From assembly GCF_019083965.1 (NCBI RefSeq), contig NZ_JAHRCY010000028.1, forward strand, positions 1 through 64,000: a stretch of DNA of 64,000 nucleotides, written 5' to 3'. The stretch comes from Catellatospora tritici (lineage in GTDB: Bacteria > Actinomycetota > Actinomycetes > Mycobacteriales > Micromonosporaceae). A program made the translations under genes and the position numbers. This document shows, in pieces, positions 1 to 64,000 of the stretch. The notes below the pieces were generated by a model. That model was not told the DNA's origin and did not search any database. It saw nothing but the letters and a program-made list of their open reading frames with translations. Position 1 is the first letter of the stretch. Every line of letters begins with the position of its first letter.

Positions 1-148
1 ACCTGCGCCGCGGACATTACGAACTCGCCAGCGACCTCGCTCCCGCACGCCGGGTGGCCGCAGCGTTCGCCGAACTCGCCAAGGCGATCTGACCCGAGGG
101 CCTTCACCATGCTCCACCATGCCCGGCGATCCGATAACGCAACAGCGT
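1..148 (+). mobile_element. IS6-family element, right-end remnant
   Basis: The first 92 bases encode the last 29 residues of an IS6-type transposase (ending AAFAELAKAI, stop at 90-92). They match the C-termini of the other IS6 copies in this window. The right terminal repeat follows, ending in AACGCAACAGCG at about 148. The rest of the element lies beyond the window edge, so it cannot be judged intact or not. Confidence 0.85.
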
Positions 149-690
149 CCGACGAGCTCTATGAACATCAGCGGCACGTCCTCGGGCCCGATCACCCGGA
201 TTCACTCAGTACTCGCGGATACCTCGCATTCTGGTGGGGCCGGTCAGGGGAACCGAGCCGCGTCGCCGCCATGCTTCGCGAAGTCTACGAGACTCAGGCC
301 AGGCTGCTCGGCCCGCTTCATCCCGACACACTCGTCATCCAGGGCAACCTCGCTCAATGGCGGGGCCAAGCGGGAGACCACGTGGGCGCGGTCGTCGCGC
401 TCGAGGACCTACTGGCCACGAAGCTGGGCATTCTTGGTCCGAACCATCCACATACGCTCGCGACTCGCGGCATGCTCGCTCACTGGCGCGGTCAGTCGGG
501 CGATCCGGTCACAGCGGCTGCCGAGTTGCGTGCACTCTACGAGGATCTGATCCGGCTGTTCGGCCCCACGCACCCCGAAAGCGCAAGAACGCACAGCTCG
601 CTCGTCCACTGGCGATCCCGGACTCAAATCGCCAACGTGGATGGCGACTACCAACAGCAGCAAGGACAGCGATCCGTAGTCGTCCGGTAG
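109..690 (+). pseudogene. C-terminal fragment of a TPR (NB-ARC/FxSxx-type) protein, truncated by IS6
   Basis: About 180 residues carry four 42-residue repeats of the kinesin-light-chain TPR type. Each has the signature LGPxHPxTLxxRxxLAxWRGxxGD. In actinomycetes such repeats usually form the C-terminal sensor of NB-ARC ATPases. Here no ATPase precedes them: the first repeat begins directly after the IS6 right end, and the only in-frame ATG (109) lies inside the IS sequence. The IS has therefore removed the N-terminal part. A short IS-initiated TPR protein could still be made, but I read this as a remnant. Confidence 0.7.
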
Positions 691-938
691 GTCGGTGCGT
701 CGGCCAGACGTCACAGTGAACGGGCATGACTCGCACTGCCCCCTGTGTGGCACGAAAAGCTATGGTCATGAGGTCCAACATGTATCCGCTTTCGGGCGGT
801 CAGATGACTGCTAAGGGCCGGTGCTGCGGGTTGGGTGCGCTGGCAGAATGCGGACATGGTTGCGATCAGCCGCCGATGCTCCCCGGGGCGCGGCTCCACG
901 CCCGGGCATTCCGTTGCCGAGCGGTCGGCGCGGTCTGA

Positions 939-3905
939 ATGGTGACCGCCTTCAACGCATTCCTGTCGTACAGCCGCGACGATGCCAAGGTCGCCGCGAT
1001 GCTTCAACGGCGGCTGGAGCGCTATGGTTCGTCACGCCTGTTCAGGCGCAAGGTGCGAGTGTTCCGGGATCAGACCAACCTGCGATCGGATGGCTCGCTG
1101 ACCGACGCGTTGTTTGACGCCATGGGCCGGTCCGACTGGTTCATCCTGCTCGCGTCGGAGAGCTCGGCTGGCTCGGCGTGGGTCACGCAGGAACTGCGGT
1201 GGTGGATATCCAACAGAAAACATGAAGAGGGCTCACTTGATCGCATCCTGATCGTGCGAGCCGGGGGGATCATCGAATGGCCCGCAGGCGCCGAGGACTT
1301 CGACTGGAGCCGGACCACGGCGTTGTCGGGAGACGTGTTCGAGGGTCTCTTTCCCAGTCCCTGGCTGTGGAAGTCGATCTTCCGGCAGGATTCGCCGGGG
1401 CGTGGCAAGGTCGACCCGGACGCGATTGCGTCGCTGGCCGCGACGATACGCGGTGAGAATAAGGACGCCCTGGAACGGCGCCACCAGCGGATCAGAACGG
1501 CGACTATAAGTGCGATCGTCGTGATTGCGGTGCTGGTCGCGGCGTTGGGAATCTATGTCGTTCGGCAGCGGCAGACAGTGCGGGATGAGCAGGTGCAGCG
1601 GGCGGCGGCGACCCTTACCGCTCTGGCGACGGACAGCCGCACTGATTCGAGCTTGGCCGCGTTGCTGGCGCTGGAGGCACACCATCTCGATCCTTCGGCC
1701 AACACCGTCTCGGCGATGGTCGAACTCGCTCAGCGCAACGGTCCGACAGTACGCACCTTCAGTGCAGATGCCTCAGGCATCGCTGATCTCGTCACCGATA
1801 CGGACGGTACCGCGTTCGTTGCTGGGCGGGATGGCGGAGTGACCGTGTGGAATCTACAACGCGGTGAGCTCCTCGGCGAGTACAAGACCGATCAGGCGAT
1901 CATCAAGCTGGCCTTCGACGACGAGCAAGATCTGTTGACGGGCATCGACCGCAGCGGCACTGCATGGTTGTGGAGCAGGAACGACGACAACCGACTAGCT
2001 GAGCTCGAGCGGCTGAGCTCCTCAGCGCCGACTGCCGACTTCGCGGCAGTCGGGTTCGGGTTCATGAGCAGCGGCGCACGGGTGTTCGCGGCGGACTCAT
2101 CCGGCCGCATCATCGTTTGGGACATCACGACGGGAACCGTCCTGTCAGATGCCTCACTGGCCACCTACCGGAGCACCGACGGCCATGACCTCTCGGGCGT
2201 GAGTATTCGGTCCGGCAGCCCAGTCAGCAGCACCTTCGTGCAGGGCACCACGTTCCTGCTCGTAACCGATCAATCAGACGTGCTGCTCGTCGACGCTGAC
2301 CACGCAACAGTCGGCGTCGCGGTACGCAACAGCGATCTACCCGCATCCGCCACGGTCGCGGCCACTGTGCCCGACACCGATTCGAAAGTAATTGTTGTCG
2401 GAACCACGGAAGGCGCGGTTCTGTGGGACCGCAGACGACACAGTCGGATCGCCTATCCTCTTGGGGGCGTCACCGACGCCATCACGTCGGTTGCGGCGAG
2501 TGGCAATGGCACCGTCCTGGCGCTCGGATCGAAAGCCGGCACAGCGCTGGTGCCTCTGCGCAACCAATCCGTAGTGCGCTATCTCATCGACACGGGCGAT
2601 CCGATGCCCGTACCGCCAGCGCTCCCGCGTGCTGAACCAGTAGGTCGCTCTGCGGCGATCCTGGCCTTCGGAAACTTCACCTCCGCACTTGCTGTCGCCC
2701 ATGGTGACGGCACCGTGTCACTCCTGGACGTGGACAACCGTCGCCTCTCCTATCAGGCCGCCCGGGGATCGGCTGTCGTGGCGTTCGATCCGCGCGGAAA
2801 CCTACTTCTGGGCGACAAGACCACCGGCGGCGGTGGGGTCTCCGTTGTCCGCGTAGTTCGTCCTGGCGCGGCGAAGCCGATCGAAGCCTACGCGGGGGAG
2901 AGCTACGAGGCATGGTTCGACATCGTTTACCAAGGCTGGGTCTATGAGAGCGTGGTTGAGTACGCCATGCCTGTCACCTCGGGAGGATACCGCCAGAGTC
3001 TGGTGCTCACCGGCGCTGCCGTGGGGGAGGATTGGGTTGCTGCCGCTGGGCAGGTGAGCAAGGGACGCTCGGCAGTCCTGGTCTGGCGCGTCGATGATCC
3101 GGTTCCGACCTACCTGACGGTTGCCGGCATGACGGCTGTTGACGCACTGGGTGGCTCAGCCAGCGCGCGCATGGTGGTCGCCCGTGGTGCGAGCGAGATA
3201 GCTGGTTGGAGCATCGACAGTGTCGAGCCGAAATTCGTCATCTCGGTCGGTGCGGGCAGTGGTCTGTCCGTGTCGCAGCGCGGGACCCTGGCGGTCACCA
3301 CTGTCACGGCTGCCACGCCCGGCTGTGGGTCGGCCCTCGCCGGGCGGCGTTCCCTGGTTGTTGTCGACTTGGCGAGCGGTGCCTCCTGCACCTACGACGT
3401 CGGGCCTGGCCTGACGGCCGCCGCTGTCAGTGCCGATGCCTCGCAAGTCGCCACGGCGAACGCGAACGGCCTGGTCCTACGTGACTCGAAGGACATGACG
3501 GTCGTGCGCAGCATTCCGCTGGACCTGGGAGGCGGCCAGACGCAGCTGGCCTTCAGCCCCGACGGAAAGCGTTTGGCCGCGTCCCTGGCGGACGGCCGAA
3601 TACTGATCGTCGACACCGGCACCGGCACGCTGGCGCTACCGCCGCTGATAGATCCCATCGGCCGGGCGAGTGGAGCCATTGCCTGGAGTCCGGACGGTCA
3701 GACCCTTGCCGCACTGGCCGCCTCTACCGACCGTGCGGAAAGCAGCGTCGATTTTCATACGAACCTGTGGCGCGTCGGGACGATCTCCTGGAATACGCAG
3801 ATGTGCAGCCTGGCTGGGCGTCGTCTCACGGCTGACGAGTGGAAGACGTATGTGCCTGCGGAAGCAGGCCTTGAGTACACGCCGGTGTGCGAGTCCTTCG
3901 AATGA
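939..3905 (+). CDS. TIR-domain membrane protein with C-terminal beta-propeller
   Basis: 988 residues. Residues 4-135 form a TIR domain: NAFLSYSRDD near the start, FRDQTNL after it, and SAWVTQEL, whose glutamate (about residue 85) sits where catalytic TIR NADases carry theirs. A hydrophobic segment at 191-209 is followed by the RAAATLTALA...ALLALEAHHL linker common in actinomycete TIR/WD40 proteins. From about 260 onward come degenerate WD40-like blades (VTVWNL, IIVWDI, LVWRVDDP), ending in CSLAGRRLTADEW, the usual tail of this group. The predicted topology is TIR inside and propeller outside. The downstream lipoprotein starts only a few bases after the stop, so the two are probably co-transcribed. 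NAD cleavage is inferred from the family, not shown. Confidence 0.85.
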   Translation: MVTAFNAFLSYSRDDAKVAAMLQRRLERYGSSRLFRRKVRVFRDQTNLRSDGSLTDALFDAMGRSDWFILLASESSAGSAWVTQELRWWISNRKHEEGSLDRILIVRAGGIIEWPAGAEDFDWSRTTALSGDVFEGLFPSPWLWKSIFRQDSPGRGKVDPDAIASLAATIRGENKDALERRHQRIRTATISAIVVIAVLVAALGIYVVRQRQTVRDEQVQRAAATLTALATDSRTDSSLAALLALEAHHLDPSANTVSAMVELAQRNGPTVRTFSADASGIADLVTDTDGTAFVAGRDGGVTVWNLQRGELLGEYKTDQAIIKLAFDDEQDLLTGIDRSGTAWLWSRNDDNRLAELERLSSSAPTADFAAVGFGFMSSGARVFAADSSGRIIVWDITTGTVLSDASLATYRSTDGHDLSGVSIRSGSPVSSTFVQGTTFLLVTDQSDVLLVDADHATVGVAVRNSDLPASATVAATVPDTDSKVIVVGTTEGAVLWDRRRHSRIAYPLGGVTDAITSVAASGNGTVLALGSKAGTALVPLRNQSVVRYLIDTGDPMPVPPALPRAEPVGRSAAILAFGNFTSALAVAHGDGTVSLLDVDNRRLSYQAARGSAVVAFDPRGNLLLGDKTTGGGGVSVVRVVRPGAAKPIEAYAGESYEAWFDIVYQGWVYESVVEYAMPVTSGGYRQSLVLTGAAVGEDWVAAAGQVSKGRSAVLVWRVDDPVPTYLTVAGMTAVDALGGSASARMVVARGASEIAGWSIDSVEPKFVISVGAGSGLSVSQRGTLAVTTVTAATPGCGSALAGRRSLVVVDLASGASCTYDVGPGLTAAAVSADASQVATANANGLVLRDSKDMTVVRSIPLDLGGGQTQLAFSPDGKRLAASLADGRILIVDTGTGTLALPPLIDPIGRASGAIAWSPDGQTLAALAASTDRAESSVDFHTNLWRVGTISWNTQMCSLAGRRLTADEWKTYVPAEAGLEYTPVCESFE

Positions 3906-3919
3906 CCAGAGGGGGTTTG

Positions 3920-5056
3920 ATGATCCAGACCGGGCGAGTCACGTTGGCGCTGGCCGTCGGGTTCGTCCTGGCGGCGACCATGATGTCGGGGTGTGACGAG
4001 TCGGAGCAACCTGGCTTGGCCGGCGTCTCGTCGGTCAGCCCAACCAAGGTATCGCCTCCCGATCAGGCACTTGTCGCCTACCTTTCGGCAGATGGCTTGT
4101 GGACGGCGACGGCTAATGGCACCAAGGTCAAGGTTGCGACATTCCATCCGGAATATGAAGGCGTTGATGTCGGCGGGCCGGGGTGGCTCGGCGGTGGGAA
4201 GTATCTGGCCTGGTCGACGGGCAGGCAGATTCACGTGCACACCATTGCGGACGGCCACCAGCAGATCTGGAACTGTTCCTGTTCCGGAATGACGATCTTC
4301 AATGACAAGATTGCCGCAATCAGCCTCGACGGTTCCGCGCTGTACCTGTTCACGCCTGGTGCACAGCGGCCGGAACTGCTCAGGTTGCACGGTGACCGGG
4401 TACCGGCGGACGGCACGTCGATCCTTGCCGCATCAAGAACCCACGCCGTCGTGACCGGATGGGACCCGCGCGAGAAGAACGACCTTTCCTCCGGCCCGCG
4501 GATCTACGTCGTGGACACAGATGGCTTGTCCCGGTATGTCGACCGGCTCGAATCGGCGTTCGAAGTGTTCGACGCTCGCCTCACCCACGTCATCAACGAC
4601 CATGCCTACCTCGCGACGCGACTCACTACCGACGGCGGGCTGCGCGCCGACGGGATCCTCGACGCTGACCTGACCCATGGCACCGTGCGTCGGATCGAGT
4701 CCCCGGAGTCACTCGGAGACATCTATGTGGTCGGGCTCGGTCGGATGTCAGACGACACACCGGTCGCGTCGATCGTACCCGCGATACATCGCGACGATGA
4801 CGCCCAGGAGCCGCCACAGGCCGCCACCGTCTACACGATCAAGGGCACCGCGATGAGCCCTTCCACCACACACTGGCTGAGCGAATGGACGATGAACGCT
4901 GGCACTGTCTTCCAGTTGGAAGGCGACAAGGTTGAGTTCGACCTGGTCCACCACCCGGCTGGTCGGCTGACGGGCCGCTTGTACCTACATACCGACACCG
5001 GTGAAGTTCTTGTCGCTGACGAGGTGGTCGCATTCGTCCCTCGCGAAGAGAATTAG
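3920..5056 (+). CDS. Propeller-like lipoprotein of unknown function
   Basis: I start at ATG 3920, which has AGAGGGGG five to six bases upstream; ATG 3902 overlaps the previous stop and is an alternative. The first 23 residues form a lipoprotein signal: one Arg, a hydrophobic core (LALAVGFVLAA) and a lipobox-like MSGC. The mature protein (about 355 residues) has short repeats such as LVAYLSADGLWTATANG, resembling the blades of an exported beta-propeller. It follows the TIR/propeller gene almost without a gap, so it is likely its extracellular partner. I cannot name a family. Confidence 0.75.
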   Translation: MIQTGRVTLALAVGFVLAATMMSGCDESEQPGLAGVSSVSPTKVSPPDQALVAYLSADGLWTATANGTKVKVATFHPEYEGVDVGGPGWLGGGKYLAWSTGRQIHVHTIADGHQQIWNCSCSGMTIFNDKIAAISLDGSALYLFTPGAQRPELLRLHGDRVPADGTSILAASRTHAVVTGWDPREKNDLSSGPRIYVVDTDGLSRYVDRLESAFEVFDARLTHVINDHAYLATRLTTDGGLRADGILDADLTHGTVRRIESPESLGDIYVVGLGRMSDDTPVASIVPAIHRDDDAQEPPQAATVYTIKGTAMSPSTTHWLSEWTMNAGTVFQLEGDKVEFDLVHHPAGRLTGRLYLHTDTGEVLVADEVVAFVPREEN

Positions 5057-5176
5057 CGACTCAATGAACTGGTTGCGGTCAGGCGAGACGCGTCGTGCGA
5101 CACGACCTGGCCGTCGCGATCGAGGAGCTTCAGAAGCGCTTCGACTCAGGGCACAGCATCGACGGCATGGCTGACG

Positions 5177-5290
5177 GGCGCTGTTGCGTTGAGCGTTGGC
5201 CTGATCGCGGGCAGCCACGAATGCGAACGAGACGAGGACTTCACCGCTCGAGTCTGCCTCGATCACGCCAACGCTCAATGCAACAGCCCC
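5177..5290. mobile_element. Solo IS6 remnant made of two inverted left ends
   Basis: 5177-5209 reads GGCGCTGTTGCGTTGAGCG..., an IS6 left end pointing right. 5210-5290 is the reverse complement of another left end, including the first transposase codons, and finishes ...CAATGCAACAGCCCC. The 114-bp unit therefore has two left ends facing each other and no right end or transposase. It resembles an internal deletion product of two head-to-head copies, or an incipient MITE. The preceding 5057-5176 shows only a short open frame cut off by the remnant. Confidence 0.75.
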
Positions 5291-5420
5291 GTCGGAAGTC
5301 CGGCCGCAGCATACCGTCTGGCCAGAACAGCGCCAATTTGACGCCCAGTCCGATGAATGCGACGGCGCAGCCGCGCTGGACGTGCCGCGGCCGGCCTGCA
5401 ATCGGGGCACCAGGCATCGG
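5291..5420 (-). pseudogene. Possible C-terminal fragment of a LysE/RhtB-type exporter
   Basis: Read on the minus strand, this stretch encodes about 30 residues, including AVAFIGLGVKLALF. That resembles the last helix of LysE/RhtB amino-acid exporters. It stops at the IS6 remnant, and nothing else of the gene is present. The match rests on one short hydrophobic segment and is weak. Confidence 0.3.
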
Positions 5421-5426
5421 CGGAGG

Positions 5427-6755
5427 CTACGAACAATCTGCACCGGACTTGTACAGGGGCAGGGACCTGATGGTCGGCGACGAGGGAAGGTTGTCCACGC
5501 TTCCGTCCACCACTGCTGCTCTCATCAAGGCTGCGGACTGAGGGGGAGTGAGCGCGATGAACCAGGCGCGGTATATCCCGCTGTATGGGACTGAAACGCC
5601 ATCGAACCGCCATTCGTTACCGCTCTTTACTCCAGGCGTCGGGAAGGGGAAGTACCGAGAGGAGTTCAGCGGTTGAATCAGCAACCAAAGGCTCCCGTTG
5701 ACCTTGCCCTTGATCGTCACCGACAGGGTGGCCGCGCAGTCGGTCACACTAAATGCGGCCTTGGCGAAGATGTTCACGGGCGCGGAGTCGGATGACTCCT
5801 GGCCGCCTACATAAAGGGCCCGCACGGTGTAGGCGGCGTCTGATCCGAGTTCTGAGTCGTTGACGGCGAAGTTGGTTCCCGCGGCCAAACCGATCAGTTG
5901 CCCGTCTCGATAGACGCGGTAGGCGATGAGCGCGATGCCGCCGACTGGAGGTTCCCAAGTGAGGCGTAGCGCACCGTCGCCGGTGATGGCCTGGGCAAGA
6001 TTCAGGGGCGGGGGCGGTGTCTGCGGAGTGCGTCCTGGTGCCAAGGTCGTGATCGATACGGCTACGCTGTCGATCGACTCCGCGTTGTTTGCAAAGTCGA
6101 CGGCTCGGACGGTATAGCTGATCGGCGATCTAGTGTCACGAGTATCGTCTATATAGTACAGATTTGCGGTTTCGCCGATTTTGATCTTGTTGCGGAAGAC
6201 ACTGAACCGCACGTTCTGCGCAGCTGTTGCTGGTGGAGACCATGCCAGGCCGATCTGACCCCCAGGGAGCGCGTTCACGACAAGGTGCTTCGGTGGCTGA
6301 AACTCGCTGGACTTGGTACGTACCGTGACTGGGACCTGAACTGGCCTGGAGGTCTTTCCCTTGGTGCTGATCGCCTTCAGCGTGTAGACGTAGGCTCCTC
6401 CAGACGACACATCCGTGTCCGTGACGGACGTCGTGCGGCCGGAGAAGATCCGCGTGTCATCGCGGTAGAGCTCGTAGGCGGCGACCTCCTCGTCCCGAGG
6501 AGACGGAGACCAGCGGAGGGTCACGCTGTCGAAAGCCGCATCGGCGGCGAATGAGGCTGGTGGCGGCGGGGTCGGGTCGGGCCAAACAAAGGTAACGGTA
6601 CCAACCACTACGGCAGAGAGGGCCAAGGACCACAAGCGCCGGGTCCTTGACGACGCCAGCCAGGGTTCGAGAGCCGTGTAACACGCGAGGCACGCTCCGA
6701 CCGCAACAATCATTCCGAACAGTTGCGGCTTGAGATCGAAGTTCCCGGCTTGCAC
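5427..6755 (-). CDS. Membrane-anchored protein with three fibronectin type III domains
   Basis: 442 residues from a GTG start. Two hydrophobic segments near the N-terminus (about 15-35 and 42-58) are followed by a PTPPPP linker. Three FnIII domains then follow (about 65-150, 155-240, 255-330). They are recognisable by the VTLRWSPS / IGLAWSPP / LRLTWEPP strands and the YELYRD / FSVFRN / YRVYRD repeats. A C-terminal region of about 105 residues (SVTIKGKVNGSLWLLIQ) is a separate domain I cannot name. FnIII repeats usually serve as spacers in extracellular proteins, so this is likely a surface binding protein. The gene converges on the TIR/lipoprotein pair; its 5' end lies 8 bp from a mobile-element chimera. 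Confidence 0.75.
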   Translation of the reverse strand: MQAGNFDLKPQLFGMIVAVGACLACYTALEPWLASSRTRRLWSLALSAVVVGTVTFVWPDPTPPPPASFAADAAFDSVTLRWSPSPRDEEVAAYELYRDDTRIFSGRTTSVTDTDVSSGGAYVYTLKAISTKGKTSRPVQVPVTVRTKSSEFQPPKHLVVNALPGGQIGLAWSPPATAAQNVRFSVFRNKIKIGETANLYYIDDTRDTRSPISYTVRAVDFANNAESIDSVAVSITTLAPGRTPQTPPPPLNLAQAITGDGALRLTWEPPVGGIALIAYRVYRDGQLIGLAAGTNFAVNDSELGSDAAYTVRALYVGGQESSDSAPVNIFAKAAFSVTDCAATLSVTIKGKVNGSLWLLIQPLNSSRYFPFPTPGVKSGNEWRFDGVSVPYSGIYRAWFIALTPPQSAALMRAAVVDGSVDNLPSSPTIRSLPLYKSGADCS

Positions 6756-6762
6756 GTGTCGA

Positions 6763-7813
6763 TCAATGCTCCCCGGGTGCGAGGTGGAGGGATGTTTGTC
6801 GCAGCTTCCTGAAGCCTGAGGCCATTACAGCCTGGACTGTCAGTTTCCGAGGTCGACTGCACGGGCGACCGGACTCCTCTGCACTACCGGCTGGCGGCCG
6901 ACAGGGCGGTGAACTCGGCGTGAGCCTTGGCGACCGCGTCGGGGCGCCGCTAAGCCATTTTGTGACGGCGAACTCGCCAGCCGCTGTGCCGGGCAAGGCG
7001 CAGCGGATCGGCTCCCGCACGGTATGCCTGGTGGCGAAGCCGCTGCGCAGCGCATGGCTGGACCAGCAGGCGGCGGGGTCGATCTCAGCCAGGTGTGCGG
7101 CGCGGTTGACGATGTATGAGACAGCCTGGCCGGTAAGCCGTCCGTCCGCGGCGCCTCGACCCGTGGCGACGTGGCCGATGACGCTGTGGCAGTGCATGCT
7201 GTCGTAGGCCTTGTCGGCGTGCAGCTTGGCGGGTTTGCGGCGCGGCCAGCCGTGCCGGGAGCGGATCGGGGTGACCGAGTCCAGCAGCGGCAACAGCACG
7301 TGGGTGTCGGCGGTGTTCGCGGCGGAGATCAGTACGGCCAGGGGCAGCCCAGCACGGTCGGACATGACATGGATCTTGCTGCCGGGCTTGCCGCGGTCGA
7401 CCGGACTCGCCCCGGTCAGCTCGCCCCCTTTTGCGCCCGGACACTGATCGAGTCGACCACCGCCGAGACCAGTCCAGCCCACCCTGCGCACCCAGCAGGT
7501 CCAGGACCCGGTAGTGCAGCCTGGTCCACAACCCGGCCGCGGTCTACTCGGTGAACCTGCGGTGCGTGGTGGCACGGCTGACCCCGAACATCGCCATCGG
7601 CAGCGCCTGCCAGGAACACCCGGCCTCGGTCATGTACAAGATCGCGGCCAGGATCGCCCGGTCGTCACGTCTACGCCGCCCGCCGCCCTGCAAGCGCCGC
7701 GGCGCGGGCGGGATCAACGGCGCCGTGATCTCCCACAACCGGTCGGGCACCCATCGAGCAACCCATCCGAATCCACAATCGACATGCTGCATCACATGCC
7801 GCATTAGCACCAC
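6763..7813 (-). pseudogene. IS5-family transposase fused to a tyrosine-recombinase fragment
   Basis: The 5' part (7544-7813) is the IS5 N-terminal domain (PDRLWEITAPLIPPAPRR, GCSWQALP). After a frameshift near 7550 the DDE part continues (GSKIHVMSDRAGLPLA, LHADKAYDS). At about 7190, just after the DKAYD motif, the protein changes character. GRLTGQAVSYIVNRAA and HALRSGFAT follow, the HxLR box of phage-type tyrosine recombinases. The expected IS5 C-terminal glutamate region is missing. The locus is a dead IS5 copy joined to an integrase remnant; the last 230 bases show no recognisable coding. Confidence 0.75.
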
Positions 7814-7847
7814 ATGAGATGGGGTCTTATAACGTGGGCTGACCCCG

Positions 7848-8663
7848 TCACAGATTTGTCGTGGTCACAACCAGCACCGCGGAGTAGCACCCACAGAATG
7901 CCCAGGCGAACCGGTTGAGCCCCATGGCTATCGCGCATCCACCATGGAAGACCACACCGAAGGCGAGAAGGGCCAAAGTCACCGGTGGGGGAGCGATCAG
8001 TACGACGGGGAACGTGCATTCCCAGAGGATGACGGTCCAACACATCAGCCAAGCCAGCCAACGCAGTGTGGCCAATCGTGCCGCCACTGACGGCATGCCG
8101 AAGCCTTCTGTCGCGAGGATACCCACGATAGCCTGGCCGCTTCGCCAGACGGGGGAAACCAGTTTCGCGAAGCCAGAGGCGAAGTACGCGAGACAGAGTT
8201 GAGCGGCGATAAAGACATCTCCGGCGCGTTGGGTCATCGGTCCGGCGCCAGCAAGTAACACCAGAGCGAATGTAACGAGGACCATAAAAGTGAGCTGGTC
8301 TGCGCCGTTGCCGCCGATGCCGCGCCGGAATCGCAAGTATCCTCCGGTGGCCAGGCAGGTCAACACAGCTACCTTGCCGAGAATCGCATACGTGCCGACT
8401 GCCAGCACGGTCGTCGCGGCAGCGGCTTGCGTCGTCATGGCAACCAGCACCGCACGCTCCGCTCCACGGGTGGCCAAGATGCTGGAGAGACGGCCAGTCC
8501 ATCCGCGCCGCTTCCCGGGAGCTGACGTGAGTAGTCCGAGGACAGTTCGCGAGAAGATCCCGCGGTCACCGAATGTGGAGCCTAACCGGACCCCCTCCAC
8601 CGCCTCGATAAGACAGCCGACGAACACGAGCCGGCTCGCGACCGAACCGGCGTCAACGAACAT
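7848..8663 (-). CDS. HTTM/SdpB-like polytopic membrane protein
   Basis: I start at ATG 8663 (MFVDAGSVASRL), which overlaps the end of the upstream gene by about 11 bases. The protein has 271 residues and six or more hydrophobic segments. It contains LAYFASGFAKLVSPVWRSG, followed by the helix with WECTFPVVLI. This layout is that of the HTTM (vitamin-K carboxylase-like) membrane family, which includes SdpB of the sporulation-delaying toxin system. The overlap implies translational coupling. The family assignment comes from recognising motifs, not from a search. Confidence 0.7.
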   Translation of the reverse strand: MFVDAGSVASRLVFVGCLIEAVEGVRLGSTFGDRGIFSRTVLGLLTSAPGKRRGWTGRLSSILATRGAERAVLVAMTTQAAAATTVLAVGTYAILGKVAVLTCLATGGYLRFRRGIGGNGADQLTFMVLVTFALVLLAGAGPMTQRAGDVFIAAQLCLAYFASGFAKLVSPVWRSGQAIVGILATEGFGMPSVAARLATLRWLAWLMCWTVILWECTFPVVLIAPPPVTLALLAFGVVFHGGCAIAMGLNRFAWAFCGCYSAVLVVTTTNL

Positions 8664-9192
8664 CGGCGCACGCCTGCAGCGTTTCCACAACGTGTGGGTC
8701 GGACACGAACGACACTTCAAGCATCCGCTGGCCGGCCAAGCCAGCCGTTCGAACGATCGCGAACTCGCGGGACTGCGTGCCAGCCGACGTCGGTAGATCC
8801 ATGACGATTGCCAGCAGCGCGAGGTATGGGGCGGACAGTGTCACGGTTCGGTCGCCCAGGTTCGTGGCGGTCTTGGCGATCGACTCGCTGAGGTCGTGGA
8901 TTGCCTTGTTCGGAACAAGGTCCGGGTTGTATATCCAACGGCACCATCGCGACCCAAACGGTGTCCGGTATTCCTGCCACGGCAGCCAGCTACCAGCCAC
9001 TTCGTCGCGCCAGAGCAACCGTACGTCGGCTTGAGCCGGGTTCGGTGCGAAGAACGTCCACCGCGGCAGCAATGAAAGCCCGTCCCAACGACGCAGCCGC
9101 TTCACTACCGACCAACCTTCGATCTGGTTGACCGCACTCGCCAGCCACCAGGCGCTAAGGATCATACTCAAAACGACTGGGCCGAGGCCCAT
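8653..9192 (-). CDS. Single-pass membrane protein with RWTFFAPNP motif (SdpA-like)
   Basis: 179 residues. An N-terminal hydrophobic helix (VVLSMILSAWWLASAV) is followed by LLPRWTFFAPNPAQADVRL and a soluble domain. Aromatic-FFxxxP motifs after one helix are characteristic of SdpA-type proteins and of small partners encoded next to HTTM proteins. GGAGG lies five bases before the ATG. The gene begins 12 bp after the upstream small gene and overlaps the downstream HTTM gene, so the three form one operon. The sequence shows no catalytic motif. Confidence 0.65.
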   Translation of the reverse strand: MGLGPVVLSMILSAWWLASAVNQIEGWSVVKRLRRWDGLSLLPRWTFFAPNPAQADVRLLWRDEVAGSWLPWQEYRTPFGSRWCRWIYNPDLVPNKAIHDLSESIAKTATNLGDRTVTLSAPYLALLAIVMDLPTSAGTQSREFAIVRTAGLAGQRMLEVSFVSDPHVVETLQACADVR

Positions 9193-9204
9193 ACCGGCCT
9201 CCAG

Positions 9205-9489
9205 CTAGCGCCCGCCAGCCACGATCTGCCCGCGTGCTTCGACCAAGGCCGATAGTGTCGTCCGCGACTCCAGTCGCCCCGCCAGTTCCTTGATCTGCTG
9301 GATGATCTCGCGGTCGTTCTCAGTCAGGTCGACGAATGGATGGTGGGCATCGGCCACGGCTGTCGCCATCTGCATTCGCGGATCATCGTCCTTGTGGACG
9401 TCTCCAACCCGGGTTCCGACACTCTGCATCCCAGTGATGGTGAGATCGAGCGCCGCCAGCTCGCTCGGCCACAGTCTGCCGTTTTTCAT
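9205..9489 (-). CDS. Small acidic protein, first gene of the HTTM cassette
   Basis: 94 residues from an ATG preceded by AAAGGA (9500-9505, reverse strand) in an unusually AT-rich leader. It has no signal peptide or membrane segment. The middle (VDLTENDREIIQQIKELAGRL) is probably helical and acidic, and the end is RGQIVAGGR. Its position, directly before two membrane proteins of SdpA/SdpB type, would suit a peptide substrate, an immunity factor or a regulator. It does not look like SdpC, which is longer and exported. Function unknown. Confidence 0.6.
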   Translation of the reverse strand: MKNGRLWPSELAALDLTITGMQSVGTRVGDVHKDDDPRMQMATAVADAHHPFVDLTENDREIIQQIKELAGRLESRTTLSALVEARGQIVAGGR

Positions 9490-9596
9490 ATTTCTTATAT
9501 CCTTTCAGTTAGGTTAGCCCGATTATCTCAGCATATGCGTAGGTGTTCGTCAAACAACTGAGGCCTGGTTTTGTTCAGTCAGCGCGGCGTCGGTAT

Positions 9597-10395
9597 TTAG
9601 CGGAGTTGGGCTCCGCCTGTTGATGGTGGGTCCGTACCTGAGCGCTTACGGTGTGGTGCACGATTGAGGTCGGGGCGTGCTGGCCTGGCGGGTTGTCTGG
9701 TGAGTGATCCCTCTGGGCGGCGCGGTCGGAGACCAGTGCGGCCACGGCCGCGTAGGTCTCGTCGAAGTCTTCGCGGCGTCCGAAGAAGCGTTGGAGGGTG
9801 CGCCACTGCTTGTGCTCGGCGTTTGGCGTGTTCCACGCAGATCCGTTCCGATGACTGCTGGTGACATTGCGCGTCCCAGATCGCCAGGTCGAGGGACTCG
9901 CGGGCGGCGCGCAGCTGCGGCGCCTGCGCGGCGAGCGTCTCGACGTCGCCGGTGGCGATCGCGGTCTGGCTGGCGGCGATCACTCCGAGCAGGACGTGCA
10001 GGCCCTCAGCCGCGTGGGCGGCGGCTACCGGGTTCGGTCCGGCTTCCCGCTGCTAGGCGATGATCCGCAGTGGCGTGGCGGCCCGCAGGACCTGCCAGCG
10101 GATGAACTCGACCCGCTTGACCGGGTCGTCGCCGGCTCCGGCGGAGTCGATCTGCTGCTCTCACGCCGCGTGTCGCGACGTGTTGTCCAACGGAACCGAG
10201 TCGGCCAGCAGGCGCTCGCCCTGGACCATGCCCAACAGCGCGTTGGCCATCCGCACCCGGTACACCTCGGCACCGCCGAGCCTGCCCGCCTGCTCTGCGT
10301 GCTCGGCGGCAGTGCCCGCCCCCGTGTACATGCCCAGCGCTGTCATCGCTGCGGTGATCTGCTCCACCGTGGCCGGGGCTCTCCACCCTCATCAC
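9597..10395 (-). pseudogene. Broken gene of unknown function
   Basis: The minus strand holds protein-like segments in different frames. One (10161-10367) begins MEQITAAMTALGMYTG and contains ANALLGMVQGERLLADS. A second (around 9800-9983) contains VETLAAQAPQLRAARESL and ICVEHAKRRAQ. Between them lies at least one stop and one frame change. Both have the alanine-rich helical composition of a single gene of roughly 230 residues that has decayed. I do not recognise the family. Confidence 0.45.
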
Positions 10396-10473
10396 TTACG
10401 CCGCTCATGTCCGCAGAGACTATCGGTCCGCCCGAAGCGCGACGCAGTCGAGCAACAGCCCTGACCTACCGCC

Positions 10474-10515
10474 AATTTCGTGTCGCCAGGCACTGCCATT
10501 TTCATGTCGCCCGAC
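10474..10515. repeat. IS21-like end motif, possible insertion scar
   Basis: Two imperfect copies of TTTCGTGTCGCC / TTTCATGTCGCC lie 23 bp apart. Multiple short repeats at the termini are typical of IS21-type elements in actinomycetes. No IS21 gene is nearby, so this would be a leftover end. A related pair is seen at 43663-43703. Confidence 0.35.
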
Positions 10516-10519
10516 AAGG

Positions 10520-11143
10520 GTGCTGCAGCAGGCGTGTGGGTGGTGTCGGGGTCCGGTCGCTTACTCGGGCCGGGGCAAGGTGCCGCGCTACTGCAAGCAG
10601 GGGTGCCGCCAGCGCGCCTACGAGCTGCGCACCGCCGAGCGGCGACGCCTGGCCGACCTCGACGCAGGGCGCATCGCCGCGGTGCCGGCACAGCGGGTCG
10701 TCGAGCGGATCGCGCCGTGGCCGAGCGACCTGGGCGGCTGGGAACGGGCGTTGCGCGTACTCGAGGAGCAGCTGCGGGACGGGACGCTGCCGGTACGCGA
10801 CCACGCCCGGATCGACTGGCTGCTGCGCCAGCTGCTGACCAAACTCGACCGCCCGTCGACGACGTCGGCGGCTGCGCCCGCGACGCCGGCGGGCGCGCAG
10901 CTGCTCGATCTGCCCGCCGTGAAGCTGGTCGACGCCGTTCTCGTCGAGCTGGGCACGGCGGCTCGGCCGGTCACGCTGTCCGCCGTGGCGAGCCGGGCGC
11001 GGGTGGGCGTCGACGTCGCCCGGGGCGCGGTGGCCGCGCTCCAGACGACCGGACAGGTCCGCCTCGTCGGCGCCGGTGATGTCACGGTCGACGCGACCAC
11101 CGTGGCCGAGCACGCCCGTTGGCGGGCACTGCGGACTCGGTGA
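10520..11143 (+). CDS. Zinc-finger plus winged-helix protein
   Basis: 207 residues. The N-terminus has CGWC and then YCKQGCRQRAYE, a Cys4 zinc ribbon found in many actinomycete plasmid and phage proteins. Residues about 135-195 (VKLVDAVLVELGTAARPVTLSAV... and AVAALQTTGQVRL) look like a winged-helix DNA-binding domain. A regulator or accessory replication protein of a former mobile element is the likeliest role. The next gene follows after 33 bp on the same strand. Confidence 0.6.
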   Translation: MLQQACGWCRGPVAYSGRGKVPRYCKQGCRQRAYELRTAERRRLADLDAGRIAAVPAQRVVERIAPWPSDLGGWERALRVLEEQLRDGTLPVRDHARIDWLLRQLLTKLDRPSTTSAAAPATPAGAQLLDLPAVKLVDAVLVELGTAARPVTLSAVASRARVGVDVARGAVAALQTTGQVRLVGAGDVTVDATTVAEHARWRALRTR

Positions 11144-11176
11144 CGAACGTCGACTCCCGGCCCGACGGCCACGGCC

Positions 11177-11608
11177 GTGCGGCCTGCGGTGGCCCATACG
11201 TTCGACAACGCCGCAGCCATGTCGCGTGGCGAGCTGGCCCGCTGGTGGGCCGAGCAGCCGCCCGGCGCCGGACGCGAACACCTGTGTCAGCTGCTTGAAG
11301 GGCCGGGCCTGTCCCGTAAGCTGGAGGAGTTGGCGGTCACCGCGGCGTTGGCAGCAGCGGTGCGGCACGGCCTGGGCGAGATGCTGCACCGGGCCGCATT
11401 CTCGGGTTCGACGGTCGAGCAGCTCGCCGCCGCAACCGGCCCACCCGCCACGGCGCTGCCCGATGCCTGGATGACCTGGGCCGGTCAGCAACGCGCAGCC
11501 AGCCTCGTGCCGGTCGCCGAGTTCCAGCACGTCGCCGACCGGTTGGCCGGGAAGGAGCACACCCCGTACGCGTATCCGCAGTGGGCCGTCGACGGCCAGC
11601 CGGGCTGA
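11177..11608 (+). CDS. Hypothetical helical protein
   Basis: 143 residues from a GTG start. It is mostly helical, with MSRGELARWWAEQPPG and a closing segment resembling a short HTH or dimerisation helix (STVEQLAAATG). I recognise no family. It follows the zinc-finger gene and may be co-transcribed. Its 3' half overlaps the tail of the convergent gene, so one of the two reading frames there must be spurious. Confidence 0.5.
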   Translation: MRPAVAHTFDNAAAMSRGELARWWAEQPPGAGREHLCQLLEGPGLSRKLEELAVTAALAAAVRHGLGEMLHRAAFSGSTVEQLAAATGPPATALPDAWMTWAGQQRAASLVPVAEFQHVADRLAGKEHTPYAYPQWAVDGQPG

Positions 11609-12020
11609 CGCGCCCGTGGCTCTGTAGGCGCGTCGGCCGGGAGGTGAACCGGCGCGCCAGGTCCATCCAGTCGTAGAGGGTGACCGCCGGGTCGGCGCCG
11701 ACGCCGTCGGCGATGTGCTCAGCGATCTCCTGCGGTGTCCAGTCGTCGACGAGCACCGGACGCCATCCGACCGCCCTGACGCTCTGCCAATAGGCCCGAC
11801 GCCCCATGCAGCGGACGCTGTCGGTGAGCATGGGCGTGATGTCGCTGCGGGTCAGTTCGGTGCGGATGCCGCCGAACACGGCCTCGTGCGGCCAGTCCCG
11901 CCAGGCCCGCGCGAAAGCCTGCTCGATCATCTGGCTGCTGCGGTGGACTTTCAGGGCCGCGCAACCGACGGCCAGCCCTTGCCCGACAGTGCTGATCTGC
12001 TGGTCCCGTGTCTGCGCCAT
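11337..12020 (-). CDS. Hypothetical protein; only the N-terminal part looks real
   Basis: The first about 130 residues (MAQTRDQQISTVG, WPHEAVFGGIRTELTRSDI, WTPQEIAEHIADGVGAD, LYDWMDLARRF) have normal composition and look like a plasmid-type hypothetical protein. After that the frame becomes an Arg/Pro-rich string lying antisense to the convergent gene. It has therefore probably lost its natural stop by a frameshift near 11640. No function can be inferred. Confidence 0.4.
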   Translation of the reverse strand: MAQTRDQQISTVGQGLAVGCAALKVHRSSQMIEQAFARAWRDWPHEAVFGGIRTELTRSDITPMLTDSVRCMGRRAYWQSVRAVGWRPVLVDDWTPQEIAEHIADGVGADPAVTLYDWMDLARRFTSRPTRLQSHGRVSPAGRRRPTADTRTGCAPSRPTGRRRAGTRRPARGWLRVADRPRSSRHRAAPWRVGRLRRRAARPSNPRMRPGAASRPGRAAPLLPTPR

Positions 12021-12210
12021 CCTGCCCCCGTCGTTGATCGTTTCTCACCTCAACGGGGCAGCGGCCTCGATGTCACGTCCGCCCGGCAGCAACCCCGGTC
12101 GTCACTGATGATCGGTGCCGGAGCATCCACAAGAGGCGTGTCGCCCCCACCGCCTTCGACCTGCCGCAATGTGCCGTCGTTTTCGGAGATACCTTGGTAC
12201 TTCTCGGTGA

Positions 12211-13029
12211 GGGGCTGTTGCATTGAGCGTTGGCGTGATCGAGGCAGACTCGAGCCGTGAAGTCCTCGTCCCGTTCGCGTTCGTGGCTGCCTGCGAGGTC
12301 GGCGTTCGCCGGGTTCCGGTTTCCGCCGGAGGTGATCGTGGTCGCGGTGCGGTGGTACCTGCGCAGCGGCTTGTCCTACCGCGATGTTGAGGAGCTGCTG
12401 GTCGAGCGGGGCGTCGAGGTCGATCATGTCACGGTGTTCCGCTGGGTGCAGCGGTTCACCCCACTGCTGGCCGACGCCGCGCGGTCCTGCCGACACTCGC
12501 CGGGTGACCGCTGGTTCGTCGACGAGACCTACGTCAAGGTCGGCGGCGTGTGGCGGTACGTGTACCGGGCCGTCGACCAGCACGGGCAGGTCATCGACAT
12601 GCTCGTGTCCACCCGCCGCGACGCCGTCGCGGCCCGCAGGTTCTTCCGCAGGGCGCTGTCGAGGTTCAAGACTCCGACCGAGGTGGTCACCGACGCCGCC
12701 GAGGTCTACCCGGCCGTACTGGATGACCTCGTCCCGCAGGCGTGGCACCACGTCGAGCAATACGCGAACAACCCGATCGAGGCTGACCACAGCCAGCTCA
12801 AACACCGGTTGAGACCGATGCGCGGGCTACGCACCGACAGCACGGCGCAAGTGATCATCGCCGGACACGCGTTCATGCAGGACCTACGCTGCGGACACTA
12901 CGAACTCTCGATCGACCTTCCGCCCACCCGGCGGGTCGCAGCCGCATTCGTCGAACTCGCCCAGGCGATCTGACCCGAGGCAACCACCAAGATCCACCAT
13001 GTCCAGTGACCCGATAACGCAACGGCGCC
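12211..13029 (+). mobile_element. IS6-family insertion sequence, apparently complete
   Basis: An 819-bp element. The left end is GGGGCTGTTGCATTGAGCG and the right end reads ...ATAACGCAACGGCGCC. The outer 10-12 bases form imperfect inverted repeats of the IS6/IS26 type (GGCnCTGTTGC). One full transposase gene lies inside. The flanking 8-mers are not obviously identical, so no clean target duplication is visible. Confidence 0.85.
12257..12973 (+). CDS. IS6-family DDE transposase
   Basis: 238 residues from a GTG start 46 bp inside the left end. An N-terminal HTH region (YRDVEELLVERGVEVDHVTV) is followed by the DDE catalytic core: Asp in RWFVDETYVKV, Asp in TEVVTDAAEVY and Glu in NNPIEADHSQLK. 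It ends LRCGHYELSI...FVELAQAI. All catalytic positions are intact, so it may be active and could act on the defective copies and MITEs elsewhere in the window. Confidence 0.9.
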   Translation: MKSSSRSRSWLPARSAFAGFRFPPEVIVVAVRWYLRSGLSYRDVEELLVERGVEVDHVTVFRWVQRFTPLLADAARSCRHSPGDRWFVDETYVKVGGVWRYVYRAVDQHGQVIDMLVSTRRDAVAARRFFRRALSRFKTPTEVVTDAAEVYPAVLDDLVPQAWHHVEQYANNPIEADHSQLKHRLRPMRGLRTDSTAQVIIAGHAFMQDLRCGHYELSIDLPPTRRVAAAFVELAQAI

Positions 13030-13125
13030 GGCGGCAGGCATCCGATCGGCAACCGTCTACGGCCATCGAGCGGATGCGGTGGGCCAGGCCGGATTGGCAG
13101 TCTTTCGTGTGAGCCAGAGGGGGCG

Positions 13126-15327
13126 ATGGTGAAACACGGATCGGCACCGCAGGCACCACGCGACGGAGGGTTTTCTGCTCGCATCGTCGCGCACCCCAGC
13201 GACCACGATGTGGCGCGACACGTCGATGACTGGCTTACCCGCGCCGGCGTGTCACGTCCGCCTGCGGACGGCCACGCCGAAGCGGTAGTGGTGATCTTGT
13301 CCGCCGAGGCACTCGCAGATCCCGCCTGGCTCGGCCCGGGAGAGTTCGCCGGCAGAGTCGTGCCGCTGCGAGTAGGCGCTCTCGACGCCGAACTGGTGCC
13401 CGAGCCGTTGCGCAGGTTGAACTGGCTCGATTGGCAACCGGCCGTCCCGGCAGCGACTCTCGGCGCTCTGCTGGCCGCCTTGTATGCCGACCCTGCCCGG
13501 CGTGAGCTCATCCGCGACCTGTCGTACCAGGCCACCGCGTGGGAGTCGGCACGCCGACCCGATGCGATGGTCATCGACGACTACCGCCGGGCACGCCAGA
13601 TGGCTGATGCCCTGAACGACATCGCCGGCGACCGCACCGGCGGCGTGTCAGCGTCCATGGCCGACTTCGTGCGGCGCTCACTGGTCGTGTCGCAACGCCG
13701 GCGACGCAACCTGCGCGTGCGCCAGACAGTGCTGGCCGCCGTGGTCGCAGCCGCGGTGCTGATCGCAGCCGTAGCCTATCCGCTGATCCGCCGCGGCGGT
13801 TTCAACAACCATGAGGCGATCGCCACCACGGGCGAGCCGATCCTCGTAGCCGAAATGCCGGAATGGACTGCGGCGAACGCCGCCGCTCTGCTCCGCAACG
13901 GATCACCCCCGCAACAGCAGCTCGCTCGGGCAACACTGCTCGAGACGTTGAACCAGCCGTGGACCATCGGCGACGCGAGCGTGATCGAAGCCAAACTCAG
14001 CGTGGTTCTGTTCCACGAAGGCCGGCACGCGGCCGTGCTGTTTCGCGATGGGCCGGTGTCGGCGCTCGCCGTCCTGGACATCCGCACGTCGCAGATCCAG
14101 TGGACGGTTGACCTGCCGGTGGTGTATTGGGATGTCTCGGTGTCGGCGGATGACGAAACGGCGCTGGTCGTCGGCCGTTACGGTGCCGCGGTCGTGGACC
14201 TGCGCGCTCGGGCGGTGCGGGCGCTGCCGGGACACGACGAATACCTCCGGGCCCGGCTCAACGGCTCCCAGACGGCGGCGGTCCGCATGCTCGACGGGCG
14301 TATCGGCCTGATGGATATGGCGGATGGAGCGTTGACGGTGGTCGCCACCTACAGCGAGGTCACGGCTGTGGTGGCGCTGCCCAGTGGCGGTGGCGTGGCG
14401 TTAGTGCGAGAGGCGGCCGACCGCATGGCCATGATCGATCTGATGACGGGCCGCACGGTGGCGTCTGGCGTCATCGCGGCGGCCGAGGACGCTGCCGGTG
14501 ACATCGCACCCGACGGCCGTCAGGCGATCGTGGAGGGTGCCGACGGCCAGTTCTGGCGGTTCGGCACGGGCACGAGTGCTACCCCGACCGGCATCGTGGT
14601 CCCGGCCGGGGTGGTCGGATTCGCATGGGTAGCACCCGAGGTGGGAGTGGTGTTTAGCACCGACCGGCGGGCGGAGGTCTACTACCTGCCGCGGGCTGAA
14701 CCGCTCGGGATGGTGTGTCATGACGTGCCACGCATCCGGGAGGTGCGCGGTGTGGCCGGGTCGGATGAGCTGAGTTGTTTCGGTGAGACGACGATGGTCT
14801 TCGTCCACCTACCGTCCGGACCCATCGGTTCGCAGGGCGGGCTGGTGCGGACTCGGACGTCGTCAGCCGGGGGGACCAGCGTGGTCGCCGAGGGAAGCCA
14901 GGTGCGTGTCCGGTGGCAGGCGGCCGGCTCCGCGCAGGCGCTGCAGCCGCTCGCCTCCGCCGCCGCGGCGGTCGCCGTGTCCGCTGATGGACGCCAGGTC
15001 CTCGTCGGGGCAGACGACGGCTCCGTGCTCGTCATCGACCTGTCGAATCCCGGCGGCGCCGTGGTGGTCGTGCGATGGCACACCCCGGACAGGGCCGCGG
15101 TGATCGCAGCCGGGTGGGCGTCTGGGCCGATCGTACAGTCGGCATCCGGTCAGACGTGGGCGGTGCCGTCGTGTGCGGACTGCGTGACCGATACCGGTCT
15201 CATCGAGACGTTCCAACAGCGTTTCACCGGCTGCCTAAGCACCCATCAGCTGGAATTCATGGACAGCGAGACCAGGCAACTGCTGGGCATCCGCGAGTGC
15301 GCCCGGCCGATCGGCAGCGTGTCGTGA
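13126..15327 (+). CDS. Membrane beta-propeller protein with a degenerate TIR-like domain
   Basis: 733 residues. Residues 15-110 look like a decayed TIR fold. There is no FISYS motif, but AEAVVVILSAEALADPAW and a conserved-looking strand VVPLRVG remain where TIR proteins carry strand D and the following region. A hydrophobic helix spans about 199-222, followed by an extracellular region of propeller type (SALAVLDIRT, VAVSADGRQVLVGADDGSV). The C-terminus has a CADC motif and two further cysteines. The next gene starts at the GTGA that holds this stop. An inactive TIR coupled to an apparently active one suggests a scaffold or regulator, which is inference. Confidence 0.7.
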   Translation: MVKHGSAPQAPRDGGFSARIVAHPSDHDVARHVDDWLTRAGVSRPPADGHAEAVVVILSAEALADPAWLGPGEFAGRVVPLRVGALDAELVPEPLRRLNWLDWQPAVPAATLGALLAALYADPARRELIRDLSYQATAWESARRPDAMVIDDYRRARQMADALNDIAGDRTGGVSASMADFVRRSLVVSQRRRRNLRVRQTVLAAVVAAAVLIAAVAYPLIRRGGFNNHEAIATTGEPILVAEMPEWTAANAAALLRNGSPPQQQLARATLLETLNQPWTIGDASVIEAKLSVVLFHEGRHAAVLFRDGPVSALAVLDIRTSQIQWTVDLPVVYWDVSVSADDETALVVGRYGAAVVDLRARAVRALPGHDEYLRARLNGSQTAAVRMLDGRIGLMDMADGALTVVATYSEVTAVVALPSGGGVALVREAADRMAMIDLMTGRTVASGVIAAAEDAAGDIAPDGRQAIVEGADGQFWRFGTGTSATPTGIVVPAGVVGFAWVAPEVGVVFSTDRRAEVYYLPRAEPLGMVCHDVPRIREVRGVAGSDELSCFGETTMVFVHLPSGPIGSQGGLVRTRTSSAGGTSVVAEGSQVRVRWQAAGSAQALQPLASAAAAVAVSADGRQVLVGADDGSVLVIDLSNPGGAVVVVRWHTPDRAAVIAAGWASGPIVQSASGQTWAVPSCADCVTDTGLIETFQQRFTGCLSTHQLEFMDSETRQLLGIRECARPIGSVS

Positions 15328-17579
15328 ACCACATCTTCATCTCATACAGCCGCCAGGACGGCGCCTGGGTCCGTGCGCTGCTGACCCAGCTGGAAACCCG
15401 CAAACTCCCGACCTGGATCGACCAGCGTGACATCCCGGCGTCGCTGCCATGGCTGAGCGAAGTGCAAGACGCCATCGACGAAGCCGACCTTTTCCTGATC
15501 TGCGACTCGCCGGAGTTCCGGGAGTCGTCGAATTGCGCAGCAGAACTCGCCCTGGCCGTGAAAGGCGCGAAACCCAGATTCCAGGTCACGGTCGGTCAGG
15601 ACGCCGCCGTCGCGGCAGCGCACATCGCTGAAACCCTGGCCGGGATCGATCCGCGACGGCGTATCCGCACCAGCCTACGAGTACAGGCACGCGACTGGGA
15701 CCGGGCCGGACGTCCACGCCGGGCGCTGGCCAACCGGTGGCAGGCCCGCTGGCTTCGCCGCGCGACAACCATCGCGCCAGCGCTGACAGAAGCCGAACGC
15801 ACTTTCCTGCGGGCCAGCCGCACCAGAGCCAACAGCCGCACTGCCGGAGTCATGGCGCTCGTCCTCCTCACAGCAGTGGGTGTGGGTGTAGCCCGGGGAT
15901 TCATAGCGGCCAAGAACCTCGTCGACTCGACCAACGACCGCCAGGCCGCCGCCTATGCGACGTCCCTGCAGCAGGTCGCCGTCGCTCGGACCGACCCGTA
16001 TCGCGGCCTGGCCATCGCCGCCGGGCTCAGCGGTGACGAAGCACAGGTCCACGCCCTGGTCGTGCAGGCCGCACTGCATGACCCGGTACCGTCAGATGCC
16101 TTCACCGTCCCCGCCGCGGCGACAATATTCGCCACGACACCGGTCGGCTCCGACGTCGTCATCACCGACAGGCACGGCAGCTACTGGGGCAGGAAAGCCA
16201 CCGCAGCCGACACACGCTCGGCCACACCCGTCGCCCCTCCGGCCACCCATTCGGTCGCCACACCCGCGAACGTCACCGTCACACCAGTGCCTCGCACCGC
16301 CCAAGTACAAGTACACCGCGGCGGGCAGCTGAACCGGATCGTCACCTTCACCGCCGCTCCCCACGCGATCACACCATCACCCAACCAGCGCATGATCGCC
16401 GCCGCGGTCGGCGACCATGTCGAGATCATCGACATACGTACCGGCCAGATCCGCTCAACACTGCGAGGCGCCCCAGCACCCGTCATCGCGCTCGCCTGGT
16501 CCGCCGACGGACACCGGATCTGGGGACTCAGCCCCGGCCATGTCATCAGCTGGCCCATCGGCGACACCTCCACGATCGCCGACGACCCGACCGTCGCCTA
16601 CAACTCCGTACTGCCTGCCCGCGACCCAGGCGCCGTGTGGCTGGTCAGCGAACACACCCTGACTGAGGTGGACGCCGCGACCGGACGAGTGCTGGCCACC
16701 CGTACCCTCGACGACACCATCCTCTCCGCAGCTGCCTCCCCGGACGGCAGCCTCGCCGCAGCCAGCGGCCAGAACCACCAGTGGATCGTCGACCTTGCCG
16801 GCACCGCCGCGCCACGCGCCTACGACGTGGCCGACTGTGCACCAGGCCGTCCCAGTTTCCGCGACCAGGCATCGTTCTACCTACCGTGCATCGGCGGCGA
16901 GCTGCTGACGATCGCAACCTCCACCGCTACCATCGCCGACAAACGCACAGTCGGCATCGGCGGCGTGTACGGCGTCAAGGCGATGCAGAGTGGCGAGACG
17001 TTGGTAGGCGACCAGTCGGGACACGTCCTCGCCGTCACCGACAGCGATGCGACGTCTCTGTTTCGCAGCGAATGCCGCGCAGCCATCGCCCGCATCGCGC
17101 TCGCCCCGAACGGACACGCTGCGCTCGCCGTCGGCAACGGTTCAGGGCTGGGAACATGCACCCGGGTCGCGCTACTTAACGCGGGCGGCGAATGGGACGA
17201 CACCACGAGCTGGACATGGAACGTGGTTCTGGAACCCCCCCACGCGTCGATCGTCGCCAACGCCGCAGTATTCGACCGTGACGGAGCCGGGTTCGCGATC
17301 GGCTACAGCGACGGAACAGTGATCCTGCACCCGACCAAGAACGTGACGCCCGCGCTGACAGTCGACACGCTGGTGGGCAGGGTTCGGGACATGCTTACCC
17401 TGCCCACTGGTGACCTGATCATGGTGACGGATGCAGGCATGGCGCAACGGGTGGCGTTCTGCGGGGGTTGCCTGAGCAACAAGGAACTGGCAACGGTGGC
17501 CGCCGACCGCTTGACCCGCGCGCGAAACCTCGGCCTCACCAGCGAAACCCCCACACCAGGCCCGACGTTCGCGCCGTAG
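15324..17579 (+). CDS. TIR-domain membrane protein with C-terminal beta-propeller
   Basis: I start at GTG 15324, overlapping the previous stop by four bases (GTGA), because the TIR begins there: HIFISYSRQDG at residues 3-13. NCAAELALAV gives the glutamate (about residue 74) in the NADase position. A basic juxtamembrane stretch precedes the helix at about 175-194, followed by the linker DPYRGLAIAAGLSGDEA. Propeller repeats fill the rest (VIALAWSADGHRIWGLSPG, TILSAAASPDGSLAAASG). Total 751 residues. The longer frame opening at 15075 runs antiphase through the upstream gene and is not the real start. Confidence 0.82.
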   Translation: MNHIFISYSRQDGAWVRALLTQLETRKLPTWIDQRDIPASLPWLSEVQDAIDEADLFLICDSPEFRESSNCAAELALAVKGAKPRFQVTVGQDAAVAAAHIAETLAGIDPRRRIRTSLRVQARDWDRAGRPRRALANRWQARWLRRATTIAPALTEAERTFLRASRTRANSRTAGVMALVLLTAVGVGVARGFIAAKNLVDSTNDRQAAAYATSLQQVAVARTDPYRGLAIAAGLSGDEAQVHALVVQAALHDPVPSDAFTVPAAATIFATTPVGSDVVITDRHGSYWGRKATAADTRSATPVAPPATHSVATPANVTVTPVPRTAQVQVHRGGQLNRIVTFTAAPHAITPSPNQRMIAAAVGDHVEIIDIRTGQIRSTLRGAPAPVIALAWSADGHRIWGLSPGHVISWPIGDTSTIADDPTVAYNSVLPARDPGAVWLVSEHTLTEVDAATGRVLATRTLDDTILSAAASPDGSLAAASGQNHQWIVDLAGTAAPRAYDVADCAPGRPSFRDQASFYLPCIGGELLTIATSTATIADKRTVGIGGVYGVKAMQSGETLVGDQSGHVLAVTDSDATSLFRSECRAAIARIALAPNGHAALAVGNGSGLGTCTRVALLNAGGEWDDTTSWTWNVVLEPPHASIVANAAVFDRDGAGFAIGYSDGTVILHPTKNVTPALTVDTLVGRVRDMLTLPTGDLIMVTDAGMAQRVAFCGGCLSNKELATVAADRLTRARNLGLTSETPTPGPTFAP

Positions 17580-17726
17580 CGACCATGCATCGGTAGGTGC
17601 CGCTCTACCGGACGACACCGACGTGATGCTTGAGTGCTTCTCAGGTTCCCTTTTAACGTGAGCTTGGCTTTTGACCCTCGCTGCGGGGAATGACAGAAGC
17701 GGCCGTCGCGGCGATATTCGAGGTAA

Positions 17727-18600
<874 letters not shown>

Positions 18601-18639
18601 CCAGCTCAGACCATGTGCCGGAGTTTTGGAACCCTGCAG

Positions 18640-18747
18640 GTCACCCTGCGACTGGTGTGGTCGCGCTACCGCCGACGCCGACAAGCCCAAGCCCGCCACA
18701 GCCACTACCAGCGGCAACGCGAACGACATAACGATCTACCGTTGTAA
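18640..18747 (+). pseudogene. C-terminal fragment of an IS701-like transposase
   Basis: Thirty-five residues (LVWSRYRRRRQAQARHSHY and a basic tail, stop at 18745-18747) resemble the basic C-terminus of IS701-type transposases. A longer fragment of such a gene lies at 51191-51912. The flanking 18748-19018 holds no gene that I can see, apart from the leader of the next one. Confidence 0.4.
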
Positions 18748-19018
18748 ACCAACCCCCGCATTGCAAACTTGACACGCTTTGTCGACGGGCGTCTCATGGG
18801 ATCGGGGAACTGCGGAGATTGTCGGCGAGTGTAGAGGTAGAACGCCCGTTGGGTCAGTGGGCTTGGTTGTACGTTTGGCTGTTTAGCCAAACCTGAACGA
18901 TCTTCGGCTAATGGCGATCATTCGTCTGTCGGGTAGTTGCGTAACCGGCGGCTTCCCTCTCCGGTTTTGGAAGGATTAAGACCTTCGGTATGCAGCACGC
19001 CCAGGAGGCCACTGACCG

Positions 19019-20339
19019 ATGAGCCCAGTTGAGAGCGCGGCGCTACAAAAGGCAGAAGATCGCATTAGGGCGGCCAAGATCAATACTCGGCAAGAGCTGG
19101 ATCTTGGAGATCTTCGACTGGAATGGCTACCAAAGAGCCTGAGTAGCCTCACCGCCCTCACGACCCTGCACCTCAACACCAACCAACTGAAGGCGTTGCC
19201 CGAGTGGCTTGGCAACCTCACCGCCCTCACCACGCTGTACCTCGGCGGCAACCAGCTGACCCACCTACCCAATAGCCTCGGCAACCTCACGGCCCTCACC
19301 ACGCTTAACCTCGGCGGCAACCGGCTGACGCACGTACCCGATACTGCGCCACTCCGACGGCGAGCACTTCGGTCTGCTGCGGACCGACACCCATCGCCGA
19401 CGTATCGAGCTGACAGTGCGCGGACCGATGCCTGCTCCGTTCTTCGCCGTGCTCGACGACGGCCTCAACCTCACCCTCGACCGCTACCCTGGGCTGAAGG
19501 TCACCAGATGGGTGCCCTGCCGCGGCCACAAGTCATGCAACGAGGAGTTCAACTATGCCAAAGTAGTCGACCGGGTTCGGCGGGGTCACCTCGACATCTA
19601 CTGCAGGGAACTCGAAGGCATGGTCGACGTCGGCGGCCTGCTGACCGGTATCGTCCCGCCCGTACGCGATCTCGTCACCTTTAACGACGTACGCCGGCTT
19701 GCCACCAAGGTCGAGCAGATGCACGACGATTTGAAGCAGTACAACAGCCTCGCCCAGCGCAACCACCTGCGGATGGGCACGCTGATCCAGCAGGGCCAAA
19801 GTGCCCACTGCCCTAGCGTGTTCACCATCACCCCTACCAAAAAGTGGAGAATCGGCAAAACCATACATACGCTGCGGCTGTACTGCGAGGAACCCGGAAC
19901 CTGGCACCCGCTGCCTGGCGACACCGGCTGCTACGAGGTCACAGAACTTGCCGAATGGCTACGCACCGCCGGCCCGTATATGGCAAAGACTCTGCGCTTT
20001 CTCAGGGCCACCGTGCCCTACGCCGGGCCGATTCTCGGCATCGCTGCGCACGATCTGCAACAACGGCTCGCAGACGAACTTGACCTGTTCAAACAAGTCC
20101 TAGACGATGCTCCCACCGACCGCCTAGAGGACCCCAACCAAGTTACGGACAACTCCGGTAACGCACCCACGGGTTACGCAGAGACCGACGCCGACTACCG
20201 CGTCCTACGCGCCATGATGCTCAGACTCGACCCAGAACAGCGATGGGGCGGTCTGTCACACCTACTCACACCGGAAGGGCTTAGCCTCTACGTGTGCTCC
20301 GAACACCTCAGCGCCTACCGACAGCTACCCAACCGTTAG
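19019..20339 (+). pseudogene. Roco-type LRR protein with the GTPase centre deleted
   Basis: The 5' part (19019 to about 19335) encodes LRRs of the Roco type: ELDLGDLRLEWLPKSL and three repeats of NLTALTTLxLxxNxLTxLP. At about 19338 the frame shifts. The continuation starts ILRHSDGEHFGLLRTDTHRR and runs through TVRGPMPAPFFAVL, LDRYPGLKVTRWVPCRGH and SCNEEF to the stop at 20339; it matches the C-terminal end of bacterial LRR-Roc-COR proteins. The Roc GTPase and COR domains expected between them are absent. A 307-residue ORF from 19416 remains open and might be translated. A single internal deletion explains the structure. Confidence 0.7.
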
Positions 20340-20489
20340 TTGGGCTCTGGATCACTTCCGGCGGTGACGGCGTGTAGCGTTCATCCATATTGGATACTGC
20401 TGCTGTTGTGATGCTGCTCGAGTTGTCCGCATCATGTTCGCCGGGTTGTCGCCGCTAGGTTCCGTCTCGCGGATCATGAATCTGGTTCG

Positions 20490-21391
20490 TTGGACGGGTA
20501 TGGCCGTGGAGACCTGAGCAACGCCGAGTGGGCCGTGCTGGAGCCGTTGTTGCCGGTTCAGCCCGCTCGCGGCGGTCAGTGGCGCGACCACCGGCGGGCC
20601 GTCAACGCGATCTGCTGGATCAAGCGGACCGGCTCACCCATGGCGAGACCTGCCGGAACACTGCGGCCCTTGGAAGACCGCCTATCAGCGGTTTCGGCGT
20701 TGGGCTGGGGATGGGACCTGGGCGATGTTGAAGAAGCAGGTCATCGCCCTCGCCGAGGCCGACGGGGATATCGACTGGGACGCCCAGGTCGATGCGACGA
20801 TCGTCCGGGTGCACCAGCATGCGTCCGGTGCCCGTAAAGGGGGCTCGACCGTGACGAGTCGCGGGCACGGCAAGGGATCGGACGTTCCCGCGGCGGGCTG
20901 ACCACCAAAATCCACACCCTGTCCGACGGTCGCGGCCGTTCGCTGGCGACTCGGATCACGCCCGGTCAGGCCGCCGACACTCGCCAGCTGGCGCCGTTGC
21001 TGAAGCAGGTCGCGGTGCCGCGACCAGGGGGTGTGGACCGCCCGCGTAAACGCCCGGACTCGTTGACCGCAGACAAGGCGTAGTCGTCGAAAGCCAACCG
21101 CCAGCTGCTGCGTTCATGGGACATCACCACGGTCATCCCGCAGCCCAACGACCAGATCGCCAACCGGAATCGGCGCGGCCGCACCGGCAGCAGACCACCG
21201 AACTTCGACCGCGCCGCCTACCGCAAACGCAACCAGGTAGAACGCGGCTTCTACCGGCGCAAGCACTGGCGCGGCCTCGCCACCCGGTTCGGCAAGTTGG
21301 CCAGCCACTACCGGCCACCCTCGACCTCATCGAGGCCCTGGACTGGCTACGCGCCGTACCCGACTGTCAAGATCTGAGACTCAAAACCTAG
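20490..21391 (+). pseudogene. IS5-family transposase, multiply frameshifted
   Basis: The start MDGYGRGDLSNAEWAVLEPLLP is a typical IS5 N-terminus. The centre follows in other frames (MLKKQVIALAEADGD, IDWDAQVDATIVRVHQHASG), and the end (NQVERGFYRRKHWRGLATRF) in yet another. Several stops, including a TAG near 21081, interrupt it. No copy of the element in this window could supply the intact version. Confidence 0.75.
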
Positions 21392-21702
21392 CGCGTGCTA
21401 CCCAAGCCGTCCTCACCGCCGACTGGACGCCACTCCTCGCGGTAGTTGCCCGCCTCGTGATAGATCAACGAGAGTTTCCTCACCGCCAAGCCAAGACCGG
21501 CGGCGAAGGCGTTGCCTCCGGTTGCACCTTCGGGTGCGCCCAAGTATTCGACTTGGGCGTAGAGGTCGGCCACCTCACGAATCATGTCGATCATGGGAAT
21601 GGTGCTGTCCAGGAGAACCTCTTGGCCAGGAGGGGCGAGTGACAGCAGGGCAGCCGCATGATGCTCGTCCGCCTCTAGCCTCGCTTTGAGGAACGCAATC
21701 AA
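21388..21702 (-). CDS. DUF6221-family protein, 5' end probably clipped
   Basis: 104 residues: IAFLKARLEADEHHAAAL at the start and LSLIYHEAGNYREEWRP at the end, the hallmarks of DUF6221, a small actinomycete family of unknown function. The best start is a TTG at 21702 with no ribosome site. Family members usually have a few more residues before IAFL. The missing part coincides with the junction to the NADAR fragment, so the gene may be slightly truncated. Confidence 0.65.
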   Translation of the reverse strand: MIAFLKARLEADEHHAAALLSLAPPGQEVLLDSTIPMIDMIREVADLYAQVEYLGAPEGATGGNAFAAGLGLAVRKLSLIYHEAGNYREEWRPVGGEDGLGSTR

Positions 21703-21707
21703 CTGCC

Positions 21708-22043
21708 GAACTCATCCGGCGGACGGCGACCCCGTTGCGGGCCGCCGAGCTGGGCCGCGACCGGTCCCGGCCGCTGCGCCGCGACTGGGAACGGGTCAAA
21801 GACGACGTGATGCGCCGGGCCGTGACGGCCAAGTTCACCGCTCACGCCGACATCCGCGCCGTCCCGTTGGACACCGGCGACGAGGAGATCGTCGAGGACA
21901 CCGGCACTGACCACTACTGGGGACGTGGCCGGAGTGGCACCGGCAAGAACATGCTCGGACGGATCTTGATGCATACCCGCACCCAGTTACGCGCCGACCT
22001 CACCCAGAACGCCAACACCCAGGGCCGCCAACAGCGGCGATAG
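21708..22043 (+). pseudogene. NADAR-family protein, N-terminus missing
   Basis: The frame reads IRRTATPLRAAELGRDRS, then WERVKDDVMRRAVTAKF, EEIVEDTGTDHYWGRG and TGKNMLGRILM. These are the C-terminal two-thirds of NADAR proteins, which act on ADP-ribose-modified nucleotides and riboflavin precursors. The first about 60 residues are missing at the junction with DUF6221. ATG 21735 could start a 102-residue remnant. NADAR enzymes counter guanosine-specific DarT toxins, of interest beside several TIR genes, but this copy is unlikely to be active. Confidence 0.72.
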
Positions 22044-22105
22044 CACTGAGCGCAACCATCGCGAACGCGCTGTCCGCGGCATGAGCGGACGTCCAGGGGG
22101 CGGCG

Positions 22106-22528
22106 ATGGACTCGTCCTGCCGTTCAGCGATCATGAACCTCATGGAGGACCAGCAGGCGCCGCAGTCGGCCGAGGGCGAGGCGAAGGTCATCACGCTCTG
22201 CGGCTCGACCAAGTTTGAGGCTGAGTTCGCGGAGGTCAACCAGCGGCTCACGATGGAAGGTTGCGTCGTGATCAGCCTGGGAATGTTCAGCCTCCCCGAT
22301 CTGCCGGACTACGACTGGACAGTCGACAGTTCGGACCTGAAGGGACGGCTGGCCAGCGTGCACTTCCAAAAGATTCGCATGGCTGACGAGGTGTTCATCG
22401 TGGATCCGGGCGGCTACGTAGGTGAGTCAACCCGACGGGAGATTGCCTACGCGGAGTCGCTCGGCAAGCCGGTTCGGTATCTGAGTCGCGAGCGCTTGGC
22501 TCGAACGGGAGACGGCCCCCAAGAGTGA
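22106..22528 (+). CDS. Nucleoside 2-deoxyribosyltransferase-like protein
   Basis: 140 residues. KVITLCGSTKFEAEF is the nucleotide-binding start of this fold, followed by EVFIVDPGGYVGESTRREI and AESLGKPVRYL, the characteristic end. AGGGGG lies about seven bases before ATG 22106; internal ATGs at 22133 and 22142 are possible alternatives. Such proteins bind or hydrolyse nucleosides or NAD-like molecules and often accompany mobile or defence DNA. The substrate cannot be told from the sequence. Confidence 0.78.
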   Translation: MDSSCRSAIMNLMEDQQAPQSAEGEAKVITLCGSTKFEAEFAEVNQRLTMEGCVVISLGMFSLPDLPDYDWTVDSSDLKGRLASVHFQKIRMADEVFIVDPGGYVGESTRREIAYAESLGKPVRYLSRERLARTGDGPQE

Positions 22529-22599
22529 GTCCGTCCGGGCGGTCCGCTCATCGGCTACTTGCGAGGGCGTCTCATGTGCCGTGGGCCATGAATGCGGCG

Positions 22600-22903
22600 G
22601 GTGCTGTTGCATCCATGGGTCGTCAGACATCGTGGATCTTGGCGACGGTCTCGTGTCAGATCGCCTTGGCCAGTTCGGCGAACGCTGCGGCGACCCGCCG
22701 GGCGGGCGTGGTGTCGGTGGCGATCTCGTAGTGCCCGCGGCGCAGGTTCTGCATGAAGGCGTGTCCGATGATGATCACTCCTGCTGTCTTGTCGGTCCGT
22801 AGGCTCCGCATCGGTCTCAAGCGGTGTTTGAGCTGGCTGTCCGTCAGCCTTGATCGGGTTGTTCGCATACCGTTCGACGTGATGCCACGCCTGCGGGATG
22901 ACT
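22600..22903 (-). mobile_element. IS6 remnant, 3' part only
   Basis: The minus strand carries the last about 80 residues of an IS6 transposase (LKHRLRPMRSLRTDKTAGV, MQNLRRGHYEIATD, FAELAKAI) and the right end at 22600 (GGTGCTGTTGCATCC on the plus strand). It stops abruptly at 22903, where another IS6 copy begins in the opposite direction. The missing 5' part does not reappear beyond that copy. Confidence 0.85.
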
Positions 22904-23719
22904 GGGGCTGTTGCATTGAGCGTTGGCGTGTTCGTGGGCACACTCGAGCGGTGAAGTCCTCGCCCCGTCCACGTTCGTGGCTGCCTGCGAAGTCGGCGTT
23001 CGCCGGGTTCCGATTCCCGGCGGAGGTGATCGTGGTCGCCGTGCGTTGGTACCTGCGGTTCAACCTGTCCTATCGTGATGTTGAGGAACTGCTGGTCGAG
23101 CGTGGGGTCGAAGTCGAACACGTCACGGTCTACCGCTGGGTGCAGCGGTTCAACCCGCTGCTGGCCGATGCCGCACGGTTCTGCCGGCACTCGCCGGGTG
23201 ACCGCTGGTTCGTCGACGAAACGTACGTGAAGGTCGGCGGGGTGTGGCGGTACGTGTACCGGGCGGTCGACCAGCACGGGCAGGTCATCGACGTACTCGT
23301 GTCCACCCGCCGCGATGCCGCGGCGGCCCGCAGGTTCTTCCGCAGGGCGCTGTCGAGGTTCAAGACCCCGACCGAGGTGGTCACCGACGCCGCCGCGGTC
23401 TACCCGGCCGTGCTGGATGACCTCGTCCCGAAGGCGTGGCATCACGTCGACCAGTATGCGAACAACCGGATCGAGGCCGATCACAGCCAGCTCAAACACC
23501 GGTTGAGGCCGATGCGCGGGCTACGGACCGACAGCACGGCGCAAGTGGTCATCGCCGGACACGCCTTCGTGCAGAACCTGCGCCGCGGACACTTGAACTC
23601 TCGATCGACCTTCCGCCCACCCGGCGGGTCGTTGCCGCGTTCGCCGAACTCGCCCAGGCGATCTGACCCGACGCCACTACCAAGATCCACCATGTCCAGT
23701 GACCCGAGAACGCAACAGC
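22904..23719 (+). mobile_element. IS6-family element inserted into an older IS6 copy
   Basis: The left end GGGGCTGTTGCATTGAGCG starts at 22904 inside the reverse-oriented remnant. The right end GAGAACGCAACAGCA finishes at about 23719. Length (816 bp) and layout equal those of the complete copy at 12211-13029, but the transposase gene is frameshifted. Confidence 0.85.
22951..23666 (+). pseudogene. IS6 transposase with a late frameshift
   Basis: GTG 22951 starts a normal transposase with VDETYVKV, VVTDAAAVY and NNRIEADHSQLK; the position before Ile is Arg instead of Pro. Near 23592, GGACACTTGAAC replaces the GGACACTACGAAC of other copies, losing one base. The normal stop at 23664-23666 is missed and the open frame runs to 23745. 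The DDE residues are present, so partial activity cannot be excluded. Confidence 0.8.
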
Positions 23720-23722
23720 ACC

Positions 23723-23795
23723 TCTGCGGGACCGCGGCGAACTAACCAGGCGACAGCCGCCAATCCACGAGCCCCGGGTTCTGCATGGCCGGAAG
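23723..23795 (-). repeat. Inverted fragment related to the 1197-residue gene
   Basis: On the minus strand this stretch encodes ELPAMQNPGLVDWRLSPG. The forward gene downstream encodes DLPAMQNPGLVDWRLSPG at about 24697-24768. About 72 bp match nearly perfectly in inverted orientation. The adjoining bases (to about 23810) are only partly similar. It is either the scrap of a paralogous gene or an inverted duplication, bounded on one side by an IS6 right end. Confidence 0.75.
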
Positions 23796-24029
23796 TTCAA
23801 CCCCGAACTGGCCGCCGCGATCGCCGCCATCGACGCCAGGCCTGGACACCGGTGCGCCACCCCGGCGCGGCCCTCGACAATCACGGGCGATAACTCGGAC
23901 AAATTGTCCGTTATCCCTGCTTGTCATGCCATTAGTGTTACAGAGGCAATTTGTCGGTTTCACATTTCCGTCGTCAACTGTTTCCGCACTGCCGCGTCGT
24001 CGCGGCCGGACCGAGGGAGGTCACCCGAA

Positions 24030-27000
24030 ATGGCGATGCCCATTCGCGATCTTGTCCAGGACCGGTTGGCGCTCTTCGTCCACGACGCCGACACCGGCGC
24101 ACCAATCCGCAAGGTCCCCATCTATGCCGAGGTCGTCGTCGGCCCGGCTGCGGAGAAGCCGCGGCTGGGCTGTGACGCGATGCGAAAGTTTGAGCGGCGG
24201 GCGCCGGAGCAGGCGGCGGTCGTCGAGCAGGAGCTGATGGCCCGCGTCTCCCCTGCGTGGGCGAGCGGGCTTTGCGACCGCCTCATCGCGATGATCCGCG
24301 GTGAACTGAGCGACAGTGGCTTTCAGGTGGATGCTGTCGTTGACGACGCATTTCGCCAGGCGGCGCGGGACGCGGTCGATCGGGCCGTGCATGAGTTCAA
24401 GGGTCAGCACGTCAAGCCGGTCAGCGACGTTCCGACAACGCGTTACCCCCTTGGTGTGTTGGCGACCGACCACGTCGGTTTCGTCTCTTTCGATCTGGCC
24501 AGGCTGAGTCTTCGAGACGTCGTGCCACGCGAAACGCACGACCGGATGCAGGTTGAGATCCTCGCCTACCCGATGTTGTTGGAGCAGCGAGTGGTCCGGG
24601 TGCTCGATCAGCGTCGCATCGCGCCGGATGCCGTGGTGGGCAAGCTCGGGGTCCCGCTGGGCGACGCCGGCGTACTGCAGCAGTTCGCGCTTGATCTTCC
24701 GGCCATGCAGAACCCGGGGCTCGTGGATTGGCGGCTGTCGCCTGGTTCGTTCGCCGCGGTCCCGCAGACGCTCGTGGGCGCGGACGGCTGCGAATCGCTG
24801 ACTCCGGCCAACTTCGCGATCAGTCGGTTCCATCTGCGTCAGGTGGTGCGACTTCCAGTGCACGTGCCGAACACGACGTTCGCGGCGGCGCGCGTGCACG
24901 AGTTCGCGGTCTCCCTGATTCCGATCGGCCACTCCCTCGGTCGGGTGCAGTACAGCCTGCCCTTGGCGCCGGGTGAGAGCGTGCGTTTCGCGATCATCGA
25001 CTGGCGGCGCGAAGATTCCGCGGTGCGCACCGAGAGCAAGCAGGTCACCGAGGACCTGCTGCACGCCCAGTCGCACGACCGGATGCTGACCGAGACCGTC
25101 AGCGCGGCGATCGACGAGTGGCAGCGCGGCGGCTCGGTCATGGGCGGGCTTGCCGGCGGCGCCGGGGCGTCGAAGGGCGGGGTGGTCGGTGGGGGGATGT
25201 TGTCGATCGGCGGGGGTTACGCCACTTCTTCCGGCAGCCGGGACCTGGTCGGCGAGACGTCGCAGAAGATCACTGACGCCGTCCATCAGGCCAGTTCCTC
25301 TATTCGTGAGCAGCACGCCACGGTGGTTGTTCAGACCGACGAACACGAGCGACAAGACATTGAGACCCGCGCCATCGTCAACTACAACCGAGGGCACAGC
25401 CTGACCGTCCTGTATTACGAGGTGCTCCAACACTTCCGGGTCGTCACCGAACTGACCAGGCGGTATCAGGCAGTGCTGCTGCCGCGTCCTCAGTGGAACT
25501 TTGACGACGACACCTTGCTCCTCGACAAACGCTTCGCCTTGGAGGGCGCGCTCCTGGAGTCAGGACTCGCTGGGGCGTTCGACTCGCTCGTCCGGATCGA
25601 TAAGGTTCGGTCAGAGCGGAAACGGAATCCGCCGCAGACGATCACATCGGACGCTGAAGGAGACCTGACGTTCACGCGATTCCGCACCTTCTTCGAAGTC
25701 GGCGGCGAGGAGACGCCGAACGAACTCACGCTCTCCGTCCGGAAGAAGGACAAAGCCATTGTCCCACTGATGTATGGCGGATCGACCAACTACAACAAGG
25801 ATTCACAGTTCAACCACGAGAGTATCACTTTTCAGATCGAGAGCGACTCCATCGAGCCCCCGATCGCGTGGAAGGACATCGACTGTTTCATCTTCCGCAA
25901 GGGTTCGGGCTCGATCATGGTCAAGGTCATCAACATAGCCATTACCGGCATCGGTCCATCCGGCGAGCGCATCGTTCATGCTCACGTGCCGGGCGCGATC
26001 TATACGTTGGACAACGACGGAGATCAGCACATGCTGAGCGCGGCGGCACCGCCTCCGCCGCCCAAGACGGTGGCGGCACCCACCTTCGATCAGCAAGTGG
26101 CACCCGACGACTTCGCGAGCCGAGAGCGTCTCATCTCCCACCTCAAGCGCGAGTCCGACTACTACACCCGGGTCCTCGACCTCAGCACGAACCCCAACTG
26201 GTACGCGCGCACGTTCGAGACCGAGGACTTCGCTCCGGGAACACTCAAGATCGATGTGGTGGCGCCCACTCCCCTTGAGGTCCTCGGCAACAATATTGCC
26301 TTTCCGTTGCTCGACCAGAAGGACCTCGAGCCGCTCGACGATGATCCCCGCACCGAGACGCTGATATCACTGCCCACACGAGGACTCTTCGCGGAAGCGA
26401 AGCTCGGACACTGCAACGTCGCCGAGGAGATCAAGGAGACGCGGTTCTGGCGCTGGGACGAGCACCCGTTGCCATTCCTGGCATCGGACATCGCAGCCGT
26501 GCAGCCGATTCAGCCGAAGGTGGTCGAACGTGATCTCACCTCGAGCGACCTGCCTACTCCGGCAGCCACCGTGCAGGAACCAGTCGCCCTGCCCGCCCCG
26601 ACCGGGCTGGCTGCCGCACTCACCGCGCTTGCCACGCCGAACATCTTCCGCGACATGTCCGTCAGTGACGAGGTCGGCGCTCTCCTCGACGACCTCGTCA
26701 AGGGAAGTGTGTCGATGGCCCAGGCGGCCACGAAGGCGCAGGAGATTCAGTCAAAGATGGACACCGATCTGGATAGGCAGAAGCGCGACCAGGTCGTGCG
26801 GCTCGCAGAGGCGGAAGCCGGCGTCCGCCGAAGCGAAGCCGAAGCCCGTCGTGCCGAGACCGAAGCCCGTCGCGAGAAGCAGCAGCAGGTCACCCCAGCC
26901 CAAGCCGCGCACGCGATCGAGGTGGCCGAGAGTCAAGCGCGCAAAGGCAACCTGACGAAGGACGAGCTTAAGGAGGTGGCCCAGACTCAGGTCTCGAACA

Positions 27001-27623
27001 TGCGGGGATCCAAGCCAGTGACTCCAGCCGCGCCGTTGAAGTTGAAGTTCGCCTTCCGCTACTCGATCAGTCACCAAGTATTTGAAGGCGCATTCCAGGT
27101 GACGATCGACGTACCCGGAAAGCTCGAGATGGCGGACATCACGACCAGCAGGGGCGTAGCCGAAATGGACATCGGCAGGCTCCCTGTGGGCGAGTACGCC
27201 GTAACCCTCGTCGGCACACGAACACGTCCACCGGACCTGGCCCCGGCCTCGGTCACCGTTCCGGCGCTGGGAGAGATGCCTACGTTCGACGTCACGCTGA
27301 ACAAGCACCTCAACAACCCGGCAACCCAGATCAGCGGCAATGGGAAGTTGAAGGTCACGACTCAGGGACAGCTCCCGGTCCTTGAGGTCGTGGTGACGGA
27401 GAGTGCGACCGAGGCGACCAAGGAGATCGAGTTCAAAGCCCAGGATACGGCGCAGAAGGAGGTCGGTGGCGCGTTCAACGCGGCCGTTGACTTGAAGGAC
27501 GTAGTGACCATCGGCAGCACGGCGGAGGTCAAGGCAGTCACGGGCAGCGGGATCGAGCAGGGCAAGAAGTACACCATCAAGATCCCGATCACGTATCTCT
27601 CAGGCGGCCTCACGATCAACTGA
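24030..27623 (+). CDS. Large multidomain protein of unrecognised family
   Basis: I start at ATG 24030 (MAMPIRDLVQDRLALF), with GAGGGAGGT eight bases upstream, giving 1197 residues. There is no signal peptide and no clear membrane helix. N-terminal: a small beta domain (LFVHDADTGAPIRKVPIYAEV) that recalls carboxypeptidase-regulatory folds. About 185-240: the segment ending AMQNPGLVDWRLSPG. About 306-330: YSLPLAPGESVRFAIIDWRR. About 367-405: a glycine-rich stretch (GGLAGGAGASKGG). About 672-679: a PPPPPK linker. About 908-952: a charged coiled coil of EAEARRAE repeats. About 1002-1197: two beta-sandwich-like domains ending ITYLSGGLTIN. The architecture suggests a structural or secreted-apparatus protein, but I cannot assign a function. 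It is flanked on both sides by IS6 copies. Confidence 0.85.
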   Translation: MAMPIRDLVQDRLALFVHDADTGAPIRKVPIYAEVVVGPAAEKPRLGCDAMRKFERRAPEQAAVVEQELMARVSPAWASGLCDRLIAMIRGELSDSGFQVDAVVDDAFRQAARDAVDRAVHEFKGQHVKPVSDVPTTRYPLGVLATDHVGFVSFDLARLSLRDVVPRETHDRMQVEILAYPMLLEQRVVRVLDQRRIAPDAVVGKLGVPLGDAGVLQQFALDLPAMQNPGLVDWRLSPGSFAAVPQTLVGADGCESLTPANFAISRFHLRQVVRLPVHVPNTTFAAARVHEFAVSLIPIGHSLGRVQYSLPLAPGESVRFAIIDWRREDSAVRTESKQVTEDLLHAQSHDRMLTETVSAAIDEWQRGGSVMGGLAGGAGASKGGVVGGGMLSIGGGYATSSGSRDLVGETSQKITDAVHQASSSIREQHATVVVQTDEHERQDIETRAIVNYNRGHSLTVLYYEVLQHFRVVTELTRRYQAVLLPRPQWNFDDDTLLLDKRFALEGALLESGLAGAFDSLVRIDKVRSERKRNPPQTITSDAEGDLTFTRFRTFFEVGGEETPNELTLSVRKKDKAIVPLMYGGSTNYNKDSQFNHESITFQIESDSIEPPIAWKDIDCFIFRKGSGSIMVKVINIAITGIGPSGERIVHAHVPGAIYTLDNDGDQHMLSAAAPPPPPKTVAAPTFDQQVAPDDFASRERLISHLKRESDYYTRVLDLSTNPNWYARTFETEDFAPGTLKIDVVAPTPLEVLGNNIAFPLLDQKDLEPLDDDPRTETLISLPTRGLFAEAKLGHCNVAEEIKETRFWRWDEHPLPFLASDIAAVQPIQPKVVERDLTSSDLPTPAATVQEPVALPAPTGLAAALTALATPNIFRDMSVSDEVGALLDDLVKGSVSMAQAATKAQEIQSKMDTDLDRQKRDQVVRLAEAEAGVRRSEAEARRAETEARREKQQQVTPAQAAHAIEVAESQARKGNLTKDELKEVAQTQVSNMRGSKPVTPAAPLKLKFAFRYSISHQVFEGAFQVTIDVPGKLEMADITTSRGVAEMDIGRLPVGEYAVTLVGTRTRPPDLAPASVTVPALGEMPTFDVTLNKHLNNPATQISGNGKLKVTTQGQLPVLEVVVTESATEATKEIEFKAQDTAQKEVGGAFNAAVDLKDVVTIGSTAEVKAVTGSGIEQGKKYTIKIPITYLSGGLTIN

Positions 27624-27700
27624 CCCTTGTGGATCGCGGCGTTCCGCGGCGCCTGTAGCGGCCGCGAAATGCCACGATCCGCGTTCGTAGCTGCAGCTAG

Positions 27701-28183
27701 GGGGCTGTTGCGTTTAGCGTTGGCATGATCGCGGGCACACACGAGCGGTGAAGTCCTCGCCCGTTCGCGTTCGTGGCTGCCTCCGGGGTCGGCGTTCGCC
27801 GGGTTCCGGTTCCCGCCGGACGTGATCGTGGTGGCGGTGCGGTGGTACCTGCGCTACGGCCTGTCCTACCGCGATGTCGAGGAGCTGTTGGTCGAGCGCG
27901 GCGTCGAGGTCGACCATGTCACGGTCTACCGCCGGGTGCAGCGGTTCACGCTCCTGCGGGCCGAGGCGGCACGATTCTGCAGGCACTCGTCAGGTGACCG
28001 GTGGTTCGTCGACGAGACCTACGTCAAGGTCGGCGGGGTGTGGCGGTACGGGTACCGGGCCGTCGACCAGCACGGGCAGGCGATCGACGTGCTCGTGTCC
28101 GCACGCCGTGACGCCGCGGCGGCCCGCAGGTTTTCCGCCGGGCGCTGTCGAGGTTCAAGGCCCCGACCGAGGTGGTCACCGAC
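27701..28183 (+). mobile_element. IS6 copy truncated by the next IS6 copy
   Basis: The left end GGGGCTGTTGCGTTTAGCG begins at 27701. The transposase start (GTG 27748) loses one base within the first ten codons. The catalytic first Asp segment (RWFVDETYVKV) is intact, and a second deletion follows near 28130 (RRFSAG). At 28184 the next IS6 left end begins, so the second Asp, the Glu and the right end are gone. Confidence 0.85.
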
Positions 28184-29003
28184 GGGGTCTGTTGCGTAGA
28201 GCGATGGCATGGGCGAGGCAGACTCGATCGGTGGAGTCTTCTCGTCGGCCAGGTGCGCCTCTACCCGCGAACTCAGCCTTCGCCGGGTTCCGGTTCCCGC
28301 CGGAGGTGATCGTGGTTGCCGTCCGGTGGTACCTGCGGTTCAACCTTTCATATCGCGACGTAGAGGAACTGCTGGTCGAGCGCGGCGTCGAGGTCGATCA
28401 CGTAACCGTCTACCGGTGGGTGCAGCGGTTCACGCCCTTGCTGGCCGAGGCCGCGCGGCCATGCCGGCACTCGCCCGGTGACCGCTGGTTCGTTGATGAG
28501 ACTTACGTCAAAGTCGGCGGTGTGTGGCGGTACGTGTACCGGGCCGTTGACCAGCACGGGCAGGTTATCGACGTGCTCGTGTCCGTGCGCCGTGACGCCG
28601 CCGCGGCACACAAATTCTTCCGCTGTGCACTGGCGACGTTTCAGGCCCCGACCGAGGTGGTCACCGACGCCGCCGCGGTCTACCCGGCAGTGCTGGAGGA
28701 ACTCGTCCCGTCAGCGTGGCATCATGTCGAACGCTACGCCAACAACCCCATCGAGGCCGACCACAGTCAGCTCAAACGGCGGCTCAGACCAATGCGCGGG
28801 CTACGTACCGACAAGACCGCACAGCTCGTCATCGCCGGACATGCCTTCATCCAGAACCTGCGCCGTGGACATTACGAACTCACCACCGACGCGACGCCGG
28901 CCCGGCGGGTTGCTGCCGCGTTCGCCGAACTCACCCAAGCGATCTGACTCGAGGCTGCAACGACAATCCAGGCTGCCGGGCGGTCCGCCAATGCAACAAC
29001 ACC
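28184..29003 (+). mobile_element. IS6-family element, complete and divergent
   Basis: The left end GGGGTCTGTTGCGTAGAGCG at 28184 interrupts the previous copy. The right end ...CCAATGCAACAACACCC lies at about 29003. It differs from the other copies in both ends and in the transposase N-terminus, so it is a separate lineage. On its far side it abuts a truncated ATPase gene. Confidence 0.8.
28231..28947 (+). CDS. IS6-family DDE transposase
   Basis: 238 residues from GTG 28231. It carries RWFVDETYVKV, TEVVTDAAAVY and NNPIEADHSQLK, so all three catalytic residues are present, and it ends FAELTQAI. The frame is open upstream to 27874 through the previous, broken copy, but the start inside its own left end matches the others. 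Probably functional. Confidence 0.88.
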   Translation: MESSRRPGAPLPANSAFAGFRFPPEVIVVAVRWYLRFNLSYRDVEELLVERGVEVDHVTVYRWVQRFTPLLAEAARPCRHSPGDRWFVDETYVKVGGVWRYVYRAVDQHGQVIDVLVSVRRDAAAAHKFFRCALATFQAPTEVVTDAAAVYPAVLEELVPSAWHHVERYANNPIEADHSQLKRRLRPMRGLRTDKTAQLVIAGHAFIQNLRRGHYELTTDATPARRVAAAFAELTQAI

Positions 29004-29106
29004 CGGCACACTCAGCGGCCACCGCCTGCAGCAGGGTCGTCATACCGATCCCCGCCTCACCCTCGACCAGTACGCGACACCCCGTCGACCGGCCGTCGGC
29101 GGACAC
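29004..29106 (-). pseudogene. ATPase fragment with an altered Walker A
   Basis: The minus strand reads CRVLVEGEAGIGMTTLLQAV: the P-loop start of a LuxR/AfsR-type ATPase, with Met where the nucleotide-binding Lys should be. The gene stops at the IS6 right end, so only about 35 residues remain. It lies just beyond the 3' end of the SARP gene on the same strand, but belongs to a different protein. Confidence 0.55.
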
Positions 29107-29190
29107 GCCATCCGCGCTGACCGTCGGGGCGTCTGATGCGGTACGCCAGGCGACCGCACGGCCCCCGCGTAAGATCCGGATCGCTGGCTG

Positions 29191-32100
29191 TCATGTCGAG
29201 GCGCTGCGTTCTGCGTGTTCGGATAGAGCTCGGGCGGCGGCGAGGCCGGTTGGGCTTCCCTTCGCCTTGAACAGGTGGACGGCGGTGCTGATGGCGTCGC
29301 GGGCTGTCGAGTCCTGGCCGGCCGCGTGGTGAATCTCGGCGAGCGTCAGATGAAGGTCGGCACGATGGTTGAGGAAGTCGGTCCCGTCGATGTTCGTGGC
29401 GGCTTTGCGGGCTAGGTCGTTGGCTTGCGGTATGGCCTGGCGGTGCACCCGGATTCTGGCGCGTATCGCGTCCCACCATGCTGTCCGGACGATGTCTTGG
29501 CTGAATGTTCGGTGTGCGAATGCGGCAAGGGTTTCCTCGGCCGCATCGAAGCGGTGTTGCCGGCAGAGCAGACGGCATAAAAGGATCGCGTGGGCGGTGT
29601 CGGCTTCGTCGCCCCCCTTGGCGGCGCCGAGTTCCAGGCCCTGGCGGGCATGCTGTTCGGCGCTTTCGAGGTTCCCGGCGGCGAGTTCGACTCTGGCCCT
29701 GGCCAGTGCAAGGAACAGCGGGGGCCGGATTGCGCCGCGTTCGCGCACATTTACTTCGGCCTGGTCCAGGAGTTCGCGTGCGTGGTCGAATTGGGCGGTG
29801 ATGGCGAGCAGGACTGCGAGTTCAAACATGACCCCGGGTTCGACCATCCCGCGGTGATTGAGGAGTTTTCGGCATTGGGCGATTGCTGTCTGGGCTGGTG
29901 CCGGACCTTCAAGAAGCACGGTGGCCAGGCCCCAGGCGACTGTTGCATCTCTGGGGCTGGCCGGTGTGCGAAGGGCGTGCCGGTTGGCATGCCGATAGGC
30001 GGCGGCGGCTTTGCTGAGTTGGCCGGCCATCTCCCGGTGGAATGCGATCATGATCCATGCGTCGGCCAGGCCTTCATCATCCTGTACCGTCGTCAGCGGC
30101 TCGATCGCCCTGGTAGCGGTCTGCAGCATGTGTTCCGGGCCGCCGTCGGCGGGCCCAAAGGCGCGAATAAGTGTCAGTTCAAGGCGGGCACGCCATTGGG
30201 TTGCGGTGTCACCCAGCTCCTGGGCACGATCAGCCGCCTCGAGCAGAACGGCGACCGCCTCGGTGATCCTGCCGGACGCCCGCAGCGGACGTGCGGCGTC
30301 GATGAGAAGTCCCACTCGCTCCTTGTGGTCATGTGGCATCACGCGAAGCGCCCGGGTGAGAAGGCTGGACGCGCCGCGCAGGTCGGCGCCGTGGAAGGCC
30401 CGCCGGCCCGCCGCTCGGAGGTGGGTGGCGGCCTGTGCGCCAACTCTGCGGACATGGTCGTCGCGGGCACCCACTGTTTGCAGGTTGTCGTGGGCCTGCT
30501 CAAAGTGGTAGCCGGTCGTTTCATCCGATGGCGCCCGATCGGTCGGCGCGACGGTTGCCAGCCACTGTCCGTACCGTTCGTGCAGGCGGGCGCGTGTTTG
30601 CGGTTCGATGGCGAGGTAGGCAGCGCGCTGGATCAGTTCATGGCGGAACCGGTATCCGTGGCTGGTTGGTTGCAGAAGCTGGTGCTGGGTAAGGGTTTGA
30701 CAGAGGCTGTCTACGGCGGGCCGGGCGTGGGCAGGCATCAGTGTTTGGACGCCTTCGATCGTGAACTCCCGGCCGGCGACGGCGGCGCATCGGATAACGG
30801 TTTGCTCGCCGGGGCCGAGTGCGGAGATACGGTAAGCCAGCAGGGTGCGCACGGCGGCCGGGACCGGCCGCGCACTTGCCGTGCCGTCCGCGGCCCATGC
30901 GATGAGCTGCAAGGCGAACAGCGGGTTGCCGCCCGCGGCTGAAGCCAGTTCGGCGGCTATGTCCGGCCCGGTTTCCGGCAAGGCGTCCAGGACCAGGTGC
31001 AGGATCTCGTCGGGTGCCAGGTGGCGCAGATTGATCACCTCCGCCTGGTGGCCGAACGATGGCCGGATCTCGGCAAGTTCGGGTCGGGCGAGGCACAGCA
31101 GCATCACGGCCGAGCGGACGCCGGCTGGGATTGACGCGATGAGATCCAGCAATGCGGGCTGCGCCCAGTGGATATCCTCGAGTACCAGCAGGACTGGCCG
31201 CCTCATCGCGAATGCGGAAAGCAGCCGTGTCACTGTTGATCCGATCATCGGGTCGGCGGCCGGATCGCGGCCACTGAGCGACGCCTCCAGCTGGCCGACA
31301 AGATGCTGCGGGGCTTCGACCTGTGCCGCAGCCTGCACAAGCAACTGATACAACGGAAAGTATGCGGTGTCGGTTTGGGGCTCACATCCGATGGTGAACA
31401 CCGTGAACCGCTCACCAGCCCCGGCTATGAACTCTTGAGCCAGTCGAGATTTACCGATACCCGGCTCACCGATGACGGTGATCATGGCCGGTTGCCGGTG
31501 CGCATCCACGGCATCCAGAGTCGTGCGTAGGCAGGCTAGGTCGGCCTCGCGTCCGGCGAAACCCGCACCGCTCCTGTCCGCCGCGCGTCCGACCTTGCCG
31601 GGAATGGTCCGGGCAGGTGCTCGCATGCGCGGCGGTGCAACGACTTGCACGTCCTGCCGCAGGATGGCCAGGTGCAGGTCGCGCAACGCCGGCCCAGGCT
31701 CGACACCAAGCTCGGTGGCCATGAGCTGATGGGCCTGCCGGTAGGTGTCGAGTGCCTCGCTTTGCCGGCCTGCCCGATACAGGCACACCATCAGATTGCC
31801 CCAAAGCCGCTCCCGCAACGGGTATTGGCGCACCAGGCTCTGCAGCTCGCTGAGCTGCAGAGCGTGGCCACCCGCCGCCAGCTCCGCCTCGATCGCGTCC
31901 TCCAACGCCGCCACCCGCAGCTCCTCCAGCGCGGCAATCTCGGACTGGGCGAACGATTCGTAGCAAAATTCAGCCAGCGCCGGGCCGCGCCACAACCGCA
32001 GCGCCTGCCGCAACACTGCAGACCTGGCAACGGGATCGCTTAACCCAGAAGCCTGACCCACCAATGCGCGGAACCGTCCAGAGTCGACCTCATACGGGCC

Positions 32101-32367
32101 TGCCAGCACATACCCAGCCGGAACGGTCTGCACCACCGTCGTCCCCAAGGCTTGGCGAAGCCGCGAGACATGCCCGTGCAGAACCGTCGCCGCCGTACGC
32201 GGTGGCTGCCCGGCCCACAACAGATCCGTCAGTGTGTCCACCGGCAGCGCCACTCCGGCATGCACGATCAAGGCACCCAACAGCGACCGCGCACGCCCGG
32301 ACGGAACCGGCAGCCTTTCGGCGGTGCGATCAACCGTCAACGGACCGAGCACCCCGAACTGCAGCAT
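29191..32367 (-). CDS. SARP-type transcriptional regulator with BTAD, ATPase and TPR domains
   Basis: I start at ATG 32367 (MLQFGVLGPLTV), the canonical SARP beginning, giving 1058 residues. Residues 1-95 are the OmpR-like winged helix; 96-245 the BTAD helical domain (ALDTYRQAHQLMATELGVEP). ITVIGEPGIGKSRLAQEF near 293-308 is Walker A, and VLLVLEDIHWAQPALLD near 389 is Walker B. The second half is TPR-like helices. Large SARPs of this AfsR/LAL type activate secondary-metabolism genes after sensing a ligand or phosphorylation. It is divergent from the M4 protease gene, with about 210 bp between, so it may regulate that gene; this is inference. Confidence 0.85.
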   Translation of the reverse strand: MLQFGVLGPLTVDRTAERLPVPSGRARSLLGALIVHAGVALPVDTLTDLLWAGQPPRTAATVLHGHVSRLRQALGTTVVQTVPAGYVLAGPYEVDSGRFRALVGQASGLSDPVARSAVLRQALRLWRGPALAEFCYESFAQSEIAALEELRVAALEDAIEAELAAGGHALQLSELQSLVRQYPLRERLWGNLMVCLYRAGRQSEALDTYRQAHQLMATELGVEPGPALRDLHLAILRQDVQVVAPPRMRAPARTIPGKVGRAADRSGAGFAGREADLACLRTTLDAVDAHRQPAMITVIGEPGIGKSRLAQEFIAGAGERFTVFTIGCEPQTDTAYFPLYQLLVQAAAQVEAPQHLVGQLEASLSGRDPAADPMIGSTVTRLLSAFAMRRPVLLVLEDIHWAQPALLDLIASIPAGVRSAVMLLCLARPELAEIRPSFGHQAEVINLRHLAPDEILHLVLDALPETGPDIAAELASAAGGNPLFALQLIAWAADGTASARPVPAAVRTLLAYRISALGPGEQTVIRCAAVAGREFTIEGVQTLMPAHARPAVDSLCQTLTQHQLLQPTSHGYRFRHELIQRAAYLAIEPQTRARLHERYGQWLATVAPTDRAPSDETTGYHFEQAHDNLQTVGARDDHVRRVGAQAATHLRAAGRRAFHGADLRGASSLLTRALRVMPHDHKERVGLLIDAARPLRASGRITEAVAVLLEAADRAQELGDTATQWRARLELTLIRAFGPADGGPEHMLQTATRAIEPLTTVQDDEGLADAWIMIAFHREMAGQLSKAAAAYRHANRHALRTPASPRDATVAWGLATVLLEGPAPAQTAIAQCRKLLNHRGMVEPGVMFELAVLLAITAQFDHARELLDQAEVNVRERGAIRPPLFLALARARVELAAGNLESAEQHARQGLELGAAKGGDEADTAHAILLCRLLCRQHRFDAAEETLAAFAHRTFSQDIVRTAWWDAIRARIRVHRQAIPQANDLARKAATNIDGTDFLNHRADLHLTLAEIHHAAGQDSTARDAISTAVHLFKAKGSPTGLAAARALSEHAERSAST

Positions 32368-32578
32368 CACCACCCCAACGGCCCTGCCGCTCGCTTCGAG
32401 ATCGAAAACGCACTGACACCACCCTGCATAAGGCCAGCGCCTGCCTTTAGTCAACCGTTAGCCGCATCCCCGACGCTGACTTTCGAGCCGCATCGGCGAA
32501 CACGGCCGCGCGGAAGCAGTGGTCCGTCGTGAGCGCCGGCCCGGGGCTGTTGACAACACCTACGCATAGGAGAGGGAG

Positions 32579-34522
32579 ATGAGAAGAACAGGCGCGTCAA
32601 TGGGCGCTGCTGCGATCGCGTGCGCATTCGCGGCGGTTGCCATCACGACTACGGATCCCGCCGCAGCGGCGGCACCGGCTGCCTCGGTCGTCACGCAGGA
32701 GACCGCGATCGCTCGCGCCGAGGTGGCGCTGAAAACAAGGCGCGAGGCGTTGGCCGCCACAGAGGAGGACGAGTTCCACGTGGTCCGCACGATCGTGGAC
32801 CCGGACGGCGCCTCGCATGTGCGGTATGCGCGTACGTATCAGGGTCTGCGGGTTTACGGCGGTGACACCGTCGTGCACAACCGGCCGGATGGCAGTTACG
32901 CCGACAGTTCGGTCGGCTTGGCCGGGCCGCTGCGGTTGGACGTCCGGCCCGTCATCGCCGAATGGGATGCGGCGGAGATCGCGAGCCGCCACTTTCGCGG
33001 CAGGGTGGACACGGTCGGCGATCCGGTGCTGGTGGTCGAGGCCGCCGACGGCTTCGGCCGACTTGCCTACGAGACGATGGTCTCCGGCACCGGCGTTGAC
33101 GGGCAGATGCCGTCGGTGCTGCACGTGTTCGTCGACGCGATCACCGGTGAGGTGATCCGGTCCAGCGACGAGATCGAGCCGATCATCTTCGTACCCGTGG
33201 ACGGCACGGGTAACACCGTGTACTCCGGCACGGTCACGCTGCATGCGACGTACACCGACCTGTACGTCGGTACGGGAGCCCGGCTGATCGACTCGCAAGC
33301 CGGTGGCGGCAGAACCTGCGACATGGGAAACGGCACAGGCAAATGTTCGGACCCCCTGCTCGGCCAGGACGGCGTCTGGGGCGACCGCACCGTCGCCGAC
33401 AGACTGTCGGCGGCCGCGGACGCTCACTACGGCGCCGCGACCGCCTACGACTACTTCAAGAACGTGCACGGACACGTCGGGATCTTCGGCGACGGCAGCG
33501 GCGCACTGAGCCGGACGCACTTCGGCACCAACGTCTCCAACGCCTTCTGGAATGGGCCGGCCAGGACCATGACCTTCGGCGACGGGGAGAACAACCAGCA
33601 TCCGTTCGTCACCGTCGACGTTGTCGGTCACGAGATGACCCATGGCGTCACCGACGCTCTCGCCGGGCTGATCTACTCCGGCGAGTCGGGTGGTCTCAAC
33701 GAGGCGACCAGTGACATCTTCGGCACCGCGATCGAGTTCTACGCGGCCAACGCCAACGACCCGGGTGACTACGAAATCGGCGAGAAGATCGACAACTACG
33801 GCACCGGCGGTGCCATTCGTTACATGTACAACCCGTGGCAAGGCGGCTTTTCCTTAAACTGCTGGGACACCTCGGCTGCCAATATCGACGTACATCAGTC
33901 GTCGGGACCCGCCGACCACTTCTTCTTCAACCTGGCCGAAGGCAGCGGCGAAACCCCGTACGGCAACTCACGCCTGTGCGGGAACGCGCCGCCGGTGACC
34001 GGCATCGGCCGAGACGCCGCCGAGCGGATCTGGTTCAGGGCGCTCAACGTGTACTTCACCTCCAACACCAGCTATGTCAACCCCGCCAACCCAGCCAACA
34101 CCGCACGGGCCTACACCCTCAAGGCGGCGGCCGATCTGTACGGAAAATGCTCCCCCCAGGTCAAGGCCGTACACGCCGCCTGGGTGGCGGTCAACGTGCC
34201 CGGCAGCATCCACTGCTTCAACTTTCAAGTCGACCTCGACCATCTCGTGTTCCTGGTAGGCGAGTCCGGTACCGTGCCGATCCAGACCTACACCGACCCG
34301 GACACCGAGCCCGTCACCCTGGTGTTCTCCGCTACGGGACTCCCGGAGGGAACGCAGGCCACCTTCGAACCAAAGGAGGTGCGGGCAGGCGAAAAACTGG
34401 CAATGATCATCCAAATCCCGGCATTCGCACGACCAGGCTCGTACCAGATCACAGTGACGGCAACGAGCAAAGATGGCCCGCTGTCCGCCACGCTCCCGCT
34501 GACGATCGTCGACCGCCGGTAG
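32579..34522 (+). CDS. Secreted thermolysin-family (M4) metalloprotease with C-terminal domain
   Basis: 647 residues, with AGGAGAGGGAG directly before the ATG. Signal peptide about 1-33 (IACAFAAVAITT...AAAAA). The propeptide (FTP/PepSY type, about 45-200) includes GLRVYGGDTVVHN. The catalytic domain has HEMTH at about 351-355, with the third zinc ligand Glu in GGLNEATSD (about 375) and the active-site His in SGPADHFFFNLAEG. After the M4 domain, residues about 550-647 form an Ig-like sandwich (TLVFSATGLPEGTQATFEP) of the kind that binds substrate or cell wall. It is an extracellular zinc endopeptidase, probably nutritional. Confidence 0.92.
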   Translation: MRRTGASMGAAAIACAFAAVAITTTDPAAAAAPAASVVTQETAIARAEVALKTRREALAATEEDEFHVVRTIVDPDGASHVRYARTYQGLRVYGGDTVVHNRPDGSYADSSVGLAGPLRLDVRPVIAEWDAAEIASRHFRGRVDTVGDPVLVVEAADGFGRLAYETMVSGTGVDGQMPSVLHVFVDAITGEVIRSSDEIEPIIFVPVDGTGNTVYSGTVTLHATYTDLYVGTGARLIDSQAGGGRTCDMGNGTGKCSDPLLGQDGVWGDRTVADRLSAAADAHYGAATAYDYFKNVHGHVGIFGDGSGALSRTHFGTNVSNAFWNGPARTMTFGDGENNQHPFVTVDVVGHEMTHGVTDALAGLIYSGESGGLNEATSDIFGTAIEFYAANANDPGDYEIGEKIDNYGTGGAIRYMYNPWQGGFSLNCWDTSAANIDVHQSSGPADHFFFNLAEGSGETPYGNSRLCGNAPPVTGIGRDAAERIWFRALNVYFTSNTSYVNPANPANTARAYTLKAAADLYGKCSPQVKAVHAAWVAVNVPGSIHCFNFQVDLDHLVFLVGESGTVPIQTYTDPDTEPVTLVFSATGLPEGTQATFEPKEVRAGEKLAMIIQIPAFARPGSYQITVTATSKDGPLSATLPLTIVDRR

Positions 34523-34579
34523 GAGGGGAGGAGGTCCGTTCGTCAGCGCTCGCCGAGACTAAAACCCGGTCCGGGTTGT

Positions 34580-34983
34580 CACCAGCGGCCATGTGCCCGC
34601 GACAACCCGGACCGCCAGTTCGACATGCCGGCACTCGGGCGGCAGGAAGGCTGGGCACAAAGGGGCCGGGCGGCCAACGCGGTAAGCCGGCGACCGGGGT
34701 CGCGCGGCGGTGCGGTCAGTGACGAACCGCGGCGGCTTGGGGGTGAGCCTGACCTGCCCTGTCATGGCCGAGCGCGTCAGCGGCTGGAACGGCCCGGACG
34801 CACGGTCCGCTCTGGCCGGTGCAGCAGCAGCGAGTTGTGCACCACGCCGCGGCCCCTGCCGATGTCCCCGCAGTGACCGGGGAACGCGCCCCAGGTGGCG
34901 CGGGCGGCCAAGTCGTCGACGCTGACCGCCGTCGTCACGGCCGTCCAGTCCTTGCAGTACCTGATCCGGGACCCGTTCGGCAC
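34580..34983 (-). pseudogene. C-terminal fragment of an aldehyde dehydrogenase-like protein
   Basis: The minus strand encodes WGAFPGHCGDIGRGRGVVHN then NSLLLHRPERTV. After a frame change it continues with GQVRLTPKPPRFVTDRTAA. These segments match the C-terminus of an actinomycete aldehyde-dehydrogenase-like family (LLLxRPERTV, LTPKPPWFVTNRTAA). The front of the gene is missing, and a related fragment lies in opposite orientation at 35260. The remainder of 34523-34580 and 34984-35116 shows no gene. Confidence 0.55.
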
Positions 34984-35116
34984 CGCGTTATCGATACCGC
35001 ATCATCACCCGCGCTGAACGCGTTGGTGGTTTTCCTCGACCAAAATTGATCATCATCGCCTGCCTGCCGCCGAGTGGCACAACCCCGGTTGTCAACCCCA
35101 GCCCACCGGAAAGACG

Positions 35117-35259
35117 ATGTTGGGACACGTTCATCAGTCGAGCCGATCGATGGCGGCGGCGACCAGGCTGTCGCAGCCGACGATCTCGCGGATCTGGCGC
35201 ACATTCGGACTGCAGCGCTTACGGGCGAATCGCGAACCAGCGATGGGCTTGAGCGTGGC
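35117..35259 (+). pseudogene. IS630-type transposase HTH fragment
   Basis: About 40 residues: MAAATRLSQPTISRIWRTFG and LQRLRANREPA, the second helix-turn-helix of IS630-type transposases. The frame runs straight into the aldehyde-dehydrogenase fragment, producing a 128-residue chimeric ORF that is unlikely to be a real protein. Confidence 0.55.
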
Positions 35260-35503
35260 GAGCGGCCGCGGCGTCGTGCACAACTCACTGCTGCTGCACC
35301 GCCCGGAACGGACCGTCGTCTACGGACCGTTCCGGCCCGCGCCCCGATCGATCATGACCGGCCAGTTCAGCCTCACCCCGAAACCGCCGTGGTTCGTCAC
35401 CAACCGCACCGCCGCGACAACCGGACGGCGGCTGACCGAGTTCGCCGCCCGGCCTCGCTGGACCGCACTGCCCGCCATCTTCGCCTCTGCACTGCGGGGA
35501 TAG
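35260..35503 (+). pseudogene. C-terminal fragment of an aldehyde dehydrogenase-like protein (second copy)
   Basis: GRGVVHNSLLLHRPERTVVY, SLTPKPPWFVTNRTAATTG and ARPRWTALPAIFASALRG, with stop at 35501-35503. This copy preserves the reading frame of the tail. It is clearly related to, but distinct from, the inverted fragment at 34580-34983. The upstream catalytic part is replaced by an IS630 scrap. Confidence 0.6.
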
Positions 35504-35524
35504 CCGAGCGGGCTCCAGGCCGGC

Positions 35525-36070
35525 GTGCAAGGCCCCATCGTGCTGGCTGGGCACTCCTACGGCGGGGCCGTCATGTCGAGCGCCGCCGCGGGTGATCCGG
35601 ACGTGAAAGCCCTGGTCTACGTAACAGCGCTGGCACCGGATGTCGGGGAGAGCACGGCGGAGTTGGTCAACAAGTTCCCCGGCAACACGCTGGGGGCGAA
35701 CCTGCAGTCGGTGCCGTTCCCGCTGCCCGGCGGAGGCGAGGGAACCGACCTGTACGTCAAGCGTGAGGCGTTCCGGGAGCACTTCGCGGCCGACGTCCCT
35801 GCACCGACCGCGGCCTTGATGGCGGTCACGCAGCGTCCGGCCGCCACTGCCGCGCTGGAGGGCAAGGCGACCGAGGCGGCCTGGAAGGTCATTCCGTCAT
35901 GGGCGCTGCTGGCCACCGATGACAAGGCGATTCCGCTGGCCGCCCAGAAGTTCATGGCAGAACGTGCCAAGTCCAAGACCGTGGAAGTCAAGGCATCCCA
36001 TGCCGTCCCGGTCTCCCAGCCCGGCGCGGTCGCCGACCTCATCATCGAAGCCGCCAACGCTACCAAGTAG
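35525..36070 (+). CDS. Alpha/beta hydrolase, N-terminally truncated
   Basis: 181 residues. GPIVLAGHSYGGAV holds the nucleophile elbow (GHSYGG). LLATDDKAIP gives the acid and SHAVPVSQP the histidine, so the triad is present. Related hydrolases are about 230-280 residues and begin with strands and the oxyanion loop before this elbow; here the frame starts just before it, right after the aldehyde-dehydrogenase scrap. I see no ribosome site before GTG 35525. Probably a truncated, inactive gene. Confidence 0.65.
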   Translation: MQGPIVLAGHSYGGAVMSSAAAGDPDVKALVYVTALAPDVGESTAELVNKFPGNTLGANLQSVPFPLPGGGEGTDLYVKREAFREHFAADVPAPTAALMAVTQRPAATAALEGKATEAAWKVIPSWALLATDDKAIPLAAQKFMAERAKSKTVEVKASHAVPVSQPGAVADLIIEAANATK

Positions 36071-36424
36071 GCCTGGCCAGGGGCGGCGCCGATCGTATCC
36101 AAGAGGCCGTCATCCGGTACGGCTCGCATTGCGAAGCTCCCGCAGAAGCGCGAAGCCGCAACTGCGGGAGCTTCGGCATGTTCTGCGGCGCTGGGGACTC
36201 ACGCGCTTGCTGTCCGGCAGGTCGGCGCGATCGTGTCGCAGGGCGGCGCTGCGGACAGCACAGTTGTGGTCAGGGTGACGCCGGCAGGTACCGCCACCGC
36301 CCCGAAGGCGGACGCGGATGGAGATCGCGGCACCTTTGAACGGCACCAGCCCGGCTTGACCCAGGCGCCTGATGAGACACGGCCGTCGGAGCCTGGCTTT
36401 CAGAGGTGTATGACATCGCCGGCC
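36071..36424. other. Intergenic stretch between convergent genes
   Basis: Apart from the hairpin at 36132-36175, I see nothing here. Open frames across it have the composition of shadows and no ribosome sites. Confidence 0.5.
36132..36175. terminator. Strong hairpin, bidirectional terminator
   Basis: CGAAGCTCCCGCAG (36132-36145) pairs perfectly with CTGCGGGAGCTTCG (36162-36175) around a 16-base loop. It lies between the convergent hydrolase and MerR genes. There is no strong T-run, as is common in actinomycetes. Confidence 0.75.
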
Positions 36425-37222
36425 TTACTGCTGCGTGAGGCGGAAGATCGGCCAGCCGATCTCGGTGCGCCATCGGCTGGGTTGGTCGGTGTCTCGCGGG
36501 CCGACGAGATACGTCTCGTGGACCGGCCCGTCGACGGTGAGGGCGTGCTCGGCCGCCCAGGCGCCGAGGCGGCCGTAGGTGACGTCGATGTCGTCGTGCG
36601 GCCCGTGGTGGACGGCCACGGCCAGGTCGGCCGGCGCGAGCTCGACGACCTCGATCCGGCCGTACGCGCGCGGGTCACGGACCGGTCGGAACACGGACAC
36701 GTCACCGGCACCGTGGGTGAACAGCTCGTTGGCGTAACGCCCACCGGGCGGTCCCGTGCGCTGGGCCGACGGGAAGGCCGCATCCAGCTCGGCCATGGCC
36801 ACGTCATACCACGCGATCACACCGTCGAGCGTGACGTGCCCGTTTACGGCGGCGACGAGACGGCCTGGCACTGACCGCATTTCGACCTGCAGATCCTGCG
36901 GGTCGGGACGAAGCAGCCGCTTCAGCGACACGACGGCGGCCCGGGTACGGGCCAGTTCGCCCTCCAGGCGCCGCAGATGATCCGTGATCAGCTGGGCACG
37001 GTCCTGCGGATCGCTGGCAAGTATGGACTTGACCTCGGCCAGCGGGACATCGAGTTCGCGAAGCCGGTGGATGACCTGGGCGGGCGGGATCTGTTCTGCC
37101 GTGTAGTAGCGGTAGCCGGTGAACCGGTCGACCTCAGCCGGCTCGAGCAGCCCGGCCTCGTGGTAGCGGCGCAACGTCCGCACGCTCAGGTGAGTTACCG
37201 TCGCGAACTCCCCGATCGTCAT
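36425..37222 (-). CDS. MerR-family regulator with GyrI-like effector domain
   Basis: 265 residues from ATG 37222 (GTG 37234 possible). MTIGEFATVTHLSVRTLRRY is the MerR winged helix. A dimerisation helix (LITDHLRRLEGELARTRAAV) follows. Residues about 110-265 form a GyrI-like small-molecule-binding domain (VEMRSVPGRLVAAVNGHV, FRPVRDPRAYGRIEVVELAP). Such regulators sense xenobiotics and activate an efflux or detoxifying gene from a 19-bp-spacer promoter. That promoter is present next to it, but the target gene has decayed. Confidence 0.88.
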   Translation of the reverse strand: MTIGEFATVTHLSVRTLRRYHEAGLLEPAEVDRFTGYRYYTAEQIPPAQVIHRLRELDVPLAEVKSILASDPQDRAQLITDHLRRLEGELARTRAAVVSLKRLLRPDPQDLQVEMRSVPGRLVAAVNGHVTLDGVIAWYDVAMAELDAAFPSAQRTGPPGGRYANELFTHGAGDVSVFRPVRDPRAYGRIEVVELAPADLAVAVHHGPHDDIDVTYGRLGAWAAEHALTVDGPVHETYLVGPRDTDQPSRWRTEIGWPIFRLTQQ

Positions 37223-37271
37223 CGCCGTCCGCACGCCCCCAGTCTGCTCCCACGCTCCAGGGAGTCGCCAG

Positions 37272-37302
37272 TTGACCCTCTCCCCGCGGGAGACCTGACA
37301 GT
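37272..37302 (+). promoter_or_regulatory. MerR-type promoter with spacer dyad
   Basis: TTGACC (37272-37277) and TGACAGT (37296-37302) flank the dyad TCTCCCCGCGGGAGA (37279-37293). The long spacer centred on a dyad is the classic MerR operator. The downstream ATG at 37309 lies only six bases after the -10, so the transcript would be nearly leaderless. Confidence 0.75.
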
Positions 37303-37308
37303 GGTGAC

Positions 37309-37630
37309 ATGACAACGGACTGGAGCCGGGCCACGCCGATCGCCTCAGCGGCATTGCCGGCCGAATTCGCCACCTACCTCGACGCACATCCGGTTCGCGA
37401 CGTCGATGCGGCCGTCGCGTGTACACCCAGGACGCCGTGGAGACCGACGACAGGCACACCTACTGTGGTCTGGAGGAGATCCGGACCTGGCTGGGCCGTT
37501 CAGCGAGCGAGTACACGTTCACCACCGAACTCACCGGTGCCAGCAGGGTCGACGAGACGCGTGCCGAAGGGCATTTCGGCACCGTCGACGTGCTGGTGAA
37601 CAACGCGGGCCGGGCTGGTACGGGAACACC
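37309..37630 (+). pseudogene. SnoaL-like gene, frameshifted and fused to an SDR scrap
   Basis: From ATG 37309 the frame reads MTTDWSRATPIASAALPAEF and AHPVRDVDAAVA. Near 37415 the coding moves to another frame (YTQDAVETDDRHTY, GLEEIRTWLGRSASEYTFTT), a SnoaL/NTF2-like fold. At about 37565 this is followed by FGTVDVLVNNAGRAG, the NNAG motif of short-chain dehydrogenases, which does not belong to SnoaL. It then ends at the TetR gene. The MerR promoter thus now drives a dead gene. Confidence 0.7.
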
Positions 37631-37637
37631 GCCTGCT

Positions 37638-38294
37638 CTAGCGGGCCAAACGGTCCAGCAGCTCGCCGAGCAGCGCGTGTTCGCCAGGGGTGAGGTCGGC
37701 CCGGTCGTTGTCGACCAGCGCACGCAACGTCAGTGCGGCGTTCGCACGGGTCGCGGGGGTGTCGGCGCAGGGCGTGTGCAGGACTCCGGCCAGCGCGGCC
37801 TCGCGGACGCGTTCGGACAGCGCGAAGTCCGGCTCCGGCTGGCTGATCAAGGTGAGCGTGATGCCAACGTTGGCGGCGAGCACCTGTTCGGCGGCGTCGT
37901 CCGCTGGCACCTTGAGCAGGCCCTGGGCGGCGGCGCCGGTGAACCGGTCGCGCAATGCGGCGTGCGCGGGAGCGGTGACGGCGCAGGGCTTGCCCGGCTC
38001 GGCGCGGCCGTAAAGCAGCCCGTAGAACGACGGGTGCTCCAGCCCGAACCGCACGTGCCTGTCCCAGCCCGTGCGCAGGTCGTCCAGCGGGTCGCCAGAG
38101 CTCTCGACCGCCGTGTATTGGGTGAAGCCGTGGTTCACCACGGCGTCAATCAGGCCCTGCTTGCTGCCGAAGTGGTGGTACAGCGTCGGGGCCTGCACCC
38201 CGGCGCTTTCGCACACCGCCCTCGTGGACACCGTGCCGCCGCCCTCCAGCAACTTCGCCGCTGCGAGCAGGAGTCGATCCCGTGCGTTCTGCAT
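37638..38294 (-). CDS. TetR-family transcriptional regulator
   Basis: 218 residues from ATG 38294 (MQNARDRLLLAAAKLL). The HTH is VSTRAVCESAGVQAPTLYHHF. The ligand domain follows, with YTAVESSGDPLDDLRTGW. It is divergent from the SDR gene with 58 bp between the starts, the standard arrangement for a repressor controlling itself and its neighbour. Confidence 0.88.
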   Translation of the reverse strand: MQNARDRLLLAAAKLLEGGGTVSTRAVCESAGVQAPTLYHHFGSKQGLIDAVVNHGFTQYTAVESSGDPLDDLRTGWDRHVRFGLEHPSFYGLLYGRAEPGKPCAVTAPAHAALRDRFTGAAAQGLLKVPADDAAEQVLAANVGITLTLISQPEPDFALSERVREAALAGVLHTPCADTPATRANAALTLRALVDNDRADLTPGEHALLGELLDRLAR

Positions 38295-38295
38295 G

Positions 38296-38340
38296 CGTGC
38301 TATGGTAACCCATATAGCGCTACACTGGTTTCTATAGCGA
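38296..38340. promoter_or_regulatory. Putative TetR operator region
   Basis: Between the divergent starts, TATAGCG occurs at 38313-38319 and again at 38333-38339, 20 bp apart; the first is part of TATAGCGCTA. The region is AT-rich compared with its surroundings, and AAAGGAGAAG, the ribosome site of the SDR gene, directly follows. This would suit one TetR dimer pair covering both promoters. Confidence 0.5.
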
Positions 38341-38352
38341 AAGGAGAAGTCC

Positions 38353-39183
38353 ATGAAGACTTGGTTCATCACTGGTGGGACGCCCGGAGGGTTCGGGCTG
38401 GTCTATGCCGAGGCTGCGCTGGAACAGGGCGATCAGGTGGCAGTGACAGCGCGTCGGCCCTCTGAGCTGCAGGAATGGACTGAACCGTACGGCGACCGTG
38501 TGCTGGTGCTCCAGCTCGATGTCACCGATGCTGACCAGGTGCGGGCGGCGGTCAAGACGGCAGAGGAGCGGTTCGGTGGGATCGACGTGCTCGTCAATAA
38601 TGCGGGCCGTGGCTGGTTCGGCTCGGTAGAGGGGGCACCTGACGAGGCGATCCGCCGCACGTTCGACCTCAACCTGTTCGCCGTGGTCGAGGTGATGCGC
38701 GCGGTCCTGCCGGGTATGCGGGCACGCGGCGGCGGCTGGATCGTCAACATGTCGTCGGTGGCAGGCCTCGTCGGCGCACAGGGGTTCGGCTACTACGCGG
38801 CGGCGAAGTTCGCGCTGGAAGGGCTGTCGGAGACACTGCGCCAAGAAGTTGAGCCGTTCGGTGTGCGCGTGCTCCTCGTTGAGCCGGGAGCGTTCCGCAC
38901 CAAGGCCTTCGCCAGCTTCCAGAACGAGGCTGTCAACGAGACCGTCGACGCCTACGTGCCGATGGTGGAGGGCGTCAAGGCGGCGTTCGTCGACCACGAC
39001 GGCAAGCAAGCGGGTGACCCTCAACGCGGAGTGCGGGCCGTGATCAGTGCGATGAACGCACCCGTTCCGCCGCATCGGATCGTGCTCGGCAACTCTGGTT
39101 ACGACGTCGTTGTTGCGATGCACGAGAACGCACTGGCGGAGCTGCGCGCGAACGAAGAGCTCTCGCGCAGTGCGGACTTCTGA
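38353..39183 (+). CDS. Short-chain dehydrogenase/reductase
   Basis: 276 residues. Cofactor site TGGTPGGFG (residues 8-16), with Pro in the position usually occupied by Ser or Ala; then DVTD, NNAG (NVLxNNAG region), the catalytic Ser in IVNMSSVAG and YYAAAKFALEG with Tyr and Lys. It belongs to the classical SDR type that reduces ketones with NAD(P)H. AAAGGAG precedes the ATG. Probably repressed by the divergent TetR. Confidence 0.92.
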   Translation: MKTWFITGGTPGGFGLVYAEAALEQGDQVAVTARRPSELQEWTEPYGDRVLVLQLDVTDADQVRAAVKTAEERFGGIDVLVNNAGRGWFGSVEGAPDEAIRRTFDLNLFAVVEVMRAVLPGMRARGGGWIVNMSSVAGLVGAQGFGYYAAAKFALEGLSETLRQEVEPFGVRVLLVEPGAFRTKAFASFQNEAVNETVDAYVPMVEGVKAAFVDHDGKQAGDPQRGVRAVISAMNAPVPPHRIVLGNSGYDVVVAMHENALAELRANEELSRSADF

Positions 39184-39479
39184 GCCTGTTGCCAGAGGTT
39201 GTGTTCTGGACTCGCGGGAGTTGACCTTGCCGCGAACGTGTGGAGCCTAGTCGGGTGGGATTGAGTTACCACACACCAACCGAACCGATTAAGCCTTCGC
39301 AAGTAGGCACCTTGTGCATGTCTATGTCGACTTCACCCATAGTGGGCACCTCGAGTCGGTCATCGCATCTGCGCAGCCCGTGGCGGTTCGCCGCCCGCAG
39401 CGTCATCGTGCTGACCAGGTGCTGCAGGGATGCGCCGGGACGCGCCCGCGTCCTGGCGGCCGAGAAACCGGAGAGCAAA

Positions 39480-39803
39480 ATGGACTACATCAATCTGCCC
39501 AAGGCTGTCGAGAATTTCATCGCGGCCACCAACGCGCACGACGCGAACGCGCTGGCCGCGGTCTTCGGCGACGGGGCCACCGTGCGCGATGACGGAGCGA
39601 CCTACGCCGGCGAGGCCGAGATCCGCGAGTGGATCCAGGTGCACCTGATCAACCCCAAGATCGTGATCACGCCGACCTCGTTCGCGGGCGACCGGCTGGT
39701 GGCCTCCGGGGACGGTGAGTTCCCCGGCGGGCCTCTGTCCTTCGCGTTCGTGTTCGGCATCAAGGACGACCAGATCACCGACCTCGTGATCGACCCCGTC
39801 TGA
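39480..39803 (+). CDS. SnoaL/NTF2-like domain protein
   Basis: 107 residues from ATG 39480 with GGAGAG upstream. FIAATNAHDANALAAVFGDG and AGEAEIREWIQVHLINPKI are the typical SnoaL-like start; it ends DQITDLVIDPV. These small alpha+beta barrels are isomerases, hydratases or binding proteins; no catalytic residues can be picked out. 39184-39479 before it holds no gene that I can see. Confidence 0.8.
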   Translation: MDYINLPKAVENFIAATNAHDANALAAVFGDGATVRDDGATYAGEAEIREWIQVHLINPKIVITPTSFAGDRLVASGDGEFPGGPLSFAFVFGIKDDQITDLVIDPV

Positions 39804-39895
39804 TTCGTCACCGGCCGGGGCGGCCTGAGGGCTGCCCCGGCCACGAACCGGGGGAGCAGCCATGGCACCACGGACCAACCATTCAACCCGACAGT

Positions 39896-40065
39896 GAGGT
39901 CGTGTTCGCCGCGTGCGCGGACCGCGGCGTCGCCGTCGAGATCAACTCACGGCCGGCCCCGCCCAAGCGGCTGCTGCGGCTGGCCGTCGAGGCAGGCTGC
40001 CAGTTCGCCATCGACTCCGACGCCCACTACAGCGTCCAGCAGGTACCGGACACGACCAGTCCTGT
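39896..40065 (+). pseudogene. C-terminal fragment of a PHP-family phosphoesterase
   Basis: VFAACADRGVAVEINSRP, LLRLAVEAGCQFAIDSDAHY: the last strands of PHP domains (PolX / histidinol-phosphatase type), with the metal-binding DSDAH. The front half is absent and the end runs into other sequence. Confidence 0.65.
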
Positions 40066-40128
40066 CCTCGCCCTCGCGGCGCTCGCCTCAGCACAACGCG
40101 CAGCCGGGTTCACTGACGACGCATCCAG

Positions 40129-40702
<574 letters not shown>

Positions 40703-40770
40703 TCATCCCCGAGCGAACCATCGCGTCGCCGCTGGTCAAGGCCACACCGGAATATTGAGCCCCTACACGG

Positions 40771-42213
40771 CTATTCGGACACCTGCCAGATCATTACCTG
40801 CTTGTCGGTGCTTCCGCTAGCCATGGTGCGGCCGTCCGGGCTGAACGCCACCGCCGCCACGGTGTTGGTGTGGTCGGTGAGGGTGGCCAGGAGGCGGCGC
40901 GCCGCCGGTACTGTCACGTCCCATACCAGGATCCGATAGTCGTTGCTGCTGGTGGCCATGGTGTGGCCGTCCGGGCTGAACGCCACCGCCACCACGCCGC
41001 TGGTGTGGTCGGTGAGGGCGGCCACGAGGCGGGGTGCCGCCGGTGTCGTGACGTCCCAGACCAGGACCCGCTTGTCGCCACCGCCGGTGGCCATGGTGTG
41101 GCCGTCCGGGCTGAACGCCACCGCTCGCACGCCGCTGGTGTGGGCGGTGATGGTGGCCAGGAGGTGGGGTGCCGCCGGTGCCGTGACGTCCCAGACCAGA
41201 ACCCGCAAGTCGCCGCCGCCGCCGCCGGTGGCCATGGTCCGGCCATCCGGGCTGAACGCCACCGCGGCTACGGCGAGGGTGTGGTCGGTGAGGGTGGCCA
41301 TGAGGCGGGGTGCCGCCGGTGCCGTCACGTCCCAGACCAGGATCCGCTTGTCGCCGCCGCCGGTGGCCATGGTGCGGCCGTCCGGGCTGAACGCCACCGC
41401 TGCTACGGCGTTGGTGTGGGCGGTGAGGGTGGCCAGGAGGTGGGGTGCCGCCGGTGCCGTCACGTCCCAGACCAGGACCCGCTTGTCGCCGCCGCCGGTG
41501 ACCATGGTGCGGCCGTCCGGGCTGAACGCCACCGCTGCTACGGCGTTGGTGTGGGCGGTGAGGGTGGCCAGGAGGTGGGGTGCCGCCGGTGCCGTCACGT
41601 CCCAGAGCAGGACCCGCATGTCATGGCTGCCGGTGACCATGGTGCGGCCGTCCGGGCTGAACGCCAACGCCCACACGTAGCTGGTGTTGGTGAGGGTCGC
41701 TAGGCGGCGAGGCGGGAGCAGGACCGCACTGCGGCGGTCGGGTACGCCCCGGTCATACATCGTGATGGCGTCGTTGTGCTGGCGGGTGAGGGTCGCGGCA
41801 TCGACAGCCACAACCACCGGTGCGGCTTTGGCGACGGTCTGGCCGCTGCGCAGGCGGCCGACGAACGCGGCTGGTGGCATCCGGTCGCCGGTGACGTCCT
41901 CGTATTGCAGGTTCGCCAGGCGGAAGAACCGCTCCCCGCCCAGCAGCAGCGGAAAGATCGGCTTGCCGCGTAGATCGGCCTGGTCGATCTCCCGGTCCAC
42001 CCACTCCGACGCCCGCGCCGCCGGGGACATCACCACGACGAACGCGGCACACGAGTCGATCTGACGCTCGATCACCTGACTCCACCGGTCACCCGTGATG
42101 AGCTGCCGGTCGAACCACACCACCACACCGGCATCCATCAGATGGGCCGCCAACCGCTCCACATACCCGCCGTCTGAGGCGTGGCTGTAGCTGATGAACA
42201 CGTGACCGGACAC
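40771..42213 (-). CDS. Soluble TIR protein with seven near-identical WD40 blades
   Basis: 480 residues. TIR domain 1-130: HVFISYSHASD at the start, FDRQL, and ASEWVDREIDQADL with the glutamate at residue 75 in the NADase position. There is no transmembrane helix, unlike the other TIR proteins here. From about 172 there are exactly seven WD40 blades, each close to [18 protein letters not shown] followed by a [16 protein letters not shown] unit. Blades 2 to 6 are nearly the same even at DNA level. A seven-bladed propeller would sense a protein or ligand and control the TIR. The strand opposite is open for 277 codons, an effect of the repeats. Confidence 0.87.
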   Translation of the reverse strand: MSGHVFISYSHASDGGYVERLAAHLMDAGVVVWFDRQLITGDRWSQVIERQIDSCAAFVVVMSPAARASEWVDREIDQADLRGKPIFPLLLGGERFFRLANLQYEDVTGDRMPPAAFVGRLRSGQTVAKAAPVVVAVDAATLTRQHNDAITMYDRGVPDRRSAVLLPPRRLATLTNTSYVWALAFSPDGRTMVTGSHDMRVLLWDVTAPAAPHLLATLTAHTNAVAAVAFSPDGRTMVTGGGDKRVLVWDVTAPAAPHLLATLTAHTNAVAAVAFSPDGRTMATGGGDKRILVWDVTAPAAPRLMATLTDHTLAVAAVAFSPDGRTMATGGGGGDLRVLVWDVTAPAAPHLLATITAHTSGVRAVAFSPDGHTMATGGGDKRVLVWDVTTPAAPRLVAALTDHTSGVVAVAFSPDGHTMATSSNDYRILVWDVTVPAARRLLATLTDHTNTVAAVAFSPDGRTMASGSTDKQVMIWQVSE

Positions 42214-42341
42214 ACGAGCAAACTACCGACCGCCGTCGACCTCGGGGTACAGGCCGGAAGGGCAGGAATTCCCAAGATCCGGGGCATGGGCGGGGGCGTC
42301 ACGGGACGATACTGCGTTGTAGCAGGCCGCAGGCACGAAAC

Positions 42342-42539
42342 CTACTGGTCTTGAAGACCGATAGCGGCCAGGCTAATCGTTGGACACGTCCACACCAATA
42401 CCCGCTTGTCGCCGCTACCGGTGGCCATGGTCTTGCCGTCCGGACTGAACGCCACCGCATACACGTTACCAGTGTGGTCGGTGAGGGTTCCGGGCCCATG
42501 AATAATGTATCTGTCCAGCCTTCGCCTGAACATCCACAA
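42342..42539 (-). pseudogene. Orphan WD40 blade
   Basis: The minus strand reads [20 protein letters not shown] and then [13 protein letters not shown], one blade in the same style as the TIR/WD40 gene 130 bp away. It is followed by an unrelated tail and stop. It is probably what remains of a second TIR/WD40 gene, or a blade lost by recombination. Confidence 0.65.
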
Positions 42540-42627
42540 TGGCGATCGATCCTCCGCTCGCTGTCACCGCAGCGGTGATCTGGTCTGAGTATTGATGATC
42601 AATGCGACGAAGGGAACTGAGCTGAAA

Positions 42628-43512
42628 ATGGAGTACCTGTGGATCACTCTGGAGGCTCAAGCCGAGGCGAGTGGTGACCTAACCCAGGAACTAAGGATGT
42701 GGCTCGAGTTGGAGTTCTCAGTCCGCTCGGGCTACGCGGCGGGCGGGCCCTGGTTCACCAACCCGCATTTCCTCATGCTCACCGCAGCGTCTACAGCCGA
42801 GAAGCAACGAGCAATACGCGTACTCGAAGTATGGACGCAACGTACTCCGAAACAAACCCAGACCCACGTGAGTGCCGAGCTTCCGTTCGGCGGGTTTGAG
42901 TTACGGGAATCCGACGGCTGGAACCGCGTGTGGGACGACCCGCAGCGCAGGCGCGAACAACTGGCGATCGACCTCTCATATCTGCCCGCGTCCGAGGATG
43001 CGACGGCGTCAGAGCGATTCCACGTATATCTGGACAGTAGTAGCGTCTGGAATGCCCAGCAGGTATTCGCCGCAGCAGATCGCCTCGCGTCGATCATCGG
43101 ATACGGCTTCGTAGAGACGCTCGACATCGATCGCGGCTCGTTCTACCGACGTGCCCGAGCGGTGCTGCGCAGGGGCATGTCGGCCGAGCAGGTCGAAGAG
43201 GCGGTCGAGAAGATCGCCCACGTGGCCAGTCTCAAGTACGACCGCGAACAGGCGGAGTATGACGCGACTGTCAGCGCGGCCGTCGCCAGTCTGATCGGGG
43301 CCTTCGGGGATAGCAACGCCGCGTTACACCTAGGTGCACTGCTCATTCTCAAGTACGAGGTCGATGGCGTGCCGACAATCATTGCAAGGTCACTCTCCAT
43401 GACCGAGATGCGGGTGTTGGCCGCTGATCCAGACATTATCCGGCTTCCCCACAAGGCGCTTGAAGCGTTGCGGCTTGCGGTCGAGGTCAACGCCACACGG
43501 GAACTGTCGTAA
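42628..43512 (+). CDS. Uncharacterised protein divergent from a TIR/WD40 gene
   Basis: I prefer ATG 42628 (MEYLWITLEAQAEAS), giving 294 residues; ATG 42592 is an alternative. No signal or membrane segment. Recognisable pieces: GGFELRESDGWNRVWDDPQR, an internal helix RGMSAEQVEEAVEKIAHVAS, and the tail RLPHKALEALRLAVEVNATR. The N-terminal part (about 5-80, with ELEFSVRSGYAAGG) is a possible alpha+beta domain. I do not know the family. It lies back to back with the TIR/WD40 gene and its lost blade, so a functional link is possible. Confidence 0.65.
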   Translation: MEYLWITLEAQAEASGDLTQELRMWLELEFSVRSGYAAGGPWFTNPHFLMLTAASTAEKQRAIRVLEVWTQRTPKQTQTHVSAELPFGGFELRESDGWNRVWDDPQRRREQLAIDLSYLPASEDATASERFHVYLDSSSVWNAQQVFAAADRLASIIGYGFVETLDIDRGSFYRRARAVLRRGMSAEQVEEAVEKIAHVASLKYDREQAEYDATVSAAVASLIGAFGDSNAALHLGALLILKYEVDGVPTIIARSLSMTEMRVLAADPDIIRLPHKALEALRLAVEVNATRELS

Positions 43513-43515
43513 GCC

Positions 43516-43553
43516 CGGGTGGCCTGCGATCGGTCGTGTTCGCTGGCCACCCG
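43516..43553 (+). terminator. Hairpin after the uncharacterised gene
   Basis: CGGGTGGCC (43516-43524) pairs with GGCCACCCG (43545-43553), a perfect nine-base stem starting four bases after the stop codon. Confidence 0.7.
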
Positions 43554-43662
43554 GTCCCGGGTACTGACCCGACCCGACACCCTCGTACGGGCGGGCTGCG
43601 GTCTTCCTGGTGCGAAGTTGTTCGCCAAAGCTTGATCACAAGTTTAGGACCGACTCTGACGA

Positions 43663-43703
43663 TCTCGTGTCGCCAGTCGCTGACATTTCCATATCGCTCA
43701 ACA
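43663..43703. repeat. IS21-like end motif, possible scar
   Basis: TCTCGTGTCGCCAG followed after about 20 bp by TTTCCATATCGCTC resembles the double motif at 10474-10515. It lies between the terminator of the previous gene and the IS110 element, where no other gene is present. Confidence 0.3.
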
Positions 43704-43761
43704 AAGATCAGGTATCGCGATAGATGCGGTAGACCTCCGGGTGCTGATGCCCCTATGTTTG

Positions 43762-44865
43762 TCAAGCTGTTCGTGCTGATGCAGAGCTTGGATGGATCTG
43801 TCGGATCAGGTGGTAGATCTCGCGGGCGATGTACCGCTTGAGGCGTCGGACGGCTTCGCGGCGTGACTTGCCTTGGGTGGTGCGTCGGTCGAGGTAGTCG
43901 CGGGTCTGTTGATCGGTGCGTGTTCGGGTCAGGGCGATGCGGTAGAGGGCGGCGTTGGCGCGGCGGTCGCCGCCGCGGTTGAGGCGGCGTCGGCGGGTCT
44001 TGCCGGACGATGCTTCGATCGGGCTGACGCCGCACAGGGCGGGGATGGATGCTTCGCTGGTCATCCGGTCGGGGTTGTCGCCGGCGGTGATGAGCAGGGC
44101 GGCGGCGCTGTCGGGGCCGATGCCGTGGCGTTGCAGCAGGTGTGGGGTGTATGCGTCGATGACCGCGGTGATCTGTTGTTGCAGTTCGCGCTCCTGGTCG
44201 GTGAGCTCTTGGATGCGTCTGGCCAGGTGCCGCAGGGTGTAGGTGGTGGCGGTGGCCACGTCGTGTGGTGGGGTGTCGGGCAGGCCGGCGCAGTGACGGA
44301 TCAGCGCGCTGCCGTTCAGGCCGGTCAAGGTGTCGCGTAGTGCCGGGTCGGCGCCCACGATGACGGCCTTGAGCTGGTTGACCGCCTGGGTGCGGGCCTT
44401 GACCGCGGATGCTCTGGCCAGCTTGAACATGCGTAGCATCTCCACCGGCCCGTCACCGGTCTTGGCTGTGGAGGTGGCACGTGTGGACAGGACTGCGTGG
44501 GCGGCGGCGGTGGCGTCGACGGTGTCGGTCTTGCCGTGGCGGCGTCGGGCGGCCCGGTCGGGTCGGTTGACCTCCACGACGGTGATGTCGTGGCGGCGCA
44601 GGTGTCGGGTCAGGGCCGCGCCGTAGGATCCGGTTCCCTCCACTCCCGCGCGATGCAGCATGCCGAAGCTGCGTGCCCAGGCCAGCAGTTGTCGGTAGCC
44701 GGTGGCGGTGGTCGGGAACTCCGCACTGGCCAACGCGACGCCCTGGACAGTGATGACCGCCGCGACGTGGGCGTCTTTATGGGTGTCGACACCGAGGAGG
44801 ATCTCCTCGGCGCCGGCGCCGGCGCCGGTCTGGCCGGCCTCGGGTGTGTGCTGCATGCTGGACAT
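43762..44865 (-). CDS. IS110-family transposase
   Basis: 367 residues from ATG 44865, with AGGAGA upstream. N-terminal RuvC-like DEDD domain: LGVDTHKDAH (first Asp, about residue 27), GVEGTGSYGA (Glu) and GKTDTVDATAAA (Asp pair). The C-terminal transposase_20 domain has HGIGPDSAAALLITAGDNP and IPALCGVSPIEASSGK, with the conserved Ser region. IS110 elements have no inverted repeats and use a guide RNA encoded at one end, so the true borders cannot be read here. Probably intact. Confidence 0.9.
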   Translation of the reverse strand: MSSMQHTPEAGQTGAGAGAEEILLGVDTHKDAHVAAVITVQGVALASAEFPTTATGYRQLLAWARSFGMLHRAGVEGTGSYGAALTRHLRRHDITVVEVNRPDRAARRRHGKTDTVDATAAAHAVLSTRATSTAKTGDGPVEMLRMFKLARASAVKARTQAVNQLKAVIVGADPALRDTLTGLNGSALIRHCAGLPDTPPHDVATATTYTLRHLARRIQELTDQERELQQQITAVIDAYTPHLLQRHGIGPDSAAALLITAGDNPDRMTSEASIPALCGVSPIEASSGKTRRRRLNRGGDRRANAALYRIALTRTRTDQQTRDYLDRRTTQGKSRREAVRRLKRYIAREIYHLIRQIHPSSASARTA

Positions 44866-45118
44866 CGACTGTTCGTCTCCTGATCGGCTCGGGTGGCGGA
44901 TGGCCGTGGCCGGGCCGGTAGGGCGGTCAGAACTGTGACGGTGCCCTTGTTGCAGCAAGGCCCCTATCGGGACACGCCCCACTGGCCTGGCGACAGATTG
45001 CGCTCCCTGGACCGGGTCGACAGATCAGCATGAAGGCATCGAGCGAGCCAGTTGCGTTACGGGTCAGACCGCAGCCCGGGGAGTACGGCTCTACACTTCC
45101 AGAGCCGCAACCTGAGCC

Positions 45119-45941
45119 GCACAGTTGCGTTAATGGATCGCCAGGCGCGATGGATCTTGGACATTGTCTCGGGTCAGATCGCCTTGGCGAGTTCGGAGAA
45201 CGCTGCGGCGACTCGGCGACTCGGCGGGTGGGCGGGACCTCACTGGCGATCTCGTAGTGTCCGCGGCGCAGGCTCTGCATGAAAGCGTGTCCGGCGATGA
45301 TCACCTGTGCGGTCCTGTCGGTCCGCAACCCGCGCATCGGTCTCAATCGCTGTTTGAGCTGGCTGTGGTCGGCCTCGATCGGGTTGTTCGCGTACTGCTC
45401 GACGTGATGCCACGCCTGCGGCACGAGTTCCTCCAGTACCGCCGGGTAGACCGCGGCAGCATCGGTGACCACCTCGGTCGGGGCCCGAAACGTCGACAGC
45501 GCCCGGCAGAGGAATCTGCGGGCCGCGGCGTCGCGGCGGGCGGACACGAGCACGTCGATGACCTGACCGTGCTGGTCGACCGCCCGGTACACGTACCGCC
45601 ACACCCCGCCGACCTCCACATAGGTCTCATCGACGAACCACCGATCACCAGGTGAGTGCCTGCACGGCCGTGCCGCCTCGGCCAACAGGAGCGTGAACCG
45701 CTGCACCCACCGGAACACGGAGACGTGATCAACCTCGACCCCACGCTCGACCAAGAGCTCCTCAACGTCGCGGTAGGACAGGCCATAGCGCAGGTACCAC
45801 CGCACTGCGACCACGATCACCTCCGCCGGGAACCGGAACCCGACGAACACCGACTTCGCAGGCAGCCACCGACGCGAACGACGCGAGGACTTCACCACCC
45901 GAGTCTGCCTCGATCACGTTGACGTCCAACGCAACAGACCC
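45119..45941 (-). mobile_element. IS6-family element, minus orientation
   Basis: The left end lies at 45941 (reverse complement GGGTCTGTTGCGTTGGACG). The right end is at about 45119 (CACAGTTGCGTTAATGG on the plus strand). Length 823 bp. The left end cuts into a histidine-kinase gene. Confidence 0.82.
45174..45898 (-). pseudogene. IS6 transposase broken by an 8-bp tandem duplication
   Basis: Residues 1-215 are normal, with RWFVDETYVEV, VVTDAAAVY and NNPIEADHSQLK. At 45211-45226, ACTCGGCG occurs twice in a row. The extra 8 bases change the frame after PPTRRV, and the open frame then runs beyond the right end to 44927. The DDE core is intact and only the last about 13 residues are altered, so activity is possible. 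Confidence 0.8.
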
Positions 45942-46514
45942 TGCACGACTCCCTCACCCACCAGATCTCGATCATCAAGGTGCAGGCCGGGGTCGCGGTC
46001 CACCTGGCCCGCAAACGCGGCGAGCAGGTGCCCGCGGCCCTGCTCGCGATCGAGGAGGCCAGCCGGGAGGCGGGCCCGGGAGCTGCGGGCCACCCTGCAG
46101 GCACTGCGCGACGACGGCACGAACCCGCCGCACGGCCTCGCCCAGGTCCCCGACCTGGTGGCTCGGGCGCGCCTGACCGGGCTGGACGCGACGCTGACGA
46201 TCGAGGGCCAGCGGCACGACGTGCCCGCCGCCGTGGACCGGACCGCCTACCGGATCGTCCAGGAGTCGGTCACCAACATCACCCGCCATGCCGCCGCGGC
46301 CACCGCGGTGGTCCGGATCCACTACCGGCCCGAGGCGCTGGCGATCGAGGTCGACGACGACGGCAGGGCGGCACCGGGCCTGGCCGTGACGCCCGGCGTC
46401 GGGCTGCTCGGCATGCGCGAGCGGGTGACCGCGCTCGGCAGCCGCCTCCAGGCACAGCCGCGTGACCAGGGCGGGTTCGCGGTACGGGCCGAGCTTCCGG
46501 TGGACCGGACATGA
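45942..46514 (+). pseudogene. Histidine kinase (NarX/UhpB type), truncated and frameshifted
   Basis: Begins directly after the IS6 end with DSLTHQISIIKVQAGVAVHL, the HisKA_3 phospho-acceptor helix (His in LTHQ). A frame change follows within the run around 46072. It then continues RATLQALRDDGTNPPHGLAQ, AYRIVQESVTNITRHAAAAT (N box) and GVGLLGMRERVTALG (G box). The sensor and membrane part are missing. It overlaps the response-regulator ATG by four bases (ATGA). Confidence 0.8.
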
Positions 46515-47174
46515 TCCGCGTCCTGCTCGTCGACGACCAGCCGCTGCTGCGCAGCGGCTTCCGCGCCCTGCTCGAGGCCAAGGACGACATCGAGGTGATG
46601 GCCGAGGCTGCCGACGGGCAGCAGGGGCTCGCTCTGGCCGCGCAGCACCTGCCCGACATCGCGCTCGTCGACATCCAGATGCCGGTCAAGGACGGCATCG
46701 AGGCCACCCGCTGCATCGCCGCGGACCCGGCCCTGGCCGGGGTGCACGTCGTCATCCTCACCAACTACGGGCTCGACGAGCACGTCTTCCACGCCCTGCC
46801 CGCGGGCGCCGCCGGATTCATGGTCAAGGACATCTAGCCCGAGAACCTGCTGCACGCGGTCCGCGTCGCGGCTCGCGGCGACGCCCTGCTCGCGCCGTCG
46901 ATCACCCGCCGGCTGATCGACTGGTACGTCACCGAGCCGCCTCGTGCCGGTTCCGGCGTGGTGCCCGACGAGCTGACCGGCCGCGAGCGCGAGGCCGTCA
47001 TCCTGGTCGCCCTCGATCTGTCCAATGACGAGATCGCGCAGCGGATGGTGATCAGCCCGCTGACCGCGAAGACCCACGTCAACCGGCCGATGGGCAAACT
47101 CCGTGGCCCGCGACCGCGCCCAGCTCGTGGTCTTCGCCTACGAGTCCGGCCTGGTGACCCCGCGCGGCCGGTGA
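46511..47174 (+). pseudogene. NarL-type response regulator with in-frame stop
   Basis: Receiver domain: RVLLVDDQPLLRSGFRALLE (acidic pair), DIALVDIQMPVKDG (phospho-acceptor Asp). Translation stops at TAG 46835-46837, where the family usually has Glu after MVKDI: a one-base change. The LuxR HTH follows in frame (ELTGREREAVILVALDLSND, TAKTHVNRPMGKL), and another frameshift near 47100 leaves DRAQLVVFAYESGLVTPRG in a different frame. The receiver alone could still be expressed. Confidence 0.85.
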
Positions 47175-47307
47175 CGGCGATCGGCCGCGCGTCGCCCACC
47201 CCTGACCGGGGCGATCCAGTACAACTGACTAGGCGATGAGCTGGGCCTTTACTCGTACGAGGCCGATCGGGCCGACGTGAGGGGCCGTCACGTTTCATGG
47301 GGGACCG

Positions 47308-48570
47308 ATGCAGATTGTCAGGACGGCGCGCCGCGTCATGGGCGCAGCCGCACTGGGTGCGGCAGTGACGCTGCCGCTGGCGCTGGGCGCGTACGGCGCA
47401 CCGGAGGTCGACGGCGGCGGAGGCGGCGGCAACCCGAAACCCGCCCCGACGGCGCCGCACGCTGGTGCGGAGAGCTGGGGGGCGAACAGCGTAGGGCAGC
47501 TCGGCATCGGCATTGCGTCGCAGCTGGACCGCCCGACCCCGGTGACCGTGCACATCCCCGACGGCGTGCGCGCCGTCGACGGAGGGCTCGGCCACGGCCT
47601 GGCGCTGCTGACCAACGGCACCGTGAAGTCCTGGGGCCTCAACGCCGAGGGTGAACTCGGCCAGGGCTTCACCTCGGCCGCCGACCCGTTCGGCAACGTG
47701 CCGGAGCCCGGCAGCGTGGCCGGACTGTCCGGCGTGAAGGCGATCGCGGCGGGCTACCGCCACAGCCTGGCGCTGCTGACCAACGGCACCGTGGTCGCAT
47801 GGGGTGACAACGACCGGGGCCAGCTTGGCGACGGGACCACCGAGGACCGCAACCGCCCGGTCCCGGTGACCGGGCTGACCGGCGTCAAGGCCGTCGCCGC
47901 GGGGCAGTCGTTCAGCCTGGCCCTGCTGGCCAACGGCACCGTCAAGGCATGGGGTGACAACAACGCCGGCGAGTTGGGCAACGGCACGACCAGCGACCAG
48001 CCGCAGCCCACGCCGGTCGACGTGGTGGGCCTGACCGGCCGGAAGGTGACCGCGATCGACTCGGGCTCCGTGCACAGCCTGGCCCTGCTGGCCAACGGCA
48101 CGGTAGTGGGCTGGGGCAGCAACGAGTTCGGGCAGCTGGGCACGGGCGTGCAGACGCCGTTCGAGTCCACTCCGGTCGACGCGACGGTGCTGGCCGGGGT
48201 CAAGGTCCGCGCGGTCGCGGCCGGTGACGGGTACAGCCTGGCGCTGCTGCGCCGGGGCACGGTCAAGGGCTGGGGCGTCAACGCGAGCGGCGAGCTGGGC
48301 GACGGCACGTTCGTCTCGCCCCGGCTCCAGGCTGTCGACACGGTCGGCCTGACCGGGGTCACGGCGATCGCCGCGGGCAAGAACTTCGAAACTCCGGCCG
48401 GGCAGAGCCTGGCCATCTCCGGCAACAGCGTCTTCGCCTGGGGCAACAACCTGTCGGGCGAGGTCGGCGACGGCACCCAGACCAACCGGAACACGCCGGT
48501 GGCGGTGCGGTCCGGGCTGGCCAAGCCGCACTCGATCGCGGCTGCGGTCAACTTCAGCCTCGCGTCCTGA
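47308..48570 (+). CDS. Secreted RCC1-repeat protein
   Basis: 420 residues. Signal peptide about 1-31 (ALGAAVTLPLALGAYGA), a Gly-rich linker, then about seven RCC1 repeats of the form VAAGxxHSLALLxNGTVxAWGxN and GQLGxGTxxxxxxPVxV. They form one beta-propeller exported to the cell surface or medium. Bacterial RCC1 proteins have no common function; a binding role is plausible. GGGGACC lies before the ATG and a strong terminator follows the stop. Confidence 0.88.
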   Translation: MQIVRTARRVMGAAALGAAVTLPLALGAYGAPEVDGGGGGGNPKPAPTAPHAGAESWGANSVGQLGIGIASQLDRPTPVTVHIPDGVRAVDGGLGHGLALLTNGTVKSWGLNAEGELGQGFTSAADPFGNVPEPGSVAGLSGVKAIAAGYRHSLALLTNGTVVAWGDNDRGQLGDGTTEDRNRPVPVTGLTGVKAVAAGQSFSLALLANGTVKAWGDNNAGELGNGTTSDQPQPTPVDVVGLTGRKVTAIDSGSVHSLALLANGTVVGWGSNEFGQLGTGVQTPFESTPVDATVLAGVKVRAVAAGDGYSLALLRRGTVKGWGVNASGELGDGTFVSPRLQAVDTVGLTGVTAIAAGKNFETPAGQSLAISGNSVFAWGNNLSGEVGDGTQTNRNTPVAVRSGLAKPHSIAAAVNFSLAS

Positions 48571-48580
48571 CCTACGTGGC

Positions 48581-48627
48581 GAAAGGGTCTCTTCCGTTCC
48601 GGAGCACGGGCGGAAGGGGCCCTTTTC
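48581..48627 (+). terminator. Terminator of the RCC1 gene
   Basis: GAAAGGGTCTCTTCCG (48581-48596) pairs with CGGAAGGGGCCCTTTTC (48611-48627), followed by a TTTT end, just after the stop. Confidence 0.8.
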
Positions 48628-49373
48628 GTGACCGCGCCTCCCGTGCCGAGTGTGCAGGTGGCGGCCGGATGACCATGTCGCGGGAAGGCTCCCACCCGAT
48701 CGCAGATAGTCATCAGTGTCGATTGAACGTGGACCCGCGCGGCGTACTGGTCGCCGCCTTCCGTCCAAGGAGAGTCCACCCCCAATACGCCCTGCTGCTC
48801 AGCCGATGGCTCGCCCCGGATGATTAAAGATCAACTATTTGGCGGCTGGTCGCAAGATCCTTAATAACGCCGCGCAGTAGCGCCGACGCTCAACGTTACG
48901 GGCGTCGATTCGGTGGCCGACCGGGTGGTGACTGAGCAACCGGTCGCTACCTCCAGGGCAACGATGACCTGGCCGCTGGTCCATCCGCCCCGGCGCGGCC
49001 GCGCCGGTTTCCGCTCGCGGACGGGCCGCGTCGCCGGATGCGCCGGCGTGATGTCGGCGGTCTGGTTGGGGGTCTCCACGGTGTCACCTCTTCCTGGCGG
49101 CCCACGTGCCCCCGGAAGATAGGTCTTTGAGATGCCACGTTTGTGAGGTCAGCCTCTCGACCAGCACGAACGCGGGCGTCGCAATGTCGTAGGTCAAGGC
49201 GTCCACGAGCGGTGTACTCAACCTCGGCTGGCGGTCGCGCGCACGGCACGGGTTGAAGTGCCGACGGCGATTGGTCGTGCAGCAACGGGTTCCGGGAGTT
49301 GCGCCGCCAGGTATTGGCCGGCGGCAGATCTGCGCCCCCACCGCGATCCGGCGGTACATTAAGATCTCGCGAC
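48628..49373. other. Mostly non-coding stretch
   Basis: Besides the small minus-strand frame at 48861-49079, I find no recognisable gene. A short AT-rich patch (around 48827-48870) stands out in the GC-rich surroundings. Long minus-strand frames here have shadow-like Arg/Pro composition. Confidence 0.4.
48861..49079 (-). CDS. Possible small protein
   Basis: 72 residues from a GTG at 49079, with AGGAAGAGGTGAC a few bases upstream, an unusually good ribosome site. The middle is basic (RERKPARPRRGGW), followed by a small hydrophobic segment (SGQVIVALEVATG). No family is recognised. The ribosome site is the main evidence. Confidence 0.35.
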   Translation of the reverse strand: METPNQTADITPAHPATRPVRERKPARPRRGGWTSGQVIVALEVATGCSVTTRSATESTPVTLSVGATARRY

Positions 49374-51152
49374 ATGCCATTTGCAGGCCACAAGAGAGTC
49401 CGTTCAAGCGGGTATTTTGCTCGCGCAGCCATCGCCATGAGCGTCCTTGCGTTGCTCGTGGTCTCCGCCTATATCCCCGGAGAAGTCCACTCACCGGCCA
49501 CGAAGGCGGCAGCGCTGACAGTGCCGGCTGGCGCGTATCGCCTGCACCACAAGCAGAGCGGTCAATGCCAGTTCGCCAGCGACGGAGACGGTGGCGCTGT
49601 GAAGCACTGGAGCTGTTGGGATGATCCGAATATGGCCTACACGCTTGAAGCGACGGCGGCCGGACACTTCCGCTTGGGCCACCTTGCCTCGGGGCAATGC
49701 TCATACGTCGCCGGCAATAGCGATGGCTCACCGCTCGTGCATCGGACGTGCTCGGACGACCCCAGCCAGGAATTCGATCTGACAACGGTCGGCACGGACG
49801 AATACCGGATCTCGCACGTGGCCACTGGACGATGCCTGTATGCCGGTGGCGGCGACGGCGGGAGCGTCAATGCCTGGAGCTGTTGGGACGACCCAAATAT
49901 GGTGTGGGAGCTCGACCAGACGCAGACCTGGGGGGCCTGGCGCGACTGTGTCCACGACGACACCAACGCCTTGGGCGCCTTCGTCGGGCAGGGTGGCACT
50001 CTAACGCTCCCCAACGGCTGCTACCGCGTGACGCGGTCGGTTCATGTGCCGGCGTTGACGCAGCTAGCGGGAGAAAGCCAAAGCGGCACTATCATTCGAT
50101 TCGGTGCGCCGGCAGGCTCCCCCATTGAGCCCACGCTTGACCTCGACGGCGACCGGATAACGATTGCCAACCTGACCATAGATGGTGGAAACGTCAGCGC
50201 CGGCACCTACGCAACGCCAGCCGTGTATTCGGGAATGATCCAGGCGGGGGCGGCCATTCTCGTGAAGGGCTCGCACACCAAACTCACATCGCTCACCGTC
50301 AACAACGGTTGGGACAACGGCATCGGCCTCATGGGATTCAGCTACTCCGGAGGGGCATATCACCAGGCGAACGGGGTGCCAGTCGACATTCAGGTCGATC
50401 ACATCTCCTGCGCAAACAACGGACACGGGGCCGGTGGAGGAGCTTGCGTCGATGCACTGACGGCGACCTCTGTCACAGTGAGCGATTCGGTCGACCATGG
50501 CAGCGCAAGTGGGTTCATCATCGACTATTGGGGCGGAGCAAACGCGATCTTCCAGAACCTAGTAACCTACGACAACACCTATGACGGATATTGGATCGGG
50601 GCTCCTGGAACACTGTCGAACATCCAGACGTTCCACGCCGGCCGAAACGGAATTTGGATCGACACGACAGCTTCCGATGGTGGGGCGATTGATGGTTTCT
50701 ACGCAGAGAGTCCGCAGTCGGATGGCATGTTGCTAATGGCTTCTTCCTGGCAGGTTCGCAGCCCGGTCGTGCGGGGGATCCACGCGGACGGGCACTCGCT
50801 GGCGTTCCGGTTCCGTGCCCAGCCGTTGCCGACTGGGGGCCCCAGTGTCCCGGTTCATGACACCATCCTGCGCGAGGCTCAGGTGGTCGATTCGCCTGGC
50901 GCATTGCCATCGATGGCGATTGCCGCCTCACCGGCAACGATCTCCCCCGGAGGCTTTTCGACGATCCGCTGGAATTCCCAGCCTGGCGTCACCACATGTC
51001 GAGTCAATGACAACGGCTGGTTCGACGTCGCTTCGACTCCAACCGGGACACAGTTCCGTGGCCCCTTCCAGGCTGGAAGCGAAGTGTTCACGCTGAGCTG
51101 CAACTCGGCCGACGGAGAGCAGCGGATGTCAGCAACCGTCACGGTGAACTGA
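49374..51152 (+). CDS. Secreted protein with ricin-type lectin domain and right-handed beta-helix
   Basis: 592 residues from ATG 49374. Signal anchor about 15-35 (FARAAIAMSVLALLVVSAYI). Residues 50-185 are ricin B-like repeats: YRLHHKQSGQCQF, HFRLGHLASGQCSYV and EYRISHVATGRCLYAGG with W/C motifs. From about 190, a pectate-lyase-like beta-helix starts with DDTNALGAFVGQGGTLTLPN and continues through ITIANLTIDGGNVSAG and TSLTVNNGWDNGIGL. The last 80 residues form a small beta domain with paired cysteines. A polysaccharide-binding or cutting enzyme of the cell exterior is likely; no catalytic site can be named. Confidence 0.85.
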   Translation: MPFAGHKRVRSSGYFARAAIAMSVLALLVVSAYIPGEVHSPATKAAALTVPAGAYRLHHKQSGQCQFASDGDGGAVKHWSCWDDPNMAYTLEATAAGHFRLGHLASGQCSYVAGNSDGSPLVHRTCSDDPSQEFDLTTVGTDEYRISHVATGRCLYAGGGDGGSVNAWSCWDDPNMVWELDQTQTWGAWRDCVHDDTNALGAFVGQGGTLTLPNGCYRVTRSVHVPALTQLAGESQSGTIIRFGAPAGSPIEPTLDLDGDRITIANLTIDGGNVSAGTYATPAVYSGMIQAGAAILVKGSHTKLTSLTVNNGWDNGIGLMGFSYSGGAYHQANGVPVDIQVDHISCANNGHGAGGGACVDALTATSVTVSDSVDHGSASGFIIDYWGGANAIFQNLVTYDNTYDGYWIGAPGTLSNIQTFHAGRNGIWIDTTASDGGAIDGFYAESPQSDGMLLMASSWQVRSPVVRGIHADGHSLAFRFRAQPLPTGGPSVPVHDTILREAQVVDSPGALPSMAIAASPATISPGGFSTIRWNSQPGVTTCRVNDNGWFDVASTPTGTQFRGPFQAGSEVFTLSCNSADGEQRMSATVTVN

Positions 51153-51190
51153 GAAGGCGTCTGATTCACCAATTTATGCGTGATGCCGGT

Positions 51191-51912
51191 TTAGTACGGC
51201 AGCGGCATGTAGCGCTTATGCGCTGGTAGCAGGCTCGTGGCGGCGCTTGTAGTGCCTGCGCTTGGCGACGCCTGGTGCCATCGTCGCCATCGTGACCATG
51301 CCATCGCCAGGTCGGCGGGCACGGTCTTGTGGATGGCGGTGTTGATCAGTCGTCGGGTTTCGGCGAGGGTCAGGTCGATCAGTCCGTCGCTGCGGGCAGT
51401 TGCCCGTTCGGCGATGGCGACGACGGTCAGCACCGCCAGGGCGATCATCGCCAGGAGCGTCAACCGGTGCCAGGCGGTCCAGCCGCGGCACTGGTACTGG
51501 TCGAGCCCGATCTGCCCCTTTCCGGTTTGGAACGCCTCCTCGACAGACCACCTGCTGCCGGCGACGGTGACCAGGTGCAGCAGCGGCACGGGTGCCGCGC
51601 TCCAGCAGAGGTAATAGGCCAGCTGTCCGTCGCTGCCGCGGCGCACGAGCAGGCTGTGGCAGCCGTCGCCTTCGTCGAGGATGGTGACCCAGGCCCAGTC
51701 GTAGAAGCGGTGGCCCTTGGAGCCGGGTCCGGCTGAGCGGGTCTGCCGCGCTTGCCGGGGCAGCAGCGCGGCGACGCGGTCGCGCTGGACCGGGGTGGTG
51801 TTGACGTGGGTTTTGCAGGCCAGGGCCAGGACGTGGGCGATGCCGCGTCCGCTGCGCTGCGACGCGTCGCCATCGCGGTCATCTGAGCCGCCACTGACTT
51901 CGTGGCCCCCAC
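51191..51912 (-). pseudogene. IS701-like transposase, 5' part missing
   Basis: Minus strand: VLALACKTHVNTTPVQRDR, YDWAWVTILDEGDG, AGSRWSVEEAFQTGKGQIGL and GWTAWHRLTLLAMIAL, in the style of IS701/DDE transposases. The final Glu motif (SVEEAFQ) is present. The N-terminal half is missing and the last residues shift frame (HYKRRHE in another frame). Total remaining about 230 of an expected about 400 residues. Confidence 0.7.
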
Positions 51913-52005
51913 CGCCGCATCTTGTTGCGCCCGCCTACCACCGCGTCGGCCGGAGCTGGCCCGCCCGGGTCGGAGGGCACGCTGCGGAGCGTATACGGTC
52001 GGCCG

Positions 52006-52353
52006 ATGGGGTCTCCACCTGCAGCCGCTGAGACACGTACCCTGCCAGCGCCCACCGGGATACGGCGGACGCTTGGTGCCGTCCTATTGCCGCTGATGGG
52101 ACACGGTGCCACCATCGGTGTCGTGCTGGCGGCTGCGGCCGCAGCACGGGCGGACGCCGGTGGCGACCTCGACGCAGGCGGCAACTTCGCGGTGTTCTAC
52201 GCCTCCTTGTGCCTTCTCGCGGTTGGCCAGCTGCTGCTACTCGCGGCCATCACCTGGCTTGCCGGGCGCGGCGCGACGGGCTGGCGTGCAGGGTTGTGGA
52301 CCGGGTGGGCCGCCGGGCTCGGGCTGATCGGCCTGTGGATCCTCACGGCGTGA
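52006..52353 (+). CDS. Small membrane protein
   Basis: 115 residues from ATG 52006 (MGSPPAAAETRT). Three hydrophobic segments: VLLPLMGHGATIGVVLAAAA, ASLCLLAVGQLLLLAAITWL and GWAAGLGLIGLWILTA. No named family and no catalytic motif. It lies alone between a transposase remnant and an integrase fragment. Confidence 0.65.
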   Translation: MGSPPAAAETRTLPAPTGIRRTLGAVLLPLMGHGATIGVVLAAAAAARADAGGDLDAGGNFAVFYASLCLLAVGQLLLLAAITWLAGRGATGWRAGLWTGWAAGLGLIGLWILTA

Positions 52354-52446
52354 TGGCATGGCGCCACCCAACCGCTGCACCGGATCGAGCGCTTGTCGCG
52401 GTGCCTGCCCAAAGGACTCACCGCTGGCTGACCCCCAGCAACTTCG

Positions 52447-52989
52447 TTGAGCCATCAAACCGGCCACGACCCTGACCTCGACACGCTGCTGATCGATCTG
52501 CATCGGCAGACCGGGTGCCGCCGCGGCGCAGCCCTAATCCTCCGCCGGGGCGACCTGGATGAGGAATTCTGCCTTCTGCGCTTGCACGAAAAAGGCGGCA
52601 CTCAACGACGGCAGCCGGTGACGACCACTCTTATGACCCGGCTGATCGACCACGCCGCTGACAGGGGAGTGGTGCAGCATACGGACCTCTTCCTGCGGAA
52701 TCGGGGCACGCAACCGATCACTCGTCGACGATATGACGCACTATGGACTCGCATCGGCAAGTACATTCCCTGGGTGGCCGCCCAACAGGTCACCACTCAC
52801 TGGCTCCGCTACACCACCCTCACGTGGGTTGAACGCACCCTCGGTTACGCCGTTGCGCGCGCCTACGCAGGCCACAACGATCGCGGATATGTCGGCAGCA
52901 CCGCAACTTATATCAAAGCTGACGTTTACGAAATCGCGACCACGCTCACTGCGTACGCGGACGAAAGCCACCCGCTGGCACCAAGATGA
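52447..52989 (+). pseudogene. Tyrosine recombinase, catalytic domain only
   Basis: 180 residues covering the catalytic domain: GCRRGAALILRRGDLD (first Arg), THWLRYTTLTWVER (HxxR), AYAGHND (His/Trp box) and STATYIKADVYE (probable nucleophile Tyr). The SAM-like N-terminal domain, normally about 150 residues, is absent. This is a truncated phage-type integrase. Confidence 0.7.
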
Positions 52990-53041
52990 AAGTGGAGGGC
53001 GCTACTGGCCGTTCCCGCAATTTTGTCCGTGGGAATACCCC

Positions 53042-53614
53042 TCAGTACCAGACCGCCACAGGAAAGCCTCCGGCACTATTTTCGTTGCTTGGGACCGCTG
53101 GTTCAGCCAAGTCGATCTCAAGGACTATCCAGCTATCTGAGCCGACGAACCGAAACGCTACCTTCCAGGTCCCACGCTCGCTAAGAACTACATCGACATC
53201 GGTGAGGGCGCTACTGCTGAAGTCCGCAAGTAGATGATCAAATCGGGCCAGCGTGTCGTGCGCTATTGTAATGAGCTCGTCGCGAAGCCCATTGGAAGGT
53301 CTGACCGGCCACTCAATGTCGGTGGTGTGAACATCTCCCTGCTGCGGCGAGGGTAACGGGGAGCGGTCGTGAAGATCTTTGGCGCGTCTGATGGCAGTCT
53401 CTAGGGCGTCATATGCAAGGTTGCCGACAACGCCCGAGATCGATGCATTGAGCAACCAAACGACAAGCTCTTGCCAATATGACTCAAAATTTTGGTGGGG
53501 TTGGGCAAAGTCGCTAGGGGGAATGCCAAGGCCCCACCTCGCCACGGGCTCTCCCGTAGCGGTCGTTTCGTATTCCCGTATTGGCCTCTGCTCGTAAGTG
53601 CCGTCGTCGCGCAT
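53042..53614 (-). CDS. Uncharacterised protein with a hydrophobic helix
   Basis: I start at ATG 53614 (MRDDGTYEQRPIREYETTAT); ATGs at 53635 and 53653 are alternatives. 190 residues. After WGLGIPPSDF comes a hydrophobic stretch (WQELVVWLLNASISGVVGNL) followed by AYDALETAIRRAKDL, then a C-terminal alpha+beta domain (VDVVLSERGTWKVAFRF). The GNxxYDxL segment resembles predicted pore- or membrane-associated regions of some bacterial conflict proteins, but that is only a resemblance. It is divergent from the next gene with about 190 bp between. Confidence 0.6.
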   Translation of the reverse strand: MRDDGTYEQRPIREYETTATGEPVARWGLGIPPSDFAQPHQNFESYWQELVVWLLNASISGVVGNLAYDALETAIRRAKDLHDRSPLPSPQQGDVHTTDIEWPVRPSNGLRDELITIAHDTLARFDHLLADFSSSALTDVDVVLSERGTWKVAFRFVGSDSWIVLEIDLAEPAVPSNENSAGGFPVAVWY

Positions 53615-53801
53615 GCCGATAGTCTGACAGGGCATGGATGTTGCTCGAGACATGGTCCAGCCCTTACCTGTGAATGTGGTGCTCCTCAGATCGCCCACCG
53701 TCAAGTCGGACCCGGACCGACCGTTGGCAGTCAAGATCGTCTGGCCTGGGGTGCCGCGCGGGCGGCCGGTACTGTAGGTGCGTACCGTTACGGTGCCGCC
53801 C

Positions 53802-54452
53802 ATGACGATCAAGAACGGCTGGATTTCGTTCGGGCTGGGCCGCTTAGGGGCCGTGTACGGCACCTACGGCGGCACGCTGGGCGCGGTGCTACCGACACTG
53901 CCGCACGACCACCCTGGCGGCCTGCATGCGTGGATGCGCGAACTCGTTCCGCTCGGTGACCTGGCCAAGGGCGAGTACGGGATGGACACCCTCGGCGGCC
54001 CGGTGGCCGCGACCGGGCACCCGGCGGCACTGCCGGAGTCGTTCGTCGCGTTCATGGCCGATCCGGTGCTGCGGGACTCGGTGCCCACCTGCACCTGCTG
54101 CTACTGGGAGGCTGGCCTGCCGGCGGCCGCGAGCCCGGTCCGCGAGGGCGCCCGGCTGGTGCGGTTCCTCAACGACCAGCAGGGCTGCGTGTTCTGGTAC
54201 TTGCACCTGCTGCCCGACGGCAGTCACGAGGTGCTTGCCGGCTCGGAGGCCTACGACGAGTACGAGGTGGCGCCGGAGCAGGCGGCCGAGGACCTGTGGC
54301 GGGTGGCGCCCGACTTCGACGAGTTCATGGCCCGCTTCTGGATCGAGAACCTGGCCTGGTACGAGGTGGTCGGCCAGGGCCGCCCCGATGACGAACTGTC
54401 CGCACCCGTGCGGGCGTACGTGCTCCAACTGCCGGTCGACACCGACCAGTAG
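53802..54452 (+). CDS. SUKH (SMI1/KNR4)-like protein
   Basis: 216 residues from ATG 53802 (MTIKNGWISFGLGRLGAVYG). The centre has LPESFVAFMADPVLRDSV, a CTCCYW cluster, LVRFLNDQQGCVFWYLHLLP and EDLWRVAPDFDEFMARFWIE. The pattern resembles SMI1/KNR4 (SUKH) proteins, which often act as immunity proteins or as partners of secreted toxins. No toxin gene is nearby. A hairpin follows at 54486. Confidence 0.7.
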   Translation: MTIKNGWISFGLGRLGAVYGTYGGTLGAVLPTLPHDHPGGLHAWMRELVPLGDLAKGEYGMDTLGGPVAATGHPAALPESFVAFMADPVLRDSVPTCTCCYWEAGLPAAASPVREGARLVRFLNDQQGCVFWYLHLLPDGSHEVLAGSEAYDEYEVAPEQAAEDLWRVAPDFDEFMARFWIENLAWYEVVGQGRPDDELSAPVRAYVLQLPVDTDQ

Positions 54453-54485
54453 CGGCCTGAGGTACTCGTCTGACGCGAGGCCGGA

Positions 54486-54521
54486 CGGGCGGCGGCGCCA
54501 CCGTGGTGGGCCCGCCGCCCG
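54486..54521 (+). terminator. GC-rich hairpin after the SUKH-like gene
   Basis: CGGGCGGCG (54486-54494) pairs with CGCCGCCCG (54513-54521). Its right half is also present at the beginning of the repeat copy at 57094. Confidence 0.65.
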
Positions 54522-54680
54522 GCCTGTTGATCACGGAAGTAGCAGGTCGTCTGCCATCGTGATCATGTACTTGGGGTTCATGTAGCCCCGGAGACTCCAG
54601 ACTTCGTCAACGGAGCTATCTTCCCTGTTGAGAGGCATTCCGTGGACCGCGCCTGGGAATGCGTTTTCGGGACTGGCGGT
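54510..54680 (-). pseudogene. C-terminal fragment of an unknown protein (copy A)
   Basis: The minus strand encodes NAFPGAVHGMPLNREDSSVD, then EVWSLRGYMNPKYM and ITMADDLLLP, stop at 54531. Copy B at 57094-57240 encodes the same tail with several replacements. Upstream of this segment (54680-54930) the frame dissolves into short tandem repeats, so the gene is no longer whole. I do not recognise the family. Confidence 0.5.
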
Positions 54681-54798
54681 AGTTTCGGGACTGGCGGTAC
54701 TCGTTAGTACATGGTCAAGCTCCCGCACGTCCTTCGCGGGTTTCGCAGGGTGCGGGTATTGCCATGGTTGGCGTTGCGGGTATTGCCATGGTTGGCGT
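54664..54798. repeat. Short tandem repeats
   Basis: TTTCGGGACTGGCGGTA occurs twice near 54664-54698. The 24-mer beginning TGCGGGTATTGCCATGG occurs twice in tandem at 54751-54774 and 54775-54798. They interrupt the copy A fragment. No other gene is seen from 54800 to 55040. Confidence 0.75.
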
Positions 54799-55039
54799 CG
54801 AGTGGCACGGCGTCCGGTTGGCTGGGGGTCGGCGGATGCGCCGCCACATGCCGCGCGGGGCACGTAGCGCGAACTGGCTAATGGCGGTACGGCCCACGGA
54901 CTATCAGCAATTGAACATGAGGGGCACATCGATAGAACGATGGATGTCGATGGTTGCGCAACTTGCGAATCGGGTTCACTTGCCCGACTCGCTCACGTAT
55001 CGCACCGGGCGAGGTAGCCGGCGCACGTAGGTCGGTGTC

Positions 55040-55200
55040 ACAGAAGGAAGGAGTTCACGCTGACCAATTCAAGGCCGACCAGCCCACGCACCCCGGCCTC
55101 GGCGATCAGCGCGTCCATCAACCCCTGGAAAACCCCAGCCCGCGACCAGGCGTTGAACCGGGAGTAGGCCGCCTACCAGGACCTGTAACGCTCCGGAACG
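55040..55200 (-). pseudogene. IS5-type transposase fragment
   Basis: The minus strand reads DVPERYRSW, a stop, then AAYSRFNAWSRAGVFQGLMD and ALIAEAGVRG: the segment after the first IS5 helices. About 50 residues remain. The surrounding 55200-55556 has no gene but includes the leader of the next one. Confidence 0.6.
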
Positions 55201-55556
55201 TCACGCCACCCCGACCCGGTCCGGAGGGATCATCGTCGTACTCGAACTCGTCGACCATCCCGACAGTCTGGCCGAGCCCGCCCACCGCTCGTCGGCCACC
55301 GGTCATGATTTCAGATCGTCGACCTCCTGCTGCGGTGCGCCCCGAGGGCTCGCGGCCCGATTGCCAGGGCAGACACCATGCGTCGTGACGAGACGGATCG
55401 CATCGCTGCAACGGCACTGTCTGCCTTGGGCTCAGGGGCAGCGGCAGAGGTGGGGGCGGCAGTAACATGATCGTGCCTGTGCGCAGGTTTCCTCTCCCGC
55501 GCGTAAGGCTCACCCCTAGCATGCCTTCCCTCGCGGGGGCGGAAAGAGCTGACAGG

Positions 55557-56000
55557 ATGAAGCGATTCAAAGTAGGGGCGGCCGTTGTCGCTCTGGTTGC
55601 CTCTACGGTTATCAGCGTCGTCGGCGTGTCCACTCCGGCGCAGGCAGCCTCGAACTGCCGGGTCTCGCCCTATTCGGCGTCCTTCAGCAGGGATCTGTCG
55701 GTCGGGTCAGGCGTGGCCCTGTTGCCGAGCTCGACGACGGTCTACACCACTACGTCGCAATGCAGTGACATCCAGATCAAATCGACCAACAGCGTCGCAT
55801 TGCTCGCCTGCGTGATCTTCACTTCGCACACGTCGTCCTGCAACTACACCACTTATGTGCCGTATACCGGCGGGTGGGTCAACATCGCCACCGACGTGCT
55901 CGACGGCACAAAGTTCCGGGTACAGGTCACCCTGTACCCGGAGTGCGGCAATGTGGGCCAGGTCTGCGGCGGCACTGCCGCGGGCGTTCTTGACTTCTGA
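55557..56000 (+). CDS. Small exported protein with two cysteine pairs
   Basis: 147 residues from ATG 55557 (MKRFKVGAAVVALVAST). Sec signal with cleavage near AQA-AS (about residue 31). The mature part is about 115 residues and beta-rich, with Cys in ASNCRVS, SQCSD, LLACVIF, SSCNYTT, PECGN and QVCGG. It is probably disulphide-stabilised and released into the medium. No family recognised. A terminator follows directly. Confidence 0.75.
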   Translation: MKRFKVGAAVVALVASTVISVVGVSTPAQAASNCRVSPYSASFSRDLSVGSGVALLPSSTTVYTTTSQCSDIQIKSTNSVALLACVIFTSHTSSCNYTTYVPYTGGWVNIATDVLDGTKFRVQVTLYPECGNVGQVCGGTAAGVLDF

Positions 56001-56010
56001 CAGCGCATGG

Positions 56011-56041
56011 GTGAGGTCCGCGGGTTCTCCACGGACCTCAC
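56011..56041 (+). terminator. Hairpin terminator
   Basis: GTGAGGTCCG (56011-56020) pairs with CGGACCTCAC (56032-56041), eleven-base loop, ten bases after the stop of the small exported protein. Confidence 0.75.
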
Positions 56042-56087
56042 CGCTCATGCCGCCGTCCCGGGAAGTCCCGTAGCGGCGGCGGGCCGT

Positions 56088-56410
56088 TCAGGACGCGGCT
56101 TCCTCGCCCGACATGGCGGCGGCCAGGCGCAGGTAGGGCACCGCTTCGGCGTGCCGACTCTGGCGTTGCAGCGTACGTCCCGGCATCAAGTGTGCGTACT
56201 CCTCGGTAGGATCGCTGTCGAGCACCCAGCGCAGCTCCGCCTCGGCCCGCTTGAGCTGGGCGGAGAGGTAATACGTTCGGGCCAGCAGCAGCCGTGGTGC
56301 AACATCGCCGGGGGCTTCGCGGACCACCTCCGCCAGCAGCGGGGCAGCGCTGAGATAGTCGCCGGCGTCGAAAAAAGCCGGCCACGCTCGTACGTTTCGA
56401 TGATCGTCAC
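56088..56410 (-). pseudogene. TPR protein with a homopolymer frameshift
   Basis: From GTG 56410 (GAGAGGGAG upstream) the protein starts VTIIETYERGRLF. At a run of six T (minus strand, about 56368) the frame must shift to continue DAGDYLSAAPLLAEVV, then APRLLLARTYYLSAQLKRAE and DPTEEYAHLMPGRTLQRQSR, ending SGEEAAS at 56088. Seven T would restore one open frame of about 107 residues with two TPR units. This may be a real mutation, a slippery site or a sequencing error. Confidence 0.65.
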
Positions 56411-56499
56411 CAGTTCTCCCTCTCGGCTGGATCGCGTCGGATCACTGATGATCAGAACATGGTTGACGTGACAACTATGCCGCTGGTCTCCCGGTCCGG

Positions 56500-56946
56500 A
56501 TGACTTCGCCGGTTCGTTCGGTCGAGGTCCCCGCGCTGCTGATCGCGGTGACAGCGTTCGGCCCCTGCGAGATCGTGCTGGCGCCGGACGACCCTCGGAT
56601 GCTCGAACTCGCCGCGTCGGCTGGCGCTCGGCGTGGCAGGACTCGGGCCTTCCGATCCGATGACAGCCTGGAAATCGAGTTCGAAGACCGGCGAGGTGGC
56701 ACGAGCCCGAGCGCTCCGGCAGGTCACCTACGAGCAGGCGCTGGCCGCGCTGGCGAGCATGGGGTTGCGTACGACCATGCCGGATGAGTGGGAGTGGGCG
56801 TGTGGAGCGGGCGCGGCGACACTCTTCCGCTGGGGTGACGACTGCGACGGACGTCTCCATCAATCTGAGCATCGCGAACCTGGACTTCGCCGGTTTCGCA
56901 GACGCCGCAGACGAGTCCGACGGGTTTCGAGGTTTCGACCGCGACT
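56500..56946 (+). pseudogene. Decayed gene with an FGE-like segment
   Basis: Plus-strand pieces in three frames: VEVPALLIAVTAFGPCEIVL and DPRMLELAASAGA; then VTYEQALAALASMGLRTTMP with DEWEWACGAGAATLFRWGDD; then FAGFADAADESDGFRGFDRD with a stop at about 56946. DEWEWACGAGAATLFRWGDD resembles the core of formylglycine-generating-enzyme-like proteins. From 56947 to 57093 there is no gene. Confidence 0.5.
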
Positions 56947-57093
56947 GACCCCGGGGTGGAGCGCGTTGCAGAGAATGTCGTGCTCCAGGTGTCACTGATC
57001 GACAAGCGGCGAGGTCTCCGGTAGACCGTTCAACGACCAAGAAGAACTAAATCGGAGACCTCGTGAATCTCGTATGTCAAGTCGTCTGCGTGG

Positions 57094-57240
57094 TCGGCCG
57101 CCGCCCGGCCAGCTGATCATGGAAGTAGCAGGTCGTCCGCCATCGTGATCATGTACTGGGGGTTCATGTAGCCCCGGAGACTCCAGACTTCGTGAACGAA
57201 GCTGTTTTCCCTGTTGAGAGTCCTTCTGGGGGCCGCGTTG
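57094..57240 (-). pseudogene. C-terminal fragment of an unknown protein (copy B)
   Basis: The minus strand encodes RNALPNAAPRRTLNRENSFV, HEVWSLRGYMNPQYM and ITMADDLLLP, with a stop at about 57112. It is the counterpart of copy A, with replacements in the less conserved part and an almost unchanged tail. The right half of the A-side hairpin is included. No coding precedes it. Confidence 0.5.
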
Positions 57241-57299
57241 GGGAGTGCGTTTCGGGTCGGGGTCCGACTCGAGTACATGGGTATTGCTACGGCTCGCTT

Positions 57300-58205
57300 C
57301 TACTTCTTCGGGCAGGCCAGTGTGGCGGCTGCCGGCGGTCCGGCGGGAAGCTGGGTGTCGGGCGCGGCGGGGAGTGCGCCGGGCGATACCGGGCTGCCGA
57401 ACTGGCTGTGGAACCGGTGCACGCCCTCCCAGCTGCCGATGAGGCGGAGTGGTTTGTCGGGTGTGCCGATCCAGGTGTTGAGTTCACGGTCGGCGTCGAG
57501 GTATCTGATGCGCACGCCGAACTCGTACAGGCCCTGGCAGGCGTAGACGTCCATCTTGATGTCGGCGGCGTCCCCACGTGAGACCGTGAACGTCGGTCCG
57601 AACGGAGCGGCTTTGGCTTGCGGGTTGTCGGCGCCGCCGTTGGAGACGCCTAGGTCTTTGACCGTGCCTTGGTCGAGAACTGTCTGGAGGTGGCGGACCT
57701 GGGATGGTCCGCCGCAGCCGGGTTCTGCCTCCAGGCCCCAGGCGGGTGTGACGTCGTGGCGGGCGAACACTTTGGGTTCCACGGCGAGGATCAGTAGGGG
57801 TTCGCTGTTGGCGCCGGTGAGGGTCATGTTGAGTACGCCGTGGTACCAGACGACGGCGTCGAGCTGTCGAAGCGCCATGTTCCTGACGTCTTCGGACTCC
57901 GACGGGGTGAGGGTGTCGGGTAGCTTCGGCCCGGTCCCGGCGACGGCGATCGTGGGATCGCAGAGGTACGGATCGTCTGGCGGCCACTGCGCGATGGTGA
58001 TCAGCTTCGCTGCAGCCGAGGGTGTGGGCTGCGGCGCAGGTGTCGGCCAGATCGCGTCGACCAGGCGATCGCCGAGCGGGGAGGCAACCGCTCCGATGAT
58101 GAGCAGCATGAATGCTGAGAGGGTGGAGATCACGGCTGCTCGGTGGCGGCGTAGCCAGGTCTTGGTGTTGCCTGTGCGGCGGGCGCGGCGATCTCTTGGC
58201 GGCAT
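57300..58205 (-). CDS. Membrane-anchored extracytoplasmic protein
   Basis: 301 residues from ATG 58205 (GGGAG six bases upstream; GTG 58241 would add 12 residues). A basic cytoplasmic start (RDRRARRTGNTKTWLRRHR) is followed by one helix (VISTLSAFMLLIIGAVA) and a Pro-rich linker (PTPAPQPTPS). The external domain contains WPPDDPYLCDPTIAVAGTG, SESEDVRNMALRQLDAVVWY and TFTVSRGDAADIKMDVYACQ, with six cysteines. I do not recognise the domain. Confidence 0.7.
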   Translation of the reverse strand: MPPRDRRARRTGNTKTWLRRHRAAVISTLSAFMLLIIGAVASPLGDRLVDAIWPTPAPQPTPSAAAKLITIAQWPPDDPYLCDPTIAVAGTGPKLPDTLTPSESEDVRNMALRQLDAVVWYHGVLNMTLTGANSEPLLILAVEPKVFARHDVTPAWGLEAEPGCGGPSQVRHLQTVLDQGTVKDLGVSNGGADNPQAKAAPFGPTFTVSRGDAADIKMDVYACQGLYEFGVRIRYLDADRELNTWIGTPDKPLRLIGSWEGVHRFHSQFGSPVSPGALPAAPDTQLPAGPPAAATLACPKK

Positions 58206-58328
58206 CAGAATCTCCCAGCTGGCGGCTCGGGAAGTATTCACTACGCAGAAGCCGAAAATCGGCGTAGCACTCGTGCGTCACTCGGTAGGGGAGTCCTCGG
58301 CTCCGCGTTAGCGTGAACTCCGCACAAG

Positions 58329-58542
58329 GGCCCTGTTGCATTGGGCGATCGCCAAGATCGGCAGCCGCAGAACTTGTAGCGAGATCGAACTCGCGCGCCC
58401 GTAGCGGACATCAGGATCGGGACAAAGTGGTGCTATCGGCATCGCTCGGCGGCGACCGATCGCCAGTTTTTGCAGGCCGTCCCATGCTCACACAGAAAGA
58501 TCTGCGGCGCCGGGCGTGCACGATGGCTAATGCAACAGCGCC
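58329..58542. mobile_element. MITE with IS6-like terminal repeats, copy 1
   Basis: 214 bp. The left end GGCCCTGTTGCATTGGGCG and the right end ...GCTAATGCAACAGCGCC form inverted repeats of the IS6 type. The interior has no gene. It differs at only a few positions from copy 2 at 60051-60265. No 8-bp target repeat is obvious. Confidence 0.85.
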
Positions 58543-58683
58543 TTCGGGCTGGGGGGCACGGCGAACTTTGACGGCGACATCGAGCGCTTGCGCGGAACTT
58601 GAGCATGATCACACTGCCCTACCTGCCGTTGACCTGCGGTTTAGTATCTCACGCGATCATCGGTACCCGATCGGAGCAGTTCC

Positions 58684-59847
58684 TTGTCCCACCCCTCCCT
58701 CTCTCCGACTGCCGACGCACCCCGCACCGGCCCGGCCGCCCGAATGTGGCCCTCGCTGGCGATGGCCTGGCCCGCGCTGGCCGTCTACATCCTCGTCCGT
58801 GCCACCGGCGTGATCGTCTTCCTGCTGTGGGCGGACCGGTATCACCGCGACGGCTGGGAGCTCCTCGGTACCCGCATGGACGGCGGGCAGTACCTGAAGA
58901 TCATGATCGAGGGGTATCCCGGGCCGGAGACCGTCTTCCACAACGGCATGGCGTTCTTCCCCCTTTTCCCCGCGCTGGGCCGGGCCGCCGACTGGCTGCT
59001 GCCGTTCCCTACCAGCACCTGCGCGATACTGGTCAGCTGGGCCGGGGCGCTGGCCGCGGCGTGGGGCATCTACGCGGTCGGCGCGCATGTCCGCGACCGG
59101 CGCACCGGCGTGCTTCTGGCTGCGCTGTGGGGACTGCTGCCGCACGCGATCATCGAGTCGATGGCATACACCGAGGCGATCTTCACCGCGTTCGTCGCCT
59201 GGGCCCTGTACGCGGTGCTGCGCGAACGCTGGATTATGGCAGGAGCGCTGACGCTGCTGGCCGGGCTGACCCGGCCTACCGCCCTGGCGGTCATCCCGGT
59301 GGTAGGGCTCGCCGCCCTGATCACGGTGGTCAAGGGCCGAGACCGTTCATGGCGACCCTGGGCGGCGATGGTGCTCGCGCCGCTCGGCTGGCTTGGCTAC
59401 ATCCTGTGGGTGGCCCAGCGCACAGGACGGTTGGACGGGTACTTCTACATTCAGGGTGAGGGCTGGGGATCCCGCTACGATGGCGGAGTCAACATGGTCC
59501 GCAAGGTGTCGGAGTTCCTCAAGTACGAGGCGAGGAACCTGGACTACTACCTCGTCCTGTTCGTGTTGGTCGCGGCCCTCGTCCTGCTGGCAATCTCTGT
59601 CATCGACCGCCAGCCGTGGCAGCTGGTGGTATACAGCGCGCTGATGCTCGTCATCACCCTCGGCGGAGAGAATTACTACAACGCCAAGGCGCGGTTCCTG
59701 CTGCCCGCCTTCGCGCTGCTGTTGCCCGTCGCGACCTCCCTGGCGCGTACCAAGACGGCCACGATGGTCATCATCATGGCGACCCTGGCGGCCGCATCGG
59801 CCTACTGCGGCGTCTATCTCGTGCTGATCTGGCAGTGGTCGCCCTAG
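58684..59847 (+). CDS. GT-C-type membrane glycosyltransferase (PIG-V/ArnT-like)
   Basis: 387 residues from a TTG start at 58684 with CGGAGC upstream; ATG 58744 (MWPSLAMAWPALA) is an alternative. About ten hydrophobic helices. RMDGGQYLKIMIEGYP in the first loop holds the Asp that binds the polyprenyl-phosphate donor in GT-C enzymes. MAFFPLFPALGRAADWLLPF and ESMAYTEAIFTAFVAWALY follow, as in mannosyltransferases of the PIG-V type. It probably transfers a sugar from a lipid carrier outside the membrane. It lies between two MITEs. Confidence 0.8.
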   Translation: MSHPSLSPTADAPRTGPAARMWPSLAMAWPALAVYILVRATGVIVFLLWADRYHRDGWELLGTRMDGGQYLKIMIEGYPGPETVFHNGMAFFPLFPALGRAADWLLPFPTSTCAILVSWAGALAAAWGIYAVGAHVRDRRTGVLLAALWGLLPHAIIESMAYTEAIFTAFVAWALYAVLRERWIMAGALTLLAGLTRPTALAVIPVVGLAALITVVKGRDRSWRPWAAMVLAPLGWLGYILWVAQRTGRLDGYFYIQGEGWGSRYDGGVNMVRKVSEFLKYEARNLDYYLVLFVLVAALVLLAISVIDRQPWQLVVYSALMLVITLGGENYYNAKARFLLPAFALLLPVATSLARTKTATMVIIMATLAAASAYCGVYLVLIWQWSP

Positions 59848-60050
59848 CATCGACCCCGAAGACAGGGGCGTGGGCACGGCGCGTGACCAGACTGCGGGGA
59901 CTGGACGCTGTCACGTACCTTCGCCCACTCGCCACCGGCACGGCTGATACGGGTGCCTGGCCGCAGCTGCGGGGTCGACGGAGGCTTGCGCGCGCTCCTT
60001 GCTCTCGCTCACGAGTAGCTCTGCCAGAAGCAGCCGAGGGGACGCTGTTG

Positions 60051-60265
60051 GGCCCTGTTGCATTGGGCGATCGCCAAGATCGGCAGCCGCAGAACTTGTA
60101 GCGAGATCGAACTCGCGCGCCCGTAGCGGACATCAGGATCGGGGCAAAGTGGTGCTATCGGCATCGCTCGGCGGCGACCGATCGCCAGTTTTTGCAGGCC
60201 GTCCCATGCTCACACAGGAAGATCTGCGGCGCCGGGCGTGCACGATGGCTCAATGCAACAGCGCC
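60051..60265. mobile_element. MITE with IS6-like terminal repeats, copy 2
   Basis: 215 bp, same orientation as copy 1. The few differences include G for A in GATCGGGGCAAAG and one extra C near the right end (GCTCAATGCAACAGCGCC). The right end adjoins the tail of an IS6 transposase, so this copy seems to sit at or in a former IS6 element. Confidence 0.85.
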
Positions 60266-60346
60266 CACCGAACTCGCCAAGGCGATCTGACACGAGACCG
60301 TCACCAAGCTCCACCATGCCCGGCGACCCGACAACGCAACAGCGCC
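60266..60346 (+). mobile_element. IS6 right-end remnant
   Basis: CACCGAACTCGCCAAGGCGA continues to the transposase stop and the right end ...CGACAACGCAACAGCGCC at 60346, as in the complete copies. Only about 80 bp remain; the front ends where MITE copy 2 begins. Confidence 0.8.
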
Positions 60347-60482
60347 GTCGCAACTCCCCATAGCGCGGGATGATTGCGTGTCCGGCGAGGGGAGCCTCAA
60401 CGGGCAGATCCCTCCGCCAGGAGGCGGAGGGCATACCATTGCGGTGCCTGTCTTGGTTGTACGAGCAGGGTGGGATTGCGGC

Positions 60483-61406
60483 TCACGCTGCTGAGGCACG
60501 TTGGTGTGGATGCGCCGGAAGGCTGTGAGCTTGGGATGTGAGCTTGAGCGGGATCTCCGAGTCGGGTGCTTCGTAGCGTCCCTTCGTGGTTCCGGTTCCG
60601 AGTAGCTGCTGGCGTAGAACAGAATCGCTGTCGATGCTGTCTGGAAGCCGCGTGTCGAACCTCGGCCGCAGCCACCGGAAGGCATAGCCGATGAAGACGG
60701 CGTGCCGTGTGTTGGGCGAATCGTTCGGGCTTCCGCCGTGCCAGAGGCGCCGGTCGAATATCAGCACGTCGCCCGCGGAGGCGAGGATGGGGATTCCCTG
60801 GTCGTGATGGAGACCGTCAGCGCTATCGGTTTGATCTGCCAACGGGATGCGGTGGCTGCCCGGCACGACCCAGGTGTTGCCGCATCCGGCGTGGTGGGCG
60901 TCCGTGAGGTAGAAGCCAGCTTTCACTGACAGACGTGGCGCCACTGGCAGCTTCAGGTCGCGCTCAATGCCGTCGCTGTCCTGATGGAATCTCAAACCTG
61001 CCCCAGTGGGGTTGCGGCCATCTGGTTCCGCCGGGTCTTCAGATTGGTCCGGGTTACCTGCTGACCGTGAGATGGCTTCGCTCATGTAGACGTAGATGTT
61101 GTCGCCGAGCATGCGTAAGACCAGCGACAGCACGAGGGGATCATCGACGAGGTCGACTAGCTGGGGGTCGTATGAGATGACATCGTTGATTACGAGATCT
61201 GGGTGGCGGGTCTCCCACCCCGGGTCGATCTGACTGCCTAGCCGCTCGAGGATATTTCGATAGCGAGCAACGTGCTGCGGGGAAAGTCTGCCACTTAAGA
61301 GGATCAAACCCCAGTTCTCAAAGTCGTCGATCGCAACTTTGAGCTGCTCTGGTGTCTCCAAATCAGATGGATCATATCTCGGGATGTGTGGTGTGGCCGA
61401 GGTCAT
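60483..61406 (-). CDS. Phytanoyl-CoA dioxygenase-family Fe(II)/2-oxoglutarate enzyme
   Basis: 307 residues from ATG 61406, with GGGAGG upstream. RFHQDSDG gives the iron ligands His and Asp (about 141 and 143). IFDRRLWHGGSPN gives the distal His (about 223), and NTRHAVF the Arg (about 234) that holds 2-oxoglutarate. WVVPGSHRIPL is the usual signature loop. These enzymes hydroxylate or otherwise oxidise small molecules, often in natural-product pathways. It is divergent from the dehydrogenase gene. Confidence 0.88.
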   Translation of the reverse strand: MTSATPHIPRYDPSDLETPEQLKVAIDDFENWGLILLSGRLSPQHVARYRNILERLGSQIDPGWETRHPDLVINDVISYDPQLVDLVDDPLVLSLVLRMLGDNIYVYMSEAISRSAGNPDQSEDPAEPDGRNPTGAGLRFHQDSDGIERDLKLPVAPRLSVKAGFYLTDAHHAGCGNTWVVPGSHRIPLADQTDSADGLHHDQGIPILASAGDVLIFDRRLWHGGSPNDSPNTRHAVFIGYAFRWLRPRFDTRLPDSIDSDSVLRQQLLGTGTTKGRYEAPDSEIPLKLTSQAHSLPAHPHQRASAA

Positions 61407-61648
61407 TGGGAGTGACCTCCCGCAGACCGGCTCGGACAAGCGTGGCGCTCTAAGTCTCTCAACGGGACCTCCCGCAATGCTGCAGACAGGTTAAATCACG
61501 GCAAACTTCGCAGAGTGTGACGACCTCGCATGCTAGCCGAACATAGGGCAACGTCGATTATAGCAAGATGATGGCGGTCTAGCTAGGCTGGCAGTGTGCT
61601 GATGCTCGGTGAGGGAGCGGCGCCGCCGGGAATGGCGGTGCTCTGATC

Positions 61649-62674
61649 GTGCCGAAGGTGCTGATGGCCGATGGCCACAACGGTCTTTGCTTCGTCGATA
61701 CGCCGTCTTGCCCCCTGCAGCCGTGGCAGGTTCGTGTCTCGGTGACGTGCACGCTGGTCAGTCCGGGAACTGAACTGCATTACCTCGATGTCGCGATGCG
61801 GACGGGGTCACGGTATCCACTTGGCTATTGCGCTGCCGGCCGGGTCACCGAGGTCGGCGTGAAGGCAGGCGATCTTCGCCCTGGCGACCGGGTTATCGCG
61901 ATGGGATGGGGGGCCGCAGTCCACGCCGACGAGGTCGTCGTCCCACGCCTGCTCTGCTGCCGGCTACCCGATCACGTCACGTTCGATGACGCCGTGATCG
62001 CCAACCTCGCGGCGACGGCGGTGCACGCACTGGACCGCGGTGGTGTCCGGGAGGGCGACGAGGTGACCGTCATCGGCGCGGGGATTGTCGGCCAGTTGCT
62101 CGCCCAGGCGGCGCGGGCCCGCACGTCCGGCGCGGTCACGGTCGTCGACGTCTCCGATGAGAGACTGGCGACGGTGCGCGCGACGGCAGTGCGGACGATA
62201 CAGGGTGCGGAATTCATCGAATCCGGCTACGAGACATCCTCTGCCACAAGGTGCGCGTTCGTGTGCGTGTCCGGGGACGCGACCGCTGCCATGGGTGCGG
62301 CCTTGTCATGGGTGGCTGCCGGGAAGTTCCGTGGGAGAGTCGTTGCCGTCGGCCGCTTCGCCGCCAGCATCGACTTCTCGGCCGACCTTGGCAACGTCGA
62401 CATCCGGGTGGCCTCGCGCTGTGGTGCAGGCTACCGGGACGACGAGTACCTGTCGGGGCAGCGCGGTGTCGCGGTGCCACCTGGTGAGGCTACGGTTGAC
62501 CATAACCTCGCGCGGGCGCTGGACCTCGTCGCCTCGGGCGTCCTCGGCCGTCGGCACATGGCGATCCCGGTCGCTGCGTTTACTGAGGCGGTGTCCGTGT
62601 ACGACCGGCTACGCACTGATCGTTCGATCGTTTCGGTCATCTTGCGATATGAGCCAGTGAACGGCTCCCCATGA
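61649..62674 (+). CDS. Medium-chain (zinc-type) dehydrogenase-like protein
   Basis: 341 residues from GTG 61649. The GroES-like part has TLVSPGTELHYLDVAMR and GDRVIAMGWGAAVHADEVVV. The Rossmann part has EVTVIGAGIVGQLLAQAARA (GAGIVG). The SPGTE motif places it with BchC-like and secondary-metabolism MDR enzymes rather than ordinary alcohol dehydrogenases. The structural-zinc cysteines are not apparent. Substrate unknown; it faces away from the PhyH-like gene. Confidence 0.83.
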   Translation: MPKVLMADGHNGLCFVDTPSCPLQPWQVRVSVTCTLVSPGTELHYLDVAMRTGSRYPLGYCAAGRVTEVGVKAGDLRPGDRVIAMGWGAAVHADEVVVPRLLCCRLPDHVTFDDAVIANLAATAVHALDRGGVREGDEVTVIGAGIVGQLLAQAARARTSGAVTVVDVSDERLATVRATAVRTIQGAEFIESGYETSSATRCAFVCVSGDATAAMGAALSWVAAGKFRGRVVAVGRFAASIDFSADLGNVDIRVASRCGAGYRDDEYLSGQRGVAVPPGEATVDHNLARALDLVASGVLGRRHMAIPVAAFTEAVSVYDRLRTDRSIVSVILRYEPVNGSP

Positions 62675-62856
62675 CTGGAAGAGTCGCCGCCCAGCTGGCG
62701 CCCGGATGGTCGCACTCCGCCCGCTTGGCCGGTAGGCTGTCGCATCAGCACAGTTCTGGGTATGCGTCATCGTAGTCAACGGCGCCAACCGGTTTGGGGT
62801 TGCGCTGCCAGGGGACGCTGGCCGCAAGCCATCGAGCTACCGATATGCTTGGCTCT

Positions 62857-63210
62857 ATGGACCGCCTGGTGATATACCATAACCCTGTTTGCCGCCAGTC
62901 GCGTGGCGTCGAGGAGATCCTGCGTGAACGCGGCGTCGACTGCGAAGTCATTCGCTACCTCGACAACCCGTTAACGCGTGAGGACTTCGAGCGGATCCTT
63001 GCCCTCCTTCCGGACGAACCAGCAGACCTCGTCCGCAAGGACAAGCGCTTCGAGGAACTCGGACTGAATGAGGCCGATTACCAGACGCCGGAGCAGGTGA
63101 TCGAGGTGCTACTCGCCCATCCCGAGCTCATGCAGCGCCCTATCGTCATCCGCGGTGACCGGGCCGTCGTGGCGCGCCCTTCCGAGAAGGTCCTCGACCT
63201 GCTCGACTGA
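62857..63210 (+). CDS. arsC: ArsC-family arsenate reductase-like protein (glutaredoxin type)
   Basis: 117 residues from ATG 62857 (ATG 62845 possible). YHNPVCRQSRG holds the catalytic Cys (residue 12). YLDNPLTREDFERIL and LMQRPIVIRGDRAVVARPSE follow, the latter with the RP(I/V) loop of the family. The usual function is reduction of arsenate with glutathione or mycothiol plus a glutaredoxin; Spx/YffB-like relatives look similar. No other ars genes are visible. Confidence 0.8.
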   Translation: MDRLVIYHNPVCRQSRGVEEILRERGVDCEVIRYLDNPLTREDFERILALLPDEPADLVRKDKRFEELGLNEADYQTPEQVIEVLLAHPELMQRPIVIRGDRAVVARPSEKVLDLLD

Positions 63211-63284
63211 CTTCCCCAGCACACGGCGATGCGGAGACGCATATTTGGGCAGGCCGCAGCGCTTCAAATCGGAAGTCGGCTTTG

Positions 63285-64000
63285 TCAGGCACGTGTGAAG
63301 GTGTCAGCAGCGTGAAAGGCTGACGTGAGCGTGTCGACGAGGAAGGCTTCATCGGCAGGGTCGAGCAGCATCGGCGGCACGATCTTCACACTGTTGCCTG
63401 CTACACCACCAGGGAACAGGAGTAGCCCGGCATCGGCTGCGGATTCGCGGAACCGGGCGGCGAGCCTCGGAGCCGGAGCGCCATCAAGGACGCAGTCGAA
63501 CGCCGCGAGGGCACCCTTGACGCGTATCTCACCAACCCATTGATGGCGGGCTGCCGCAGCCCGCAGGCAGTCTTCCATCCGGGTGCCGAGCAAACGTGCG
63601 CGTGTTACCACCTGTTCCTGTTCAACGGCGTCGAGGACGGCCAACGCGGCGGCAGCCGACACGGGGTTCCCGGAATATGTCGATGTCTGTACACCGCTGG
63701 GCAGGGCGTCGAGGATCTCCCGTTCGCCGGTGACGGCAGCGATCGGGAACCCGTTGCCGAGTGCTTTCCCAACGAGAAGGAGGTCTGGCGGCGAGACCAT
63801 GTCGTCGCTGCAGAACAGCCTTCCCGCACGCGCGATCCCGGTGTGGATCTCGTCGAGCACGAACAGCGCGCCACAAGCGTGAACACGGGCGGCGATGTCG
63901 TCGAGCAGGCCGGGTTCCACGACATACACCCCTTCGGTCACCTGGACCGGTTCCACAATCACGGCGGCGACTCCTCCCTGCGCGCCGCCGTCGAGGATCG
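63285..64000 (-). CDS. Class III aminotransferase (partial, runs off the window)
   Basis: Only the C-terminal about 238 residues are visible. LFVLDEIHTGIARAGRLF has the Asp that pairs with the PLP nitrogen. LLLVGKALGNGFPIAAVTG has the Schiff-base Lys. TSTYSGNPVSAAAALAVL follows. Members transfer amino groups between amino acids or amines and keto acids. The start lies beyond 64000. With the PhyH-like and MDR genes this may belong to a small biosynthetic group. Confidence 0.88.
   Translation of the reverse strand, partial: ILDGGAQGGVAAVIVEPVQVTEGVYVVEPGLLDDIAARVHACGALFVLDEIHTGIARAGRLFCSDDMVSPPDLLLVGKALGNGFPIAAVTGEREILDALPSGVQTSTYSGNPVSAAAALAVLDAVEQEQVVTRARLLGTRMEDCLRAAAARHQWVGEIRVKGALAAFDCVLDGAPAPRLAARFRESAADAGLLLFPGGVAGNSVKIVPPMLLDPADEAFLVDTLTSAFHAADTFTRA

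Follow-up and report, generated by a model that had tools for sequence, protein, structure and literature searches.

Two nearly identical short repeats enclose a single gene in a 64,000-nt stretch of the Catellatospora tritici genome (the window), which lies on contig C21 of a 9.59-Mb, 47-contig draft assembly with 6% contamination. The question raised by this locus is whether the repeats and the gene together form a mobile unit. An earlier note on this DNA had read the repeats as MITEs with IS6-type ends, and the 1.9-kb stretch that they delimit as a possible mobile module. What IS6 elements are best known for is the movement of resistance genes by means of full IS copies. Annotation would miss short, gene-flanking ends with IS6 tips, and such ends would show that IS6 transposases can drive gene capture from 215-bp ends in soil actinomycetes; if the bracketing is incidental, the locus is a warning against calling composite transposons from flanking repeats alone.

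The repeat pair and its IS6-type tips

Pairwise comparison bore out the description of the repeats as 214-215-bp direct copies with few differences around one gene: the two share their orientation and 99% identity from end to end, and are distinguished by three differences, namely two substitutions and one 1-bp gap (Table 1). Because of this full-length identity, and because the genome contains three further copies of the element, chance was excluded, and the MITE pair around one gene is a real arrangement, consistent with known IS6 chemistry. Inspection of the six frames of the 215-bp element revealed no transposase-like frame, its termini form 49-bp imperfect inverted repeats (73%), and a hairpin forms over its whole length (z -4.2); being short, with terminal inverted repeats and no transposase ORF, it belongs to the MITE class. 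The promoter scan found none, terminator-like sites numbered two, one per window MITE, against 0.7 expected, and the search of plasmid and phage collections returned 0 matches. When 14 elements were folded jointly, the consensus contained 33 pairs, 2 of them changed on both sides, with a covariation term of 0, and hence gave no indication that the MITE is a selected RNA.

Table 1. Coordinates of the features discussed, in positions of the window.
Feature	Position	Strand	Remarks
MITE copy 1	58329..58542	+	214 bp, IS6-type tips
MITE copy 2	60051..60265	+	215 bp, direct repeat of copy 1, IS6-type tips
IS6 right-end remnant	60266..60346	+	81 bp, abuts MITE copy 2 without a spare base; 98% identical to C21:79058-79138
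Decayed 3' tail of ribonuclease Z gene (rnz)	58565..58622	+	start of the enclosed segment; right limit approximate
Gene of glycosyltransferase-like membrane protein	58684..59847	+	TTG start, 387 codons, uninterrupted ORF
Downstream stretch common to native loci	59848..59988	+	end of the enclosed segment
Sixth MITE copy, truncated and diverged	40278..40414	-	MITE positions 1-60 at 75%, 104-136 at 88%
IS6 transposase ORF	44927..45898	-	candidate trans-acting partner
Full-length IS6 element	22904..23722	+	both ends, no 8-bp target duplication (control)

The MITE tips (left, GGCCCTGTTGCATT; right, GGCGCTGTTGCATT, as reverse complement) were scored against the IS6 left ends at 12211, 22904, 78328, and 90526 of C21, and 12-13 of 14 and 14-17 of 18 bases were alike. 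Beyond this tip of approximately 18 nt, 5-8 of the next 22 bases agreed with the same four ends, which is near chance; the proposed match of the repeat ends to IS6 ends thus holds for the outer part only. The available text of PMC6807381 gives a conserved G at positions 1, 2, 7, and 10 for the TIR of short bacterial IS6 members, and these four residues of the IS6/IS26 consensus are kept at both ends of all five full copies in the genome. The MITE interior had no match in the IS6 copies of C21 and C39, and the element therefore carries IS6-type tips yet is not a deletion product of a local IS6. The genome contained 18 words of the GGCNCTGTTGCA pattern, and 12 of the same pattern reversed as a control; six further sites were fetched, of which five had no MITE match beyond the word and one (on C37) was an IS6 end.

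Of the five full MITE copies in the genome, two are those of the window and three lie on contig C39 (98, 93, and 92% identity), and all own copies, including the relic listed in Table 1, are confined to C21 and C39. The MITE was absent from the ten other genomes of the genus that were searched. Among 354 Micromonosporaceae, relatives or fragments were found in the own genome and in 11 others, a count obtained from a DNA search that matched 12 genomes, with G303 removed as chance and G108 added by the left-end pattern. The G303 match and a second match in G338 (25-27 bp) were both dropped as chance. Since only two candidates per genome were scored, the MITE counts for the family are lower bounds. 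Three of the MITE-bearing genomes (G184, G193, and G261) hold a right-end piece only, and the left-end pattern gave 15 matches in the 354 genomes, 8 of them in G329. Elements of different genera align over their full length, interior included, with the exception of those of G033 and G260, which have diverged interiors. Such alignment across genera points to one old lineage of Micromonosporaceae and not to repeated fresh deletions.

Origin of the enclosed gene

The enclosed gene had been described as GT-C-like. An intact 387-codon ORF was found, but no Pfam family was assigned at E 0.001, and the NCBIfam match, to the cell-surface glycopolymer family NF046093, was weak and far below the cut-off (30 bits against 150). 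As a family assignment is lacking, the glycosyltransferase label rests on the impression of the earlier reader and on the look of the sequence.

At the DNA level, the segment 58565-59988 showed 73% homology to genome G008, and its part 58764-59988 showed 75% to a locus on contig C12 of the own genome; recognizable homology starts 22 bp after MITE copy 1 and stops 62 bp before copy 2. In C12, G008, and G009, the glycosyltransferase gene follows the ribonuclease Z gene, and a PALP/CBS-domain gene is found further on; rnz was named by NCBIfam for C12, and the G008 and G009 proteins begin alike. Compared with these three loci, the window retains remnants of the rnz C-terminus (FDGDI and ARNLSMITLP), split over two frames. 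The native gene order and the rnz tail at the segment start indicate that the segment is a transplanted piece of the rnz-glycosyltransferase locus, and, as judged from these alignments, the window gene is a second, transplanted copy of this chromosomal locus. The earlier note had named as fatal to its reading a gene that keeps the same neighbours, without MITEs, in all relatives; what was found is that the native neighbours lie elsewhere.

The window protein is 65-67% identical to those of C12, G008, and G009, which are 83-90% identical among themselves, and the phylogenetic analysis placed it just outside the native three (support 0.996 for the three and 0.858 for all four; G003 was left out of the tree and of the identity and dN/dS comparisons). 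The dN/dS values were 0.39-0.43 between the window gene and the native genes and 0.28-0.42 among the latter, and this similarity indicates that selection has constrained the window gene over most of its history. The divergence of the window gene from the native ones is far older than the MITE pair.

A stretch of about 107 bp at 59882-59988 recurs downstream of the native glycosyltransferase loci, and is also present in G002, G004, G005, and G006 without the rest of the gene. It was considered as a candidate RNA, but no support for this was found; the Rfam search covered window positions 56000-62000 at E 0.5 and returned no match.

Relatives of the glycosyltransferase (E<=1e-60) occur in 100 of the 354 genomes. 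None of these matches outside the window lies beside a MITE match, with two MITE candidates scored per genome, and the MITE-glycosyltransferase-MITE unit was seen once only. Target duplication was likewise absent from the outer edges of the window pair, whose flanks are CGCACAAG and CACCGAAC. What stands of the proposed 1.9-kb mobile module is therefore its IS6-type tips, a likely partner transposase, and the transplanted gene copy; movement of the unit as such found no support in these searches.

Junctions, mosaic DNA, and candidate IS6 partners

On balance, the locus is best accounted for, with a little more confidence than doubt, by a transposase-less IS6-type MITE that was mobilised in trans and came to bracket a captured gene in a pseudo-compound-like structure. 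The MITEs would be copies of the old IS6-tipped lineage that lacks a transposase, and resident IS6 transposases would have moved them in trans; the cargo would be a piece of the chromosomal rnz-glycosyltransferase locus of a relative, or an old duplicate. This cargo may have been placed between the direct MITEs by IS6-style events, i.e., copy-in cointegration, adjacent deletion, or a MITE-plus-gene circle inserting beside a resident MITE, and the outcome would be built like an IS6 pseudo-compound transposon in which MITEs replace the full IS copies. Both the role of IS6 in trans and the succession and nature of these events are inferred.

The IS6 remnant that abuts MITE copy 2 corresponds to the right end of the intact IS6 copy C21:78328-79138, the rest of which is missing beside the MITE. 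On C39, the DNA to the right of the MITE at 4899-5113 matches a HAD-hydrolase locus of G010 at 95%, whereas that to its left has no G010 match. The alignment starts at 5089, inside the MITE, and on inspection the true homology begins about 2 bp after it; the G010 upstream DNA matches C39 11770-12005 instead (74%). One MITE of G329 occupies the place where an IS110 transposase gene should begin; of that gene, Pfam profile positions 52-155 of 155 remain, and the translation of the other side of the MITE gave no sign of the missing start. These MITE junctions look like adjacent deletions or fusions. Both kinds of event are known from IS6 elements.

A second bracket is formed on C39 by MITEs at 3224 (-) and 4899 (+), which are inverted; the 1,460 bp between them contain one likely gene, a 316-aa ORF that was assigned to no Pfam or NCBIfam family. 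In G329, two inverted MITEs enclose about 1.26 kb with small ORFs only. Pairs in inverted orientation are at odds with a functional IS6 pseudo-compound transposon, according to PMC7986276.

The serious rival, which we hold to be possible though somewhat doubtful, is that the bracketing is incidental: C21 and C39 would be a scrap heap of IS-driven and other rearrangements, in which MITEs, being sites of recombination and transposition, would often lie at junctions, two such junctions happen to flank one gene, and no MITE-gene-MITE unit formed or moved. In accordance with it, the stretches compared with the genus (window 56.9-61.7 kb and C39 1.7-15 kb) correspond, one gene after another, to separate loci of different members, and of six single-gene blocks looked at only the glycosyltransferase block and C39 3721-4614 are MITE-bracketed, the other four having a MITE on at most one side (window 57304-58293; C39 1937-2723, 5116-5871, and 12215-12977). 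Since four of six blocks lack a MITE pair, bracketing alone is weak evidence, and as single transplanted genes are common in this DNA, a MITE on each side may be coincidence. The absent outer duplication and the inverted orientation of the second pair, unlike that of functional IS6 pseudo-compound transposons, agree with this as well. However, both close MITE pairs of the genome enclose about one gene each, and when five copies were placed at random in 9.59 Mb, two disjoint pairs of less than 2 kb arose in 0 of 200,000 trials, a figure to be read with the proviso that IS6 activity itself clusters copies.

The G+C content was 66% for C21 and 68% for C39, against 72-74% around three native glycosyltransferase loci and 66.5-73% in six other stretches of the genus. 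Both contigs are rich in IS6 and, where compared, form a patchwork of single-gene blocks drawn from many loci; they may represent a plasmid, a chromosome arm, or an island. In addition, a 155-bp repeat at window 54512-54666 and 57098-57252 has several relatives in the genus (e.g., G008:C2 and G006:C30).

An 8-bp target duplication was found at none of the 16 MITE copies with both ends, several of which are recent; 15 were checked by script at the exact boundary with up to 2 mismatches, and the G033 element by eye. Duplications were also missing from all five full-length IS6 elements of C21 and C39 (the end pairing C39 13213-13922 was false and was left out of this count) and, by eye, from two further IS6 copies with readable ends, L159 only loosely, among 10 loci looked at. 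Cross-copy duplications, as expected after IS6 inversion, numbered 0 at up to 2 mismatches and exact boundaries in all pairings of left and right ends, taken separately among the five own copies and among the other 11, L036 being included with a misplaced right end. As described in the accessible part of PMC7986276, IS26 structures need not carry target repeats, and intramolecular replicative transposition removes them. With duplications missing from the local IS6 too, their lack at the MITEs neither proves nor excludes an IS6 agent. Inverted repeats next to some of the insertion points had hinted at insertion into hairpins, but this was rejected, as the shuffle test gave p<0.1 at 1 of 16 sites, L085, which consists of two facing IS6 left ends.

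The window had been said to hold at least two intact IS6 transposases, and four near-complete frames without stops were found (12257, 22951, 28231, and 45248), the last of which is an IS6 transposase by NCBIfam (205.9 bits against a cut-off of 125). The genome has 19 IS6 transposase matches, 10 on C21 and 2 on C39. All 11 other MITE genomes had an IS6 match at E<=1e-40, compared to 12 of 39 controls (Fisher p 3.6e-5), and at E<=1e-100 the figures were 8 of 11 and 6 of 39 (p 6e-4), the MITE-negative controls being a hand-picked, non-random set from three of the five genera of the MITE genomes. Because of this choice of controls, and because IS-rich genomes may hold more of everything, the co-occurrence supports, and does not prove, the resident IS6 transposases as the partner of the MITE. 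In G033, G108, and G338, the best IS6 match is incomplete and broken by stops, and IS6 without a MITE match was found in each of the three controls from the genus of G329. An IS6 scan around the 15 left-end pattern matches detected transposase frames at two loci only: that of G260, where they lie next to a separate IS6 end belonging to them, and that of G338, where they are fragments.

Several composite arrangements were noted at these loci. A 114-bp mini-element at window 5177-5290 consists of two facing IS6 left ends without a transposase, and at 27701-29003 two IS6 copies are fused head to tail, the first being truncated. In G193 (L052 4396-5782), a MITE right end lies about 600 bp beyond an IS6 left end and transposase, possibly forming a hybrid element, and in L085 of G329 two inverted IS6 left ends enclose a MITE.

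That a different transposase, one that makes no target duplication, moves the MITEs, with the 18-nt IS6 likeness due to shared descent or convergence, is improbable. It would suit the 49-bp imperfect terminal repeats, the interior unrelated to local IS6, the 0 of 16 duplicated copies, and the broken IS6 matches that are all three MITE genomes offer; the 18-nt tip match with its conserved IS6 positions, the IS6 co-occurrence, and the local IS6 elements that also lack duplications argue against it, as does the scan around the 15 pattern matches, a weak test given that it addressed IS6 only. Least credible is an assembly error by which near-identical 215-bp repeats joined unrelated contigs, for which the draft state, the contamination, and the position of the repeats at homology breaks could speak, since the copies carry private differences, the junction IS6 remnant and the rnz tail are informative themselves, and the same kind of junction occurs in another genome.

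The preferred reading, a trans-mobilised IS6-type MITE that came to bracket a captured gene, thus draws on the tips, the copy number, the cargo origin, the IS6 co-occurrence, the IS6 remnant abutting copy 2, the second bracket, and the MITEs at breaks. Against it stand the missing duplications, the unmatched interior, the broken IS6 in three MITE genomes, the IS6 without MITE in three of three controls, the single occurrence, and the four of six blocks without a pair; the balance is narrowly in its favor. A bolder and unlikely extension is that IS6-type MITEs package single chromosomal genes in Micromonosporaceae (two here, perhaps one in G329), which then move as MITE-gene circles inserting beside resident MITEs and leaving no target duplication. 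If true, genes would be travelling much as cassettes do, driven in trans by IS6 transposases.

Relation to known IS6 and MITE structures

IS6 MITEs and MITE-bounded composites are already known from the accounts cited here, and the window case is a variant of these. Two IS6-family MITEs, of 227 and 336 bp, are counted in PMC7986276, and two of the IS6/IS26 family, MITEBth2 and MITEHarch3, are named in PMC6807381; the counted and the named ones are taken to be the same two. Among the literature matches listed, titles and abstract openings mention no IS6-type MITEs in actinomycetes and no genes bracketed by them. Like MITEBth2 and MITEHarch3, as far as these are described in the excerpts, the window element has IS6-type ends and no transposase; unlike them, by their descriptions only, it occurs in Actinomycetota, its interior is largely conserved over several genera, and it is paired around single genes.

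Direct-repeat structures of the IS6 type are termed pseudo-compound in PMC6807381, being immobile as a unit without homologous recombination. The window pair resembles IS6 pseudo-compound transposons and IS26 translocatable units, as portrayed in PMC7986276, in having direct repeats around a passenger with no target duplication needed. It differs from them in that its flanks are 214/215-bp MITEs without a transposase and not full IS6 copies, and a transposase would therefore be needed in trans. The C39 pair, being inverted, lacks the direct repeats of an IS6 pseudo-compound transposon, whereas the window pair has them.

TIME-COMPs and the integron mobilization unit (IMU) consist of two MITEs around a passenger of about 1 to >10 kb, in direct or inverted orientation; in one account (PMC13367494), they are classed among the Tn3-type TIMEs, with resistance genes in every case and with 5-6-bp direct repeats in all except the IMU ones. 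Like these structures, the window presents two MITEs around a passenger gene; unlike the TIME-COMPs of that account, it has IS6-type tips, no short direct repeat (mostly 5-bp in those), and a housekeeping-like gene.
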